The notes beneath the pieces were generated by a model. It did not search any database, had not been told where the DNA came from, and worked only from the letters and a program-made list of their open reading frames with translations. The position numbers were made by a program, and so were the translations under genes. A stretch of 64,000 bases of DNA from Salipiger mangrovisoli (lineage in GTDB: Bacteria > Pseudomonadota > Alphaproteobacteria > Rhodobacterales > Rhodobacteraceae): assembly GCF_015223355.1 (NCBI RefSeq), contig NZ_JADFFK010000010.1, positions 1 to 64,000 on the forward strand. Reading direction: 5' to 3'. Position 1 is the stretch's first letter. Every line of letters starts with the position of its first letter. Below, one piece after another: positions 1-64,000 of this stretch.

Positions 1-121
1 CAGGCTTTGCTCACGTCACGCCACCTGATGACATTCCTGCTTTGCAGACGCGGTGACATTTCAACTTGGTTGCAACACACACGGATGTCCTACGGATACC
101 TCTTCCGTGGGGATTTTCTGT
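1..121. other. Left-edge intergenic sequence
   Basis: No reading frame in this stretch could be assigned to a gene. It lies downstream of the oxidoreductase gene that ends at 122. No hairpin followed by a T run is visible. It may contain the tail of a gene outside the window, but nothing here supports one. Confidence 0.4.
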
Positions 122-1132
122 TTAAATACTGACTAGTTGCTTGCCGTTGTTCGCACCACTCATCATGCGCAGGAACGCCTCTGGCATGCGCTCGAACCCT
201 TGAAGAACGTCCTCGCGGTAGCGGATGTGGCCCTCGGCCTGCCAATCCTTAAGGTGCCGGAACGCCTCGGTGCGCTTGTGCCACCAGTCAAAAACAACCA
301 ACCCCTCGACCCGCGCGCGCGTCACGATCAGCCGCGCGCTGGCGCGCAGCCCGATGTCCTCGCTCGCAGGCTTGTCGACAACCGCGATGCGCCCGCAGAT
401 CACCACGCGCGCCCGTGTCGCGAGCTGTGCGAGAACGGTGTCGTGGATGTGCCCGCCAGTGTTGTCCCAGAACACGTCAATTCCACGCGGACAGGCCTCG
501 GCCAGCTTTTCGGCCATCTGCGGGTCACGGTGAGAGAGCGCAACATCGAATCCCAACTCTCTGCAATAGTTCAGTTTCTCGTCACTTCCCGCGATGGCCA
601 CGACCCGCGCCCCCATGAGTTTGGCGATCTGGCCCACGAGCTGACCGACGGCCCCGGATGCGGCCGAGACCACCACGGTGTCGCCCGGCAGCGGCCTCCC
701 GATCTCGGTCAGCCCGACATAGGCCGTGAGGCCCGGCATCCCGAGCCACGAGAGCGCCGCCTGCGGCGGAATGCCGTCGGGCACGCGGTTGGTGGCCTGC
801 GCCCCCGGAAGATCCGGGTTCAGCACCGCGTGGGTCTGCCAGCCCATCTCCATGCTCTCCGCCAGGTCGCCGCTTTTCCAGGCCGGATGCGCCGAGGCGA
901 TCACCTCGCCGACGCCGCCGCCTTGCATCACGCCTCCCGGCGCAACCCCGGCGGTGTAATTGGCACCGGGGCTGATCCGCCCACGCATGTAAGGATCGAG
1001 TGAAAGCCATTGCGTTTTCACCAGAATTTGGCCCGGCATCAGCTCCGGAACGGGCACGTCTTCGAGCCGCCAGACATCGGCGGTCGCCGCGCCCTGCGGG
1101 TAATGGTCGAGCACCCATCTGCGGTTCATCAT
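122..1132 (-). CDS. NADP-dependent oxidoreductase, CurA/leukotriene B4 dehydrogenase-like MDR family
   Basis: This is a zinc-independent medium-chain dehydrogenase/reductase, the family of curcumin reductase CurA and prostaglandin reductases, which reduce alpha,beta-unsaturated carbonyls with NADPH. The protein (about 336 residues, normal for the family) has an N-terminal substrate domain with SLDPYMRGRIS near residues 44-54 and a Rossmann fold whose nucleotide loop AASGAVGQLVGQIAK starts near residue 157. It has no structural zinc cysteine cluster. The frame is open further upstream, but ATG at 1132 (or the adjacent ATG at 1129) follows a GGAGG-like ribosome site and matches where the family begins. 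It is transcribed away from psuK. The physiological substrate cannot be told from sequence. Confidence 0.88.
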   Translation of the reverse strand: MMNRRWVLDHYPQGAATADVWRLEDVPVPELMPGQILVKTQWLSLDPYMRGRISPGANYTAGVAPGGVMQGGGVGEVIASAHPAWKSGDLAESMEMGWQTHAVLNPDLPGAQATNRVPDGIPPQAALSWLGMPGLTAYVGLTEIGRPLPGDTVVVSAASGAVGQLVGQIAKLMGARVVAIAGSDEKLNYCRELGFDVALSHRDPQMAEKLAEACPRGIDVFWDNTGGHIHDTVLAQLATRARVVICGRIAVVDKPASEDIGLRASARLIVTRARVEGLVVFDWWHKRTEAFRHLKDWQAEGHIRYREDVLQGFERMPEAFLRMMSGANNGKQLVSI

Positions 1133-1246
1133 CTCCAGCCTCCCTCTATGGTGCTGATTTCGCGCTTTTTCTCCGATGGCGTAGCAGTCGGCCGCCAACG
1201 CATCAATCCTCTTGCCCCGGCTCGGTCCCTCGGTCACAAGGACAGC

Positions 1247-2136
1247 ATGAGCAGCGCCCCCGATATCCTCTGCATCGGCTCCGTCCTGTGGGACGTGATC
1301 GGCCGATCCGCCAGCCACATGCGCCAGGGCTCCGACGTGCCCGGCCGCATCACCCGCTTGCCCGGCGGCGTTGCGATGAACATCGCGATGACCCTGACTC
1401 GCTTCGGGCTGCGCCCAGGCCTGATCAGCGCGGTCGGCCAGGACCCCAATGGCCACGAACTTGTGGATGCCTGCGAGCGGCTTGGGTGCATCACGGAATT
1501 TCTATATCGTTCCGAGGACTTGCCGACCGACATGTATATGGCGGTCGAAGGTGCGAACGGGCTGATTGCGGCGATCGCCGACGCCCATTCGCTGGAGCAA
1601 TCCGGCGCGCGCATCCTCGCGCCGCTGATCGACGGGCCGCTCGGCACCTCGGACGATCCCTGGACAGGTCCGGTCGCGCTCGATGGCAACCTGACGCTGG
1701 GCCTTCTGGAAGAGATCGTCCGCCTGCCCGCCTTTGCCGCCGCCGACCTGCGCATCGCCCCGGCGAGCCCCGGCAAGGCCGAACGGCTGACACCCTTCCT
1801 GCGGGCCGGTCGCGGCGTGCTCTACGTCAACCTCGAGGAAGCCGGGCTGCTCTGCATGCAGGGCTTCGACAATTCCAGCGATGCCGCCAGAGCCCTGGTG
1901 GCGCGCGGCGCGTCGCGGGCGCTGGTCACCGATGGCGGCAAGCCCGCGTCGGATGCCACCTCCGAGGGGGTGATCTCGGAATGCCCGCCCGAAGTTCTGG
2001 TCACCCGCGTGACCGGCGCGGGCGACACTTTCATGGCGGCCCATATCGCCGCCGAACTGCGCGGCGCGGAGCGTGCGACGGCGTTGCATGAAGCGCTGGC
2101 CGCCGCCGCAACCTACGTATCCGGAGACGTGACTTC

Positions 2137-2140
<4 letters not shown>
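1247..2140 (+). CDS. psuK: PfkB-family carbohydrate kinase, probable pseudouridine kinase
   Basis: This kinase probably phosphorylates pseudouridine to pseudouridine 5'-phosphate. It is a ribokinase/PfkB-fold protein of 297 residues with the N-terminal DILCIGSVLWDVIG strand, the LPGGVAMNIA substrate loop (about 38-47) and the C-terminal VTGAGDTF signature (about 255-262), whose Asp is the catalytic base. ATG 1247 has an AAGGA ribosome site; upstream extensions of the frame overlap the divergent oxidoreductase. The stop overlaps the psuG start (ATGA), so the two are translationally coupled. PfkB proteins are hard to assign by sequence; the specific call rests on the fusion-like pairing with PsuG. 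No nucleoside transporter gene is adjacent. Confidence 0.85.
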
Positions 2141-3054
<914 letters not shown>

Positions 3055-3146
3055 GCCACAGCACGGATCACAGTCTCGCGCGCCCATTGTGAAGCGGCGC
3101 GCGAGTGCCTAGTTTGTTTCGGAACACCTCTTTCTCCGGAACACGA

Positions 3147-3842
3147 ATGAACACCCCCTTCGACGACAAGCCCCGCCGCCCCGGCATCTTCGCGAGCCTG
3201 CGGGCCAGCTTCCTGACCGGGCTGGTGGTGATCGCGCCGGTCGGCCTGACAATCTGGCTGATCTGGACCCTGTTTGGCTGGGTCGACGGCTTCGTGCTGC
3301 CGCTGGTGCCACAGCGCTTCAATCCCGAGGAATACATCGGGATCAACCTGCGCGGCGTGGGTGTGATCTTCTTCCTGGTCTTCACCATCGTCGTCGGCTG
3401 GGTGGCCAAGGGGCTGATTGGCCGCTCGCTCATCCGTTTTGCGGAAACGCTGGTGGATCGCACCCCGGTGGTGCGCTCGATCTATTCGGGCATCAAGCAG
3501 ATTGCCGAAACGGTCTTTGCCCAGTCCGAGCGCAGCTTCGAGAAGGCCTGCCTGGTGCAATATCCGCGCAAGGGCATCTGGGCGATCGGCTTCATCTCGA
3601 CCCCGGCCAAGGGCGAGATCCTCGCGCGGTCGGACGTGATGGGAGAGTTGATCTCGGTCTTCGTGCCGACCACGCCAAACCCGACCTCGGGCTTTCTGCT
3701 CTACTTCCCCGCCGAGGATGTGGTCGAGCTGGAGATGACCATCGAGGACGCCGCGAAGCTGGTGATCTCGGCGGGCCTCGTCTACCCGCCCGAGAAGCCC
3801 GGCGACAAGCCCAAGGTCGAGCCGGTGCGCCGCGCCGGCTGA
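3147..3842 (+). CDS. DUF502 family inner membrane protein
   Basis: A 231-residue integral membrane protein of the DUF502 family, whose function is not established. Two long hydrophobic segments are visible near residues 17-45 (ASFLTGLVVIAPVGLTIWLI) and near 67-90 (GVGVIFFLVFTIVVGWVAKG), followed by a soluble domain with the family's RTPVVRSIYSGIKQ motif and FVPTTPNPTSG near residues 170-180. I chose ATG 3147; a GTG at 3105 would add 14 residues that do not look like the family. It is convergent with the UdgX gene, with only two bases between stop codons. In plants a DUF502 relative affects membrane organisation, which does not help with a bacterial role. Confidence 0.85.
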   Translation: MNTPFDDKPRRPGIFASLRASFLTGLVVIAPVGLTIWLIWTLFGWVDGFVLPLVPQRFNPEEYIGINLRGVGVIFFLVFTIVVGWVAKGLIGRSLIRFAETLVDRTPVVRSIYSGIKQIAETVFAQSERSFEKACLVQYPRKGIWAIGFISTPAKGEILARSDVMGELISVFVPTTPNPTSGFLLYFPAEDVVELEMTIEDAAKLVISAGLVYPPEKPGDKPKVEPVRRAG

Positions 3843-3844
3843 GG

Positions 3845-5284
3845 TCAGTCAAGGCGGGCAAGCATCTCTGTCGCCTTGCGCAAATCGGCCTCGTAAAGCG
3901 CTTCTGCCGCCGGGCGTTCGGCCTGCGGCAACCGCAGCAGGTAGGACGGGTGCAGGGTGATCAGCACCGGCGTGCCGTCCTGCGCCACTTCGATGCTGCC
4001 GCGCCGATCCATGAGCCCCCGCCGATCGCCGGTCAGGCTTTCCACCGCCGTCGCGCCCATGGCGAGGATCAGCTTCGGCTTCACCCGGCTCCGCTCGATA
4101 TCGAGCCACCAGCGGCAGTGCTGCACCTCGCCGCGGTTCGGCGCCTGGTGGATCCGCCGCTTGCCGCGCGGCGTGAACTTGAAGTGCTTCACCGCGTTCG
4201 TGACATAGGCCTCGCGCCGGTCGAGCCCCACCCGGCCGGCGATCACGTCGAACAGCTGCCCGGCCGGGCCGACGAAGGGCCGCCCCTCGAGGTCTTCGAG
4301 ATCCCCCGGCTGTTCCCCGACGATCATCAGCGCGGCCTCCTGCGGCCCCTCGCCCGGCACCGGTTGCGTCGCGTCCTGCCAGAGCGGGCAGCGGCGGCAG
4401 CCATCGAGCGCGCGGCGCAAGTCGGAAAGGTCGCCCACCGCGCCGTCGTTCGGTCCGTCCGGCACCTCTCTCAGACGCGAGGTGATCCGCCCGGCGCGTT
4501 TCGGCGCCAGCGTCGGCGCCGCCTCTGCCATCTCGCGCGCCCGCGCCTGCGCGGTGGCGACCATCTCTGGGATCAGCCGCGTTTCGGGCATGTTGTGCCA
4601 GTATTTTTTCGGCATCTCCGCCTGCATCGCCTTGAGCTTGACCCGCGCCGGGTTGAAGATGTTGCGGAAATAGGTGCGCCAGAGATCCTCGGCGGCATCC
4701 TCGGGCAGATCGGGTCGCGCCGCGCCGGGCGCAAGCCGCAGCGCGCCGCCCTCGAAATGCGCCGAGAGGTCGGGGGTGTAGATCGCCCAGTCCATGTCGC
4801 CGAAACGCTTCACGAAGAACGGCGCGGTCAGTTCGAGGATGTAGTGGCTCGGCTCGAACCAGGCGGCAAAGCTGCGGCGGTTGGCACCAGCTTGCCCGAT
4901 CTCGCGGAAGCGGACGAAGGCGGTCATCTTGTGGCGGTCGCGGCTGACCTCCTTGGCCATGCGGGTCAGCTTCTCGACCCGCGGATCGCCGCGATCCTCG
5001 AGCAGGCGCTTCTCGCGCCGCAGTGCCCAGAGCAGCGCGTAAAGCCGGGCGAAACGTTCGGGATCGCGGTGCCAGACCACCAGCCGCGCCAGATCGACGA
5101 AGCCGCGCGGGACCGAGACCGGCGCGCCGCTGACCGGCGGCAACGCCTCGGCGAAAAGATCGCCCTCGCCCTGCCCGCGCTGCCAGAGCAGCTCCTCGGG
5201 CGGCACGCCTGCGCCCAGAAGGTCCCGCGCCTCGTTGCGCCAGGCCTCAAAGGTGCCGGTCTCGGGCAGGCTCACGCGGCGCAT
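3845..5284 (-). CDS. udgX: UdgX-type uracil-DNA glycosylase fused to an N-terminal DUF4130-like repair domain
   Basis: Residues about 285-479 are a UdgX-family uracil-DNA glycosylase. Visible are a CRRC pair (C296, C299) and C390, matching the iron-sulphur cysteines of the family, motif 1 GEQPGDLEDLEGRPFVGPAG (323-342), the UdgX-specific loop KRRIHQ (375-380) and the HPSYLLR motif (445-451). In studied UdgX proteins the loop histidine (H379 here) attacks C1' and traps the abasic sugar covalently. Residues 1-270 resemble the DUF4130/TIGR03915 putative repair domain, so this is a two-domain fusion. Its start overlaps the stop of the radical SAM gene (ATGA), so the pair is coupled. A LexA box sits at the head of the operon. 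Assignment of the C-terminal domain is secure; the role of the N-terminal domain is unknown. Confidence 0.93.
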   Translation of the reverse strand: MRRVSLPETGTFEAWRNEARDLLGAGVPPEELLWQRGQGEGDLFAEALPPVSGAPVSVPRGFVDLARLVVWHRDPERFARLYALLWALRREKRLLEDRGDPRVEKLTRMAKEVSRDRHKMTAFVRFREIGQAGANRRSFAAWFEPSHYILELTAPFFVKRFGDMDWAIYTPDLSAHFEGGALRLAPGAARPDLPEDAAEDLWRTYFRNIFNPARVKLKAMQAEMPKKYWHNMPETRLIPEMVATAQARAREMAEAAPTLAPKRAGRITSRLREVPDGPNDGAVGDLSDLRRALDGCRRCPLWQDATQPVPGEGPQEAALMIVGEQPGDLEDLEGRPFVGPAGQLFDVIAGRVGLDRREAYVTNAVKHFKFTPRGKRRIHQAPNRGEVQHCRWWLDIERSRVKPKLILAMGATAVESLTGDRRGLMDRRGSIEVAQDGTPVLITLHPSYLLRLPQAERPAAEALYEADLRKATEMLARLD

Positions 5285-6519
5285 CAGAACAGCGACAGCT
5301 GCTCGGGCGGCGGCGCGAAGCGGGCGCGCAGGTCGGCGGCATCGCCCAGGGCGCGCGGCCGCCAGTCGAGCAGCGTGATGAAGGGTTTCGCCTGTTTCAG
5401 GTTCGCCCCCATGCGCCGCAGGTCGTCATAGCGCAGCGTGCGGTGGCGGCGTGTCGTGAGGATCCGCGCCACGGTCTTGGTCCCCAGCCCCGGCACGCGC
5501 AGCAGCATCTCGCGCTCGGCCCGGTTCACGTCGAGTGGGAACAGGTGCCGGTTGGACAAAGCCCAGGCGAGCTTGGGATCGATCTCGAGGTCGAGATGGC
5601 CGCCCTTGGTGGCCGAAGCGATCTCGTCCACCTCGAAGCCGTAGAAGCGCAGCAGCCAGTCCGCCTGGTAGAGCCGGTGCTCGCGCATCAGCGGCGGCCT
5701 GATCAGCGGCAGCGCGGCCGAGGCGTCGGGGATCGGCGAGAAGGCCGAGTAGTAGACCCGCCGCAGCTTGTAGCCCGAATAGAGCCGGGTCGAGGTGCGC
5801 AGGATCGTCGTGTCATCCGCCCCGTCGGCCCCGACGATCATCTGCGTCGACTGCCCGGCGGGGGCAAAGCGTGGCGGGCGCTTGCCGGTGAAGCTGCGCT
5901 CCTTGCCCGCCTCGCGTTTCAGCCGCACATCAGCCATGGCGCGGCGGATCTGCGCCGGGTCCTTTTCCGGGGCGTAATCCTTCACCGCGCGGTCGGTGGG
6001 CAGCTCGACGTTGATCGACAGCCGGTCGGCGTAGAGCCCCGCCTCCTCGATCAGCTCGGGCGCCGCGTCTGGGATGGTCTTGAGGTGGATGTACCCGCGG
6101 AAATAATGCTCGGTGCGCAGCATCCGGGCGATGCGCACCATGTCGGACATGGTCTCGTCGGGGCTGCGGATGATGCCCGAGGACAGGAACAGCCCCTCGA
6201 TGTAGTTGCGGCGGTAGAACTCGAGCGTCAGCGTCACCACCTCCTCGGGGGTGAAGCGGGCGCGGGTGACATTGCTGCTGACCCGGTTCACGCAATAGGC
6301 GCAGTCGTAGATGCAGAAGTTCGTCATCAGGATCTTCAGCAGGCTGATGCAGCGCCCATCCGGGGCGTAGGCGTGACAGATGCCCGAGCCGGTGGTCGAG
6401 CCGATGCCCTTGCCATCGCGCGAGTCGCGCTTCTGCCCCCCGCTCGAAGCGCAGGAGGCGTCGTATTTCGCCGCGTCGGAAAGAATCGCGAGCTTCTGAT
6501 CGAGGGTCATTCTTGCCAT
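5284..6519 (-). CDS. Putative DNA modification/repair radical SAM protein
   Basis: A 411-residue radical SAM protein of the TIGR03916 type found next to UdgX. The 4Fe-4S motif CIYDCAYC is at residues 69-76 (C69, C73, C76). The preceding region STTGSGICHAYAPDGRC carries extra cysteines. A C-terminal helix-hairpin-helix, LLRVPGLGTKTVARIL, near residues 345-360 suggests DNA binding. The substrate is unknown; repair of a base lesion or removal of a cross-link is an inference from the domains and from the UdgX partner. ATG 6519 lies only about 6 bases beyond the putative -10 element, so the mRNA may be leaderless; ATG 6510 is the alternative start. The LexA box immediately upstream predicts SOS induction. 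Confidence 0.9.
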   Translation of the reverse strand: MARMTLDQKLAILSDAAKYDASCASSGGQKRDSRDGKGIGSTTGSGICHAYAPDGRCISLLKILMTNFCIYDCAYCVNRVSSNVTRARFTPEEVVTLTLEFYRRNYIEGLFLSSGIIRSPDETMSDMVRIARMLRTEHYFRGYIHLKTIPDAAPELIEEAGLYADRLSINVELPTDRAVKDYAPEKDPAQIRRAMADVRLKREAGKERSFTGKRPPRFAPAGQSTQMIVGADGADDTTILRTSTRLYSGYKLRRVYYSAFSPIPDASAALPLIRPPLMREHRLYQADWLLRFYGFEVDEIASATKGGHLDLEIDPKLAWALSNRHLFPLDVNRAEREMLLRVPGLGTKTVARILTTRRHRTLRYDDLRRMGANLKQAKPFITLLDWRPRALGDAADLRARFAPPPEQLSLF

Positions 6520-6521
6520 GC

Positions 6522-6554
6522 GTTCATGATATGTTCACATGAACCCGCGATCAA
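6522..6554 (-). promoter_or_regulatory. LexA (SOS) box overlapping the promoter of the radical SAM-udgX operon
   Basis: On the + strand GTTCATGATATGTTC (6522-6536) is a perfect GTTC-N7-GTTC, the LexA operator of Rhodobacter and its relatives. On the coding (-) strand a -35 TTGATC (6549-6554) and a -10 TATCAT (6526-6531) are separated by 17 bases, and the box covers the -10. The box is also part of a larger inverted repeat, GTTCATG...CATGAAC (6522-6544). The -10 ends 6 bases before ATG 6519, implying a leaderless transcript or use of ATG 6510. The match is direct; LexA control is inferred. Confidence 0.8.
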
Positions 6555-6631
6555 TGGTCCGCTTGGGCGGGGACGTCCAGCTCACGCCGAAGTGTCCCCG
6601 CCGGGCCGTTCAGGGCTGGGTCAGCACCGGG

Positions 6632-7405
6632 TCAGAGCGCCGTCCAGCCACCGTCGACGGAGATCGTCGTGCCGGTGATCTGCGCCGCCGCGTCCGAGCA
6701 GAGAAACACCGCCGTGCCGCCGATTTGCTCGGTGGTGGCGAATTCCTTCGACGGCTGACGCTCGAGGATGACCTTCTCGATCACCTCTTCCTCGCTCATG
6801 TTGTACTTGGCCGCGGTGTCGGGGATCTGCGCCTCGACCAGCGGCGTCTTCACATAGCCCGGACAGATGGCGTTGCAGGTGATCGCCTCCTTGGCCGTCT
6901 CCAGCGCCACGGTCTTCGTCATGCCGACGATGCCGTGTTTGGCCGCGACATAGGCCGACTTGAACGGCGAGGCGGTGAGCCCGTGCGCCGAGGCGATGTT
7001 GACCACCCGGCCCCAGCCCGCCTTGCGCATCATCGGCAGCGCGGCGGCGGTGGTGTGGAAGGCCGAGGTCAGGTTGATGGCAATGATCGCGTCCCATTTC
7101 TCGACCGGGAACTCGTCGATCGGCGCGACGTGCTGGATCCCGGCATTGTTCACCAGGATGTCGCAGGCCCCGGCCTTCTCGATCAGCGCGCGGCAGTCGT
7201 CGCCCTTGGACATGTCGGCCTGAATGTAGCGCACCTCGACACCGAACTCCCGGGCCATATCCGCGGCCAGCTGATGGTCCTCGTCGCGGTCGGTGAAGGA
7301 ATTGAGCACCACCGACGCGCCCGCCCGCGCCAGTTCGCGCGCGACGCCGAGCCCGATGCCCGAGTTCGATCCGGTGACGACAGCCGTCTTGCCCTTGAGA
7401 GACAT
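6632..7405 (-). CDS. bdhA: D-3-hydroxybutyrate dehydrogenase (SDR family)
   Basis: This NAD-dependent enzyme interconverts 3-hydroxybutyrate and acetoacetate, linking polyhydroxybutyrate breakdown to acetyl-CoA. It is a classical short-chain dehydrogenase of 257 residues with TGSNSGIGLG (11-20), NNAG (86-89), catalytic Ser139, Tyr152 and Lys156 (in YVAAK), and the 3-hydroxybutyrate dehydrogenase-type region NAICPGYVKTPLVEAQIP. ATG 7405 follows a GAGGAG ribosome site. Longer versions of the frame reach across the upstream intergenic region and are not supported. No acetoacetate or PHB gene is adjacent. The substrate call is good because the family is well separated from other SDRs. Confidence 0.92.
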   Translation of the reverse strand: MSLKGKTAVVTGSNSGIGLGVARELARAGASVVLNSFTDRDEDHQLAADMAREFGVEVRYIQADMSKGDDCRALIEKAGACDILVNNAGIQHVAPIDEFPVEKWDAIIAINLTSAFHTTAAALPMMRKAGWGRVVNIASAHGLTASPFKSAYVAAKHGIVGMTKTVALETAKEAITCNAICPGYVKTPLVEAQIPDTAAKYNMSEEEVIEKVILERQPSKEFATTEQIGGTAVFLCSDAAAQITGTTISVDGGWTAL

Positions 7406-7758
7406 GCGAAAACTCCTCGAAATGTGCGGCACCGACATGGCACGCCGCCGTTTGGGGTCAGAAGGCCCAGACCTCCCGCGTCCCGCCCCCGCCATTGCTC
7501 TGACATCCCGCCCGAAGCTGCAAGCCCGTGTTCGCAACGTCATCACGGATTCGTAGGGGCGAACTTCGCTGGTCCCCCTAGGCAAGAGCCGCACTGCCCT
7601 GTATGGCTCGGCGCACCGTCGCACACCGACGCCTACGTCTACTCCGTCAGCAGCGCGCCACCACAGCGAGGCGCGAGATCGTCTTGTCCGGCTGGCCATT
7701 TCTGCAATGTCTTGGCTGCACCGGACGACAGGTCCCTCCCGGAAGGTCGTGCAAAACC

Positions 7759-7787
7759 AAAAAAAAACGCCGGCACGAGGCCGGCGT
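7759..7787 (-). terminator. Intrinsic terminator of the candidate small RNA
   Basis: A perfect 8-bp GC-rich stem (7767-7774 with 7780-7787) with loop ACGAG is followed, on the leftward strand, by nine Ts (7759-7767 read as A on the + strand). It points toward bdhA but lies about 350 bases upstream of its start. Confidence 0.85.
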
Positions 7788-7835
7788 TCAGTCATTGAGG
7801 CAGGTTTCATACAGGCAAGAAACCTATCGAGCAGT
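7759..7835 (-). ncRNA. Candidate small RNA of about 75 nt
   Basis: The leftward strand of this 545-bp gap (7406-7950), which holds no protein gene, carries a complete transcription unit. A -10 TATAAA (7842-7847) lies 17 bases from TTGGAC (7865-7870). The predicted RNA starts near 7835 and forms a 7-bp hairpin, AGGTTTC/GAAACCT (7802-7808 with 7819-7825, 10-nt loop). It ends in an 8-bp hairpin, ACGCCGGC/GCCGGCGT (7767-7774 with 7780-7787), followed by a run of Us. There is no open frame within it. The terminator cannot serve bdhA, which starts downstream at 7405, nor the SBP gene, which is on the other strand. I do not recognise it as a named RNA family. The -35 is a weak match. Confidence 0.6.
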
Positions 7836-7950
7836 GATGTCTTTATACGCGCTTTGCTGCCGGAGTCCAACCTAAAAGTTTGAAAAGACGTAAAAGCCCC
7901 GGTAGGCTCGAAAACCAAGAAAACAAGGGCAGAGCAGGACGGTTTCTCCA

Positions 7951-9774
7951 ATGGCCGCAATTCATTTCAAATTATCTCCGATGACGTCCGCGCTGACCGC
8001 GCTGGCGCTGTTCACCGGATTCGCGGCGACGGCGGAACCGATGCATGGCATCGCCATGTATGGCGCCCCTGCCCTGCCCGCGGACTTCGATCACCTGCCC
8101 TATGTCAACCCGGAGGCGCCCAAGGGCGGCCGCATCGTAACCGGCGAAGTCGGCAGCTTTGACAGCCTCAATCCGCATATTCTCAAGGGCACCGTGCCCT
8201 GGCAGCTGCGTTTCCTGGCCTATGAATCGCTGATGGGCCGCAGCTGGGACGAGCCCTTCACGCTCTATTGCCTGATCTGCGAGACGGTCGAGACCTCACC
8301 CGAGCGCGACTGGGTCGAATTCACCCTGCGCCCCGAGGCGAAGTTCTCCGACGGCACGCCGGTGACGGTCGAGGACGTGATCTGGAGCTTCAACACGCTC
8401 GGCACCGAAGGTCACCCACGCTACCAGGGCACCTACAGCCGCATCGAGAGCATCCAGCAGACCGGCGAGCACAGCCTGCGCTTCAGCTTCAACGTGCAGG
8501 ACCGTGAACTGGCGCTGATCGTCGGCATGCGTCCGATCCTCAAGAAGGCGCAATGGGAGGGCAAGGATTTCGCCGCCTCCGGGCTCGACGTGGTGCCGAT
8601 CACCACCGCGCCCTATGTCGTCGACGCCTTCGAGGCCGGCCGCTACGTCTCGCTCAAGCGCAATCCCGACTACTGGGGCAAGGACGTGCCCTTCATGAAG
8701 GGCCAGGCCAACCTCGACGAGGTGCGCATGGAATTCTTCGGCGACGGCACTGCCATGTTCGAGGCCTTCAAGGCCGGGCTGCTGAACTCCAACCGCGAGC
8801 TCAATTCGGAGAAGTGGGAGAGCCAGTACAACTTCCCCGCGGTGCAGAACGGCGACGTGGTGAAATCGGTGATCCCGCACGGCCGCCCCTCGGGGATGAC
8901 CGGCTTCGTGATGAACACCCGCCGCCCCGGCTTCGACGACTGGCGCGTGCGCGAGGCGATGATCCAGCTGTTCAACTTCGAGTACATCAACGAAACGCTG
9001 ACCGGCGGCCGCCAGCCGCGCATCACCTCGTATTTCTCGAACTCCGAGCTGGCCATGCAGCCCGGCCCGGCCACCGGCCGGGTGAAAGAGCTGCTGACCC
9101 CCTTCGCCGACAGCCTGCTGCCCGGCACGCTCGAGGGCTACGAGATGCCCGAGGGCGACGGCTCGGCGCGCAACCGCGCCGGCCTGCGCAAGGCGATGGA
9201 GCTGATGCAGGAGGCGGGCTACACGGTGCAGGACGGGGTGATGATGACCCCCGAGGGCCAGCCCTTCCAGTTCGACATCGTGCTGCCGCAGGGCGAGACC
9301 GAGGCCGGCTCGATGATCGACATCTACGTGCAGGCGCTGGAACGTCTCGGCATCAAGGTGCGCGTCGACACGGTGGATTCCGCGCAGTTCAACGCCCGCA
9401 GCGCCAGCTTCGATTTCGACATGACCTGGTTCCGCCGCGGCATCTCGCTCTCGCCGGGCAACGAGCAGCGTCTCTACTGGGGCAGCGCCGCCGCCGACCA
9501 GGAAGGCTCGCGCAACCTCATGGGGGTGAAAAGCCCGGCGGTCGACGCGCTGATCGAGGATCTGCTGACCGCCACCAGCCGCGAGGAGTTTCTCGCGGCC
9601 ACCCACGCGCTTGACCGGGTGCTCACCGCTGGCCGATATGTCATCCCCACGTACGAGTGGAATCAGAGCTGGATCGCCCACGCCAAGGAGCTGACATTCG
9701 CCGAGCCCACGCCGGTCTACGGCGATTGGATCGACTGGCAGCCCAACGCCTGGTGGTGGGACGACAAGAACTGA
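7951..9774 (+). CDS. ABC transporter substrate-binding protein, family 5 (YejA-like peptide binding)
   Basis: A 607-residue periplasmic solute-binding protein of the SBP_bac_5 family, most like the YejA subgroup that binds oligopeptides or microcin C. The N-terminus (about 1-29) is a signal peptide with a hydrophobic core ALTALALFTGFAATA. The mature part begins with HGIAMYGAPALPADFDHLPY and contains the YejA-type NPEAPKGGRIVTGEVGSFDSLNPH region (about 52-75). Start ATG 7951 is the first in frame and has a weak AGGA upstream; ATG 7981 would also leave a signal peptide. No permease or ATPase genes lie beside it, so its membrane partners must be encoded elsewhere. Confidence 0.88.
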   Translation: MAAIHFKLSPMTSALTALALFTGFAATAEPMHGIAMYGAPALPADFDHLPYVNPEAPKGGRIVTGEVGSFDSLNPHILKGTVPWQLRFLAYESLMGRSWDEPFTLYCLICETVETSPERDWVEFTLRPEAKFSDGTPVTVEDVIWSFNTLGTEGHPRYQGTYSRIESIQQTGEHSLRFSFNVQDRELALIVGMRPILKKAQWEGKDFAASGLDVVPITTAPYVVDAFEAGRYVSLKRNPDYWGKDVPFMKGQANLDEVRMEFFGDGTAMFEAFKAGLLNSNRELNSEKWESQYNFPAVQNGDVVKSVIPHGRPSGMTGFVMNTRRPGFDDWRVREAMIQLFNFEYINETLTGGRQPRITSYFSNSELAMQPGPATGRVKELLTPFADSLLPGTLEGYEMPEGDGSARNRAGLRKAMELMQEAGYTVQDGVMMTPEGQPFQFDIVLPQGETEAGSMIDIYVQALERLGIKVRVDTVDSAQFNARSASFDFDMTWFRRGISLSPGNEQRLYWGSAAADQEGSRNLMGVKSPAVDALIEDLLTATSREEFLAATHALDRVLTAGRYVIPTYEWNQSWIAHAKELTFAEPTPVYGDWIDWQPNAWWWDDKN

Positions 9775-9818
9775 GCCATCCGAAGATCAACAAGACCAAC
9801 GAACGACGAGCAGACAGT

Positions 9819-9935
9819 ATGAAACGCTTCCTTCTCCTGGCCCTCCTGGCCGCGCCCCTCGCCGCCTGCGGCACCGTCGACGGCTTCGGCCAGGATGTCT
9901 CGCGGGCCTCGCGCACGGTGGACAGCTGGTTCTGA
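9819..9935 (+). CDS. Entericidin A/B-family small lipoprotein
   Basis: A 38-residue peptide, MKRFLLLALLAAPLAAC then GTVDGFGQDVSRASRTVDSWF. The lipobox LAAC places the lipidated Cys at residue 17, so the mature lipoprotein is about 22 residues. The mature GTVDGFGQDV segment resembles the small EcnA/EcnB entericidin lipoproteins of proteobacteria. It starts 45 bases after the SBP gene on the same strand. Entericidins are linked to envelope stress and stationary-phase bacteriolysis, but many homologues have no known role. Confidence 0.78.
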   Translation: MKRFLLLALLAAPLAACGTVDGFGQDVSRASRTVDSWF

Positions 9936-9975
9936 GCGTCCACGGGGTCTGAGCGTCCCCCAGGGCGGCGCCGGC

Positions 9976-10025
9976 CCCTTCTTCTAGGCGGAAATATCCT
10001 GGGGGTCCGGGGGCAACGCCCCCGG
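9976..10025 (-). repeat. G5-C5 hairpin plus GATATTT/AGAAGAA tail, copy 1
   Basis: Read on the - strand it has GGGGGC-GTTG-CCCCC, then a C-rich link, AGGATATTT and CTAGAAGAA. It follows the stop of the K+ channel gene (10076) by about 50 bases in the sense direction, so it may act as its terminator. Other copies are at 34626-34689, 37904-37968 and 52676-52728. Confidence 0.7.
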
Positions 10026-10075
10026 TCTGCGCCCTCAGTCTGCGCTCCCGTTCCGCGCCCTGTGCTGCATCCGGC

Positions 10076-10513
10076 TCAGCGCGTGTCGCGCAGCCCCGGA
10101 TGCAACCGCGTCAGCACCGCCAGAAGAAAAGCCGTGCTGACCCCGAAGGTCAGCAGCCCGGTGATCGCCGCGAAGGCCCCGAAGATGCGCAGCCCCGCGT
10201 CCAGCGTGACGTCGCCGTAGCCCAATGTGGTGTAGCTGACCACGGCGAAATAGAACGCCTCGGGCAGGGTTTCGAACGCGCCCAGGTGCCGGAAGCTGGC
10301 GGCCCAGAGCCAGATCTGCAGCGTATGCGCCAGCACCATGGCGCCGAAGGCCGCGCAGATCAGCGCGAAGAGCCGCAGCGGACCACTGTGGGCCTCGATC
10401 CGCGCAATGGCACCGAGCAGCCGGGGCGCGGTGCGCGCGACGATCCATATCTGGACCCCCGCGCAGAGGCACAGCAACCCCGTTCCCAGCGCGATCTGCG
10501 CCCACATCCCCAT
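10076..10513 (-). CDS. Two-transmembrane potassium channel protein
   Basis: A 145-residue membrane protein with an ion-channel (Ion_trans_2) core: a hydrophobic helix near residues 47-72, a pore helix with selectivity filter TTLGYGD (about 94-100), and a closing helix IFGAFAAITGLLTFGVSTAFLLAVL (about 109-133). An additional N-terminal hydrophobic segment (about 6-26) is present. No cytoplasmic TrkA/RCK or cyclic-nucleotide domain follows, so gating is unclear. It begins 10 bases after the stop of the HerA-like gene and is probably cotranscribed with it. Selectivity for K+ is inferred from the GYGD filter. Confidence 0.88.
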   Translation of the reverse strand: MGMWAQIALGTGLLCLCAGVQIWIVARTAPRLLGAIARIEAHSGPLRLFALICAAFGAMVLAHTLQIWLWAASFRHLGAFETLPEAFYFAVVSYTTLGYGDVTLDAGLRIFGAFAAITGLLTFGVSTAFLLAVLTRLHPGLRDTR

Positions 10514-10523
10514 CCCGGCCGCC

Positions 10524-12098
10524 CTAGCGCGCCTTGAACAGGCTGCCGAGGATACCGCGCACCAGCCGCTTGCCGGTGGTGCCCGAGAGCTCCTTCAGCA
10601 CCGCCTGCCCCAGCGCCTCGCCGAGGCTGTCCGGGGCGCTGTAGCGGGTGCTGCGCGGCTTGCTCGGGCTGCTCTTGCGCGGCTCTGCGCGGGGCGTCGG
10701 ATCGTAACGCCTGGCCCTGTTGTAGTCCCGGATCTCCTCGTCCAGCGCCGCCTGCACGTCTCCTTGCGTCTCGGCCTCTTCCGCCGCAGCAGCAGCAGCC
10801 TCGGCGCGCGCCTGAAGCATCTCATGCGCCGAGTTGCGATCGACCGGCGTGTCATATTTCCCCTTCAGCGGCGAGGCATCCATCGCTTCGGTGCGCTCGG
10901 CATCAGTGATCGGCCCGAGTTGCGAAGCCGGCGGGCGCACCAGCGTGCGCTGCACGATCCCCGGAACGCCCTTCTTCTGCAGGAAGGAGGTCACCGCCTC
11001 GCCGGTGCCGACCTCGCGGATCGCGGTCTCGGTGTCGAAGGCGGGGTTCTCGCGGTAGGTCTCGGCGGCCTGTTTCAGCGCCTTGCGGTCGCGGGCGGTA
11101 AAGGCCCGCAGCGCATGCTGCACCCGGTTGCCGAGCTGGCCGAGGATGTCCTCGGGGATGTCATCCGGGTTCTGCGTCACGAAGTAGACGCCGACGCCCT
11201 TGGAGCGAATCAAGCGCGCCACCTGCTCGACCTTGTCGACCAGCGCCTTGGGGGCGTCGTCGAACAGCAAGTGCGCCTCGTCGAAGAAGAACACCAGCTT
11301 GGGCTTGTCGGGATCGCCGACCTCGGGCAGTTCCTCGAACAGCTCCGACAGCAGCCAAAGCAGGAAGGTCGCATAGAGCCGCGGCGCGCCCATCAGCGCG
11401 TCGGCGGCAAGGATGTTCACATGGCCGCGCCCGTCCGGCGCGCAGCGCATCAGGTCGGCAAGCTCCAACGCCGGCTCGCCGAAGAACCGCGCGCCGCCCT
11501 GGTTTTCCAGCACCAGCAGCCGGCGCTGGATCGCCCCGACCGAGGCGGTCGAGATATTGCCGTAGCGCAGGCTGAGATCCTTGGCGTTCTGCCCGACCCA
11601 GACCAGCAGCGACTGAAGGTCCTTCAGGTCAAGCAGCGGCAGGCCCTGTTCATCCGACAGGCGGAAGGCGATGTTGAGGATGCCTTCCTGCGCTTCGGTG
11701 AGTTCCAGCAGCCGCGCGAGCAGAAGCGGACCCATCTCGGCCACGGTGGTGCGCACCGGGTGGCCCTTGGCGCCGAAGAGGTCCCAGAACACCGCCGGGT
11801 ATCCGCTGTAGGCAAAGGTGTCGAAGCCGATCTTTGCGTTGCGCTCCATGAAAGGCGCGTGGAGATCCGCGCTTTCGGAACCGGGCCGCGAGAGTCCCGA
11901 TAGATCGCCCTTCACGTCCGACAGGAAGACCGGCACGCCCGCGGCGGAAAATCCCTCTGCGAGAATTTGCAACGTGACCGTCTTGCCGGTGCCCGTAGCC
12001 CCGGCGATGAGCCCGTGACGGTTGCCGTACTTCAGGCCAAGAAACTGTTTTTCCGAATAGGCTTCGCCGCCGCCGCCTACAAAAACGTCATCGCTCAT
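10524..12098 (-). CDS. HerA-like DUF853 family ATPase (YjgR type)
   Basis: A 524-residue P-loop ATPase of the DUF853/YjgR branch of the HerA-FtsK superfamily. Walker A is GATGTGKT (33-40) and Walker B is [15 protein letters not shown] (about 267-281). Sensor-like [22 protein letters not shown] follows near residue 310. The C-terminal 100 residues are low-complexity (Ala/Glu/Arg-rich) with a possible coiled coil. Relatives are annotated as DNA helicases, but activity in the cell is not settled. ATG 12098 with a GGAG-like ribosome site fits the family start better than ATG 12131. It leads a two-gene unit with the K+ channel; whether the two cooperate is unknown. Confidence 0.88.
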
Positions 12099-12284
12099 CG
12101 CCTGTCTCCGCTGCCCTGTCGTTCCGAGCATACAATCTTAACTCTTTGCTGCCAGTATGAAAATTGCTCGGGGCACCATGTCCTCTCCTGCCTCGGGCAA
12201 ACTTCCTCCCTGTCTGACTTGCCGCGTCCGTATCACGGGCGCGGCCTTTTGCACAAAAGTGAAGCCTCGCCGTTGCAAACCCTG

Positions 12285-12313
12285 TTGACCGGTGGGAAAG
12301 AGTTTCGTAGCGT
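12285..12313 (+). promoter_or_regulatory. Promoter for the second candidate small RNA
   Basis: TTGACC (12285-12290) and TAGCGT (12308-12313) are separated by exactly 17 bases. The -35 matches five of six consensus positions and the -10 is weak, as is common in this group. It points rightward from the gap upstream of the HerA-like gene, with a start predicted near 12320. Confidence 0.5.
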
Positions 12314-12319
12314 CTCGGC

Positions 12320-12386
12320 AATGACAAAGTCGGCCGGTCCGACAGGGAGCAAGGGAAAGGGGACCGCAGGGTCCCTTTTCTCTTTT
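12320..12386 (+). ncRNA. Candidate small RNA of about 67 nt upstream of ialB
   Basis: Within the 406-bp gap 12099-12504 a short rightward unit is visible. It has a promoter (12285-12313), a hairpin GTCGG-CCGGT-CCGAC (12329-12343), a purine-rich single strand, and a terminator hairpin GGGACC-GCAG-GGTCCC (12360-12375) followed by a T-rich tail to 12386. No protein gene on this strand ends here, so the terminator needs another substrate. It may be an independent small RNA, or a leader/attenuator for the IalB-like gene that begins 118 bases further on. I do not recognise a named RNA family. Confidence 0.5.
12357..12386 (+). terminator. Intrinsic terminator upstream of ialB
   Basis: Stem GGGACC/GGTCCC (12360-12365 with 12370-12375), loop GCAG, then TTTTCTCTTTT. 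It is oriented rightward with no preceding protein gene on that strand. Confidence 0.75.
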
Positions 12387-12504
12387 GGATGAATGGCTTT
12401 CGCGCTTTATTGCCGTTCTCGTGAAGCTTCAGAATTCCCGACTGACACCGCTTTGTGCGCATGATAAGCGGGCATTGAAACAAAATGACCGTTCAGGGGG
12501 ACCC

Positions 12505-13161
12505 ATGTTCAGACCTCTTCAAATCCTGCGCCTTCTGCCGCTCGCCGCGACGCTGGCCGGACTGCCGGCCTACGCGCAGGATGCCGCGCCGTCGAGCGAC
12601 GCGCCCGCCGAAGACCAGACCGAAGGGACTGTTGCCGCGGGCGGACTGTCGCTTGGCGAGGATGCCAACGGCGCAGCACCGGCGGCACCCGGCCAGCAGC
12701 AGCCCGAGACCTATGTGAAGGCCACCCATGGCTCCTGGGAACTGCAGTGCCTGCGCGCGCCCGAGGGCAGCGATGCCGAAGATCCGTGCCAGATGTACCA
12801 GCTTCTGCAGGATGGCGATGGCAACAACGTCGCCGAGGTCAGCCTGTTCCGCGTCGCCAACGGCGGCCAGGTCGCAGCGGGTGGCACCTTCGTCGTGCCG
12901 CTGGAGACGCTGCTCACCCAGAAGCTGACCATCGCCGTGGATGGCGGTCAGGCGAAGCGCTACGACTTCTCCTTCTGCACCCCGGTCGGCTGTTACGCCC
13001 GCGTCGGCTTCACCGAGGAAGACGTGAGCCGTTTCAAGGCTGGCAAGGGTGCGACGATCACCATCGTGCCGGCGCTGGCACCCGATCAGAAGGTCACGCT
13101 GGACATGTCGCTCTCGGGCTTCACCGCCGGCTACGAAGAGGCCAGCGCGCTGCGCCAGTAA
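12505..13161 (+). CDS. Invasion-associated locus B (IalB) family exported protein
   Basis: A 218-residue secreted protein with signal peptide (about 1-24, core LLPLAATLAGLPAYA) followed by an acidic Ala/Pro/Gln-rich linker to about residue 73. The IalB domain begins with HGSWELQCLRAPEG and contains PCQMYQLLQ, the FSFCTPVGCYARVGF segment (about 151-165) and a C-terminal ALAPDQKVTLDMSLSGFTAGY. Two cysteine pairs suggest disulphides. IalB aids erythrocyte entry in Bartonella, but free-living Rhodobacteraceae carry several such paralogues of unknown role. ATG 12505 follows AGGGGG. A strong terminator lies 25 bases after its stop. Confidence 0.87.
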   Translation: MFRPLQILRLLPLAATLAGLPAYAQDAAPSSDAPAEDQTEGTVAAGGLSLGEDANGAAPAAPGQQQPETYVKATHGSWELQCLRAPEGSDAEDPCQMYQLLQDGDGNNVAEVSLFRVANGGQVAAGGTFVVPLETLLTQKLTIAVDGGQAKRYDFSFCTPVGCYARVGFTEEDVSRFKAGKGATITIVPALAPDQKVTLDMSLSGFTAGYEEASALRQ

Positions 13162-13185
13162 CCTCTCGTCGAACGCGAGCAAAAG

Positions 13186-13214
13186 AACCCCGGCGACGCT
13201 CGCCGGGGTTTTTT
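13186..13214 (+). terminator. Strong intrinsic terminator between ialB and lpxB
   Basis: A perfect 10-bp stem ACCCCGGCGA/TCGCCGGGGT (13187-13196 with 13200-13209), loop CGC, then five further Ts. The left side is A-rich (AAAAGAA), so it can also stop the leftward lpxB transcript, which ends at 13232. Confidence 0.9.
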
Positions 13215-13231
13215 CATGGCATTTCGGGGTC

Positions 13232-14389
13232 TCAGGCGTCGTGCAGGCCGGCCAGCACCGCTTCGGCGGCACGCATCCCCGGCGCAGGTCCGCCCTTGCC
13301 GAGCCGCTCCATGGTGAGCTGCATTGCCTGCGTCTGCTCCTGCGGTGCCTCGAGCACCCGCAGCACCGCATCGCCGATCGGACCCGGACGGCAGGCATCG
13401 CCGATGTACTCGGGGATTGTCCGGCTTTCTGCCACCAGGTTCACCAGGTTCACCGAGTCGACCAGCATCAGCCGCCCGATGATCTGCCGCGACAGCCAGC
13501 CCATGTCGTAGCCGATGACCATCGGCGTATTGGCCGCTGCAAGCTCCAGCGCAACCGTTCCAGAGGCGGCAAGCGCCACGTCGGCAGCGGCAAAGGCGGC
13601 GCGTTTCTCGGCCTTGCCCGCCTCGCCCTGTCCGCGCGGATCGAGCAGGATCGGATCGACAGACCAGCCCTGCACCGTCTCTCGCACCAGCTCGGCAACC
13701 GGCGCGGCCATCGGCAGCACGTAGCGCAGCTCGGGGCGGGCCTCCTGCACGCGCGCCAGCGCTGCGCCGAAGACCGGACCAAGCCGCGAGACCTCGGACC
13801 GGCGAGAGCCCGGCAGGATCAGGCAGAGCGGCGCATCGCCGATGCCATGGCGCAGGCGAAACTCGGCCTCTTCGGACTGGCTCGCCTGCGGGTCGGTGAC
13901 AACGGGGTGTCCGACGAAATCGCAACGCATCCCGGCCGCCTCCATGTAGGGCGGCTCGAAAGGCAGCAGCGCCAGCACTTGGTCGATGTGTTTCGCCATC
14001 TTCGCCGCCCGGCCCGGACGCCAGGCCCAGACCGTCGGGGCGACGTAATGCACGGTGCGGATGCTTGAAGCGGCCTTCACCAGCTTGGCGACCCTCAGCG
14101 AGAATTCCGGCAGATCGACGGTGATCAGCACGTCGGGCTTGGCGGCCACCACCGCCTCGGCGGTCTGGCGGATGCGCGCCTTGAGCGCGCCGTAGTTGCG
14201 CAGGATCTCGGTGATCCCCATGATCGAGATCTCGTCCATGGGAAAGAGGCTCTGCAAGCCCTCCTCGAGCATGCGCTCGCCGCCGATGCCCTCGAAGCTG
14301 ACGTCGGGGACCAGCGTCTTCAGCCCCTGCATGAGCGCGCCGCCCAGCTTGTCGCCCGAAGGCTCGCCCGCGATGATGAAGACCTTCAT
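13232..14389 (-). CDS. lpxB: Lipid-A-disaccharide synthase
   Basis: LpxB condenses UDP-2,3-diacylglucosamine with lipid X to give the lipid A disaccharide on the inner face of the cytoplasmic membrane. The 385-residue protein starts MKVFIIAGEPSGDKLGG, the family signature, and has FEGIGGERM (about 32-40), HYVAPTVWAWRPGRA (about 119-133), the LILPGSRRSEVSRL glycosyltransferase loop (about 193-206) and the ALAASGTVALELA donor-binding motif (about 274-286). Its ATG overlaps the lpxI stop. It is the last gene of the leftward envelope cluster, ending at a terminator. Confidence 0.97.
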   Translation of the reverse strand: MKVFIIAGEPSGDKLGGALMQGLKTLVPDVSFEGIGGERMLEEGLQSLFPMDEISIMGITEILRNYGALKARIRQTAEAVVAAKPDVLITVDLPEFSLRVAKLVKAASSIRTVHYVAPTVWAWRPGRAAKMAKHIDQVLALLPFEPPYMEAAGMRCDFVGHPVVTDPQASQSEEAEFRLRHGIGDAPLCLILPGSRRSEVSRLGPVFGAALARVQEARPELRYVLPMAAPVAELVRETVQGWSVDPILLDPRGQGEAGKAEKRAAFAAADVALAASGTVALELAAANTPMVIGYDMGWLSRQIIGRLMLVDSVNLVNLVAESRTIPEYIGDACRPGPIGDAVLRVLEAPQEQTQAMQLTMERLGKGGPAPGMRAAEAVLAGLHDA

Positions 14390-15171
14390 GCGTCCCGCTC
14401 CCGTACCCACAGGAAAAGCCCTGCGGCATCCAGCATTTCTATGACCGCCGCGCGGTCGAGCACCATGACGCCCTGCGCCTCGATAACAATCCCGGCAAGC
14501 CCGGCGCGGATTGCGCCGACGGCGGTGTTCGGCCCGATGACAGGCAGGTCGGCGCGGCGCTCCTGTCCCGGCTTCGGTGCCTTGTAGAAAATTCCGCCCG
14601 GCACCGGAGGCAGCTCGCCCAGCATGGCGTCCGTGCCGCGATGGTCCTCGCGCGCCACCACCTCTCCACCGGAAATGACACAGCATTGGCCCAGGTCCTC
14701 GAGCCCCTGCCGGTGACTCACCGCATCCGCGAGCCTGGCCATCTGAGCCGCCCCTTCGCCGGGACGGGCCTGCGTCAGCACACCGGCCTCCGGCAGAAGG
14801 CTCGGCGCGGCGTCATGCGCCCCCACCACCGCGAATCCTGCGTCTTCGAGCAGACCGATGACGATGCGCAGCGCGCCATCGTCGCCGCGCTTCAGCGCAC
14901 GAAGGATTTTCGGCACCAGCAGCAGGGTCGGCAGATCGAGCCGCGAGAGCCTGACCTCGGGCCGCCCCACCGCACCGCACATGCACACGCGCGTCACCCC
15001 CTGCGCCTTGAGCCAGCGCAGGAAAGAGCCGAGCTTCTCGATCCGGAACAGGTGGTCCGCGGCGACCCGGTCGGGAGGCGAGCTTTCCATGGCGCAGATC
15101 AGCGCCGGTTCGGGCAGCGCCTCGAGCACCGCCCGAGGCAGATCGCCCTGCCCTGCGATCAGCGCCAGCAT
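14386..15171 (-). CDS. lpxI: UDP-2,3-diacylglucosamine diphosphatase LpxI
   Basis: LpxI hydrolyses UDP-2,3-diacylglucosamine to lipid X; it replaces LpxH in most alphaproteobacteria and attacks the alpha rather than the beta phosphate. The 261-residue protein spans the family, with the N-terminal ALIAGQGDLPRAV, MCGAVGRPE (about 63-71), and the C-terminal catalytic region GGIFYKAPKPGQERRADLPVIG with the GPNT motif. Its stop overlaps lpxB by four bases, and its start lies four bases after the lpxA stop, so lpxA-lpxI-lpxB form a tight unit. Confidence 0.96.
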   Translation of the reverse strand: MLALIAGQGDLPRAVLEALPEPALICAMESSPPDRVAADHLFRIEKLGSFLRWLKAQGVTRVCMCGAVGRPEVRLSRLDLPTLLLVPKILRALKRGDDGALRIVIGLLEDAGFAVVGAHDAAPSLLPEAGVLTQARPGEGAAQMARLADAVSHRQGLEDLGQCCVISGGEVVAREDHRGTDAMLGELPPVPGGIFYKAPKPGQERRADLPVIGPNTAVGAIRAGLAGIVIEAQGVMVLDRAAVIEMLDAAGLFLWVRERDA

Positions 15172-15175
15172 GGGG

Positions 15176-15964
15176 TCAGCCCGGCGTCAGGAAGTGGCGG
15201 TCGCTGTCACCGAGGATGAAGGCGACGATCTCGCGCACGTACTCGCTTTCGGTCTCATCGCCGAGGCGCTTGGCGCGTTCGGCGAAGGCACCTTCGCCCT
15301 GCGCCAGCATCTGGAAGGCGGCGCGCAGCGCGGTGATGTCCGCCCGGCTCACGCCGCGGCGCTTGAGGCCGACCAGGTTGAGCCCGTCGAGCTTGCCGCG
15401 CGGTGCCTGGACGAGGCCGTAGGGGATCACGTCGTTCGTCACCATGGTGACCGCGCCGATGATCGCGCCCCGGCCGATGCGCACCCATTGGTGCACGCCC
15501 GACAGACCGCCGACGATCACGTCGTCCTCGATCACGCAATGCCCGGCCAGCGCCGAGTTGTTCACCAGGATCACCCGGTCGCCGACCTGCGCGTCATGCG
15601 CCACGTGGCAGCCGGCCATGAACAGGCCATCATCGCCGACACGGGTGACGCCGCCGCCACCGTCGGTGCCGGCGTTCATCGTCACGTGCTCGCGGATGCG
15701 GTTGCGCTTGCCGATGACGAGCGCGGTCTTTTCGCCGCGGAACTTCAGGTCCTGCGGAATTTCACCGATCACCGCGAAGGGGAAAATCACCGTGTCCTCA
15801 CCGATCTCGGTGCGGCCGGTGACCACCACGTGGCTCTTCAACTCAACGTTTGCCGCCAGCACGACCTCGGGGCCGACGTGGCAGAACGGGCCGATCTTGC
15901 AGCCCTCGCCGATCTGCGCGCCCTCTTCGACATAGGCGCTGGGATGGATCACTGCCTCGGTCAC
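15176..15964 (-). CDS. lpxA: UDP-N-acetylglucosamine acyltransferase
   Basis: LpxA transfers an acyl chain from ACP to the 3-OH of UDP-GlcNAc, the first step of lipid A synthesis. The 262-residue protein (same length as in E. coli) is a left-handed beta helix of hexapeptide repeats ([20 protein letters not shown] onward). The catalytic His is in [13 protein letters not shown] near residue 126, and the C-terminal helical domain starts at LKRRGVSR. The start is GTG at 15964, which overlaps the fabZ stop as GTGA; the longer frame runs through fabZ and is a shadow. Confidence 0.96.
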
Positions 15965-16422
15965 GCCGGCAGGTCCATCATCGCGGTGAATTCGGCCTCG
16001 CAGGCCAGCTCGCCATCGACCTCGGCGATGCCCTCGAACTTCCAGACCTTGCCGCCCGGCTTGCCGCGCAGGGTGCGGACCTTCATCTTGAGCACGTCGC
16101 CCGGCACCACCTTGCGGCGGAACTTGCACTTGTCGATGCCCATGAAATAGACCTTCAGGTCCTTGTCGGCGAGGTCGAGCGCCACGCCGACCATCACTGC
16201 GGTGGTCTGCGCCATGGCCTCGACGATGGTCACGCCCGGCATGATCGGCAGACCGGGGAAGTGGCCCTGGAAATGCGGCTCGTTCATCGTGACGTTCTTG
16301 ATGCCCACGGCCGAGCTGGTGCCATCGATCTCCACGACCTTGTCGACGAGCAGGAACGGGTAGCGATGCGGCAGGATGCGCTGGATCAGCTGGATGTCAG
16401 CGCTGAGAAGCGTCTCGGTCAT
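15961..16422 (-). CDS. fabZ: 3-hydroxyacyl-[ACP] dehydratase FabZ
   Basis: FabZ dehydrates 3-hydroxyacyl-ACP in fatty acid elongation and competes with LpxA for 3-hydroxyacyl-ACP. The 153-residue hot-dog protein has [13 protein letters not shown] (about 17-29) and the catalytic His in [11 protein letters not shown] followed by the catalytic Glu in VTIVEAMAQ (about 57-77). ATG 16422 was chosen because the earlier in-frame ATG (16464) adds residues outside the family. Its stop is shared with the lpxA GTG start. An lpxD gene, which usually lies just upstream, is absent. Confidence 0.96.
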
Positions 16423-16538
16423 CGTCGGCCTTTCAAAAGGAAAAAGTCGCCCTTCCCCTAGCAATCCCGGCGGCGCGGGGCAAGCGGCGCGGTCTTTGCG
16501 ACGTCACGGGATGCAACAGGTTGAAACAGCGCCGCCGG

Positions 16539-17195
16539 TCAGGGCTTGGACGGCGCGGAGTCCGCGGGGCCGGTGACGGCGCCGGACAGATCCGGCAGCG
16601 GCTCCGGATCGGGCAGCATCTCGTTCATCCGCGCGATGGCCATATCGGTGATGTCGATCGAGTTCGTGGACAGGAACACCGTCCGCTGATCGAGGATGAT
16701 ATCGGCCCCGGCGTCGCGCATCAGTTCGGCGAGGATCGGTTCGGCCTTCGAGATGAACTGCCGACGGCGCTCCTCGGACAGGTTGCCAAGCGTGCGCGCC
16801 TTGCTGTCCTGCGCGTCGCGCAGTTCCTGGACCTTGATGTCGAAAGCATCCGCCAGCTTGCGAAACGCCACCGGATCCATGGTCCGGCGCTTCTCGGTCA
16901 GGGATTTCTCCTCGGCCGTCAGCTCGGCTTCGATGCGCCGGTTCTCCGCGGCGATCTCGGTGCCGGTGGCGTCGAGCAGTTCCGAGACCTGCTTGCCAAA
17001 ATCGCTGTCGGCGTAGAGCCTGTCGATCTCGACCGTCAGGATGGGGCTCTGCACGATGCCGGGGCGGATCGCCTCCTGCGCCAGCGCGGGGCCTGTCCCC
17101 GCGCACAGCAGAAGGATGGCGGCGCGCAGCAGGCTGCGCGCCCTCCGCTCAGAAGGTGCTCGAGACCGAGAGGCTGAAGTTCTGCTCGTTGTCAT
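16539..17195 (-). CDS. skp: OmpH/Skp-family periplasmic chaperone
   Basis: A Skp-like chaperone that escorts unfolded outer membrane proteins to the BAM complex. About 218 residues: an Arg/Ser-rich n-region, a hydrophobic core AAILLLCAGTGPALAQ (signal cleavage near residue 40), then a charged region rich in Glu/Arg/Lys from about 65 to 160, expected to form the long coiled-coil arms, with ILTVEIDRLYADSDFG at its start. The start ATG 17195 lies 47 bases inside the bamA 3' end and has a GGAAG ribosome site. A non-ATG start nearer the bamA stop cannot be excluded, so the N-terminus is uncertain. Confidence 0.85.
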   Translation of the reverse strand: MTTSRTSASRSRAPSERRARSLLRAAILLLCAGTGPALAQEAIRPGIVQSPILTVEIDRLYADSDFGKQVSELLDATGTEIAAENRRIEAELTAEEKSLTEKRRTMDPVAFRKLADAFDIKVQELRDAQDSKARTLGNLSEERRRQFISKAEPILAELMRDAGADIILDQRTVFLSTNSIDITDMAIARMNEMLPDPEPLPDLSGAVTGPADSAPSKP

Positions 17196-19515
17196 GCTCT
17201 TCCTTCGACACCGGGGTCGAGAAGTTCAGCCGCAGCGGCCCCAGGACGGAATCCCAGAAGACCGAGAAGCCGACCGACGAACGCGCGGTGAAATCGCTGT
17301 AGAGGACCTCGTTGTCACCGGCCTTCGCGATGGTGTCGTCGGACAGGCCCCAGACCGAGCCGATGTCGTAGAAGACACCGCCGGTGATGCCGTATTCCTC
17401 GGGCAGGCCAAGCGGGAACTCCGCGTCGAAGCGCAGGGCGGCGTAGTAGTTGCCGCCGAGCGGGGAATCGATGTCCTCGTCGTCGTTGTACTCGCGCGGG
17501 CCGATCCCGGCGTATTCGAAGCCGCGCATGATGTTCTCGTTCATCATGTAGCGGTCGGTCACCCGGCTGTCACCGTCGAGGTAGTTGATCGCCCCCGCCT
17601 GGAAGGTCGCGCGCAGGGTGATTTCCTCGTTCCAGACCAGCGTTTGCGCGATGGCGCGCAGATCGGTCTGGATGAAGTTGTTGTCGCTGCCAAGACCGCC
17701 GAAGTCCTGACCGAACTCGAGCAGGTAACCCTTGTTCGGGTCGAGACCCTCGCGCCGGGTGTCATAGCTGAAGGTATAGCCCAGCATATGGTCGTTGCGC
17801 GCGTCTTCCTCGGCTTCCGAGATCACCACGTTGCCGACGACATCCTCGTCGTAATCGGTGATGTCGGTGTAGCGGTAGGTGTAACGCAGGCCAAGACGAC
17901 CATTGTCCGAGATCGGGAAGGTCAGGCTGGGCCGGAAGATGCCGGTGGCCGTGTCGTAATCGGCGCTGTCATACGACGTCTCGCGATAGCTCAGCGCCAG
18001 CCCGAACGCCACGTCGCGGCCCAGGAAGGCCGGTTCGACGAAATTGAACGTGTAGCTCTGGTTGGTCGACGCGGTGTTGATCCCGAACGACAGGCGCTGA
18101 CCGCGACCGAGGAAGTTCTGCTCGGCGAAGCTGATCGAGGCCCCAAGGCCATCGGTGGTCGAATAGGAACCGCCGAAGCCGATCGAGCCGGTGGGCTTCT
18201 CGGTCACGTTCACATCGACGATCACCTGCTGCGGGGTCGAGCCTTCGCGGGCATTGACCTCGGCGTCCGAGAAATAGCCAAGCGCGCGGATGCGCTCCGC
18301 GGTCTCGCGGATCTCGCGCGGGTTGAACGGGTCGCCCTCGGCGACGTTGAATTCGCGACGAATGACCTGGTCGAGCGTCGTCGTGTTGCCCTCGATGTCG
18401 ATGCGCTCGACGAAGATGCGCGGCCCGCGGGTCAGGTTGAAGGTCACGTCCAGAGTCTGCGCGCGGTCGTTGCGCGAGACCTGCGGATCGATGCGCACGA
18501 AGTTGAGGCCCTGCTTGGTCGCAAGGCGCTCAAGGCGGATGATTTCCTTGTCCACTTCGGCGGGCGAATAGGCCGCACCCGGCTTCAGGCTCAACGCGCT
18601 CCGGAAGGCGGCGAGGTCAACCTCGGGAAGCTCGCTCGCCACGCCGATACGGCCAAAGTCGAATTGCTGGCCCTCTTCGACGTTGAACGACAGGAAATAG
18701 CTGTCGCGCTCCTGCGAAAGCTCGGCATTCACGCCGGTAACGCGGAAATCCACATACCCGCGCGAGGCGTAGAAATCCTGAAGCAGCTGCCGGTCGAAGG
18801 CGATCCGATCCTCGATGTAGGTGTCGCTGCGGATCACGGCGCGCAGAAGTCCGGCCTGCTTCGTCTCGATGACGCGGCGCAGGCGGCTGTCAGAGAAGGC
18901 CTGGTTGCCGACGAAACCGATGCGCTCGACCTCGGTCACACCGCCTTCGAAGACTTCGAAGACAAGATCGACGCGGTTGTTCGAGCGGCGGATGAGCTTC
19001 GGCGTCACCTGCGCGGCGATACGGCCCTGTTGCAGGTAGGCGTCGGCGATCGCCTGAGCATCCTGCTCGGCCTGCCGCGGGCTGTACACGCGGCGCGACT
19101 TGGTCTTGACGATCGAGCCGAGGTCTTCGTCCTTCAGCCGGCGGTTGCCTTCAAAGGCGATCTGGTTGACGGTCGGGAACTCGGTGACCTCGATCACCAG
19201 AGTGTTGCCCTGCGGCGTGATCTCGACGCTCTCGAACAGACCGGACTCCACGATGCGCTGGTAGGCCGAGTTCAATTCCCCGGCGCTCACCGTTTCGCCG
19301 CGTGCGATCCCCGCATAACTCAGGATGGTGCCGGATTCGATCCGCTCGTTGCCCTCGATACGGACGTCGTTGAATGCGTAGGATTGCGCCTGCACCGCCT
19401 CTGGCAACGCCGTGAAGGCCACCGCTGCCGCAAGGGAAAGCGCGAGGGCCGAAACGCCTGCGCGATGCGCGTAAGATTTGCCGCGGGGCCTGCCCGACTT
19501 CTGCCCGATGCTCAT
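17149..19515 (-). CDS. bamA: Outer membrane protein assembly factor BamA
   Basis: BamA inserts beta-barrel proteins into the outer membrane. The 788-residue precursor has a signal peptide (about 1-43, ending VQAQ). Five POTRA repeats follow (YAFNDVRIEGNERIESGTIL, VNQIAFEGNRRLKDEDL, VERIGFVGNQAFSDSRL and further modules to about residue 420). The C-terminal 16-stranded barrel contains the conserved VRGF-like loop as NIMRGFEYAGIGPRE (about 664-678) and ends with Phe, the usual outer membrane signal. A perfect -35 TTGACA lies 54-59 bases upstream (19569-19574) with a weak TACTCA 17 bases on, so it may have its own promoter in addition to read-through from rseP. Confidence 0.97.
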   Translation of the reverse strand: MSIGQKSGRPRGKSYAHRAGVSALALSLAAAVAFTALPEAVQAQSYAFNDVRIEGNERIESGTILSYAGIARGETVSAGELNSAYQRIVESGLFESVEITPQGNTLVIEVTEFPTVNQIAFEGNRRLKDEDLGSIVKTKSRRVYSPRQAEQDAQAIADAYLQQGRIAAQVTPKLIRRSNNRVDLVFEVFEGGVTEVERIGFVGNQAFSDSRLRRVIETKQAGLLRAVIRSDTYIEDRIAFDRQLLQDFYASRGYVDFRVTGVNAELSQERDSYFLSFNVEEGQQFDFGRIGVASELPEVDLAAFRSALSLKPGAAYSPAEVDKEIIRLERLATKQGLNFVRIDPQVSRNDRAQTLDVTFNLTRGPRIFVERIDIEGNTTTLDQVIRREFNVAEGDPFNPREIRETAERIRALGYFSDAEVNAREGSTPQQVIVDVNVTEKPTGSIGFGGSYSTTDGLGASISFAEQNFLGRGQRLSFGINTASTNQSYTFNFVEPAFLGRDVAFGLALSYRETSYDSADYDTATGIFRPSLTFPISDNGRLGLRYTYRYTDITDYDEDVVGNVVISEAEEDARNDHMLGYTFSYDTRREGLDPNKGYLLEFGQDFGGLGSDNNFIQTDLRAIAQTLVWNEEITLRATFQAGAINYLDGDSRVTDRYMMNENIMRGFEYAGIGPREYNDDEDIDSPLGGNYYAALRFDAEFPLGLPEEYGITGGVFYDIGSVWGLSDDTIAKAGDNEVLYSDFTARSSVGFSVFWDSVLGPLRLNFSTPVSKEEHDNEQNFSLSVSSTF

Positions 19516-19596
19516 GCTCGCTGTCCACTCCGCCGTGTTTTTTTATTGTGAGTAGCGGGTGTAGGTCATCTTGTCAAAAGACGAAACTGCGACGGG

Positions 19597-19722
19597 TCAA
19601 AGAGTTCCCAGGAAGGCGCCAAAATACAACGCGGCGAAAATCACCACGGCGAAGAACAGCCGGTCCCAGTTGATCGTCAGAAGCAGCCCAAGGCCGCGAT
19701 AGCCGTCGTGAAAAGTCTGCAT
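19597..19722 (-). CDS. Small membrane protein of 41 residues between rseP and bamA
   Basis: A 42-codon frame too short for ordinary gene finding. It starts ATG 19722 after an excellent ribosome site (GGGGGCAGGG). The product begins MQTFHDGYRGLGLLLTINWD and continues with one hydrophobic helix, LFFAVVIFAALYFGAFLGTL, running to the C-terminus. This predicts a single-pass inner membrane peptide. It lies after the rseP terminator (19787-19824) and 82 bases before the bamA start, all on the same strand. I do not recognise a family. Coding use is GC-rich at third positions in most codons, consistent with a real gene. Confidence 0.65.
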   Translation of the reverse strand: MQTFHDGYRGLGLLLTINWDRLFFAVVIFAALYFGAFLGTL

Positions 19723-19786
19723 CCCTGCCCCCGCAAAAGCATGTGGTCCTGAACGCGGCTACACGGCCATCATGGCGGATTTAGGG

Positions 19787-19824
19787 CGAAAAAGGCCGGG
19801 CAGAAGATTTTCCCGCCCGGCCTT
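19787..19824 (-). terminator. Intrinsic terminator after rseP
   Basis: A perfect 10-bp stem AAGGCCGGGC/GCCCGGCCTT (19792-19801 with 19815-19824) with a 13-nt loop, followed on the leftward strand by a run of five Ts. It starts 26 bases past the rseP stop, so the upstream genes frr to rseP may end here and bamA onward may need its own promoter. Confidence 0.85.
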
Positions 19825-19849
19825 GTCCGATCTGTCGCCGTGGCGGCGA

Positions 19850-21196
19850 TCAGGGGCAGAAGAGGTCGTTGGTCAGCGCAAACACCATCATCCCGAGGAT
19901 CAGCACCAGCCCCGCGGACATCAGCGCGCGCAGCGCCCGTTCCGAGGGCGGCTTGCCGGTGACCGCCTCGTAGGCGAAGAACACGAGGTGCCCGCCATCG
20001 AGTACCGGCACCGGGAAGAGGTTCAACAGGCCCACGGCGGTCGACAGCACCGCGATGAAGGTCAGGAAGCTTTGCCCGCCCTGAGACGCCATCGCCCCCG
20101 AGGTCTCGGCGATGCCGATCGGACCGGACAGGTTGCACGACGAAATATTGCCCGCGATCATGTGCCACAGGCCCGAGAGCGATCCGGCGGCAATGCTGTA
20201 GGTGCGGCTCACCGCGCCTTTCATCGCATCAACGGGGCCAACGGTGGAGGTCGCCGGCTCGAAGAAGATGCCGCCGACGATGCCGATCCTGTACACCGCG
20301 TGGTAGCCGCCATCGGGCAGCGGCTCGTCGGTGCGTTTCGGGGTCATCGCCAGATCGAGGATCTCGCCGTCGCGCCACACCTCGAGGCCAAGCGTCGCCC
20401 CGTCCGAGCTTTCGACGCGCTGCTTGAGCTGGTCGAAGGCGAAGATCGGAACGCCGTCGATCGACATGATCACGTCGCCGGGCTCCATGCCGGCCTCGTT
20501 CGCGGCAGAGCGCGGCACGACCTGCGACACCAGCGGCGGATAGACATAGGGACCGGTCACGTCCTGGCGCGCGCCGCCGCGTTCCACGGTGTAGGTCAGC
20601 GAGTTCTGCAGCGGCAGCCCCTTCAGGAACGCCTCGAAGCCCTCGGCGTCGTCAAACGCGGGCGTCGCCGTTCCCTCGATCTCGAGCAGCACGTCGCCTT
20701 CCTGCAACTCCTGCACGCTGGGCATGGGGCGCAGATTGCCGACGGTCAGCGGCTCCGAGACCTGCCCCTGCACCATGAAGATGCCGGTGAACAGCAGGAT
20801 GGTGAGCGCGAAGTTGAACACCGGACCGGCGGCGACCGTGGCGGCACGGGCCCAGAGCGGCGCGCCGGTCATGGTCTTGCGGCGCTCCTCGGCGCTCATC
20901 GGGGCCAGCGCCTCGGCGTCCGAGGTGCCGCTGGCGGCATTGTCGTCGCCCTTGAACTTCACGTAGCCGCCAAACGGCAGCGCCGCGATCTGCCAGCGCG
21001 TGCCGCGCTTGTCGACGCGGCTGAACAGCACCGGCCCGAAGCCCAGCGAGAAGACATCGGCATGGATCCCGGACCACCGACCGACGATGTAATGGCCGTA
21101 TTCGTGGATCGCGACGATCACGGACAGCGCGACGACAAACGCAAGCAGCGTCCAGATGACGCTCCCGAACTGCGGGATCAGCTGGGTGACTTCCAA
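19850..21196 (-). CDS. rseP: RseP-type site-2 intramembrane zinc metalloprotease
   Basis: RseP/YaeL cleaves anti-sigma factors and leftover signal peptides within the inner membrane. The 448-residue protein has the zinc-binding HEYGH motif (31-35) in the first membrane helix, the downstream FGFGPV-like segment LGFGPVLFSR, a PDZ domain (about 215-300, SAANEAGMEPGDVIMSIDG), and the third metal ligand in LFPVPVLDGGH near residue 394. Four hydrophobic segments are visible. It sits between dxr (71 bases upstream) and a terminator, in the order usual for alphaproteobacteria. Confidence 0.96.
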   Translation of the reverse strand: MEVTQLIPQFGSVIWTLLAFVVALSVIVAIHEYGHYIVGRWSGIHADVFSLGFGPVLFSRVDKRGTRWQIAALPFGGYVKFKGDDNAASGTSDAEALAPMSAEERRKTMTGAPLWARAATVAAGPVFNFALTILLFTGIFMVQGQVSEPLTVGNLRPMPSVQELQEGDVLLEIEGTATPAFDDAEGFEAFLKGLPLQNSLTYTVERGGARQDVTGPYVYPPLVSQVVPRSAANEAGMEPGDVIMSIDGVPIFAFDQLKQRVESSDGATLGLEVWRDGEILDLAMTPKRTDEPLPDGGYHAVYRIGIVGGIFFEPATSTVGPVDAMKGAVSRTYSIAAGSLSGLWHMIAGNISSCNLSGPIGIAETSGAMASQGGQSFLTFIAVLSTAVGLLNLFPVPVLDGGHLVFFAYEAVTGKPPSERALRALMSAGLVLILGMMVFALTNDLFCP

Positions 21197-21267
21197 AGGC
21201 CCTGCCCTTTCAAATCGTTTCTTCTTGTCCCGCGGCGGGCCGTATCACCGGCGCACGGCGGCCGTCA

Positions 21268-22437
21268 TCAATGGTGTTGCAGCGTCAGCTCGCGCGCGGT
21301 CTCCCGTGCGAGATGGTCAGCCGCACGCACGTTATCAAGGGTGATCTCGCTGCTTGTGACGGCACTGTCCGCCGCGAGCCGCTCCAGCGTCTGCTCGACG
21401 ATCACCGCCATGTCCTGGAAGCCGATGCGCCTGGCGATGAAATCATCCAGCGCCTGCTCCTTGGCGGCGTTGAACACCGCGCCCGAAAGCCCGCCCGCCG
21501 CCATCACCTCGCGCGCGAGCCGCAGCGCAGGCCAGCGGGTCTCGCGGGCCGGGCGGAACGTGAGCTGCGAGAGCTTGACCAGGTCAAGCCGCTCGACCGG
21601 CAGCAGCCCGCGCTGTGGATGGTGCAGCGCGAAACCGATCGCATGGCGCATGTCGGGCGGTCCGAGATGCGCCATCAGCGCGCCATCGCAGAAGCCGACC
21701 AACGCGTGCATCATGCTCTCGGGGTGCACGACAACCTCGATCTTCTCGGGGTCTAGTCCAAAAAACTCTTTGGTTTCTATGACTTCCAAAGCCTTGTTGA
21801 ACATGGAGGCGGAGTCGATGGTGATCCGCTGCCCCATCGCCCAATTGGGGTGGGTCGCGGCCTGCTCGGGGGTCGCCTCGGCCAGTTTTTCGATGGGCCA
21901 GTCACGGAACGCCCCGCCTGAGGCGGTGATGATCACCCGTTCGACGCGGCTCATGTCCTCGCCGATCAGCGCCTGGAAGACCGCCGAATGCTCGCTGTCC
22001 ACCGGCAGCACCCGCCCGCCGTGGGCCTGCGCGGTGCGCAGCACCAGCGGACCGGCGCAGACCATGCTTTCCTTGTTCGCCAAAGCCAGCGTCGCGCCCT
22101 TTTCAAGCGCCCGCAGCCCCGGTGCGAGACCTGCCGCGCCGACGATGGCCGACATGACCCAATCGGCCGGGCGGCCTGCTGCCTCGATGATCGCCTCGGG
22201 ACCGGCCGCGGCCTCGACCGCGGAGCCGGCAAGCCGTGCACGCAGCTCCGGCAACAGCGCCGGCTCCGCGGTCACTGCAAGGTCTGCACCGAACTTTCGA
22301 GCGTCCTTCGCAAGTTGCGCGACGTTCTTGCCGCCCGTCAGGGCAACGACATGGTAGCTTTCGGGATCGCGCGAAATCAGGTCGAGCGTGCTCTGACCGA
22401 TCGAGCCGGTCGCGCCGAAGATGGAAATGCGTCTCAT
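21268..22437 (-). CDS. dxr: 1-deoxy-D-xylulose 5-phosphate reductoisomerase
   Basis: Dxr (IspC) converts DXP to MEP with NADPH, the committed step of the non-mevalonate isoprenoid pathway and the fosmidomycin target. The 389-residue protein has the NADPH loop GATGSIGQST (8-17), NKESMVCAG (about 121-129), the metal-binding PVDSEHSAVFQ (about 144-154) and the flap region VVHPESMMHALVGF. The start is ATG 22437; the open frame upstream overlaps cdsA and is not used. The isoprenoid made here feeds UppS, which lies two genes away. Confidence 0.97.
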   Translation of the reverse strand: MRRISIFGATGSIGQSTLDLISRDPESYHVVALTGGKNVAQLAKDARKFGADLAVTAEPALLPELRARLAGSAVEAAAGPEAIIEAAGRPADWVMSAIVGAAGLAPGLRALEKGATLALANKESMVCAGPLVLRTAQAHGGRVLPVDSEHSAVFQALIGEDMSRVERVIITASGGAFRDWPIEKLAEATPEQAATHPNWAMGQRITIDSASMFNKALEVIETKEFFGLDPEKIEVVVHPESMMHALVGFCDGALMAHLGPPDMRHAIGFALHHPQRGLLPVERLDLVKLSQLTFRPARETRWPALRLAREVMAAGGLSGAVFNAAKEQALDDFIARRIGFQDMAVIVEQTLERLAADSAVTSSEITLDNVRAADHLARETARELTLQHH

Positions 22438-22447
22438 TGGACCGGTC

Positions 22448-23239
22448 TCACTCCACGCCGGGCGGGAAGTCGACGATCTGCCCGGCGATAAGCAGGAAGA
22501 GCGCGGCCCCCAGCATGCCGTCGAAGCGGTCGAGCAGGCCGCCGTGGCCGGGCAGCAGGTTCGAGCTGTCCTTGACCCCGGCGCGGCGCTTGACCGAGCT
22601 TTCAGCGATGTCACCGATCTGGCTGGCCATGGAAATCGCGATCGAGACCCCCACCAGCCCGAAGCCCGCCTCGCGCGAGTAGATGGCAAAGAGAGCGCCG
22701 ACGATGCCCGCGCCGATCCAGCCGGCGGTGGCGCCGGACCATGTCTTCTTGGGGCTGACGCGCGGCCAGAGCTTCGGCCCGCCGATGGCGCGACCGGCGA
22801 AATAGCCGGCGACGTCGGTCACCACGACCACGGTCACCATCCAGAGCATCCAGGTCAGCCCGAAATCCGAGCGCAGCGACATGATGCCGTAGCCGGCGAG
22901 CATGATCATCGCGGTGAAGACCGAATAGGTGACCCCGCCGCGCTCCATCTGGCCGAACCCGGCCATCGACGGCAGCAGCAGCAGCGGCAGCGCGAAGGCC
23001 GGCGGCAGGTAGACCGAGGCCAGCGCGCAGACCCCGGCGACGACGGCAAGCAGCCTCGCCGACTTGCGCCGGTTGGTGTCCACCATGTTGACCAGTTCCC
23101 AGACCATGCCGCCGCAGGCCAGCGAGATGGCGATCCGCCACCAGATGCCGCCCAGCCAGACGCAGATCAGTGCGACGACGATCAGAACCGCCGCCGACGC
23201 CATGCGCGGGCCAAGGTCGCTCCAGCGTGCCGAGGTCAT
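22448..23239 (-). CDS. cdsA: Phosphatidate cytidylyltransferase
   Basis: CdsA makes CDP-diacylglycerol from CTP and phosphatidic acid in the inner membrane. The 263-residue polytopic protein has about seven hydrophobic helices and the family's C-terminal signature, here VSPKKTWSGATAGW (about 159-172) and the SVKRRAGVKDSSNLLPGHGGLLDRFD run (about 212-237), with metal-binding aspartates. Its ATG overlaps the uppS stop (ATGA). It ends 10 bases before the dxr start. Confidence 0.96.
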   Translation of the reverse strand: MTSARWSDLGPRMASAAVLIVVALICVWLGGIWWRIAISLACGGMVWELVNMVDTNRRKSARLLAVVAGVCALASVYLPPAFALPLLLLPSMAGFGQMERGGVTYSVFTAMIMLAGYGIMSLRSDFGLTWMLWMVTVVVVTDVAGYFAGRAIGGPKLWPRVSPKKTWSGATAGWIGAGIVGALFAIYSREAGFGLVGVSIAISMASQIGDIAESSVKRRAGVKDSSNLLPGHGGLLDRFDGMLGAALFLLIAGQIVDFPPGVE

Positions 23240-23961
23240 GCCTTCACACCGCCGTAGCGCCGTTCGCGCAGCCCGTAGCTGCCGATCAGGGACGAGAATT
23301 CCGCGGCCGAGAAATCCGGCCAGAGCGTGTCGACGAACTCGTATTCCGCATAGGCGGACTGCCACAGCAGGAAGTTCGAGATGCGCGCCTCGCCCGAGGT
23401 GCGGATCACCAGATCCGGATCGGGCAGCACGCAGGTATCAAGATATTTCGGCAAGGTCTCTTCGTTGACATCTTCGGGACTGAGCTTGCCCGCCGCGACA
23501 TCCTGCGCCAGCCGTTGCGTCGCGCGGGCGACCTCGTCGCGGCCGCCGTAGTTGATGGCGATGGTCAGGTTCACCCCGGTGCAGCCCGAGGTCATCACCT
23601 CAAGCTCGTCCATCAGGGTGATCAGCTTGCGGTCGAGCTTCACCCGGTCACCAATGAAGCGCACCCGCACGTTCTCGGCGAAAAGCGCGCGTGCTTCCTT
23701 CTGGATGTAGCGGCGGAACAGGCTCATCAGCCCCGCCACCTCGGTCTGGGTGCGCTTCCAGTTCTCGGTCGAGAAGGCGAAGATCGTCAGGTATTTCACC
23801 CCGGCATCGGGGCAGGCCTCGACGATCTCGCGAACCCGCTTGGCGCCCGCGTGATGGCCGAAAAGCCGAGGGCGGCCCCTCTGGGTCGCCCAACGGCCAT
23901 TGCCGTCCATGATGATGGCCACGTGGCGCGGGCCTCTGCCGTCTCGGATCGGTTTGGGCAT
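23236..23961 (-). CDS. uppS: Undecaprenyl diphosphate synthase
   Basis: This cis-prenyltransferase extends farnesyl diphosphate to the C55 lipid carrier for peptidoglycan and polysaccharide export. The 241-residue protein starts after a short basic tail with HVAIIMDGNGRWA (13-25), the catalytic-Asp signature. It also has FAFSTENWKRT (about 61-71), INYGGRDE (about 135-142) and RTSGEARISNFLLWQSAYAE (about 181-200). It is coupled to cdsA by a four-base overlap and follows frr by 28 bases. Confidence 0.97.
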   Translation of the reverse strand: MPKPIRDGRGPRHVAIIMDGNGRWATQRGRPRLFGHHAGAKRVREIVEACPDAGVKYLTIFAFSTENWKRTQTEVAGLMSLFRRYIQKEARALFAENVRVRFIGDRVKLDRKLITLMDELEVMTSGCTGVNLTIAINYGGRDEVARATQRLAQDVAAGKLSPEDVNEETLPKYLDTCVLPDPDLVIRTSGEARISNFLLWQSAYAEYEFVDTLWPDFSAAEFSSLIGSYGLRERRYGGVKA

Positions 23962-23989
23962 CGGCCCTCCTCGCTTGGGCGTTTCCGCC

Positions 23990-24553
23990 TCAGACCTGCA
24001 TGATCTCTTCCTGCTTGGTCTCCAGCGCGGCGTCGACCTTCTTAATGTAGCTGTCGGTCATGTCCTGCACCTCGGATTCCCAGAGCTTCTGGTCGTCCTC
24101 GGACATGCCGTCGGCCTTGGCCTTCTTGATCTGGTCCATGCCGTCGCGACGCACGTTGCGGATTGCGACACGGGCGTGCTCGGCATATTGGCCCGCGACC
24201 TTGGTGAGATCGCGGCGGCGCTCCTCGTTCAGCTCGGGGATCGGCAGCATGATGATCGTGCCGTTGAGCTGCGGGTTGATGCCAAGACCGCTCTCGCGGA
24301 TCGCCTTTTCCACCTTGCCGACCAGGCCCTTGTCCCAGACGTTGATGGTGACCATGCGCGGCTCGGGCACGTTGACCGTGCCGACCTGGTTGATCGGGGT
24401 CATCGAGCCATAGGCGTCGACCTGCACGGGCTCCAGCATCGAGGCAGAGGCGCGGCCGGTGCGCAGCGAGGCGAATTCCGTGCGCAGGTTGGACATGGCA
24501 CCATCCATGCGGCGTTGCAGGTCGGCGGTGTCGAGTTCGAATTCTTCAGACAT
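23990..24553 (-). CDS. frr: Ribosome recycling factor
   Basis: RRF splits post-termination ribosomes together with EF-G. The 187-residue protein shows the whole two-domain family: [21 protein letters not shown] (about 15-35), the beta-domain [17 protein letters not shown], a [26 protein letters not shown] hinge region, and a C-terminal helix with [16 protein letters not shown]. In alphaproteobacteria frr usually follows pyrH; here pyrH is not in the adjacent 100 bases and sufE lies upstream, so the local order has been broken on that side. Confidence 0.97.
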
Positions 24554-24654
24554 GTTGGTTCTGCCCGTTCAAGTCATTCCGGTTAAAAGGCGTTCTAAGC
24601 CAGAGGCGGGCGGATGTATAGCGCTTTGCAGCCCGCCCGGACCGGCGAGCCGCC

Positions 24655-25065
24655 TCATGCCGCCGCGGCAGCCTGCTGCTGGATCCGCTCCACCATGGCG
24701 CGCAAGCCATTGGAGCGCTGCGCGGAAAGATGCTCGTTGAGCCCGAGCCGCGCCAGCTCGGCGCGGGCATCGATGCGGGCGACCTCGGCCGGCGTCAGCC
24801 CGTCGTAGAGCCGGTGCAGCACGGCGATCAGCCCGCGCACGATCATCGCGTCGCTCTCGCCCTCGAAATGCAGCCTGCCGCCGTCCCAGGTCAGGTGCAG
24901 CCAGACCTGGCTGGCACAGCCCTCGACCTTCGTGGCGGGCACCTTCAACGCCTCGGGCAGCGGCGCCATCGCCTTGCCGAGCTCGATCACCGTGCGGTAG
25001 CGGTCTTCCCAATCCTCGAGGAATTCGAAATCCTCGACCAGTTCCTCGAAACCTTCCTGTGCCAT
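24655..25065 (-). CDS. sufE: SufE family Fe-S cluster assembly sulphur acceptor
   Basis: SufE takes persulphide sulphur from the SufS cysteine desulphurase and passes it to the SufBCD scaffold. The 136-residue protein has the acidic start FEELVEDFEFLEDWEDRYR and the sulphur-accepting cysteine in KVEGCASQVWL (Cys near residue 51). A GL-HEHL-like C-terminal NEHLSAQRSNGL segment follows. ATG 25065 has a CAGGAG ribosome site; the longer frame is not family-like. No other suf genes are in the window, so it stands apart from its partners. Confidence 0.93.
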   Translation of the reverse strand: MAQEGFEELVEDFEFLEDWEDRYRTVIELGKAMAPLPEALKVPATKVEGCASQVWLHLTWDGGRLHFEGESDAMIVRGLIAVLHRLYDGLTPAEVARIDARAELARLGLNEHLSAQRSNGLRAMVERIQQQAAAAA

Positions 25066-25239
25066 CTGTGCTCCTGCTTGCCGCGCCGCGCCGCACGGCG
25101 GCTGGCGCCGGGCGCGGGTGTGATCGGTCCCGAGAAGTAGGAGGCCGCGCCGCAAAGGTCCAGCCCTGGCAATGCATGCTTTTCAATACGGGTGCGATAG
25201 GCTAACCCGTGACCACCACAGGCAGAGGCATATCGCATC

Positions 25240-25710
25240 ATGTTCAAACCCGTATCGGCCCTCATGATCTCGGCGCTCGTGCTCGGCGGCTGCGTCGGCC
25301 AGGACGAGACTGCGCCGGTCAGCAGCGAAACCGGCGCGAACAATCCGCTGATCCCGGAACGCTCGGCGGTAAGCTTCTTTGCCAAGAAGGAAGAGGTCTA
25401 TCTTGGCCAGCCGGTCGGGATGATCACCGAGTTGCTGCTCGAGCGTCGTCCGGGCGGGTTCATCGTGCGAGTGAGCGGGGTTGCCGATTTCGCCGGACCT
25501 TTCGATGTTCAGCTGGTGCCGGTCGCCGGGTCCGAAGACACCGGCACGCTTGCCTTCCGGCTGCTGGCGCTTCAGGTGCCGGGACCGGTCCCCGCCGGAG
25601 CGGCCGCACGCACCGTCACCGCGGCGAAATGGATGACGGACAAGGAACTGGCCCCCTACCGTGCGCTGCGGGTCGAGGGCCTGCGCAATTCGCAAAGCGT
25701 CAGCCGTTGA
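25240..25710 (+). CDS. Hypothetical lipoprotein
   Basis: A 156-residue predicted lipoprotein: basic start, hydrophobic core SALMISALVLGGC with lipobox LGGC and lipidated Cys18, then a beta-rich soluble region with KKEEVYLGQPVGMITELLLERRPGG near residues 48-72. I do not recognise a family or any catalytic motif. It diverges from sufE and is followed seven bases after its stop by a double palindrome that may end or stabilise its mRNA. Alternative start: none better than ATG 25240. Confidence 0.75.
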   Translation: MFKPVSALMISALVLGGCVGQDETAPVSSETGANNPLIPERSAVSFFAKKEEVYLGQPVGMITELLLERRPGGFIVRVSGVADFAGPFDVQLVPVAGSEDTGTLAFRLLALQVPGPVPAGAAARTVTAAKWMTDKELAPYRALRVEGLRNSQSVSR

Positions 25711-25717
25711 TCCGGGC

Positions 25718-25763
25718 GCAAATTCCTTCGAAGGAATTTGCACCTCTCCTCCGAGAGAGTCGC
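25718..25763 (+). repeat. 46-bp double palindrome, copy 1
   Basis: The first unit (25718-25741) is a perfect 24-base palindrome with half-site GCAAATTCCTTC. The second (25740-25763) is a degraded unit matching the GCAACTCTCTTC-type palindrome at 19 of 24 positions; the two share a GC. It begins seven bases after the lipoprotein stop. Related elements are at 55824-55869 and 60850-60895. Confidence 0.8.
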
Positions 25764-25787
25764 CCGCGCCAAGGCCTGGTGTGAACT

Positions 25788-26213
25788 TTGGGAGCGGCTC
25801 TGGTTCCGGAATTTGCCGTCTCGGATTGGCGCCGGTCGCGCGCCTTTTATTGTGACATCCTCGGGTTCGACTGTGCCTACGCGCGCCCCGAGGAGGGATT
25901 TTGCTACCTGCGCCTCGGCGACGCCGAGCTGATGATCGACCAGATCGGCCTGGGGCGCACCTTCGACGACGGGCACGCGCCCGATGCACCGCCCTTCGGC
26001 AAGGGGCTGAACCTGCAGATCCGCGTCGCCGCGATTGCCCCGATGCTCGCGGCGCTCGCCGAGGCCGGGCATCCTCTCTTCCTGCCGGTCGAAGAGCGAT
26101 GGTATCGCGTCGGCAACGAGGAAGGCGGCAACCGGCAGTTCGTCGTGGCCGACCCCGATGGCTATCTCCTGCGCTTCTACGAAGAGCTTGGCAGGCGCCC
26201 GGCCGCGGGCTGA
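25788..26213 (+). CDS. VOC superfamily (glyoxalase/bleomycin resistance-like) protein
   Basis: A 141-residue single-domain VOC protein with LVPEFAVSDWRRSRAFYCDILGF at the N-terminus (strand plus helix of the first beta-alpha-beta3 module) and NRQFVVADPDGYLLRFYEELG at the C-terminus, which holds the last metal-ligand Glu in most relatives. Such proteins include bleomycin-binding resistance proteins and metalloenzymes; the ligand cannot be assigned. The frame has no ATG; TTG 25788 matches the family start, with only a poor ribosome site. The double palindrome lies just upstream. Confidence 0.78.
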   Translation: MGAALVPEFAVSDWRRSRAFYCDILGFDCAYARPEEGFCYLRLGDAELMIDQIGLGRTFDDGHAPDAPPFGKGLNLQIRVAAIAPMLAALAEAGHPLFLPVEERWYRVGNEEGGNRQFVVADPDGYLLRFYEELGRRPAAG

Positions 26214-26252
26214 CACCCTTTGGTCACGCTGACAGCGGCGCACGCACAACAT

Positions 26253-26293
26253 GAAAACGCCCCCGCAAGTTCCTGCGAGGGCGTCAGATTTTT
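26253..26293. terminator. Bidirectional intrinsic terminator between the VOC gene and rnd
   Basis: Outer stem ACGCCC/GGGCGT (26257-26262 with 26279-26284), inner stem CGCA/TGCG and loop AGTTCC. It has a T run (26289-26293) on the right and an A run on the left, so it can stop both convergent genes. Confidence 0.8.
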
Positions 26294-26316
26294 GGTTGAA
26301 CGACGTGGTGCCCGCG

Positions 26317-27474
26317 TCAGAGCTCGATCACGTCCACCGACTTGCCCTTGGCTGCGAGCGCGATCTTGCCGTCGCAGAGGCGCAGCGCGTCGGCCCCGAA
26401 GACCTCGCGGCGCCAGCCGCTGAGGGCCTTCACGTCGCGCTGGCCGGCGGCGATCGCATCCAGTTCGGCGGCCGGGGCGATCAGCTTCGAGGCCACGCCC
26501 GAGCTTTCGGTCTTGGCCTTCAGCAATACGCGCAGCAGGTCGGCCAGCGCCGGGTTCACCTGCAATTGGTCGCGGTCGTCATCGACCTTGGGCAGCGACT
26601 CCTTCGGCGCCTCCTGCCCGGCCTTCACCGCCTCGAGAATGCCGTCGGCGATCGGACCCTTGCGCGCCTCGCGCAGCAGCAGCCGGGACCGGCCGAGGTC
26701 ATCGAGCGTCACCGGCTTGGTCGAGGCCAGCTCGGCCAGCGCGTCATCCTTGAACACGCGGTTGCGGGGGATGTTGCGCGCCTGTGCGTATTCCTCGCGG
26801 AAGGCCGCGAGCGCGCGCACGATGGCAAGGAAGCGCGGGCTCGACGAGCGGGTGCGCACGCGCAGCCATGCCTCGTCGGGACGGGTGATGTAGGTCTCGG
26901 GATCGGTCAGCGTCGCCAGCTCCTCGGCGACCCAATGCGCGCGGCCGGATTCTTCGAGCTTGGCGGAAAGGAACTCGTAGATCACCCGCAGGTGCGTCAC
27001 ATCGGCCAGCGCGTATTTCTTCTGCGCCTCGGTCAGCGGACGGCGCGACCAGTCGGTGAAACGCGAGCTCTTGTCGAGCTGCTGCTTGGCGATGCGCTTG
27101 ACCAGCGTCTCGTAGCCCACCTGCTCGCCGAAGCCGCAGACCATGGCGGCGACCTGCGTGTCGAAGAGCGGCTCGGGGATCACCCCGTGATCGACGTAGA
27201 AGATCTCGAGATCCTGCCGCGCGGCATGGAAGACCTTGACCACCGCGGTGTTGCGGAAGAGCTCCATCAGCGGCTCGAGCGACAACCCGTCGACCATCGG
27301 ATCGACCAGCACGGCGTTCTCCTCGCCCTTGCCGGGGATCGCCAGCTGGATCAGGCAAAGCTTGGAGTAATAGGTGCGTTCGCGCAGGAACTCGGTGTCG
27401 ACGGTCACATAGGGCGCGCTGGCAGCTTCGGCGCAGAATTCCGCAAGTTCTTCGGTCTTGGTCAATGTCTTCAT
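26317..27474 (-). CDS. rnd: Ribonuclease D
   Basis: RNase D trims the 3' ends of tRNA and other small RNAs. The 385-residue protein contains a DEDDy exonuclease domain: YVTVDTEFLRE (D26, E28) is ExoI, VFHAARQDLEIF near residues 79-90 is ExoII, and YALADVTHLRVIY near 153-165 is ExoIII with its Tyr and Asp. One HRDC domain follows (about 200-285, RSSSPRFLAIVRALAAFREEYA). E. coli RNase D has two HRDC domains and is close in length. ATG 27474 is the first start not extending beyond the family. Confidence 0.95.
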   Translation of the reverse strand: MKTLTKTEELAEFCAEAASAPYVTVDTEFLRERTYYSKLCLIQLAIPGKGEENAVLVDPMVDGLSLEPLMELFRNTAVVKVFHAARQDLEIFYVDHGVIPEPLFDTQVAAMVCGFGEQVGYETLVKRIAKQQLDKSSRFTDWSRRPLTEAQKKYALADVTHLRVIYEFLSAKLEESGRAHWVAEELATLTDPETYITRPDEAWLRVRTRSSSPRFLAIVRALAAFREEYAQARNIPRNRVFKDDALAELASTKPVTLDDLGRSRLLLREARKGPIADGILEAVKAGQEAPKESLPKVDDDRDQLQVNPALADLLRVLLKAKTESSGVASKLIAPAAELDAIAAGQRDVKALSGWRREVFGADALRLCDGKIALAAKGKSVDVIEL

Positions 27475-27756
27475 GCGTGCACCGGCCCGTTCATGGATGT
27501 CTTGTTTCTCTTGGTTATCGCGCCTCCTACACCTTCGGCGCGCCAAGTTCAAAGCGGCAGCCACCGAAAGCTGGACAGAGCGGCATTTTCGCAGCCCTGC
27601 GCTTGCGCAGAGCGTACCGGCTGGGCCGCATCGCGCCCCACTCATCAAGCCTCGTGATGCCTCACGTGACAAGCATTCGTTTTCGCGAAGAGCCGGGAGC
27701 GTTTATGGAAAGGGCACTCCGAAGTCCCCCCCAAAAAAACTCCAAGGAGCTCTCCC

Positions 27757-27942
27757 ATGTCCTCGCTCGATCTTGCTTACAGCTACACTCACCGCCCCGC
27801 CGTCACCGGCGGCTTCGGATCAATCGTCGCGGCGCTTGCGCTGCTCGCCCTGCTCGGCCTGCCGGCGCTCACCGCGCCCGAGACAGACGCGGCAGCGCTC
27901 GACTGGCACGGCAATGCCGCCAGCCACAAGGCCTCGCGCTAA
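27757..27942 (+). CDS. Hypothetical small membrane-anchored protein
   Basis: A 61-residue product with a good ribosome site (AAGGAG, seven bases before ATG). It begins MSSLDLAYSYTHRPAVTGG and has one hydrophobic helix, IVAALALLALLGLPALTA (about 23-40), and a short polar tail. No family is recognised. Its stop overlaps the stop of purN on the opposite strand by four bases. The 282-bp gap upstream, shared with the divergent rnd gene, contains no other frame I can support. Confidence 0.6.
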   Translation: MSSLDLAYSYTHRPAVTGGFGSIVAALALLALLGLPALTAPETDAAALDWHGNAASHKASR

Positions 27943-28529
27943 GGCAGGACGACCGGCGTCTTGTCGCCCGCCGCGAAGCGGCGCAGCACCGCCGGGTAGA
28001 GCCTGTGCTCCATCTCCAGCACGCGCGCGGCGAGGCTGTCGGGCGTATCGCCCGTCAGGACCGGCACACGCGCCTGTCCCAGAAGCGGGCCGTCGTCCAG
28101 TTCCGGCGTGACCTCGTGCACGGTGCAGCCGTGCTCGGTATCGCCCGCCTCCAGCGCCCGCGCATGGGTGTGCAGCCCGCGATACTTCGGCAGCAGCGAG
28201 GGGTGGATGTTCAGCATCCGCCCCTTCCACGGCTCGACGAAGCCCGCGGTCAGCACGCGCATGAACCCCGCGAGGCAGAGGATGTCGGGCTGTGCCTTGT
28301 CCAGTTCCGCCTGCAGCGCCGCCTCGAAGCCGGGGCGGTCGCCCTTGAACGGGCGGTGGTCCACGACGGCGGTAGGGATGCCCATCGCGGCGGCCTTCTT
28401 CAGCCCGCCGGCATCCTCATTGTTCGACAGAACGAGAACCGGGCGCGCCGGGTGATCTCCGGTCATGCTCTCGGCCAGCGTCACCATGTTGGAGCCGCCG
28501 CCCGAGATGAAGATCGCGACGCGCTTCAC
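27939..28529 (-). CDS. purN: Phosphoribosylglycinamide formyltransferase
   Basis: PurN formylates GAR with 10-formyl-THF, the third step of purine synthesis. The 196-residue protein has [12 protein letters not shown] (4-15, phosphate loop), FMRVL (about 84-88), [16 protein letters not shown] (about 101-116, with the catalytic Asn and His), and the catalytic Asp region in [15 protein letters not shown]. The start is GTG 28529, overlapping the purM stop as GTGA. It runs into the convergent 61-residue gene with no terminator visible between them. Confidence 0.96.
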
Positions 28530-29572
28530 TTCAGCGCGCCCTCGTAGGTCACGCCCTGCCCTTCGGTCACGGTGCCAAGCGTGCAGACGGTCTCGCCCTC
28601 GGCCTCGAGCAGCGCCTTCAGCGCCTCGGCGCGATCCGCCGAAACCGACAGGATCATGCCGATGCCGCAGTTGAAGGTCTTGAGCATCTCGCGCTCTTCG
28701 ATACCGCCCACTTCGGCCATCCACTTGAAGACCGGCGGCAGCTGCCACGCGGCAAGGTCGATGGTCGCGCCGCAGCCCTCGGGCAGCACGCGCGGCAGGT
28801 TCTCGGTGAGGCCGCCGCCGGTGATGTGGGCGAGCGCATGCACGCCGCCGGCGCGGACCGCGGCCAGCGCCTGCTTCACGTAGAGGCGGGTCGGGGTCAG
28901 CAGCACCGCGCCAAGCGAGCCCTCCGCCCAGGGGCAGTCAGCCTCCCAGCCAAGACCCGAAACTTCGACCAGTTTGCGCACGAGGCTGTAGCCGTTCGAA
29001 TGCACGCCATCCGAGGCAAGACCCAGCAGCACGTCGCCCACGGCCACGTCCTTCGGCAGATCCGAGCCGCGCTCCATCGCGCCGACGGCAAAGCCCGCAA
29101 GGTCGAAGTCACCCGCCGGGTACATGCCCGGCATCTCGGCGGTCTCGCCGCCGATCAGCGCGCAGCCCGAGCGCACGCAGCCTTCTGCGATGCCCTCGAT
29201 GACCCGCGCGGCGCTCTCGGTGTCGAGCTTGCCGGTGGCGAAATAGTCGAGGAAGAACAGCGGCTCGGCGCCCTGGCACACCAGATCGTTGACGCACATG
29301 GCGACGAGGTCGATGCCGACGCCGTCAAGGTGGCCAGTGTCGATCGCGATACGCAGCTTGGTGCCCACGCCGTCGGTCGCCGCGACGAGGATCGGATCCT
29401 CGTAACCCGCGCCCTTCAGGTCGAAGAGCGCGCCGAAGCCGCCCAGACCCGAGACGGTGCCGCTGCGGTTGGTCCGCTTGGCCGCGGGCTTGATCCGCTC
29501 CACCAGCGCGTTGCCCGCATCGATATCCACGCCTGCATCCGCATAGGTGATGCCGTTCTTGCCTTCGGTCAT
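28526..29572 (-). CDS. purM: Phosphoribosylformylglycinamidine cyclo-ligase (AIR synthetase)
   Basis: PurM closes FGAM to AIR using ATP, the fifth step of purine synthesis. The 348-residue protein shows the ATP-binding glycine-rich [12 protein letters not shown] (about 41-52), [15 protein letters not shown] (about 62-76), CGAEP-like [18 protein letters not shown] (about 97-114), [12 protein letters not shown] (about 139-150) and [14 protein letters not shown] (about 187-200). It is cotranscribed with purN. Confidence 0.97.
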
Positions 29573-29895
29573 GCCAGCCTCCGAGACCCCGTTTCGCGCG
29601 GGAATAGCGCAGGTCCGCGCAGATGAAAAGCGCCCATGCCCGGGGTTTTCGCGGATGGCGCGGCTGCGGGTGCGTATTTGCGGAACAATGAAAGCCGAAG
29701 GCCGGTCCGCTGGCGGCGGGCCGCGCGGCTCGGGATGAATGTTCCGCGGCTTCCGTAGCGTCAGTAATATTATTGCGCGGGCTCTACGCAGAACTGGGTA
29801 TTCACAGCGCCGTGAGCGTTAGATAGCGTCAGCATCAGGCAAAAATGCCGCCGGTGCCCTTGGGAGGGGGTGCCGACCCAGGGAGGAGTATCATA
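29573..29895. other. Intergenic region between divergent purM and TRAP genes
   Basis: No gene is visible here. It must carry the divergent promoters of purMN and of the TRAP operon. At 29671-29697 it contains a copy of the short TGCGTATTTG...GGAACAATGAAAG sequence found elsewhere after genes, here not following a gene end. I see no clear hairpin-plus-T-run or conserved riboswitch. Confidence 0.5.
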
Positions 29896-30942
29896 ATGAA
29901 AAAGACCTTCACGGCCGTTTCGGCCGCCGCTTTCGCTTTTGCCGGTGCTGCCTCGGCGCAGGAACTGCTCGAGATGACCTCGGGCTATTCCAAGAACCTG
30001 CCGATCCTCGGCACCGCCGCGGTGAACTTCGTCGAGAAGATCAACGCGATCTCGGAAAGCGTCGAGTTCGAACATTTCGATCCGGGCGAGCTGGTGCCGT
30101 CGCTGGAGATGCTCGACGCGGTGTCGAACGGCTCGGTGGACGCGGCCTATTCGACCTCGGGCTACTGGCAGGGCAAGATGCCCGCCGCCGGCCTCTTTGC
30201 CGCCGTGCCCTTCGGCCCCGAGCCGGGCGAGATGCTGGCCTGGATGCTCTACGACGACGGCATGACCCTGTTCCAGGAAATGTACGACACCAACGGCTAC
30301 AACGTCCATGTGGTGCTCTGCGGCTCCTACGCCCCTGAAACCTCGGGGTGGTTCAAGAAAGAGATCAACTCGCTCGACGACCTCAAGGGTCTGAACATGC
30401 GCTTTTTCGGCCTTGGCGCCGAGGTGATGCAGAAGCTGGGCGTCTCGACCTCGCTGCTCGGTGCGGGCGACATCTTCCCGGCGCTGGAGCGCGGCGCGAT
30501 CGATGCGACCGAGTTCTCGATGCCGATCGTCGATGCCAACCTCGGCTTCTACAACATCGCCAAGTACAACTACTTCCCCGGCTGGCACCAGCCCGCCACC
30601 ATGTTCGAGCTGCTGATCAACAAGGACCGCTGGGAAGAGCTGGACGAGAAGAGCCAGAAGCAGATCGAGATCGCCTGCATGGCCAACCTGACCGACAACT
30701 TCGCCGAAGGCGAAGCGAAGAACTTCCCGGCCATGGTCGAGAACGTCGAGCAGCACGGCGTGACGATCAAGAACTGGACCCCCGAGCAGCTCAAGCAGTT
30801 CGAAGCCGCCTGGCTCGAAGTGGTGGAGGAGCTGAAGGCCGAGGACGAGATGTTCGCCAAGGCCTGGGCCGACCTCAGCGAGTTCCGCGAGGGCTACAAG
30901 ACCTGGTTCAACAACATCTACCTGCCGCGCCCCTGGAACTGA
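29896..30942 (+). CDS. TRAP transporter substrate-binding protein (DctP family)
   Basis: The periplasmic receptor of a tripartite transporter: a 348-residue protein with signal peptide (about 1-22, AAFAFAGAASAQ) and the DctP fold. Visible are FDPGELVPSLEMLDAVSNGSVDAAYS (about 59-84), GSYAPETSGWFKKEINSLDDLKGLNMRFFG with the conserved Arg that binds the substrate carboxylate (about 141-172), and ATEFSMPIVDANLGFYNI (about 202-219). The sequence is nearest the TakP/2-oxoacid-type receptors, but the ligand is not certain. ATG 29896 follows GGGAGGAG. The permease genes dctQ and dctM come next in the same direction. Confidence 0.92.
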   Translation: MKKTFTAVSAAAFAFAGAASAQELLEMTSGYSKNLPILGTAAVNFVEKINAISESVEFEHFDPGELVPSLEMLDAVSNGSVDAAYSTSGYWQGKMPAAGLFAAVPFGPEPGEMLAWMLYDDGMTLFQEMYDTNGYNVHVVLCGSYAPETSGWFKKEINSLDDLKGLNMRFFGLGAEVMQKLGVSTSLLGAGDIFPALERGAIDATEFSMPIVDANLGFYNIAKYNYFPGWHQPATMFELLINKDRWEELDEKSQKQIEIACMANLTDNFAEGEAKNFPAMVENVEQHGVTIKNWTPEQLKQFEAAWLEVVEELKAEDEMFAKAWADLSEFREGYKTWFNNIYLPRPWN

Positions 30943-31085
30943 GGCTGAACGGCTGATCGCCGGGCGCATGCGCCCGGCCACCTCCGGCGCGCCAGATGCA
31001 TCGCGGGCGCGCCGTTTTCACGTCGCATGACCCGGATGGGCGCGGCGCAAGACCCCCAAGGCAGGCAGAACAAAGGACTAGGCCC

Positions 31086-31874
31086 GTGGAGGATTTCAAG
31101 GTTGCCATCTCCGACCCCGGAGAGATCGGACGCAAGGACCAGAACCGGGGCGACAGGTTCATCGTGCACCTGTCCAATCTCTGCGCCTGGCTGTTTCCCA
31201 TCCTGATGCTCGCCATCTGCGCGCAGGTGGTGTTGCGCCAGATGGGCCACAACCAGGCCTGGCTCGATGACCTGCAGTGGTGGCTCTACGGCGTCGCCGT
31301 GCTGATCGGCATCGCCTATGCTGTGACCACCGGCAGCCACGTGCGGGTCGACATCTTCTACGACAACTTCGCCAAGAAGAAGCGGCTGATCATCGACATC
31401 ATCGCGCTGGTCTGGCTGTTCTTCCCCTTCGTGCTGCTGTGCTGGGACGTGACGCTCGACTACGCGCTGACCTCGATCGCCGCCGACGAGGGCTCGTCGA
31501 GCCCGAACGGGCTGCACAACCTGTGGATCCTGAAGACGCTGATGAACCTCAGCTTCATCGTCATCATGGTGGCGATCTGGGCGGCCTACGTGCGGCACCT
31601 GTCGCAGCTGACCCGCCCGGCGCTGTGGAAGCAGCTGCTCTTCGCCCTGCCCTCCACCGTCTTCGGCCTGCAGCTGATCATCTGGTACGCCTGCGTAGGC
31701 TGGCTCATGGCGACCGACCCCGAGGTGGACAGCATCCGCACCGCCACCCGCGCCGCGATCTTCGACGACCTCGAATTCGGCCCGTGGGAAATGAAGAAGA
31801 CCATCGCCCTCGCGCTTGTCGCAGCGGTGGTCGTGATTGTCGTGGCGCGGCTCTTCGCGCGCAAGGAGCGCTGA
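31086..31874 (+). CDS. TRAP transporter small permease (DctQ family)
   Basis: The four-helix small membrane subunit linking receptor and large permease. The 262-residue protein is longer than typical DctQ (about 160-200). It has hydrophobic segments near residues 35-55, 75-93, 105-125 and 155-175 and an additional C-terminal pair (LLFALPSTVFGLQLIIWYACVGWL and TIALALVAAVVVIVVARLF). The start is GTG 31086 with AAGGA upstream; the longer frame is not family-like. It ends one base before the dctM start, so the two are coupled. Confidence 0.87.
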   Translation: MEDFKVAISDPGEIGRKDQNRGDRFIVHLSNLCAWLFPILMLAICAQVVLRQMGHNQAWLDDLQWWLYGVAVLIGIAYAVTTGSHVRVDIFYDNFAKKKRLIIDIIALVWLFFPFVLLCWDVTLDYALTSIAADEGSSSPNGLHNLWILKTLMNLSFIVIMVAIWAAYVRHLSQLTRPALWKQLLFALPSTVFGLQLIIWYACVGWLMATDPEVDSIRTATRAAIFDDLEFGPWEMKKTIALALVAAVVVIVVARLFARKER

Positions 31875-31875
31875 G

Positions 31876-33318
31876 ATGCTGCACTTCCTCGGCCAATACC
31901 TGACGCTGAACGAGATCGCCGTTGCGGCGATGTTCCTGACCTTCATCTGGATGCTGTTCCGCGGCATCCCCGTGGCCATGTCGCTGGTCGGCGTGAGCCT
32001 GATCTTCGTGATCCTGTCGCAGATCCTGCTCGACCCGTTCCGCGCCGAGTTCAAGGATGTGATCGAGTTCGACCGCATCGGGCTCGAGTACAACCGCCTG
32101 CTGGCGCTCTCGGGCCGGCTCTTCGGCAACATCGTCAACAACCCGGTGCTCGTGGCGCTGCCGATGTTCATCTACATGGGGCTGATGCTCGACCAGTCGG
32201 GCGTGGCGCAGCGGATGATGCACGCGATGCAGAAGCTGTTCGGATCGCTGCGCGGGGGACTGTCGCTGACCGTGCTGCTGATCGGCATCATCCTCGCCGC
32301 CTCGACCGGGGTGATCGGCGCCTCGGTGACGCTGCTCGGGGTGATGGCGCTGCCGGCGATGATGGCACAGAACTACTCGAAACCCATCGCCACCGGCACC
32401 ATCGCCTCGGCGGGCACGCTCGGGATCCTGATCCCGCCGTCGATCATGCTGGTGATCATGTCGGACCAGCTGGCGATCTCGCTCGGCGATCTCTTCATGG
32501 GGGCGCTCTTCCCCGGGCTGATCCTCGGCGCGCTCTACATCGTCTTCATCGTGATCTACGGCTTCATCTCGCCCGCCTCGATGCCCGCACCGGAGAGGTC
32601 CGGCAAGGTGGGCATGGAAGAGGTCAAGGAGGTGCTGCTGGCCGTGGTGCCGCCGATGTTCCTGATCCTGCTGGTGCTCGGCTCGATCTTCGTCGGCATC
32701 GCCACGCCGACCGAAGCCTCGGGCCTCGGTGCGCTCGGCGCGACGATCCTGGCGCTGGTCAACCGCAAGCTCGACTGGAAGGTGTTCCGCGAGGTGGCGC
32801 GCTCGACGCTCAACACCGCGGGCTACATCACCGGCATCTTCCTGGCGGCGAACTTCTTCGCCTTCGTGCTGCGCCGCTTCGGCGGCGACGAGATCGTGCA
32901 GCACCTGGTGCTCTCGGCCTTCGACAACCCCTACCTGACGATCGCCTTCATCCTGTTCATCGTCTTCTGCCTCGGCTTCCTGCTCGACTGGATCGAGATC
33001 ACCATCATCATCATGCCGCTGATGCTGCCGATCATCCAGGGGCTGGAGCTGGCGGTGCCGGGCTTCGACCAGGTGCGCGACCCGCAGGTGGTGTGGTTCG
33101 CCATCCTCGTGGCGGTGACCCTGCAGACCTCGTTCCTGACGCCACCGGTGGGCTTCGCGCTCTTCTACCTCAAGGGCGTCTGCCCGCCGGGCGTGAACCT
33201 CGGGCACATCTACAAGGGCATCATCCCCTTCGTGCTGCTGCAGCTGCTGGGCCTCTTCATCGTCTTCGAGTTCCCGGCCCTGACCACATGGCTGCCGGCC
33301 ATGGCCTACGGCGAGTAG
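31876..33318 (+). CDS. TRAP transporter large permease (DctM family)
   Basis: The 480-residue transport subunit, which moves substrate with a sodium gradient. About 12-14 hydrophobic segments are visible, with the family motifs LVALPMFIYMGLMLDQSGVA (about 95-114) and the TGVIGASVTLLGVMALPAMM discontinuous helix region (about 144-163). GTLGILIPPSIMLVIMSD (about 180-197) and the second PTEASGLGALGATILAL region (about 281-297) also match. ATG 31876 has AAGGAG. A GC-rich hairpin follows the stop. Confidence 0.93.
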   Translation: MLHFLGQYLTLNEIAVAAMFLTFIWMLFRGIPVAMSLVGVSLIFVILSQILLDPFRAEFKDVIEFDRIGLEYNRLLALSGRLFGNIVNNPVLVALPMFIYMGLMLDQSGVAQRMMHAMQKLFGSLRGGLSLTVLLIGIILAASTGVIGASVTLLGVMALPAMMAQNYSKPIATGTIASAGTLGILIPPSIMLVIMSDQLAISLGDLFMGALFPGLILGALYIVFIVIYGFISPASMPAPERSGKVGMEEVKEVLLAVVPPMFLILLVLGSIFVGIATPTEASGLGALGATILALVNRKLDWKVFREVARSTLNTAGYITGIFLAANFFAFVLRRFGGDEIVQHLVLSAFDNPYLTIAFILFIVFCLGFLLDWIEITIIIMPLMLPIIQGLELAVPGFDQVRDPQVVWFAILVAVTLQTSFLTPPVGFALFYLKGVCPPGVNLGHIYKGIIPFVLLQLLGLFIVFEFPALTTWLPAMAYGE

Positions 33319-33337
33319 CCCGGCCCTGAAACCCGGA

Positions 33338-33361
33338 CCCCGCCGCCCTTGCGCGGCGGGG
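33338..33361 (+). terminator. GC-rich hairpin after dctM
   Basis: Stem CCCCGCCGC/GCGGCGGGG (33338-33346 with 33353-33361), loop CCTTGC. No T run follows, so it may be a weak terminator or an mRNA-stabilising structure, and the glycosyltransferase downstream may still be read through. Confidence 0.45.
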
Positions 33362-33408
33362 CCATCAGGGGCATGTAGGCGCGGCACGAAGACCCGGAGA
33401 GATCCCGC

Positions 33409-34569
33409 ATGAGCCGCCAGTTCAAGACCTGCATCGTCACCTCCGACTACCACGTGCCGGGCGAGACCTTCATCAATCGCCACATCGAGCACATCTTCGG
33501 CGGCGACACGGTGGTGCTCTGCGGCCGGTTCAACGGCAAGAACCCCTACGACAAGCCGCTGTTCGAGCGCCGCTCGAAACTCTCGCTCTCGGACAAGGTG
33601 ATCGCCCCGGTGGCGATGGGTTGGAACTCGCTGACAGAAGGCACCGGCCGCCTTCCCTTCGGCGCCAACCGCACAAGGCTGATGGAGTGGCTGCACGCGC
33701 AGAAGGTCGAGGTGATCCTCGCCGAGTTCGGCACCCAGGCGCTGGTGGTGGCCAAGCTGGCCAACGAGATGAACCTGCCGGTCTTCACCTATTTCCGCGG
33801 CACGGATGCCTCGCGCGCGCTGACCTCGCCGCAAAGGGTCAAGAGCTACCGCAAGATGATGCCGAGGCTCGACGGCGTCTTCTCGGTCTCGCAGTTCCTG
33901 CTCGACAACCTCGCCAAGCACGGTGTCACCCACCCCAATTCCCATGTCGTGCCCTCGGGCGTCGACGTGCGCCGCTTCGTGCCGGGCGAGAAGGTGCCGG
34001 GCTCCTGTCTCGCCGTGGGTCGCATGGTCGACAAGAAGGCACCGCAGATCACGCTGCGGGCTTTTGCCGCCGCCGCCAGGGGCCGCGAGGCGCATCTGAC
34101 CTTCATCGGCGACGGGCCGCTGCTGGAGCCGTGCCGCGCGCTGGCCGCCGAGCTCGGGGTGGCGGCGCAGGTCACCTTCACGGGCGCGCTGCCGCATGAC
34201 GCGGTGCGCGAGCACCTGCTCACCACCGAGACCTTCCTGCAGCATTCGATCACCGACAAGAACGGCAACACCGAGGGTCTGCCCACCGCCATCCAGGAGG
34301 CGCTGGCGGCCGGCTGCATAACCGTCTCGACGCTGCATGCCGGCATCCCCGAGGCGGTGACCGAGGGCGAGACGGGTTTCCTTGTACCCGAGTGGGATGA
34401 GGCCGGTTTCGCCGGGGCCATTTCCAAGGTGCTGGACCTGCCCGACCGCGCCGCCATGTCCCGCGCCGCGCGCAGCACGGCGGAAGCGAAATTCGACAAC
34501 GCGGTGTTGCTCGGCAAGGTCGAAAACGAGATCCGCCGTGTCGTCGCCCTGCGCTCCGGCGCGGCCTGA
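33409..34569 (+). CDS. Glycosyltransferase family 4 protein
   Basis: A 386-residue GT-B glycosyltransferase. The N-terminal domain has SDYHVPGETFINRHIEHIF (about 12-30). The C-terminal donor-binding domain has VGRMVDKKAPQITLRAF (about 203-219), FIGDGPLLEPC (about 229-239), a GALPHDAVREHL segment and the catalytic NTEGLPTAIQEALAAGCITVSTLHAGIPEAV (about 284-314) typical of GT4. The start NRHIE..IFG pattern is seen in colanic acid/exopolysaccharide enzymes. Donor and acceptor are unknown. It stands alone between the TRAP operon and the valine operon. Confidence 0.87.
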   Translation: MSRQFKTCIVTSDYHVPGETFINRHIEHIFGGDTVVLCGRFNGKNPYDKPLFERRSKLSLSDKVIAPVAMGWNSLTEGTGRLPFGANRTRLMEWLHAQKVEVILAEFGTQALVVAKLANEMNLPVFTYFRGTDASRALTSPQRVKSYRKMMPRLDGVFSVSQFLLDNLAKHGVTHPNSHVVPSGVDVRRFVPGEKVPGSCLAVGRMVDKKAPQITLRAFAAAARGREAHLTFIGDGPLLEPCRALAAELGVAAQVTFTGALPHDAVREHLLTTETFLQHSITDKNGNTEGLPTAIQEALAAGCITVSTLHAGIPEAVTEGETGFLVPEWDEAGFAGAISKVLDLPDRAAMSRAARSTAEAKFDNAVLLGKVENEIRRVVALRSGAA

Positions 34570-34625
34570 GCCTTTCAGCATTCCACAAATACTCATGCCG
34601 CGCCCGTGGCAGGCTGCGCAACCCA

Positions 34626-34689
34626 GGGGGCTCTGCCCCCTCGGCGCTGACGCGCCTCACCCCCGGGATATTTCCACCTAGAAGAAAGG
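34626..34689 (+). repeat. G5-C5 hairpin plus GATATTT/AGAAGAA tail, copy 2
   Basis: GGGGGC-TCTG-CCCCC at 34626-34640, then a CGGCGCTGACGCGCC segment, CCCCCGGGATATTTCCACC and TAGAAGAAAGG. It lies after the glycosyltransferase gene in its sense direction. A shorter relative of the tail (GAGTATTTG...GAAAGG) lies on the opposite strand at 34572-34598. Confidence 0.75.
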
Positions 34690-34803
34690 CGCGGGGGCGC
34701 ATTGGAGGGCGGCTTGCATCGCGCGGCGATTCCCGCCATGTTCTGAACGAGTGTTCATTTCCGGGGTTGGGAGGCCCCGGAGCCGGCGGGAAAGGGAGGC
34801 CCC

Positions 34804-35942
<1,139 letters not shown>

Positions 35943-35946
<4 letters not shown>

Positions 35947-36974
35947 CCGAGATCCTGACCCGCAAGTCCGGCCGCGCCGGCCATATCACCCTCACCCGCC
36001 CGGAGGCGCTGAACGCGCTGAGCTGGGAGATGTGCCTGGCGGCGGAAGAGGCGCTTGACGCCTGGGCCGAGGACCCCGAGGTGGCGCTGGTGATCCTTGA
36101 TGCCGAGGGCGCGCGCGCCTTCTGCGCGGGCGGCGATATCGCCGAGATGTACCGGCGCGGGCTGGCGGGGGATCTGGACTTCGGGCGGCGCTTCTGGGCC
36201 GACGAGTACCGGATGAACGCCAAGCTTGCCGCCTACCCCAAGCCCATCGTCGCCTTCCTGCACGGGTTCGTCATGGGCGGCGGGGTCGGGCTCGGCGGGC
36301 ATTGCTCGCACCGGGTCGTGGGCGAGAGCGCGCAGGTCGCCATGCCGGAATGCGGCATCGGCTTCGTGCCGGACGTCGGGGGCTCCTACCTGTTGGCGCG
36401 GGCGCCGGGTCGCCTGGGGGCCCACCTCGCGCTGACCGCCGCGCGCATGGGGCCGGGGGATGCGATCCATGCGGGCTTTGCCGATCTCTTCGTGCCCGAA
36501 GCGGACTGGGCGCTGATCAAGGAGCGGCTCATCGAGACCGGCGAGACCTCGGCGCTGGAAGAGGCCGCGCGCCCTGCCCCGGACAGCCCGATGGCGCAGG
36601 CGCAAGACCAGATCGACGCGCTTTATGCTTCGGGCGACCTGGTGGCGATCGAGGCGGCCTTGGTGGCATCGGAAGGCGAGTTGGCCCAGGCCGCGCTGAA
36701 GCAGGTGCGGCGCAATTCGCCGCTGTCGATGGCGACCACGCTGGCGATGCTGGCGCGGCTCGGCCCCGACCCGGACGACATCGAGGCGGCTCTGGCGCAG
36801 GAATACCGCGTCGCCTTCCGCATCATGCAGCAGGGAGATTTCCTCGAAGGGGTGCGCGCGCAGCTGATCGACAAGGACCGCACGCCGCGCTGGAGCCTGC
36901 CGCTGGATGGGGTGGCACCGGAGCGGGTCGCGGCGCTGCTGGCGCCGCTCGGCGAGGATGAGCTGGCGCTCTGA
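35943..36974 (+). CDS. 3-hydroxyisobutyryl-CoA hydrolase (enoyl-CoA hydratase/isomerase family)
   Basis: Hydrolyses 3-hydroxyisobutyryl-CoA to free 3-hydroxyisobutyrate, removing CoA in valine catabolism. The 343-residue crotonase-fold protein has ALNALSWEMCLAAEEAL (about 22-38), the oxyanion segment AFCAGGDIAEMYRRG (about 58-72), FLHGFVMGGGVGLGGHCSHRVV (about 101-122) and the catalytic MPECGIGFVPDVGGSYLLAR run (about 132-151). These features are typical of HIBCH rather than hydratases. It is coupled to the genes before and after it. Confidence 0.93.
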
Positions 36975-37016
36975 GCCATCGGCATCGGGCACCGGAATTT
37001 TGGGGAGGAGAGAGAC

Positions 37017-37889
37017 ATGAAAATCGGCTTCATCGGGCTCGGGAACATGGGCGCGCCCATGGCCGCGAACCTGATCGCGGCGGGTCACGAGGTGACCGGC
37101 TTCGACGTCGCGGGCGTCACGGTAGAGGGCGCGGGTCAGGCCGCCACGGCGGCAGAGGCGGCAGCGGGCGCCGAGGTGGTGATCACCATGCTGCCCAATG
37201 GCGCGATCCTGCGCAGCGTGGCGGCGGAGGCCATCCCGGCCATGGCACCGGGCGCGGTGCTGCTCGATTGCTCGACGGTGGACGTGGAGAGCGCACGGGC
37301 GGTCGCCGAGGAGGCGCAGGCATCCGCGCTCGGGGCGCTCGACGCGCCGGTCTCCGGCGGCATCGGCGGCGCAGCGGCGGGCACGCTGACCTTCATGGTC
37401 GGCGGCTCGGACGAGGCCTTCGCCAAGGCGAAGCCGCTCTTTGACATCATGGGGCAGAAGGCGGTGCACTGCGGCCCCTCGGGCAACGGGCAGGCGGCGA
37501 AGATCTGCAACAACATGATCCTTGGCGTGACGATGATTGCCACCTGCGAGGCCTTTGCGCTCGCCGACAAGCTGGGCCTGTCGCGCGAGGCGATGTTCGA
37601 CGTGGTCTCGACCTCCTCGGGCTACAGCTGGTCGATGAACGCCTATTGCCCCGCGCCCGGCGTCGGCCCGAAATCCCCTGCCGACAACGGCTACACGCCG
37701 GGGTTCGCCGCCGAGCTGATGCTCAAGGACCTCGGGTTGTCGCAGCAGGCCGCCGAGGCCGCCGACGCCGACACGCCGATGGGGGCGCGGGCGCTCGAGC
37801 TCTACCGGGCCTTCGTCGAAGAGGAGAACGGGCGCGGCAAGGATTTCTCGGCCATGCTGCCGCGCTTCGAATCGCGCGGACGGAGCTGA
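37017..37889 (+). CDS. mmsB: 3-hydroxyisobutyrate dehydrogenase
   Basis: Oxidises 3-hydroxyisobutyrate to methylmalonate semialdehyde with NAD. The 290-residue beta-hydroxyacid dehydrogenase has the Rossmann start GFIGLGNMGAPMA (4-16), the substrate loop DAPVSGGIGGA (about 117-127), and the catalytic Lys in GNGQAAKICNN near residue 164. A GGGGAGGAG ribosome site precedes the ATG. The methylmalonate semialdehyde dehydrogenase (mmsA) that completes the pathway is not in the window. Confidence 0.94.
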   Translation: MKIGFIGLGNMGAPMAANLIAAGHEVTGFDVAGVTVEGAGQAATAAEAAAGAEVVITMLPNGAILRSVAAEAIPAMAPGAVLLDCSTVDVESARAVAEEAQASALGALDAPVSGGIGGAAAGTLTFMVGGSDEAFAKAKPLFDIMGQKAVHCGPSGNGQAAKICNNMILGVTMIATCEAFALADKLGLSREAMFDVVSTSSGYSWSMNAYCPAPGVGPKSPADNGYTPGFAAELMLKDLGLSQQAAEAADADTPMGARALELYRAFVEEENGRGKDFSAMLPRFESRGRS

Positions 37890-37903
37890 GGGCGGAACCG
37901 GGA

Positions 37904-37968
37904 GGGGGCGCTGCCCCCTCTTCGCCTTCGGCGAATTCACCCCCGGCGTATTGCAAAAGAGAAGAAGG
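37904..37968 (+). repeat. G5-C5 hairpin plus tail, copy 3
   Basis: GGGGGC-GCTG-CCCCC at 37904-37918, a second hairpin TTCGCC-TTC-GGCGAA, then CACCCCCGGCGTATTGCAAAAGAG and AAGAAGGCC. It starts 15 bases after the mmsB stop in the sense direction, so it may act as the operon terminator. Confidence 0.72.
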
Positions 37969-38114
37969 CCTCCGCGGCGCCTGTCTCCGCGGCCCGCGCC
38001 ACGCGGCTCCGAAGATGGACATCTCGGGGAATCCCGAAATGCCCGGCTTTGATCCGACGGCTGTCGCCAACTCCCGGCTTCCCTGCTATGAGGCAGGCAA
38101 AAGACGGACCTCAC

Positions 38115-38747
38115 ATGACCACGCTTGATATATTCTCCGACCCGATCTGTCCCTGGTGCTACATTGGCAAGGGCCTGCTCGACCGCGCGATGGCGCAGCA
38201 GCCGGACCACGGTTTGACCCTCCGTTGGCGTCCCTTCATGCTGAACCCCGAGATGCCGGCGGGCGGCATGGACCGGCGCGCCTATCTCGAAGCGAAATTC
38301 GGCGGCAAGGACGGGGCGATCCAGGCCTATATGCCGATCGCCGAAAGAGCCGCCGAGGCCGGGTTGGAGATACATCTCGACCGGATCCGAACCACCCCCT
38401 CGACCATCGACGCGCATAGGCTGATCCACTGGGCCGATGTCGAAGGCGTGCAGACTGCCGTCGTTTCGGCGTTGTTCCAGGCGTATTTCGTCGATGGGCG
38501 CGATATCGGCGATGCCGAGGTGCTGGCCGATGTCGCCGATGGCGCGGGGATGGATGGCGCCATGGTCCAACGCTTGCTGGCAACGGATGCCGATCGCCGC
38601 GAGATTGCGCATATGGACGCCTCGGCGCGCGACATGGGGGTGCGGGCGGTGCCGACCTTCGTGGTCGCCGGCCAGCACGCCGTGCCCGGTGCGCAACCGA
38701 CCGAGCTGTGGCTGCGGGTGATCGAGGAACTTCGCGCCCAGGCGTGA
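38115..38747 (+). CDS. DsbA family oxidoreductase (FrnE-like)
   Basis: A 210-residue cytoplasmic thioredoxin-fold protein of the FrnE/HCCA isomerase-like DsbA branch, without a signal peptide. The active site is SDPICPWCYIGKGLLDRA (about 9-26) with a CPWC redox pair. The helical insertion runs through LRWRPFMLNPEMPAGGMDRRAY (about 40-61), and the cis-Pro loop is GVRAVPTFVV (about 176-185). Relatives act in polyketide maturation or as disulphide isomerases; the role here is not known. It stands alone. Confidence 0.9.
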   Translation: MTTLDIFSDPICPWCYIGKGLLDRAMAQQPDHGLTLRWRPFMLNPEMPAGGMDRRAYLEAKFGGKDGAIQAYMPIAERAAEAGLEIHLDRIRTTPSTIDAHRLIHWADVEGVQTAVVSALFQAYFVDGRDIGDAEVLADVADGAGMDGAMVQRLLATDADRREIAHMDASARDMGVRAVPTFVVAGQHAVPGAQPTELWLRVIEELRAQA

Positions 38748-38779
38748 TCCTGTCGCGGCCCCTGCCGCCGGCGCGCCCG

Positions 38780-38827
38780 GACGAGCGCGCAGACCAGCGC
38801 GCAGACCAGCGCATGGACCAGCGCGCA
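38780..38827. repeat. 12-bp tandem repeat, four copies
   Basis: Four consecutive copies of GACCAGCGCGCA (first copy GACGAGCGCGCA, third GACCAGCGCATG), in the 244-bp gap between the DsbA-like and MFS genes. The gap holds no gene I can support. It may be a simple slippage repeat. Confidence 0.75.
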
Positions 38828-38991
38828 GCCGCCGGGGCCTGTGCATGGAGCGCGCCGCCTCTGTGCGGGGATTGACCGCCCGACGGGTTCCGCTGCGTCG
38901 CTTTTGCCGGTAGCTCTGGGCAGGATCCTCCCTTTCCCTCCTCCCCGCCCGTGCGCATCGCGGACGCGGGGCATTTCCTGTCGAGACCGAA

Positions 38992-40239
38992 ATGACCATG
39001 ACCTCCTCCGACCCCACGGACGCGGCCCGCGCGTCGAAGCGCCCTGGCCGCTTTGAATTCATCGCGCTGCTCGCGGCCATGTTTGCCACCATCGCGTTTT
39101 CCGTCGATGCAATGCTGCCGGCGCTTCCGCAGATCGGCCAGGAACTGACGCCGGGCGATCTGAACCGCGCGCAGCTGGTGGTGACCAGCTTCGTCTTCGG
39201 CATGGGCATCGGCACGCTGTTCACCGGGCCGCTGTCGGACAGCTTCGGGCGCAAGCCGGTGATCCTCGGAGGGATCGCGGTCTATATCGTGGCAGCCCTG
39301 CTCGCCGCCAGCGAGGACACGCTAGAGATGGTCCTGGCGGCGCGGATGCTGCAGGGGCTCGGTGCCGCCGGCCCGCGCGTCGTTGCGCTGGCCATCGTGC
39401 GCGACGTCTACGCGGGGCGCGGCATGGCCCAGATCATGTCGTTTGTCATGATGGTCTTCACCCTGTTCCCGGCGCTGGCACCAAGCATCGGAACGCTGAT
39501 CATCGCCGCCTCGGGCTGGCGCGGCGTCTTCCTCGCCTTCGTCGTCTTCGCCTCGCTCATCGCGGTCTGGATGACGATCCGCCTGCCCGAAACCCTGCCG
39601 CGCGAGCGGCGCCGTCCCTTCCGGGCCGGGCTGCTCTGGTCGGCGACGCGGGAGCTTCTGGGGCACCCGGTGGTGCAGGTGTCGATCGGCGTGCAGGCGC
39701 TGGTCGCGGCCTGCATGTTCTCGATGATATCCTCCGTTCAGCAGATCTACGACATCAGCTTCGGCCAGGGCACCTATTTCCCGCTGTGGTTCGGAGGCGC
39801 GGCGGTGCTGTCGGCGTCTGCCAGCTTCGTGAACGCCCGGCTGGTCGGGCGACTAGGCATGCGGCGCATCGTGACCGCCGTTCTGCTGATGCAGATCATC
39901 TTCTCGGCGATCGCCACGGTGATCTTCGCCTGCGGGCTGTCCGGGCCCCTTGGCTTCGCGGTATTCCTGATCTGGCAGGTCTCGGTGTTTTTCATGATGG
40001 GGCTGACCATGGGGAATGTGAACGCGATTGCCATGGAGCCGGTCGGTCATATCGCCGGGATCGCCTCGTCGCTGCTTGGCGCGCTTTCGACGGTGATCGC
40101 GGTCGTGCTGGCGGTTCCGGTCGGGCTGATGTTCAACGGCACGCCACTGCCGCTGGCGAGCGGGGTCTTCGTGGAGGTCAGCCTGGCCTTCCTGCTGATG
40201 CTGCGCCTGAAACGGCTCGAGGGGCGGGGCACGGCCTGA
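38992..40239 (+). CDS. MFS multidrug efflux transporter, Bcr/CflA type
   Basis: A 415-residue major facilitator with 12 predicted helices. Diagnostic segments are AFSVDAMLPALPQIGQEL (about 36-53), the motif A-like GPLSDSFGRKPVILGG (about 80-95) and RMLQGLGAAGPRVVALAIVRDVY (about 118-140), typical of Bcr/CflA drug:H+ antiporters (bicyclomycin, chloramphenicol). The N-terminal 22 residues are polar. No regulator is adjacent. Substrates cannot be predicted. Confidence 0.9.
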   Translation: MTMTSSDPTDAARASKRPGRFEFIALLAAMFATIAFSVDAMLPALPQIGQELTPGDLNRAQLVVTSFVFGMGIGTLFTGPLSDSFGRKPVILGGIAVYIVAALLAASEDTLEMVLAARMLQGLGAAGPRVVALAIVRDVYAGRGMAQIMSFVMMVFTLFPALAPSIGTLIIAASGWRGVFLAFVVFASLIAVWMTIRLPETLPRERRRPFRAGLLWSATRELLGHPVVQVSIGVQALVAACMFSMISSVQQIYDISFGQGTYFPLWFGGAAVLSASASFVNARLVGRLGMRRIVTAVLLMQIIFSAIATVIFACGLSGPLGFAVFLIWQVSVFFMMGLTMGNVNAIAMEPVGHIAGIASSLLGALSTVIAVVLAVPVGLMFNGTPLPLASGVFVEVSLAFLLMLRLKRLEGRGTA

Positions 40240-40351
40240 CCGGCGCGGAGCATTCGAGAACGCACCCGCGCCGCGGTCCCGAGACTCCGAGGCGCGGGTG
40301 TCTCATGTTGCTTCGGCCAGCGCGTGTCAGGTCCCGGCCCGGCGATCCGGC

Positions 40352-41932
40352 TCAGGCGCGACGCTGCGCCTGGGATACAGGGGGCTCGCTGCCGCTGAGG
40401 CGGAACACGGCCATGTCGCGCGCGAGATCTCGGGCGTGACCGCGCAGGCGCAGGCCCATGGCCGCCATTTCCTCGCTCAATGCCGCGCTTTCCTGCGTCT
40501 GGCTGTCGAGGCGGGAGACGGCCTCGGAAAGTGTGGCGAGCCGTTCGGACTGGCCCTTCGCATCGTCGCGAATCTCAGCAATCATGTTGCTGACCGTGCT
40601 GACGGAGGTCACGATGGCCGACAGCCGCCCGCCTGCCTCGTTCACCAGCTTGGCACCTTCCGACACCTGTTCCTCGCTGTCGAGGATCAGCTTTTTGACC
40701 CCGGCCGCGGCCTCGGACGTGCGCTGCGCCAACTGCCGGACTTCCGAGGCCACCACCGCGAAGCCCTTGCCGGAGTCGCCGGCGCGCGCGGCCTCGACCC
40801 CGGCGTTCAGCGCCAGCAGGTTGGTCTGGAATGAGATGTCGTCGATCAGGTCGATGATCTTGCCCACCTCCGAGGAGCTCTGTTCGATCAGTCGCATCGC
40901 GGCAATCGCGCGGTCTGTGACCGTGCCGCCCTCCTCGGCGCTGTCTCGGGCTTGGCGCGCCTGTTCGGAAAGCTCTCCGGCGCGGCTCGCCGTTCCGCGC
41001 AGGGCGCCGGTCACATCGGCCATGCCGCTGGCAGCGGTGCTGAGTTCCTGCGCTTGACGCTCGCTGCGCAGGGAAAGATCGCCGGTGACCTGCTCCAACG
41101 CGCCGGCTTCTTCATCAACCCCATCGGCGGTGCGCCGGGCGCTCCCCAACGCATCCTCGAGTTGCTGCAGCGCACGGTTGAAATCCTGTCGCAGCGCCTC
41201 GAACACGCCATCCATCGGCTGGTGCAGCGCACAATCGAGGTCACGCTCCGCAAGCGAGTGGAAATGTTTTGAAAACCTTGCAACGAGATCCTGCGTCATC
41301 TGCGCCGTGGCCTCGGCCCTGACCTGCGCTTCGGCGGCGCGATGGCTTTCATCGGCCAGTCGCTCGGCGCTTTCCGCAAGGCTCTGCCGACCGGCGTTGC
41401 GCTGCAGGATCGCCAGGGTCAGGATCAGCCCCTCCATGATCACGATGCCGCCATGCAGGACCACCCGCATGACATTTTCAAGCAGGTCGGTGGACGGGAA
41501 AACCAGCGCCGGCATGAGAAGCACGAGGCCGAGATGTTGCGTCGCGACCAGCAGGCAGCCGAAGATCAGCACGCTGACCCGGCCGAGGATCGAAATCCCC
41601 GCGAGCATGACGAAATAGACCATATGCGTGTCGAGCTGCCAGGGGTGCAGGCGGTAGGCCGCGGTGAGAACCGCCGCCTCTGCCACAACGACGGCGGCGA
41701 GCACGTAATCGGTCAGCCCGCTCTTCAGCCGCATCGCAATCCCCGCGATCAGCAGCAGACCGAGCGCGGCGCCGGTGCTCGGCATCAAGAGCCGACCGTG
41801 GTAAAGATCGGTGACCACGAAGATGGGCAGCAGCATGAGGCCCAGGAGCACCAGCATCATGCGTTCGGAAAGACCGCGGATGTGGCGCTGAAGGACGCGA
41901 GACAGGGGTTGCAGGGTGGCGGCAATGGTCAT
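40352..41932 (-). CDS. Methyl-accepting chemotaxis protein
   Basis: A 526-residue chemoreceptor. Six hydrophobic segments lie in residues 24-180 and there is no large periplasmic ligand domain, so sensing may be through the membrane region. A coiled coil follows, with a HAMP-like stretch about 185-260, then the MCP signalling domain with its hairpin tip IDDISFQTNLLALNAGVEAARAGDSGKGFAVVASEVRQLAQRT (about 367-409), the CheA/CheW contact. The seven-residue tail end has no CheR-binding pentapeptide that I can see. Its start overlaps the stop of the preceding small gene by four bases. Confidence 0.93.
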   Translation of the reverse strand: MTIAATLQPLSRVLQRHIRGLSERMMLVLLGLMLLPIFVVTDLYHGRLLMPSTGAALGLLLIAGIAMRLKSGLTDYVLAAVVVAEAAVLTAAYRLHPWQLDTHMVYFVMLAGISILGRVSVLIFGCLLVATQHLGLVLLMPALVFPSTDLLENVMRVVLHGGIVIMEGLILTLAILQRNAGRQSLAESAERLADESHRAAEAQVRAEATAQMTQDLVARFSKHFHSLAERDLDCALHQPMDGVFEALRQDFNRALQQLEDALGSARRTADGVDEEAGALEQVTGDLSLRSERQAQELSTAASGMADVTGALRGTASRAGELSEQARQARDSAEEGGTVTDRAIAAMRLIEQSSSEVGKIIDLIDDISFQTNLLALNAGVEAARAGDSGKGFAVVASEVRQLAQRTSEAAAGVKKLILDSEEQVSEGAKLVNEAGGRLSAIVTSVSTVSNMIAEIRDDAKGQSERLATLSEAVSRLDSQTQESAALSEEMAAMGLRLRGHARDLARDMAVFRLSGSEPPVSQAQRRA

Positions 41933-42252
41933 GATCTGATCCCGCAGAGGGTGGCCAATGCGCCGGCCTCGCGGGTGCCCCAGGCGCCGAGAGCCCGCAG
42001 CCGATCCGCCGGTGCGGGGCCATCGAAGGTTGCAAAACTGCCGAAGGGCGCCGTGACCGGACCGACCAGGCGGCCGCCCGTGCGGGCGACCAGCGCTGGC
42101 GCGCCCGGCCCCCAGGGCGGCGCGATGACCAGAACCACGCCCGTCGGGCCGCCGTCCGGGCTGCCGTCGCGCGCCGGGGCGCTGCCGAAGATCGCGAAGA
42201 GCCCGGCGCCAAATGTGATACAGAGCACGAATGCCAGCAGAAGCGCGGTCAT
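41929..42252 (-). CDS. Hypothetical membrane-anchored protein coupled to the chemoreceptor gene
   Basis: A 107-residue product with one hydrophobic N-terminal helix (MTALLLAFVLCITFGAGLFAIF) and a Gly/Pro/Ala-rich tail containing two Arg-rich turns. ATG 42252 has a TGAGGA ribosome site and is preferred to ATG 42276. No family is recognised. The four-base overlap with the chemoreceptor gene suggests that the two are made together and that it may assist or modulate the receptor, which is inference only. Confidence 0.65.
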   Translation of the reverse strand: MTALLLAFVLCITFGAGLFAIFGSAPARDGSPDGGPTGVVLVIAPPWGPGAPALVARTGGRLVGPVTAPFGSFATFDGPAPADRLRALGAWGTREAGALATLCGIRS

Positions 42253-42351
42253 GAAATCCTCAGCTTTTCGTTCCATGACGCCTGCATATGCGGCGAAGGT
42301 TTTCGATTTCGCTAATCGTCCCCGAAAAATACGGCGAATTGAGCGACGTCG

Positions 42352-42371
42352 CGGTATACGGTTGCATACCG
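42352..42371. promoter_or_regulatory. Inverted repeat upstream of icd
   Basis: CGGTAT-N8-ATACCG (arms 42352-42357 and 42366-42371) lies in the 186-bp gap between the divergent chemoreceptor unit and icd, 67 bases before the icd start. Its form is that of an operator for a dimeric regulator. No regulator gene is adjacent, so the factor is unknown. Confidence 0.45.
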
Positions 42372-42438
42372 ATCTTCCCTCCCACCGGCAAACGCGCTAC
42401 ATGCGGCGCAGCCGACTCAGCCATCGAAAGGGACACCC

Positions 42439-43656
42439 ATGTCGAAGATCAAGGTCGAGAACCCCATCGTCGAAATGGACGGGGACGAGATGACCCGGAT
42501 CATCTGGGACTTCATCAAGAAGAAACTGATCCTGCCGTATCTGGACGTCGATCTGCTCTATTACGATCTGGGGATCGAGGAGCGCGACCGCACCGAGGAC
42601 CAGATCACCATCGACGCGGCCGAGAAGACCCGCGAGATCGGCGTGGCCGTCAAATGCGCCACGATCACCCCCGACGAGGCGCGGGTCGAGGAATTCGGCC
42701 TCAAGAAGATGTGGCGCTCGCCCAACGGCACGATCCGCAACATCCTCGGCGGCGTGGTGTTCCGCCAGCCGATCATCTGCCGCAACGTGCCGCGCCTGGT
42801 GCCCGGCTGGACCCGGCCCATCGTCATCGGCCGCCACGCCTTCGGCGACCAGTACAAGGCCACCGACTTCACCTTCCCCGGCGCCGGCACGCTGACGATG
42901 AAATTCGTCGGCGAGGACGGCACGGTGATCGAGAAGGAGGTCTACCAGGCCCCCTCCGCCGGCGTCTACCAGGCGATGTACAACCTCGACAGCTCGATCA
43001 TCGACTTCGCCCGCGCCTCGTTCAACTACGGGCTGATGATGGGCTGGCCGGTGTACCTCTCGACCAAGAACACCATCCTCAAGGCCTATGACGGGCGCTT
43101 CAAGGACCTCTTCCAGAAGGTCTACGAGGAAGAGTTCGAGGCCGAGTTCAAGAAGAAGAAAATCTGGTACGAACACCGGCTGATCGACGACATGGTGGCC
43201 TGCGCCATGAAGTGGAACGGCGGCTTCGTCTGGGCCTGCAAGAACTACGATGGCGACGTGCAGTCCGACACCGTGGCGCAGGGCTTCGGCTCGCTCGGCC
43301 TGATGACCTCGCAGCTGATGACCCCCGACGGCAAGATCGTCGAGGCCGAGGCGGCGCATGGCACGGTCACCCGCCACTACCGCCAGCACCAGGCGGGCCA
43401 GGCGACCTCGACCAACTCCATCGCCTCGATCTTCGCCTGGACCGGCGGCCTCAAGCACCGCGCCAAGCTCGATGCCAACGCGCAGCTGATGAGCTTCGCC
43501 GAGACGCTCGAGAAGGTGGTCGTGCAGACCGTTGAGTCGGGCTGGATGACCAAGGATCTGGCGCTGCTCGTCGGGCCGGACCAGAAGTGGCTCACCACCA
43601 TGGGCTTCCTCGAGAAGGTCGACGAGAACCTCAACAAGGCCCTCGCCGCGGCCTGA
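42439..43656 (+). CDS. icd: NADP-dependent isocitrate dehydrogenase
   Basis: Oxidatively decarboxylates isocitrate to 2-oxoglutarate with NADP in the TCA cycle. The 405-residue protein belongs to the eukaryotic-like dimeric class common in alphaproteobacteria. It has [23 protein letters not shown] at the start, the substrate loop [12 protein letters not shown] (about 94-105), the Arg-rich [10 protein letters not shown] region, ENYDGD-like [24 protein letters not shown] (about 271-294), and [12 protein letters not shown] (about 305-316), which binds NADP. A UUCG-loop terminator follows. Confidence 0.97.
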
Positions 43657-43680
43657 ACCCGCCGCCAAGCAACTGATATC

Positions 43681-43714
43681 ACGGTCGGTCCTTCGGGGCC
43701 GGCCGTCTTTGTTT
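43681..43714 (+). terminator. Intrinsic terminator after icd
   Basis: An 11-bp stem (43681-43691 with 43696-43706, including two G-U pairs) closed by the stable TTCG tetraloop and followed by CTTTGTTT. It begins 25 bases after the icd stop. Confidence 0.88.
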
Positions 43715-43805
43715 CTGCCTCATTTGCAGGCAGACCGCGCCGCTGACGCTGCGCTGCAGCGACTGCCCCCTTGACCTTGCCCATAAAGGTCAGCATCCCT
43801 GCCCC

Positions 43806-44423
43806 ATGCTGCTTCTCGATAGCCCCCCTCCTGATCGACATACGCTGTGGGAAGACGTCCACGGCATCCTCGTCGGCACCACGCTCGTGGCGCTGGGGAT
43901 CCAGTTCCTGCGCGCCTCGGGGCTGTTCACCGGGCAGATCGCCGGTCTGGCGCTGGTGCTCGGCGAACCCTTGGGGATGCGCTTCGGCCCGCTTTTCTTC
44001 CTGCTCAACGCCCCCTTCTACATCCTCGCAGTGAAGCAGCTCGGCTGGCGCTTCACCATCAAGAGCTTCATCTCGGTGGTGCTGATGTCGAGCATGGTGG
44101 ACCTCATGCCGCTCGGCCTGCATGTCGAGGTTTCGCCGCCAATGGCCGCCGCGCTCTTCGGCGTCTGCGCCGGGATCGGGCTGCTCTCGCTCTTCCGCCA
44201 CGGCGCGACACTGGGCGGAGTGGGTATCGTGGCGCTCTGGCTGCAGGACACGCGCGGGATCAAGGCCGGCTGGATCCAGCTCGGCTTCGACCTTCTGGTC
44301 TTCGCGTCTTCCTTCCTGTTCTTTGCGCCAATGCAGGTGATCTGGTCGCTGCTCGGCGCGATCATCCTCAACGCGCTGATCGCCATCAACCACCGCCGCG
44401 ACCGCTACATCGCCCGCTCCTGA
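43806..44423 (+). CDS. YitT family membrane protein
   Basis: A 205-residue YitT-type (DUF161) integral membrane protein of unknown function. About five or six hydrophobic segments are visible, with [31 protein letters not shown] (about 20-50) and a glycine-rich [25 protein letters not shown] run (about 131-155) characteristic of the family. The C-terminal DUF2179 domain found in many YitT proteins is absent, so this is a short form. Confidence 0.82.
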
Positions 44424-44574
44424 CCGGCGCTTTTCACGCTGGCATCCGAAGGCGGGCGGTGGCACTCAGGGCCGAGTATCCAGCCCGAGGCCCCGAAATG
44501 CGCGCGTTTTCATTGTTCCCAAAATACGCAGGCGCGCCTTCGGGCCGCGCGAAGCACTCTGCGCGGGGCACCAC

Positions 44575-46020
44575 ATGCCCGCGCTGATGCTGCAGGGCAC
44601 CGGCTCGAACGTCGGCAAGTCGGTGCTTGTGGCGGGGCTCTGCCGGGCGGCGCTGAAGCGTGGCATCAAGGTGGCGCCGTTCAAGCCGCAGAACATGTCG
44701 AACAACGCCGCCGTCACCGTCGACGGCGGCGAAATCGGCCGGGCGCAGGCCCTGCAGGCCAGGGCCTGCGGTCTCGAGCCGATGACCGACATGAACCCGG
44801 TGTTGTTGAAGCCCGAAACCGACATGGGCGCGCAGGTGATCCTTCAGGGCAAGCGCATCGCCACAACCCAGGCGCGCGATTACGGTGGGCTGCGGCCGCG
44901 ACTCCTGGCCGGGGTTCTGGAAAGCTTCGAGCGCCTGAAGGCGTCGCACGATCTGGTGCTGGTCGAGGGCGCGGGCAGTCCCGCCGAGGTCAACCTGCGC
45001 GCCCGCGACATCGCCAACATGGGCTTCGCGCGGGCCGCGGAAGTGCCCGTCGTCCTGGCTGGCGACATCGACCGGGGCGGCGTCATTGCGCAGATCGTCG
45101 GCACGCAGGCGGTCATCGATGCCGCGGATGCCGAGATGGTAAAAGGCTTCCTGATCAACAAGTTCCGCGGCGATCCTCGACTTTTCGATGACGGCTACGC
45201 GCGGATTGAGCAGAGCACGGGCTGGCGCGGATTCGGCGTGCTGCCGTGGTTCCGCGACGCGCATCTTCTGCCTGCCGAGGATGCGCTCGACCTGCCGCGC
45301 CGCAGCCGCGAAGACGGGCTCAAGGTGGTCTGTCTCGCCCTCTCGCGGATCGCCAATTTCGACGATCTTGATCCGCTGGCACAGGAGCCGGGGGTGTCTT
45401 TGGCGATGATCGCACCGGGCGAGGTGATCCCCGGTGACGCCGACCTGGTGATTTTGCCCGGCAGCAAATCCACCCGCGGCGATCTCGCCTTCCTGCGCGC
45501 GCAGGGGTGGGATGTCGATCTTGCCGCCCACGTCCGGCGCGGCGGCCACGTGCTCGGCATCTGCGGCGGCTACCAGATGCTCGGGCGCAGCATCTCCGAT
45601 CCGCTGGGCATCGAGGGACCGGCGGGCAGCGATGCGGGCCTCGGGCTGCTGGCGGTCGACACGGTGATGACCGCGGACAAGCGCCTGACCCGCGTCTCGG
45701 CAACCCATGCCGCGAGCGGGCTGCCGCTGGAGGGTTACGAGATCCACATCGGGCACAGCGAGGGCACCGACTGCACCCGCCCCTTTGCCTATCTGGACGG
45801 CATGCCCGAAGGTGCGCGCTCGGCCGATGGCCGCATCACCGGCAGCTACCTGCACGGGCTTTTCGCCGACGATGCCTTCCGCACAGCCTGGCTGGCGGGG
45901 CTCGGCGTGGCGGCGGGCGGGCTTCGCTACGGCGCGAAGGTGGACGCGGTGCTCGATGCGCTGGCCGAGCACATGCAGGCGCATCTTGACGTGCCGGGGC
46001 TGTTGGCACTGGCGCGCTGA
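44575..46020 (+). CDS. cobQ: Cobyric acid synthase
   Basis: CobQ amidates four side chains of adenosylcobyrinic acid a,c-diamide with glutamine and ATP in cobalamin synthesis. The 481-residue protein has the N-terminal ATP domain [20 protein letters not shown] (about 4-23), [12 protein letters not shown] (about 41-52), the [13 protein letters not shown] segment (about 130-142) and a C-terminal class I glutaminase domain with the nucleophile Cys in [14 protein letters not shown] near residue 329 and a catalytic His in SYLHGLF near 427. No other cob gene or B12 riboswitch is seen nearby; a copy of the short TGCGTATTTT...GAACAATGAAAA sequence lies just upstream on the opposite strand. Confidence 0.95.
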
Positions 46021-46084
46021 CGGGACCCAAACGCCCGGCGCCCCCCGGTCCTCCCGGAGGGCGCCTCGACACCTTTGCCGGTGG

Positions 46085-46873
46085 TCAGCCCGCCTGCGTC
46101 ACGGCCCGCTTGGTCAGCACGCCGATCAGATGCGCGCGGTAGGCCGCCGAGCCGTGCAGGTCGGTCATCAGCCCGTCGGCTCCGACCGCCAGCCCGTCCA
46201 GCGCCGCCGCCGAGAAATCGCCCGAGAGCGCGGCCTCGGCCTCGGTCCAGCGGAACACGCCGTCTTCCGAGGCGCCGGTGACCGCCACGCGCACGCCGTC
46301 AGCGAACTTGGCGACGAACACCCCGACCAGCGCGAAGCGCGAGGCGGGCTGCTCGAACTTGATGTAGGCGGCCTTCTCGGGGATCCGGAATTTCACCGCG
46401 GTGATGATCTCGCCGTCCTCAAGCGCCGTGGTGAACAGCCCCTCGAAGAAGTCATCCGCCGCGATCTCGCGATTGCTCGTGACGATCGTCGCCCCGGAGG
46501 CCAGCGCCGCCGCCGGGTAGCAGGCCGCCGGATCGTTGTTGGCAAGGCTGCCGCCGACCGTGCCCCGGCTGCGCACCGCCGGATCACCGATATTGCCCGC
46601 GAGCGCCGCCAGCGCCGGATAGCTGGCCGCCACGTCCCGCGCCACGGTGCCATGCGGCGTACCGCCGCCGATGGTCACCGCGCCGCCCGAGCTCGACACG
46701 CCCTTGATCTCGTCGATCGAGGCAAGGCTCACCAGCACCGCGGGCGCCGCCAGCCGCTGCTTCAGCGAGGGGATCAGCGTTTGCCCGCCCCCGAGCGCCT
46801 GGGCCTCTTCCTCGCCGAGAGCACTTACCGCATCGGCCACGCTCTTCGGTCTTACGATCTCGAAGCTGTACAT
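46085..46873 (-). CDS. Molybdenum hydroxylase FAD subunit (CoxM-like)
   Basis: The medium, FAD-binding subunit of a CODH/xanthine dehydrogenase-type enzyme; it passes electrons from the Fe-S subunit to the acceptor. The 262-residue protein has the family FAD loops ALGGGQTLIPSLKQRLA (about 26-42), IGGGTPHGTVARD (about 68-80) and the conserved GTVGGSLANNDPAACYPAA (about 104-122). The gene is the last of the leftward L-M set, 115 bases after the large-subunit stop, with a short repeat between. Confidence 0.9.
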   Translation of the reverse strand: MYSFEIVRPKSVADAVSALGEEEAQALGGGQTLIPSLKQRLAAPAVLVSLASIDEIKGVSSSGGAVTIGGGTPHGTVARDVAASYPALAALAGNIGDPAVRSRGTVGGSLANNDPAACYPAAALASGATIVTSNREIAADDFFEGLFTTALEDGEIITAVKFRIPEKAAYIKFEQPASRFALVGVFVAKFADGVRVAVTGASEDGVFRWTEAEAALSGDFSAAALDGLAVGADGLMTDLHGSAAYRAHLIGVLTKRAVTQAG

Positions 46874-46988
46874 CTTCTTCCTCCTGGCGAAGGGCGAGCG
46901 GCCTCGCGCGGCGGCTCAACCCTTTCATCTTTCTCCAAATACTCACCTTCCCCGGCGCAAGATGCAAGCACCTCGGCCGGGGAAAGGC

Positions 46989-49349
46989 TCATCCCTGCAT
47001 GGCTTGCCAGACGCGGTGCGGCGAGACCGGCATGTCGATATGCGCCACGTCGTGCCCGGCATGGTTCAAGGCATCGAGCACCGCGTTCACCACCGCCGGG
47101 GGCGAGCCGATCGCCCCGGCCTCGCCGCAGCCCTTCACCCCAAGCGGGTTGTGGGTGCAGGGCGTGGCGCAGCTGTGGTCGACCTTGTAGAACGGCACAT
47201 CCGAGGCACGCGGCATGGCATAGTCCATGTAGCTGGCCGAGAGCAGCTGGCCGTCCGCGTCGTAGACGCAGGTCTCCAGCAGCGCCTGGCCAATGCCCTG
47301 CGCCAGCCCGCCGTGCACCTGCCCCTCGACGATCATCGGATTGACCACGTTGCCGAAATCATCGGCGGCGGCGAAGCGCTCGATGGTGACCTTGCCGGTC
47401 TCGGGATCGACCTCTACCTCGCAGGCATAGGCGCCGGCGGGATAGGTGAAGTTGGCCGGATCGTAGAACGCCGTCTCCTCCAGCCCCGGCTCGATCTCGG
47501 TGAGCGGGTAGTTGTGCGGCACGTAGGCGGCGAGCGTCACATCGCCCCAGGCCACCGACTTGTCGGTGCCCGCGACGGTGAACATGCCGTCCTTCAGCTC
47601 GATGTCACCCGCCGAGGCCTCCATCAGGTGGGCCGCGATCTTCTTGGCCTTGTTGATGATCTTCTCGGTGGCGCGGACCATGGCAGAGCCGCAGACCGCA
47701 AGCGAGCGCGAACCGTAGGTGCCCATGCCGAAGGGGATTTTCGAGGTGTCGCCGTGGACGATCTCGATCATGCTCTCGTCGATGCCGAGCATGTCGGCCA
47801 CCACCTGCGGGAAGGCGGTCTCATGCCCCTGCCCGTGGCTGTGCGCGCCGACCATGACCGAGATCGAGCCGGTGGCGTTCACCCGCACGGTCGCGGCATC
47901 GTAGAGCCCCGCACGCGCCCCGAGCTGTCCCACGAGGTTCGACGGCGCGATGCCGCAGGCCTCGATGTAGCAGTTGACGCCAAATCCGCGCAGCTTGCCC
48001 TTGGCCTCGCTCTCGGCCCGCCGCGCCGCGAAGCCGGGGATGTCGATCATCTCTTCCAGCTTGTCCATCGTCGCGACGTAGTTGCCGGTGTCGTATTCCA
48101 CCGCCACCGGGGTCGCATAGGGGAAGCTGTCGATGAAGTTCTGACGCCGCAGCTTGATCGGATCGACACCCAGTTCCCGCGCCGCCTTGTCGACCAGCCG
48201 CTCGAGCTGGAAGGTCGCCTCGGGCCGGCCCGCACCGCGGTAGGCATCGACCGGCACGGTGTTGGTGAACACCGCCTTGACGTTCACCTGGATCGCCGGG
48301 GTCTTGTAGTTGCCGGCCATCAGCGTGCCGTGCAGCCAGGTCGGCACCGAGCTGGCGAAGGTCGAGAGGTACGCCCCCATGTTTGCCAGCGTGTCGGTGC
48401 GCAGGCCGATGAAGTTGTTGTCCGCGTCCAGCGCCAGCTCGATCTTCGTGACGTGATCCCGGCCATGGGCGTCGGACATGAAGGCCTCGGAGCGGGTCGA
48501 GGTCCACTTGACGGGCCGGTTGATCTGCCGCGCGGCGAAGGTGACGAAGGCCTCTTCGGCGTAGTGGAAGATCTTCGTGCCGAAGCCGCCGCCCACGTCC
48601 GGCGCGACCACCCGCAGCTTGTGCTCGGGGATGCCGAGCACGAAGGCGCCCATCAGCAGGCGGATCACATGCGGGTTCTGCGAGGTGGTGTAGAGCGTGC
48701 TCTCGTCACCCGCGCGGGCATATTCCGCCAGCGCGACGCGCGGCTCCATCGGATTGGCGACAAGGCGGTTGTTCACCAGTTCCAGCGTGGTGACATGCGC
48801 CGCCGAGGCAAAGGCCGCCTCCACCGTCGCCGTGTCCGAGCCGAACTGCCAGTCGTAGCAGAGGTTGCCCGGCAGATCGTCGTGCACCCTGGCCGAGCCG
48901 CCTTCCAGCGCGCCCCGCATGTCGACGACCGCCGGAAGCTCCTCGATCTCGAGCTCGATCGCCTCGGCGGCGTCGCGCGCCTGCTCCAGCGTCTCGGCCA
49001 CCACCGCGCAGATCGGCTCGCCCACATGGCGCACCTTGCCCTGCGCCAGCACCGGATGTGGCGGCTCCTGCATCGGATCGCCGTTCTTGTCGGTGACCTG
49101 CCAACCGCAGGGCAGCCCGCCGATACCCTCGAAATCCTTGCCGGTGAAGATCCGCACCACGCCCGGCATGGCCTCGGCGGCGCTGGTGTCGATGCTGGTG
49201 ATCTTGCCATGCGCCACGTCCGAGCGCAGGAAGTGGCAGTAGGTCTGCCCGTAGACGTTGATGTCGTCGGTATACTTGCCGGCCCCGGTCAGGAAGCGCA
49301 CGTCCTCGCGCCGCTTCTGGGCCGCTCCGATGCCATGATCCTTCGGCAT
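46989..49349 (-). CDS. Form II CoxL-type molybdenum hydroxylase large subunit
   Basis: The 786-residue catalytic subunit that holds the molybdopterin cytosine dinucleotide cofactor. The active-site loop reads AYRGAGR (369-375), the signature of form II (putative) CO dehydrogenases. Proven form I enzymes have AYXCSFR with the Cys that binds copper, so CO oxidation is doubtful here and another substrate is likely. Other features are [20 protein letters not shown] (about 247-266), [16 protein letters not shown] (about 505-520) and the catalytic Glu in [15 protein letters not shown] near the C-terminus. ATG 49349 follows GAGGAGAA; ATG 49367 would add six residues. Confidence 0.9.
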
Positions 49350-49561
49350 GGGGTTCTCCTCCCTCATATGCCGGCGGGCCAGAACCGTCGCAACGGCCTT
49401 GCACCGCCTTCAACTCTCCACCCGGCCGCCGCCGTGGCCGCCGGTCCTCCCGTCACCGGCGGCGGTCTCCCGTCCACCCCCGGTCGTCAAAGGCGCTGCG
49501 CCGCGCCCTTCCGTGTCCTGCAAATACGCAGAGCCGGACGTCACCTCACGTCCCGCCCGCC

Positions 49562-50047
<486 letters not shown>

Positions 50048-50105
50048 ACGTTCCCTCCCTGGGATGACTGTTCGGTTGTCGGTCGGCCTCACTCTGGCAC
50101 GGGTG

Positions 50106-50636
50106 TCAGCCCGAAACCATCCGTTTGAACCAGCCTTTCTTCTTACCCTCTGCCGCCGCCTCGCCCTCGGCCTCCGGCGCATCTTCGGGCTCTGCGGGTC
50201 CCTCCACCGCGTCCTGGAGGTTGGTGAAGAACTGGTCGGCCATCTTCTTCGCGAACCCGTCGATGATCCGGCTGCCGAGCTGTGCGAGCTTGCCGCCGAC
50301 CTTGGCATCGACGTCGTAGGTCAGCTCGGTGCCGCCCTCGACCTCCTTGAAGCTGACATTCGCCCCGCCCTTGGCAAAGCCCGCCGCGCCGCCCTTGCCC
50401 TCGCCCGAAAGCGTCACCGTCTCGGGCTCGGCCATGTTCGACAGGGTCACCATCCCCTTGAAGGTGGCCTTCACCGGGCCGACCTTCTGCACCACGGTGG
50501 CCTCGAAGCCCTCTTCGGCGGTGCCGGTCAGTTCGGTGCAGCCGGGCACGCAGGCCTTCAGCACCTCGGGGTTCAGGATCGCGGCCCAGACCACCTCGCG
50601 CGGGGCCTTGATCACGCGGGTATCGCTCATCTGCAT
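50106..50636 (-). CDS. CoxG-like SRPBCC family protein
   Basis: A 176-residue protein of the CoxG/SRPBCC (START-like) family that accompanies molybdenum hydroxylases and in CO oxidisers helps anchor the enzyme to the membrane. It has [25 protein letters not shown] at the start (about 9-33), [12 protein letters not shown] (about 52-63) and [21 protein letters not shown] (about 109-129). The C-terminal tail is Glu/Ala-rich and ends [12 protein letters not shown], suitable for binding the membrane surface. It is first in the leftward cluster, 58 bases before the Fe-S subunit. ATG 50630 is an alternative start. Confidence 0.9.
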
Positions 50637-50909
50637 GGATCTTGTCCTCTCTGCTGGCGCTCGAACCTCCGAGACCGCGGCACCCGGCCCGCTAGGCTCC
50701 GGGGCGCAGCCGATCCTCCTCCATGTCCGCGCGCGACATTGCTTTTCCCTGCGGAGGATTGCGCCTATTTCCAGACTTCGCAACCCCGTATCCGAAGACC
50801 AGTCCCTGGAGGGCCCGAAAGCGGCGGCGGGCGTCGGGGCCGGCGGAGCGGGATCGGGAAGGCGCGAGCCGGTTGAGCGGGCGGACGGTCGGCGGCCCGC
50901 CCGGCCGCC

Positions 50910-51332
50910 TCAGCGCCTCGGCGGGATGGCGTAGGTCAGCGAGGCATGGGCGACCGGAGCGCGGCCACCTTCCGAGTAGAGCAGCACATCGGTCACGCTG
51001 AGGCTGCGCCCCAGCTTCAGCACCCGCGCCTCGGCCAGCAGGTCGCTCCCCGCCTCGGGCTTGCGCATGAAGTCGATCGAGCAATGCGTCGTCACGGTCA
51101 GCGCCTCGCGTCCGATCCGCGCCAGCGTCGCCACATAGGCCGCCACATCCGCCAGCGCGAACATCGACGGCCCCGAGACGGTCCCCCCGGGGCGCAGGTG
51201 CTGATCACCGGTGATCAGCCGCATGACCAGCAGGTCCTCGTCCATGCGGTCGATGGCGAACATCCCCTCGACCTGCGGGAAAACCTCCGACAGGAAGCCG
51301 GTCATCTCCGGAATGGTGAAATGCAGCGCCAT
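50910..51332 (-). CDS. PaaI-like hot-dog fold thioesterase
   Basis: A 140-residue acyl-CoA thioesterase-like protein. LRPGGTVSGPSMFALADVAAYVATLARIG (about 46-74) is the hot-dog helix with the catalytic Asp in ALADVA, and THCSIDFMRKPEAGSDLLAEARVLKLGRSLSVTDV (about 81-115) is the sheet typical of the PaaI/YbgC branch. It diverges from the enoyl-CoA hydratase gene. The CoA substrate is unknown; position next to CoA-related genes suggests fatty or aromatic acyl-CoA turnover. Confidence 0.87.
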   Translation of the reverse strand: MALHFTIPEMTGFLSEVFPQVEGMFAIDRMDEDLLVMRLITGDQHLRPGGTVSGPSMFALADVAAYVATLARIGREALTVTTHCSIDFMRKPEAGSDLLAEARVLKLGRSLSVTDVLLYSEGGRAPVAHASLTYAIPPRR

Positions 51333-51401
51333 GCAACCTCCCGCCTCTTTCGCCCCTCATCTCCGCTGGTTAGGCTGCCCGCTAGGATGGAGGAGGACAA
51401 G

Positions 51402-52187
51402 ATGTCAATTCTGGAACGTCACGACACCGGGCCGGTCGCGCACCTGCGTCTGAACGCCCCCGAGCGGCTCAACCCGCTGTCGGATGCCATGCTGGCCGCG
51501 CTGCAGGCGCAGATCGACGCGCTCGGAGAGGATCAGACGATCCGGGCCGTGGTGATCTCGGGCGCGGGCAAGGCCTTCTGCGCCGGCCACGACCTGCGCG
51601 AGATGCAGGCCGGTCGGCAGGCCGACGACAAGGGCGCCGCCTATTTCGCCGCGCTCTTCGAACGCTGCGCCAAGGTGATGACCGGGCTGACCCGCCTGCC
51701 CCAGCCGGTGATCGCGCAGGTCCATGGCATCGCCGCCGCCGCCGGCTGCCAGCTGGTCGCCAGCTGCGACATGGCGGTCGCCGCCGAGGACGCGCGCCTT
51801 GCCGTCAACGGCGTGAACATCGGCCTTTTCTGCGCGACACCGATGGTTGCCCTGACCCGCAACCTGCCGCGCAAGATGGCTTTCGAAATGCTCACCACCG
51901 GGCGGTTCATCGGTGCTGCCGAGGCGCGGGACCTGGGTCTGGTCAACCGGGTCGTGCCCGCGGCGGAGCTGCCTGCGGCGACCCTGGCGCTGGCGGAAAG
52001 CGCCGCCTCGAAGCTGCCGCAGGCGGTGCGCATCGGCAAGCGGACCTTCTACGCGCAGGCGGAGCTGCCCTTGGACGAGGCCTACCGCCTGGCCGGCCAG
52101 GCGATGGTCGAAAACATGCTCGAGCGCGACACCGACGAGGGGATCTCGGCCTTTCTCGGCAAGCGCAAACCCGACTGGAGCGCCTGA
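51402..52187 (+). CDS. Enoyl-CoA hydratase/isomerase family protein
   Basis: A 261-residue crotonase-fold enzyme. LNPLSDAMLAALQAQIDALG (about 23-42) and the oxyanion segments ISGAGKAFCAGHDLREMQAG (about 54-73) and QVHGIAAAAGCQLVASCDMAVAAEDARL (about 107-134) are clear. The usual second catalytic Glu of hydratases (in a PE-x-G-like site) is not obvious in NGVNIGLFCATP, a pattern seen in ECHDC3-like members with uncertain activity. ATG 51402 follows GGAGGAGG. Confidence 0.88.
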   Translation: MSILERHDTGPVAHLRLNAPERLNPLSDAMLAALQAQIDALGEDQTIRAVVISGAGKAFCAGHDLREMQAGRQADDKGAAYFAALFERCAKVMTGLTRLPQPVIAQVHGIAAAAGCQLVASCDMAVAAEDARLAVNGVNIGLFCATPMVALTRNLPRKMAFEMLTTGRFIGAAEARDLGLVNRVVPAAELPAATLALAESAASKLPQAVRIGKRTFYAQAELPLDEAYRLAGQAMVENMLERDTDEGISAFLGKRKPDWSA

Positions 52188-52290
52188 GCCTGCGGCGGAA
52201 AGCCGCTGATCTTCGTGAGTTTTCCGGAACCGATGCGGCGGACGCGCGCGTTCTCTGCGTATAACTCCGCACCACGTCAAGGAGAGCAGC

Positions 52291-52668
52291 ATGTTGCGTA
52301 CCCTCACTTTCGCGGCCCTGTCGGCCGCCGTCCTCGTTTCCCCCATGGCGGCCAGCGCCGGCAACAACGGCTGCCCTCCGGGCCTGGCCAAGAAGAACGC
52401 GGCCTGCATGCCGCCGGGCCAGTACAAGAAGCTCGACCAGCGTCACCACGACCGCGACCATGATCGCGACCGGGATGAGGTGCACTACCATCGCTATGAC
52501 CGAGGCGAGCGCATCCGCGACAACTACATCGTCATCCGCGATCCGGGCCGCTACCAGCTCGATCCGCGCCGCACTTATTACAACGTCGATGACTACGTCT
52601 ACCGCGTCGACCCGGACACCGGGGCGGTGCTCGACATCATCGGCGGCATCGCGCAGCTGGCGAGGTAA
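52291..52668 (+). CDS. Exported His/Asp/Arg-rich protein, RcnB-like
   Basis: A 125-residue secreted protein with signal peptide (about 1-23, AALSAAVLVSPMAASA). The mature start CPPGLAKKNAACMPPGQYKK holds two Cys-Pro-Pro-Gly type elements, followed by a run rich in His, Asp and Arg (about 50-72, HHDRDHDRDRDEVHYHRYDR) that could bind metal. A C-terminal region, RYQLDPRRTYYNVDDYVYRVD, ends near a hydrophobic IIGGIAQLA. It resembles the RcnB/YcfR-type small periplasmic proteins; function is not known. A bidirectional terminator follows. Confidence 0.75.
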   Translation: MLRTLTFAALSAAVLVSPMAASAGNNGCPPGLAKKNAACMPPGQYKKLDQRHHDRDHDRDRDEVHYHRYDRGERIRDNYIVIRDPGRYQLDPRRTYYNVDDYVYRVDPDTGAVLDIIGGIAQLAR

Positions 52669-52675
52669 CCCGCAC

Positions 52676-52728
52676 CGGGGGGCTCTGCCCCCCGCACCCC
52701 CCGGGATATTTTCAACCTAGAAGAAAAG
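52676..52728 (+). repeat. G-rich/C-rich hairpin plus GATATTT/AGAAGAA tail, copy 4
   Basis: GGGGGGC-TCT-GCCCCCC at 52676-52692, then CACCCCCCGGGATATTT and TCAACCTAGAAGAAAAGG. It begins eight bases after the stop of the RcnB-like gene, in its sense direction, like the other three copies. Confidence 0.78.
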
Positions 52729-52770
52729 GGGACCGGCGCTCATGCGAGCGACCGGTCCTTCTTCTCTTTT
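52728..52770. terminator. Bidirectional terminator between the RcnB-like gene and uvrA
   Basis: Outer stem GGACCGG/CCGGTCC (52730-52736 with 52752-52758), inner stem with CGCTC/GAGCG, T-rich on the right (TTCTTCTCTTTT) and A-rich on the left, so it can end both convergent genes. Confidence 0.8.
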
Positions 52771-52811
52771 AAAATACGCATCACCCCGCCCAGGACGGCG
52801 GCGCTGCGCCG

Positions 52812-55688
<2,877 letters not shown>

Positions 55689-55754
55689 GAGACCCTCGGG
55701 AAAGGAACGCCCCTACACATAGGCGAAACGCCCCGGATCGCAATGGGTAAATGA

Positions 55755-55769
55755 GAACTTAAGCGGAAC
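55755..55769 (-). promoter_or_regulatory. LexA (SOS) box of uvrA
   Basis: GAACTTAAGCGGAAC is a perfect GAAC-N7-GAAC, the form known for LexA sites upstream of recA and uvrA in Rhodobacter-type bacteria. It lies 67 bases before the uvrA start. Same class as the box at 6522-6536. Confidence 0.85.
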
Positions 55770-55823
55770 ATGCAGGGCGGGAATGCGCCTTTGCATCCTA
55801 TCGAGTCTGCGCGCGGGTGTGGA

Positions 55824-55869
55824 GCAACTCTCTTCGAAGAGAGTTGCAAAAGCCTTCGAAGGCTTTTGC
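55824..55869 (-). repeat. 46-bp double palindrome, copy 2
   Basis: Two perfect 24-base palindromes sharing a GC: half-site GCAACTCTCTTC (55824-55847) and half-site GCAAAAGCCTTC (55846-55869). The element ends five bases past the aglK stop. In the sense direction of aglK the CCTTC-type unit comes first, as in copies 1 and 3. Confidence 0.85.
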
Positions 55870-55874
55870 GGTGC

Positions 55875-56966
55875 TCAACGGTAGCGCAGGGAGATGCCGT
55901 CCGCGAAGAGATGTACCTTCGCGGGCTCGGCGTTCAGCCCGACCTCCGTGCCGCGCAAGCCCTTGTGGATGCCGGGAAGCTTGGCGATCAGCGCCTCCTT
56001 GCAGCCGGGCTGCGGCTCGAAGTGCAGCAGGGTCACCTCCCCGAGCGCCTCGGTCAGCGCGACCTTGCCGGTGAACACCGGCCGGCCCGAGGCGACGGTG
56101 AAATCCTCCGGGCGGATGCCCACGTTGACCCGCAGCCCCATGTCCGCATCGCGGGTGGGCACATCCGAGACGGCGGTGCCGCCGGTCTGCAGTGTCACGG
56201 TGGTCTGCGGCCCGGTGCCGGTCACCTCGCCCGCCAGCATGTTCATCGCCGGGGAGCCGATGAACTGCGCGACGAACTCGCTGTTCGGGGTCTCGTAGAG
56301 CTCGAGCGGCGATCCGACCTGCGCGATGCCCTTGTTGGCCAGCACGACGATGCGGTCTGCCAGCGTCATCGCCTCGACCTGGTCGTGGGTGACGTAGATC
56401 ATCGTGCGGTCGGGAAGCTTTTCCTTCAGCTGGGCGATCTCGATCCGGGTCGCCACGCGCAGCGCCGCGTCGAGGTTCGACAGTGGCTCGTCGAAAAGGA
56501 ACACCTTGGGGTCGCGCACGATGGCGCGGCCGATGGCGACACGCTGGCGCTGCCCGCCCGAGAGCGCCTTGGGCAGGCGGTCGAGATAGGGCTCAAGCTG
56601 CAGCATCTTCGCGGCGCGCTCGACCGAGGCGGCGATCTCCTCCTTGCTCTTCTTGGCGATCTGCAAGGCGAAGGACATGTTGTCGCGCACGGTCATGTGC
56701 GGGTAGAGCGCGTAGCTCTGGAACACCATGGCGATGCCGCGCTGCGCGGGCGGCACGTCATTGACCACCTGCCCGTCGATCTCCAGCGTGCCGCCGCTGA
56801 TCCGCTCGAGCCCGGCGATCATCCGCAGCAGCGTGGACTTGCCGCAGCCCGAGGGGCCGACGAAGACGATGAGCTCGCCTGCGGTGACGTCGAGGTCGAT
56901 GTTCTTCAGCACCTCGACGGTGCCGCCGTAGACTTTGCCGACATCGGTGAGTTTCAGGTCTGCCAT
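55875..56966 (-). CDS. aglK: Alpha-glucoside ABC transporter ATP-binding protein
   Basis: The 363-residue ATPase of a CUT1 sugar importer (MalK/UgpC family). Walker A is GPSGCGKSTLL (about 38-48), the Q-loop is MVFQSYALYPHMTV, the signature is LSGGQRQRVAIGRAIVRDPKVFLFDEPLSNLDAALR (about 135-170) with Walker B, and the H-loop is IYVTHDQVEAMT. A C-terminal TOBE-type regulatory domain follows from about residue 240 (VGIRPEDFTV). It is the last gene of aglE-F-G-A-K and ends at a double palindrome. In Sinorhizobium this operon imports sucrose, maltose and trehalose. Confidence 0.94.
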   Translation of the reverse strand: MADLKLTDVGKVYGGTVEVLKNIDLDVTAGELIVFVGPSGCGKSTLLRMIAGLERISGGTLEIDGQVVNDVPPAQRGIAMVFQSYALYPHMTVRDNMSFALQIAKKSKEEIAASVERAAKMLQLEPYLDRLPKALSGGQRQRVAIGRAIVRDPKVFLFDEPLSNLDAALRVATRIEIAQLKEKLPDRTMIYVTHDQVEAMTLADRIVVLANKGIAQVGSPLELYETPNSEFVAQFIGSPAMNMLAGEVTGTGPQTTVTLQTGGTAVSDVPTRDADMGLRVNVGIRPEDFTVASGRPVFTGKVALTEALGEVTLLHFEPQPGCKEALIAKLPGIHKGLRGTEVGLNAEPAKVHLFADGISLRYR

Positions 56967-57000
56967 CGTCTCCGCTCCCCCTATCCTTCCTGTTTGCCGA

Positions 57001-58644
<1,644 letters not shown>

Positions 58645-58660
58645 CAGACTGTTCTTTCGA

Positions 58661-59800
58661 TCACTTCACGGAGCCTGCCAGCAGGCCGCGTACTAGGTAT
58701 TTCTGCATGGCGAAGAAAACCACCAGCGGCACGACGATGGACACGAAGGCCGAGGTTGCAAGGATCTCCCATTGCCCCCCGCGCGAGCCCATCAGGTTGA
58801 CCAGCCGGGCGGTCAGCACCAGCCGGTCGTCGTCGGTACCGAGGAAGACCAAGGCCACCAGCAGGTCGTTCCAGGTCCACAGGAACTGGAAGATCGCGAA
58901 GCTCGCCAGCGCCGGGAACGAGAGCGGCAGCACGATCTTGGTGAAAATCTGGAAGTCCGAGGCGCCATCGACCCGCGCGTTCTCGATGATGTCCTTGGGC
59001 AGGCCGACCATGTAGTTGCGCAGAAGGTAGATGGCGAGCGGCAGGCCGAAGCCGGTGTGCGCCAGCCAGACCCCGAGATAGCCCTTGCCGATGCCGATCG
59101 CGTTGTGCAGCTGCAAGAGCGGGATGAGCGCCAGCTGCAGCGGCACCACCAGCAGGGCCACCACCCCGGCGATCAGCAGCGCGCGGCCGGGGAATTCCAT
59201 CCACGCGAGCGCATAGGCGGCGAAGGCGGCGACGAGGATCGGGATCACCGTCGCCGGGATCGCCACGGTCAGCGTGTTGAGGAAGGCCTGTCCGACCCCC
59301 GCCCCGGCGGTCGTGCCGAAGAGGACGTTGGAATAGTTCTCCAACGTGAACTCCGGCGGTGTGGTCGCCGTGGCAAAGACCCGTGGCAGGCGGCTGCCCT
59401 CGAAGCTCGCGGGGCCGCTCAGCCGGAACGCGCCTGTCTCGTCCACGGTCAGCTGCACGCCATCCTTCAACTCGGCAACCGCGCCGGGCTCGTAGGCCTC
59501 GGGTTCGCGCGACGAGGTGCCCCAGGCCGAGAGCCTGGTTTCGGCGGTGCCGAAAAGCGTGCCGTCGATGATGTAAAGACCGTCCTGCTGCTGCTCCTCG
59601 CCCTCGATGCGGATCGCCGGCAATTGGCCCTTCTGCGCCGAGAAGGCCGACCACCAGCCCGAGTTGCTGATCTGCTCGGCGGTCCGGAAGGACGACACCA
59701 GCAGGCCGACCGTCGGGAAGAGCCAGAGCGCGACCAGCAGCGCCACCGAGAGGTGCACCGCCCAGGTGAGCGTGGATTTCTGTCCTGCCATGCCTTCCAT
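58661..59800 (-). CDS. aglG: Alpha-glucoside ABC transporter permease
   Basis: A 379-residue CUT1 permease (MalG type). Helix 1 (about 13-34) is followed by an unusually long periplasmic loop (about 42-170, with a beta-rich GTLFGTAETRLSAWGTSSREPE). The core then has TLTVAIPATVIPILVAAFAAYALAWMEFPGRALL and the EAA loop, here NARVDGASDFQIFTKIVLPLSFPAL (about 285-309), which contacts the ATPase. The start is ATG 59800 or 59791; both have acceptable ribosome sites. It starts 13 bases after aglF. Confidence 0.92.
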   Translation of the reverse strand: MEGMAGQKSTLTWAVHLSVALLVALWLFPTVGLLVSSFRTAEQISNSGWWSAFSAQKGQLPAIRIEGEEQQQDGLYIIDGTLFGTAETRLSAWGTSSREPEAYEPGAVAELKDGVQLTVDETGAFRLSGPASFEGSRLPRVFATATTPPEFTLENYSNVLFGTTAGAGVGQAFLNTLTVAIPATVIPILVAAFAAYALAWMEFPGRALLIAGVVALLVVPLQLALIPLLQLHNAIGIGKGYLGVWLAHTGFGLPLAIYLLRNYMVGLPKDIIENARVDGASDFQIFTKIVLPLSFPALASFAIFQFLWTWNDLLVALVFLGTDDDRLVLTARLVNLMGSRGGQWEILATSAFVSIVVPLVVFFAMQKYLVRGLLAGSVK

Positions 59801-59813
59801 GTTCCGCCCTCCC

Positions 59814-60812
59814 TCAGTGCATCTCGCGGCGCGCGTTGATCACGTTCCAGACCAGGATCGGCGAGACCAGCAACATGATCACCATGGCCGCGGCCGAGCC
59901 GACGCCCCAGTCGAAGGCGCGGAAAAGCTTGTCGTACATGTAGTTGGCCAGAACCTGCGTCTGCCACTGGCCGTTGGTCATGGCGAGCACGATGTCGAAG
60001 ACCTTGAGCACCACCAGGGTGATCGTCGTCCAGACCACCACGATGGTCGAGCGGATCTGCGGCACCTTGATCTTGAAGAAAATCTGGAACGGGTTGGCAC
60101 CGTCGACGATGGCCGCCTCGACCGTCTCCTCGGGGATGCCGCGCAGCGCGGCGCCGAGGATCACCATGGCGAAACCGGTCTGGATCCAGATCAGCACGAC
60201 CATCAGCAGGAAGTTGTTCCACGGCGTGATCGTCAGCCAGGTCTGCGGCTCGCCGCCGAGCCAGACCCAGAAGGCGTTGAGGATGCCGATCTGCTCCTGC
60301 CCGATGGGGCGGAAGTCATAGACCAGTTTCCAGATCACCGAGGCACCGACGAAGGAGATCGCCATCGGCATGAAGATCAGCGACTTGGCGATATTGCCCC
60401 AGCGGATGCGGTCGGTCAGCTGCGCCGCCAGGAGGCCGAATCCGGTCGAGGCGGCGGGAACGACGACCAACCACAGCAGGTTGTTGCGGATCGCCTCCCA
60501 GAACTTCGCCTCGCGCAGCATCTGCTGGTAGTTTGCCAGCCCGACGAAGGCGCTGCCCTGGTTGCGGTCGGTCAGCGAGAGCCAGAAGGTCGCGACCACC
60601 GGATAGGCCAGGTAGAGACCGAGCGCGAAGATCGCGGGGAACAGGAAGAGCCAGGGCCGGATCATCTCGGCCCGGCGGATGTTGCGCGCGATATTGGGGC
60701 CGCGCGCCGGGAATAGCAGCTTGTCGAGCAGCTGGTTGGACAGCCAGAAATAGCCGATGCAACCGCCGAGCCCGATCACGATGGTCAGTACGGCCTGAAG
60801 TGCCGGATGCAT
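59814..60812 (-). CDS. aglF: Alpha-glucoside ABC transporter permease
   Basis: A 332-residue CUT1 permease (MalF type). Hydrophobic segments are at about 5-25, 53-75, 110-132, 145-165, 200-222 and 300-320. The EAA loop is EAAIVDGANPFQIFFKIKVPQIRSTIVV (about 233-260). ATG 60812 with GGGGAGGACG fits the family better than the frame start at 60875, which would run into the double palindrome. The binding-protein gene lies 115 bases upstream, and a double palindrome fills part of this gap. Confidence 0.93.
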   Translation of the reverse strand: MHPALQAVLTIVIGLGGCIGYFWLSNQLLDKLLFPARGPNIARNIRRAEMIRPWLFLFPAIFALGLYLAYPVVATFWLSLTDRNQGSAFVGLANYQQMLREAKFWEAIRNNLLWLVVVPAASTGFGLLAAQLTDRIRWGNIAKSLIFMPMAISFVGASVIWKLVYDFRPIGQEQIGILNAFWVWLGGEPQTWLTITPWNNFLLMVVLIWIQTGFAMVILGAALRGIPEETVEAAIVDGANPFQIFFKIKVPQIRSTIVVVWTTITLVVLKVFDIVLAMTNGQWQTQVLANYMYDKLFRAFDWGVGSAAAMVIMLLVSPILVWNVINARREMH

Positions 60813-60849
60813 GACGTCCTCCCCTTCCCGTGCAGTCGTCCGGGGCGCC

Positions 60850-60895
60850 GCAACTCTCTTCGAAGAGAGTTGCAACTTCCTTGGAAGGAAGTTGC
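60850..60895 (-). repeat. 46-bp double palindrome, copy 3 (between aglE and aglF)
   Basis: First unit 60850-60873, a perfect palindrome identical to one unit of copy 2 (half-site GCAACTCTCTTC). Second unit 60872-60895, arms GCAACTTCCTT/AAGGAAGTTGC with a GG centre. In the sense direction of aglE the CCTT-type unit comes first. It starts 32 bases after the aglE stop. Confidence 0.85.
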
Positions 60896-60927
60896 GTCGC
60901 GGCGCCTCGATTCCACTCTACGCCGAG

Positions 60928-62301
60928 TTACTTGTTGGCGTCCCAGCTTTTCTGGATCGCGGTCGCGACATCCTCGGCCGACTTGCCGCCGACATAGTCG
61001 ACCATGCCGGTCCAGAAGCTGCCCGCGCCGACGGCGCCCGGCATCAGGTCCGAGGCGTCGAAGCGGAAGGTGGTGGCATCGAGCAGGATTTCGCCCATCT
61101 TCTTCAGCGGCGCAGAACCGTAGAGCTCGGCATTCGCCTCCTTGTAGGGGGTCAGGAAGCCGGATTGCGCCATCCAGATCTCATGCGCGATCGGCGTCTG
61201 CAGGAACTCGATGAAGGCGCGCGCGGCGTCGCTGTCCTTGGTGATGAAGGCGAGCGTGCCCGCGCCCAGCACCGGCTGGCCAAGGTCCTTGCCCTCGTAG
61301 GCGGGCATGTAGAAGAAGTCCGCGTCCACGCCCATCTCGGTGCCATCGGGGAAGAAGGTCGGGATGAAGCTGGCCTGGTGGTGCATGTAGCACTGCGGCG
61401 GCGAGGCGAAGAGTCCCGCCGGGCTCTCGCGGAAGTCGGTGGTCGCCACCGCCCCGGCGCCGCCGTTGACGAAGGCGTCGTTCTTGGCGAACCAGCCGAA
61501 CTCGTCGATCGCCTCGATCACCTTGGGATCGTTGAAGGGGATCTCGTTGGTCACCCATTGGTCGTAGACTTCGGGCGGCTGCACCCGCAGCATCATGTCC
61601 TCGACCCAGTCGGTCGCCGGCCAGCCGGTCGCGCCGCCGGAACCGAGGCCGATGCACCAGGGGGTCTCGCCTTCCTCGGCGATCTGCTCGGTGAGGGCCT
61701 TCAGCTCTTCCATCGTGGTCGGCACTTCGTAGCCCGCGTCCTCGAAGTTCTCGGGGACGTAGAAGACCAGCGATTTCACGTCGATCTTGTAGGGGAAAGC
61801 GTAGAGCTGCGTGCCGTCCTTGCCCTCGAAGGATCCAAGGCTGACCCAGCTCTCGCCAGCGGCATAGTTCTCGCGCAGCCAGTCGGCGGTCTCGTTGCCG
61901 AGCGGGGTCACATAGCCCTTCTTCACCAGGTCGGCGATCAGCCCCGGCTGCGGCAGGATCGCGATGTTGGGCGGGCTGCCCGCCTCGGTATCAATGACGA
62001 TCTGCTGCTCGTAGGTCTCGGACGAGGCGTAGCTGACCGTCGCGCCGGTGGCCTCCTCGAAATAGGCAAGCACCGTCTCGACCAGCTGCTGGTCGTCGCC
62101 GCGCCAGGGGCCGAAGATGCTGAGTGTCTGGCCCGACAGGTCGTGCGACGCTCCGAAGGCGTCAAGGCTGTCCCAGTTGAACCCCCCTTCGCCGGGCGTA
62201 AACACCATCTCTGCCTGGGCCGCGCCGGCGCAGAGCGCGAGCACCGCCACCGAGCCGAGAACGGCACGCGTGCCGCGGACCCCTGTGTTGCGTTTGGTCA
62301 T
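60928..62301 (-). CDS. aglE: Alpha-glucoside ABC transporter substrate-binding protein
   Basis: A 457-residue periplasmic CUT1 binding protein with signal peptide (about 1-30, VLGSVAVLALCAGAAQAE). Family features include LSIFGPWRGDDQQLVETVLAYFEEATGATV (about 60-89), PNIAILPQPGLIADLVKKG (about 109-127) and AFPYKIDVKSLVFYVPENFEDAGYEVPTTMEELKAL (about 163-198). ATG 62301 follows GGGAGGAGT. It is the first gene of the leftward operon, with the regulator diverging and an AAAGCGCTTT operator upstream. Confidence 0.94.
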   Translation of the reverse strand: MTKRNTGVRGTRAVLGSVAVLALCAGAAQAEMVFTPGEGGFNWDSLDAFGASHDLSGQTLSIFGPWRGDDQQLVETVLAYFEEATGATVSYASSETYEQQIVIDTEAGSPPNIAILPQPGLIADLVKKGYVTPLGNETADWLRENYAAGESWVSLGSFEGKDGTQLYAFPYKIDVKSLVFYVPENFEDAGYEVPTTMEELKALTEQIAEEGETPWCIGLGSGGATGWPATDWVEDMMLRVQPPEVYDQWVTNEIPFNDPKVIEAIDEFGWFAKNDAFVNGGAGAVATTDFRESPAGLFASPPQCYMHHQASFIPTFFPDGTEMGVDADFFYMPAYEGKDLGQPVLGAGTLAFITKDSDAARAFIEFLQTPIAHEIWMAQSGFLTPYKEANAELYGSAPLKKMGEILLDATTFRFDASDLMPGAVGAGSFWTGMVDYVGGKSAEDVATAIQKSWDANK

Positions 62302-62385
62302 GTCGTCAAACTCCTCCCGTTTGTCACGGCCCGGTCGGCCGCGAGAGATATGGTCATTTCGGACGCGCCGGGGCACTCCTCACCC

Positions 62386-62397
62386 CAAAGCGCTTTG
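62386..62397. promoter_or_regulatory. Putative AglR operator at the agl promoter
   Basis: CAAAGCGCTTTG is a perfect 12-base palindrome with the central CG typical of LacI-family sites, about 85 bases upstream of the aglE start. A perfect -35 TTGACA for leftward transcription is at 62432-62437, so the site lies near the predicted transcription start, where a repressor would block it. A second copy is at 62547-62560. Confidence 0.7.
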
Positions 62398-62546
62398 AGC
62401 CACTTTCAGCCTCACGCGAACCTCCCCCGTTTGTCAATCACGCAATGCGGTTTGCACTCGCAAAAACAATGCTGCACTGCAGCTAAGGTGGCGTCGCGCC
62501 AAAGGGTCTTTCCGAAGGCCCTGTTTTGCCGTTACTGTGCCAGATA

Positions 62547-62560
62547 CCGAAGCGCTTTGG
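62547..62560. promoter_or_regulatory. Putative AglR operator at aglR
   Basis: CCGAAGCGCTTTGG shares the AAGCGCTT core with the site at 62386-62397 and is palindromic except at one pair. It ends 11 bases before the aglR ATG, so autoregulation is expected. Confidence 0.65.
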
Positions 62561-62571
62561 AAACTCCTGCG

Positions 62572-63606
62572 ATGAACCTCAAGCAACTGGCCGCGCATCT
62601 TAATCTCTCGCAGACCACCGTGAGTCGGGCGCTCAACGGCTACCCGGAGGTCAACGAGCAGACCCGCAAGCGCGTCATGGAGGCGGCGCAGGCGCTCAAC
62701 TATGCCCCGAACGCGCGGGCCAAGGGCCTGGCCACGGGGCGCGCCATGGCCATCGGCCACGTCATCCCCATGTCGACCCAGCATCAGATGATGAACCCGG
62801 TGTTCGGTGATTTCATAGCTGGCGCATCGGACGAATACGTCAAGGCGGGATATGACATGACCCTGTCGGTGACCGGCGACCGCGATGAGGAAGAAAATTA
62901 CCGGCGCCTCAAGGCGAAGGGCAATGTCGATGGGATCATCGTGCACGGCCCCTCGATGAAGGACCCCCGGATTCCCTTCCTGCGCCAGCTTGGCCTGCCC
63001 TTCGTGGTGCATGGCCGCGCCACCGAGCTCGACGTGCCGTACAGTTGGGTCGACGTGAACAACACCCACGCCTTCCAGCGCGCCACCGATTTCCTGCTCG
63101 ACCTCGGGCACCGGCGCATCGCGCTGATCAACGGGCTGGAGTTCATGGATTTCGCCTATCGCCGCCGCGTCGGCTTCGCGCAGGCGCTGGACGGCCACGG
63201 ATTGCTGCCGGACCCGCGTTACATGGCCGCCGGCGAGATGACCGAGAGCTATGGCTTCGAGGCGGCATCGCGGATGCTCGCCCTGCCCGACCGACCCACC
63301 GCGATGATCACCTCCTCGGTCATCGCAGCCATCGGGATCCGGCGCGCCATCCATGCCGCAGGGCTGGAGATGGGACGCGACGTGTCGGTGATCACCCATG
63401 ACGACGATCTCAGCTTCCTGCGCAACGGGCCGGACGTGCCGATCTTCACCGCCACGCGCTCCTCGGTCTACGAGGCCGGACGGATCGCCGCTGCAATGCT
63501 GCTGGCGCATATCGCCGACCCCGATCTGCCGGCGCAGCCGCGCCTGCTCGAGGCGCAGCTGATCATCGGCGGCTCGACCGGCCCGGCGCCGCAAGACACG
63601 CACTAA
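62572..63606 (+). CDS. aglR: LacI family regulator of the agl operon
   Basis: A 344-residue LacI/GalR regulator. The helix-turn-helix is MNLKQLAAHLNLSQTTVSRALNGYPEV (1-27), the hinge runs through NYAPNARAKGLATGR (about 44-58), and a periplasmic-binding-protein-like sugar domain follows, with DGIIVHGPSMKDPRI and GHRRIALINGLE. It diverges from aglE and has AAGCGCTT-cored operators on both sides of the intergenic region. By analogy with Sinorhizobium AglR it should repress the agl operon until an alpha-glucoside is present. Confidence 0.92.
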   Translation: MNLKQLAAHLNLSQTTVSRALNGYPEVNEQTRKRVMEAAQALNYAPNARAKGLATGRAMAIGHVIPMSTQHQMMNPVFGDFIAGASDEYVKAGYDMTLSVTGDRDEEENYRRLKAKGNVDGIIVHGPSMKDPRIPFLRQLGLPFVVHGRATELDVPYSWVDVNNTHAFQRATDFLLDLGHRRIALINGLEFMDFAYRRRVGFAQALDGHGLLPDPRYMAAGEMTESYGFEAASRMLALPDRPTAMITSSVIAAIGIRRAIHAAGLEMGRDVSVITHDDDLSFLRNGPDVPIFTATRSSVYEAGRIAAAMLLAHIADPDLPAQPRLLEAQLIIGGSTGPAPQDTH

Positions 63607-63661
63607 CGACCGGGTCATCCCCTCGCCCCTCGCAGTTCCCTCGCATTGAAAAGGACAAGCC

Positions 63662-64000
63662 ATGCAGTTCACCCGCAAGGATTTTCCCGAGGATTTTCTC
63701 TTCGGCGTCGCCACCTCCAGCTACCAGATCGAGGGCCATGCCTTCGGCGGTGCCGGCCGCACCCATTGGGACGACTTCGCCGCGACTCCCGGCAATGTCG
63801 TGCGCGCCGAGAACGGCGCCCGCGCCTGTGACCACTACCACCGCTTCGAGTCGGACCTCGACCTGGTGAAAGCCGCCGGGCTCGACGCCTACCGCTTCTC
63901 GACAAGCTGGGCGCGGGTGCTGCCCGAGGGGCGTGGCGCGGTCAACCAGGAGGGGCTCGACTTCTATGACCGGCTGACCGACGCCATGCTCGAGCGCGGC
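63662..64000 (+). CDS. GH1 beta-glucosidase (5' part, cut by window edge)
   Basis: The first 113 residues of a glycoside hydrolase family 1 enzyme. The N-terminal signature FPEDFLFGVATSSYQIEGHA (about 8-27) is diagnostic of GH1, and CDHYHRFESDLDLVKAAGLDAYRFSTSWARVLPEGRG (about 56-92) follows with the conserved His-Arg-x-Ser-Trp region. AAGGAC precedes the ATG. The catalytic Glu residues lie beyond the window. It follows aglR by 55 bases in the same direction, so it may be cotranscribed and share sugar control. Confidence 0.9.
   Translation, partial: MQFTRKDFPEDFLFGVATSSYQIEGHAFGGAGRTHWDDFAATPGNVVRAENGARACDHYHRFESDLDLVKAAGLDAYRFSTSWARVLPEGRGAVNQEGLDFYDRLTDAMLERG

Follow-up and report, generated by a model that had tools for sequence, protein, structure and literature searches.

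A probable LexA-repressed, leaderless promoter before a radical SAM/UdgX operon

Introduction

In a 64-kb window from Salipiger mangrovisoli (the whole stretch of DNA that was analysed, 64,000 nucleotides), a two-gene operon encoding a radical SAM protein and a DUF4130-UdgX fusion begins beside a GAAC-N7-GAAC direct repeat that lies over the -10 element of its predicted promoter. The locus raises the question of whether one short sequence could set repression, transcription start and translation start together. We know of no established role for the radical SAM partner of UdgX.

SOS control of a uracil-DNA-glycosylase/radical SAM pair (COG1573-COG4277) has been predicted in Bacteroidetes, in a paper that cites the same control for Verrucomicrobia and Alphaproteobacteria (Erill 2016, da Rocha 2008) and gives the alphaproteobacterial LexA motif as GTTC-N7-GTTC (PMC8565304). 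That pair has in common with the present operon a uracil-DNA-glycosylase family gene, a two-gene arrangement and LexA control, but the available part of that source contains nothing on a fused operator, -10 and start codon, on leaderless geometry or on two operator registers. Leaderless messages exist in alphaproteobacteria, as genome-wide catalogues for Caulobacter crescentus (375) and Sinorhizobium meliloti (171) record (PMC4117421, PMC3616915). For a leaderless fusion of operator, promoter and start codon, we found no report in the literature.

The operon encodes a radical SAM protein and a UdgX fusion

The features of the operon and its promoter are:
3845..5284, minus strand: DUF4130-UdgX gene, a fusion of TIGR03915/DUF4130 and UdgX (TIGR03914)
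5284..6519, minus strand: radical SAM gene, TIGR03916 (putative DNA modification/repair radical SAM protein), with a CX3CX2C motif
6517..6519, minus strand: start codon ATG, with the predicted +1 at its A (6519) from the -10 spacing
6522..6536, minus strand: predicted LexA operator GAACATATCATGAAC, a GAAC-N7-GAAC direct repeat read toward the gene, called from the box and its conservation
6526..6531, minus strand: predicted -10 element TATCAT, within the 7-bp spacer of the predicted operator
6549..6554, minus strand: predicted -35 element TTGATC of a sigma-70-like promoter

Profile searches place both proteins above the cut-offs of their families. The radical SAM protein matches TIGR03916, which we take to be the same family as COG4277, at 583.6 bits (curated cut-off 343.5), and its cysteines 69, 73 and 76 (CX3CX2C) are invariant in an alignment of 31 sequences; a PDB sequence search returned no relatives at E 0.1. 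The UdgX part of the fusion matches TIGR03914 at 312.1 bits (cut-off 189.95) and carries the motifs GEQPG, GKRRIH and HPSYLLR. By column count, GEQPG is present in 22/22 and the R-loop histidine in 21/22 aligned UdgX sequences. Comparison with Mycobacterium smegmatis UdgX (PDB 6ajo/6ail) gives E 5.3e-48, and the two share GEQPG, KRRIH with its crosslinking histidine and the HPS motif; in contrast to that protein (PMC10359453), the one described here is fused to DUF4130 and paired with a radical SAM gene, and would be a crosslinking enzyme by its motifs. The stop codon of the radical SAM gene and the ATG of udgX overlap (TGATG), and udgX follows on the same strand in 144 of the 145 loci with at least 1,400 nt downstream.

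Predicted promoter, operator and start codon share 38 bp

Inspection of the minus strand confirms the sequence-only reading in its placement of the box (6536-6522) over the -10 of a TTGATC-N17-TATCAT promoter (6554 to 6526). The region 3600-7600 holds two sigma-70-like sites, this one included, against a mean of 0.1 in shuffles. The extended pattern TTG-N20-TANNNT-N6-ATG occurs a single time in the 64-kb window (6517-6554) against an expectation of 0.04, and is present in 4 of 100 shuffles. Thus the -35, operator, -10 and start codon all fall within one 38-bp stretch. An in-frame TGA ends 15 nt upstream of the ATG and therefore makes 6519 the earliest possible ATG, GTG or TTG start; a second in-frame ATG stands 9 nt downstream, at 6510. 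The -10 ends at position -7 relative to the A of the ATG at 6519, which predicts a leaderless message with +1 at that A and AUG as its start codon. A start point at or next to this ATG had been proposed from the sequence, and both the -10 spacing and its retention in relatives argue for it. A hairpin hiding the AUG on read-through RNA was considered and dropped, as its fold was not significant (z -1.0).

The box is conserved in two operator registers

Of 148 distinct alphaproteobacterial orthologues of the radical SAM gene, 142 have a perfect box upstream (class sample 17/18, family 54/57, named genomes 71/73), against 0-5 of 148 for controls. Among these controls are three patterns, reversed or permuted, sought in that same stretch (1-3/148) and the unaltered box sought in two stretches within the gene (0 and 1/148). 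Four of the six loci lacking a perfect box match 7/8 bases near the start, a level of match also seen in 12/148 in-gene stretches. Such conservation had been named as a check on LexA control of the operon, and it lends support to the proposed tie to the damage response; the tie itself is not new, since SOS control of such a pair has already been reported (PMC8565304).

Distances were measured from the box to the first in-frame start after it. In 113 of the 142 boxed loci the box ends 1-7 nt before the start; in 19 it ends 13-16 nt before it, in a far register; in the remaining 10 it lies 9 or 17-31 nt upstream, some of these having Shine-Dalgarno-like leaders (e.g. L043, L046). TANNNT occupies the box spacer in 73/110 close-register loci versus 2/19 far-register loci. 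Yet all 19 far-register loci have A at -11, 17 have TA at -12/-11 (the exceptions being L034 and L104; background TA rate 1.6%) and 10 have the full TANNNT at -12, with this TA lying outside the box. That is to say, TA at -12/-11 is kept when the box moves upstream, and the promoter-to-ATG spacing is therefore held while the operator shifts. Three loci whose inverted box (GTTC) is one nt away from the start likewise have TANNNT at -12.

We considered whether a preference of LexA for AT-rich spacers might account for the in-box TANNNT. This is insufficient, because 17/19 far-register loci have no in-box TANNNT and carry the TA at -12/-11 outside the box, and because the lexA, recA, uvrA, helicase and polymerase-like boxes of this genome are without TANNNT. 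The leaderless reading thus gains support from the 17/19 far-register loci that is independent of any such preference. Helical phasing as the cause of the two registers was likewise set aside, because the 15-bp box fits either over the -10 or in the gap between -35 and -10, with neither element broken.

Across all loci the geometry is looser. TANNNT is at exactly -12 in only 54/142 loci and at -16 to -11 in 85/142; among those 85, 65 have a TTG spaced 16-18 bp from the -10 (17 bp in 45 loci), and 12 more have one at 15 bp. Rhizobial loci at a box-start distance (d) of 4-7 have predicted leaders of a few nucleotides, and of the 17 loci with a box in the class-wide sample, 7 belong to neither of the close registers. 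Leaderless geometry is common in the class, not universal.

On a tree of 140 of the 142 boxed loci (L118 and L048 omitted), the far register involves 9 changes as filed and 7 without the two doubtful rows L189 and L154; with those rows included, 7 changes are forced by supported branches. Both rows were filed as close-register owing to an extra ATG, their next starts being at 14 and 16 nt. For L118, the ATG beside the box was chosen manually as the start, because the frame of this locus is broken further on.

LexA control might instead act on a message with a leader, through a +1 farther upstream, read-through from the dehydrogenase-like gene or translation from the second ATG. That ATG at 6510, the same-strand gene upstream and the 10/142 relatives with more distant boxes and occasional Shine-Dalgarno-like leaders all suit such a message. 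Anti-Shine-Dalgarno energies do not separate the groups cleanly: the close group (n=110) averages -3.5 versus -2.6 kcal/mol for shuffled sequence, with 5% at or below -6, and being slightly better than shuffled it does not demonstrate the absence of a Shine-Dalgarno site. We nonetheless consider a leadered message unlikely, given that the -35 and -10 are correctly spaced to the ATG in a pattern unique in the window, that the start beside the box is the sole possible start in 33/110 close-register loci and that the far-register TA keeps its distance to the ATG in 17/19.

The box type points to LexA

One comparison site lies elsewhere in the window:
55755..55769, minus strand: second box GTTCCGCTTAAGTTC, 66 nt before uvrA

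On the plus strand the operon box reads GTTCATGATATGTTC (GTTC-N7-GTTC, 6522-6536). The box pattern occurs 4 times in the window versus 1.24 expected, a count reached by 5 of 100 shuffles, and 119 times in the genome versus 104 for the reversed pattern. Box count was dropped as evidence, since the genome-wide total lies near its control; the box by itself is weak evidence, and the case is built on position and conservation. The uvrA box had been put forward as an internal positive control. It serves as one for box type and not for leaderless geometry, since it lies 66 nt from its gene with the repeat in the opposite orientation. The genome encodes LexA and RecA, with perfect boxes 38 nt before lexA and 51 nt before recA, and the same box type precedes a UvrD/PcrA-like helicase gene and a Y-family-polymerase-like gene; this damage-gene list is partial, drawn from 30 of the 119 genome loci plus 15 picked for AT-rich spacers. 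The direct repeat at the promoter, its conservation at orthologues and the boxed lexA and recA genes would together assign the operon to the alphaproteobacterial LexA (SOS) regulon.

In other classes of the phylum, the sequence upstream of orthologues has CTGT-N8-ACAG instead, perfect in 14/20 and at 7/8 bases in 2 more, with 0 perfect matches in in-gene and far-upstream controls. UdgX genes away from a radical SAM gene were considered as sharers of the operator and rejected, the box being present in 1/14 loci read out of 15 submitted. Because the box marks 142/148 alphaproteobacterial loci, a different LexA-type box marks most of the 20 other-class orthologues and the box is rare at separate UdgX genes, we argue that it is the pair, not UdgX by itself, that forms part of the damage response. 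The composite motif has one match in the genome itself (reversed control 0) and 21 in 61 genomes (this one and 60 relatives; reversed control 3); 15 of the 21 include the full box, 14 at radical SAM operons and 1 at a lone UdgX.

A regulator other than LexA could in principle read GAAC-N7-GAAC here, as the box alone is barely above chance in the genome and the LexA assignment is itself a prediction. We regard this as very improbable: the same box type sits at lexA, recA, uvrA and the helicase and polymerase-like genes, GTTC-N7-GTTC is the alphaproteobacterial LexA motif (PMC8565304), and orthologues of other classes have CTGT-N8-ACAG in its place. A box arising as a by-product of an AT-rich -10 and chance GAAC words, for which the near-control genome count might speak, is scarcely credible with 142/148 orthologues boxed versus 0-5 in controls and with the box retained where it no longer covers the -10.

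Proposed mechanism of the damage switch

The promoter of this two-gene DNA-repair operon is very probably leaderless and repressed by LexA. In undamaged cells, LexA, whose binding we infer from the box, would sit on GAAC-N7-GAAC, cover the -10 and block RNA polymerase. Induction would follow as RecA-driven LexA cleavage after damage frees the promoter, and RNA polymerase would then begin transcription at the first base of the ATG, its A. Translation of the radical SAM gene would use this leaderless message; that of the DUF4130-UdgX gene would presumably depend on coupling via the overlapping stop and start. As a further step, UdgX may use its R-loop histidine to trap uracil sites covalently, and a base lesion or the UdgX-trapped site may be processed by the radical SAM enzyme during the damage response.

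Similar designs are known outside this setting. The acuR-acuI-dddL operon of Rhodobacter sphaeroides (PMC3017554) is also leaderless, with TTGATT and TATTAT motifs and a repressor operator overlapping the promoter, and similar arrangements were predicted in other bacteria; its +1 was mapped to the AUG by 5' RACE, whereas here that position is predicted from sequence. Unlike the present operon, it is governed by the acrylate-responsive TetR-family AcuR, has its repressor as first gene and does not serve DNA repair. Deinococcus RDRM sites (PMC8072749) are alike in being presumed repressor sites that overlap, or lie close to, the transcription starts of repair genes induced by damage, and differ in regulator (not LexA), motif and bacterial group.

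More speculatively, and in our view rather improbably, selection may have acted on leaderless translation itself, making the 38-bp stretch a self-contained, portable damage switch. Transcription would keep starting at the AUG with the operator placed over the -10, in the gap between -35 and -10 or in inverted orientation; the enzymes could then be produced under conditions that impair leader-dependent initiation, and the operon could work at once after transfer to a new host. The architecture is also a small test case for leaderless initiation as a component of a stress response.

Sequence upstream of the promoter

A dehydrogenase-like gene lies upstream of the operon on the same strand. An Rfam search of 3000-8000 gave no match. 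One structured element separates this gene from the promoter:
6566..6602, minus strand: GC-rich hairpin without a T run

Terminator prediction made no call at this hairpin. The fold of 6555-6625 has z -2.5, equalled in 4 of 200 shuffles, and the hairpin is a possible insulator against read-through.

A predicted LexA box encloses the -10 element of the radical SAM/UdgX promoter

The two genes of the operon and the elements predicted to control them lie on the minus strand as follows.

3845–5284, minus strand: DUF4130/TIGR03915-UdgX fusion gene, directly 3' of the radical SAM gene
5284–6519, minus strand: radical SAM gene, TIGR03916 (583.6 bits)
6536–6522, minus strand: LexA-type box GAACATATCATGAAC, with the -10 enclosed in its 7-bp spacer
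-10 ending at 6526, minus strand: predicted promoter TTGATC-N17-TATCAT

As the sequence-only reading had proposed, the box covers TATCAT, and the spacing (standard numbering, with the -10 hexamer at -12 to -7) places the predicted start point at 6519, the A of the ATG. Because an in-frame TGA ends 15 nt upstream, 6519 is also the earliest in-frame start possible; a second ATG exists within the gene. The composite TTG-N20-TANNNT-N6-ATG occurs a single time in the 64-kb window. LexA would very probably repress a leaderless promoter of the radical SAM/UdgX operon. A strong GC-rich hairpin without a T run (6566–6602) lies between the promoter and the upstream dehydrogenase-like gene.

The box is conserved in relatives and occupies two registers

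By count alone the box is hardly above chance, with 4 boxes in the window versus 1.24 expected and 119 in the genome (GCF_015223355.1) versus 104 for the reversed pattern, and orthologues were therefore collected. Among 289 genomes sampled from the class, 18 exceeded the TIGR03916 cut-off; in the family 58 of 295 did so, and the search there gave 57 further loci (56 over the cut-off plus a split copy, L117, below it). A scan of named genomes gave a longer list, of which the best 80 were kept; the resulting 155 loci were reduced to 148 by dropping seven duplicates. Inspection of the stretch from -200 to +45 around the expected start reveals a perfect box in 142 of 148 loci (class, 17/18; family, 54/57; named, 71/73), so that the conservation on which the sequence-only reading depended is present. 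Three control patterns in the same stretch gave 2/148, 3/148 and 1/148, and the box itself was found in 0/148 and 1/148 for two in-gene stretches; the highest of all controls was 5/148. The stretch holds no perfect box at loci L033, L086, L113, L117, L152 and L167, where L086, L113, L152 and L167 retain 7 of 8 box bases near the start, a level that in-gene stretches reach in 12/148.

The distance from box end to first in-frame start in the 142 loci is 1–7 nt in 113 (close register), 9 nt in one, 13–16 nt in 19 (far register) and 17–31 nt in nine. Close-register loci with the box in GAAC orientation (n = 110, ATG-aligned) favor T at -35 (76%), T at -12 (67%) and A at -11 (72%), and 33 of them lack any alternative start codon. 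The far register serves as a control that separates box from -10, because there the box occupies the -35/-10 gap. TANNNT falls within the box spacer in 2/19 far-register versus 73/110 close-register loci (Fisher p = 5e-6, indicative given that the loci are related), and 17 of the 19 far-register loci, again related, carry TA at -12/-11 against a background of 1.6%. Three loci have an inverted box 1 nt from the start, all with TANNNT at -12. TANNNT is located at -16 to -11 in 85 loci, with TTG 16–18 bp upstream in 65 (exactly 17 in 45) and at 15 bp in 12. Mapped onto a 140-protein tree, the far register requires nine changes as filed, or seven without two doubtful rows.

The leaderless reading has limits within the class. 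TANNNT stands exactly at -12 in 54/142 loci, rhizobial loci with distances of 4–7 nt have a predicted leader of a few nt, and 7 of the 17 loci with a box in the class sample fit neither register, some with SD-like leaders (L043, L046). In the close group, anti-SD energies are a little better than those of shuffled sequences, and thus do not demonstrate SD absence. Within the family sample, 52 of 54 boxed loci fall in one of the two registers. The predicted leaderless geometry is thus the usual one in the window's family, and across the class it is common but not universal.

Other boxes and the composite motif

Perfect boxes precede lexA (38 nt) and recA (51 nt) in the same genome, and the uvrA box noted in the sequence-only reading was recovered 66 nt upstream in inverted orientation. 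A UvrD/PcrA-like helicase gene and a Y-family-polymerase-like gene, both scored on fragments and below curated cut-offs, also have boxes, at 40 and 26 nt upstream respectively. In all five of these damage-related genes the box lies farther from the start than in the radical SAM operon, in a partial list drawn from 45 of the 119 boxes. At C44:146315–146340 (L211), a box lies only a few nt from what may be the start of a gene that looks metallophosphatase-like by sequence, and is either a further target or chance.

The composite TTG-NNN-N(16-18)-TANNNT-GAAC-NN-ATG was searched in this genome and 60 relatives, yielding one match in the former and 21 matches in 21/61 genomes overall, versus 3 for the reversed pattern. 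Fifteen matches contain the full box: one is at a lone UdgX gene and 14 are at radical SAM genes, among them that of this genome and another whose frame is broken. The remaining six have a half box, with other or no clear genes. The lone UdgX gene (L239/L324) has -35, box, -10 and ATG fused in the same way, with GAACGTATAGTGAAC lying 2 nt before the ATG, and TIGR03916 was not found in its genome. Among UdgX genes away from a radical SAM gene, 1 of 14 loci read has a box.

Genes of the operon

The radical SAM stop and fusion-gene start overlap (TGATG), and udgX is 3' of the radical SAM gene in 144/145 loci. The window's radical SAM protein contains the CX3CX2C motif. The UdgX part of the fusion protein aligns with M. 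smegmatis UdgX (E = 5.3e-48) across GEQPG and GKRRIH. Of 22 aligned sequences, 21 have the R-loop histidine; Gln replaces it in Gluconacetobacter liquefaciens (L162), and the H109Q mutant of M. smegmatis UdgX gains ordinary UDG activity (PMC10359453). We infer the roles of both proteins at this operon: UdgX protection of abasic sites has been proposed (PMC10359453), and the substrate of the radical SAM partner may be a base lesion or the trapped site.

The closest named genome among the matches listed is Alloyangia mangrovi (97% identity). Its radical SAM frame is apparently broken, the match length not being divisible by three, and that of another relative (L249) ends at 235 aa; both promoters look intact. 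On the protein tree, Acetobacteraceae copies and an Afifella MAG copy (L162, L172, L163) nest among Paracoccaceae/family loci, which suggests operon transfer between families or misbinned contigs.

Orthologues beyond the class

At the level of the phylum, 84 of the 398 genomes exceeded the TIGR03916 cut-off, 29 of the 84 being from other classes by our count. In beta- and gammaproteobacteria, to which the other-class genomes read here presumably belong, the LexA motif is CTGT-N8-ACAG. Upstream DNA from 20 of the 29 contains this motif perfectly in 14 and with 7/8 bases in two; in-gene and far-upstream controls gave no perfect match (0/20 each), and 7/8 bases in 1/20 and 2/20.

Relation to known systems

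LexA control is not new, since it has been inferred for a two-gene COG1573-COG4277 operon in Bacteroidetes, in a paper that also cites SOS regulation of a UDG-based repair system in Verrucomicrobia and Alphaproteobacteria (PMC8565304). Our search of open-licence literature found no report joining UdgX, LexA and radical SAM, nor, among the matches listed for leaderless mRNA with LexA, SOS, Alphaproteobacteria, Caulobacter or DNA damage, one of the leaderless operator-promoter-start geometry. A bolder reading, where leaderless translation is itself a stress feature, fits poorly with Caulobacter, whose leaderless mRNAs are translated about as well as others during normal growth (PMC4117421), and with leaderless acuR, translated at about 7.5% of acuI (PMC3017554). 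The nearest precedent is the acuR operon of R. sphaeroides, which is leaderless and AcuR-repressed (PMC3017554). The Streptomyces venezuelae LexA regulon table includes a radical SAM protein, vnz_31145 (PMC9380542).
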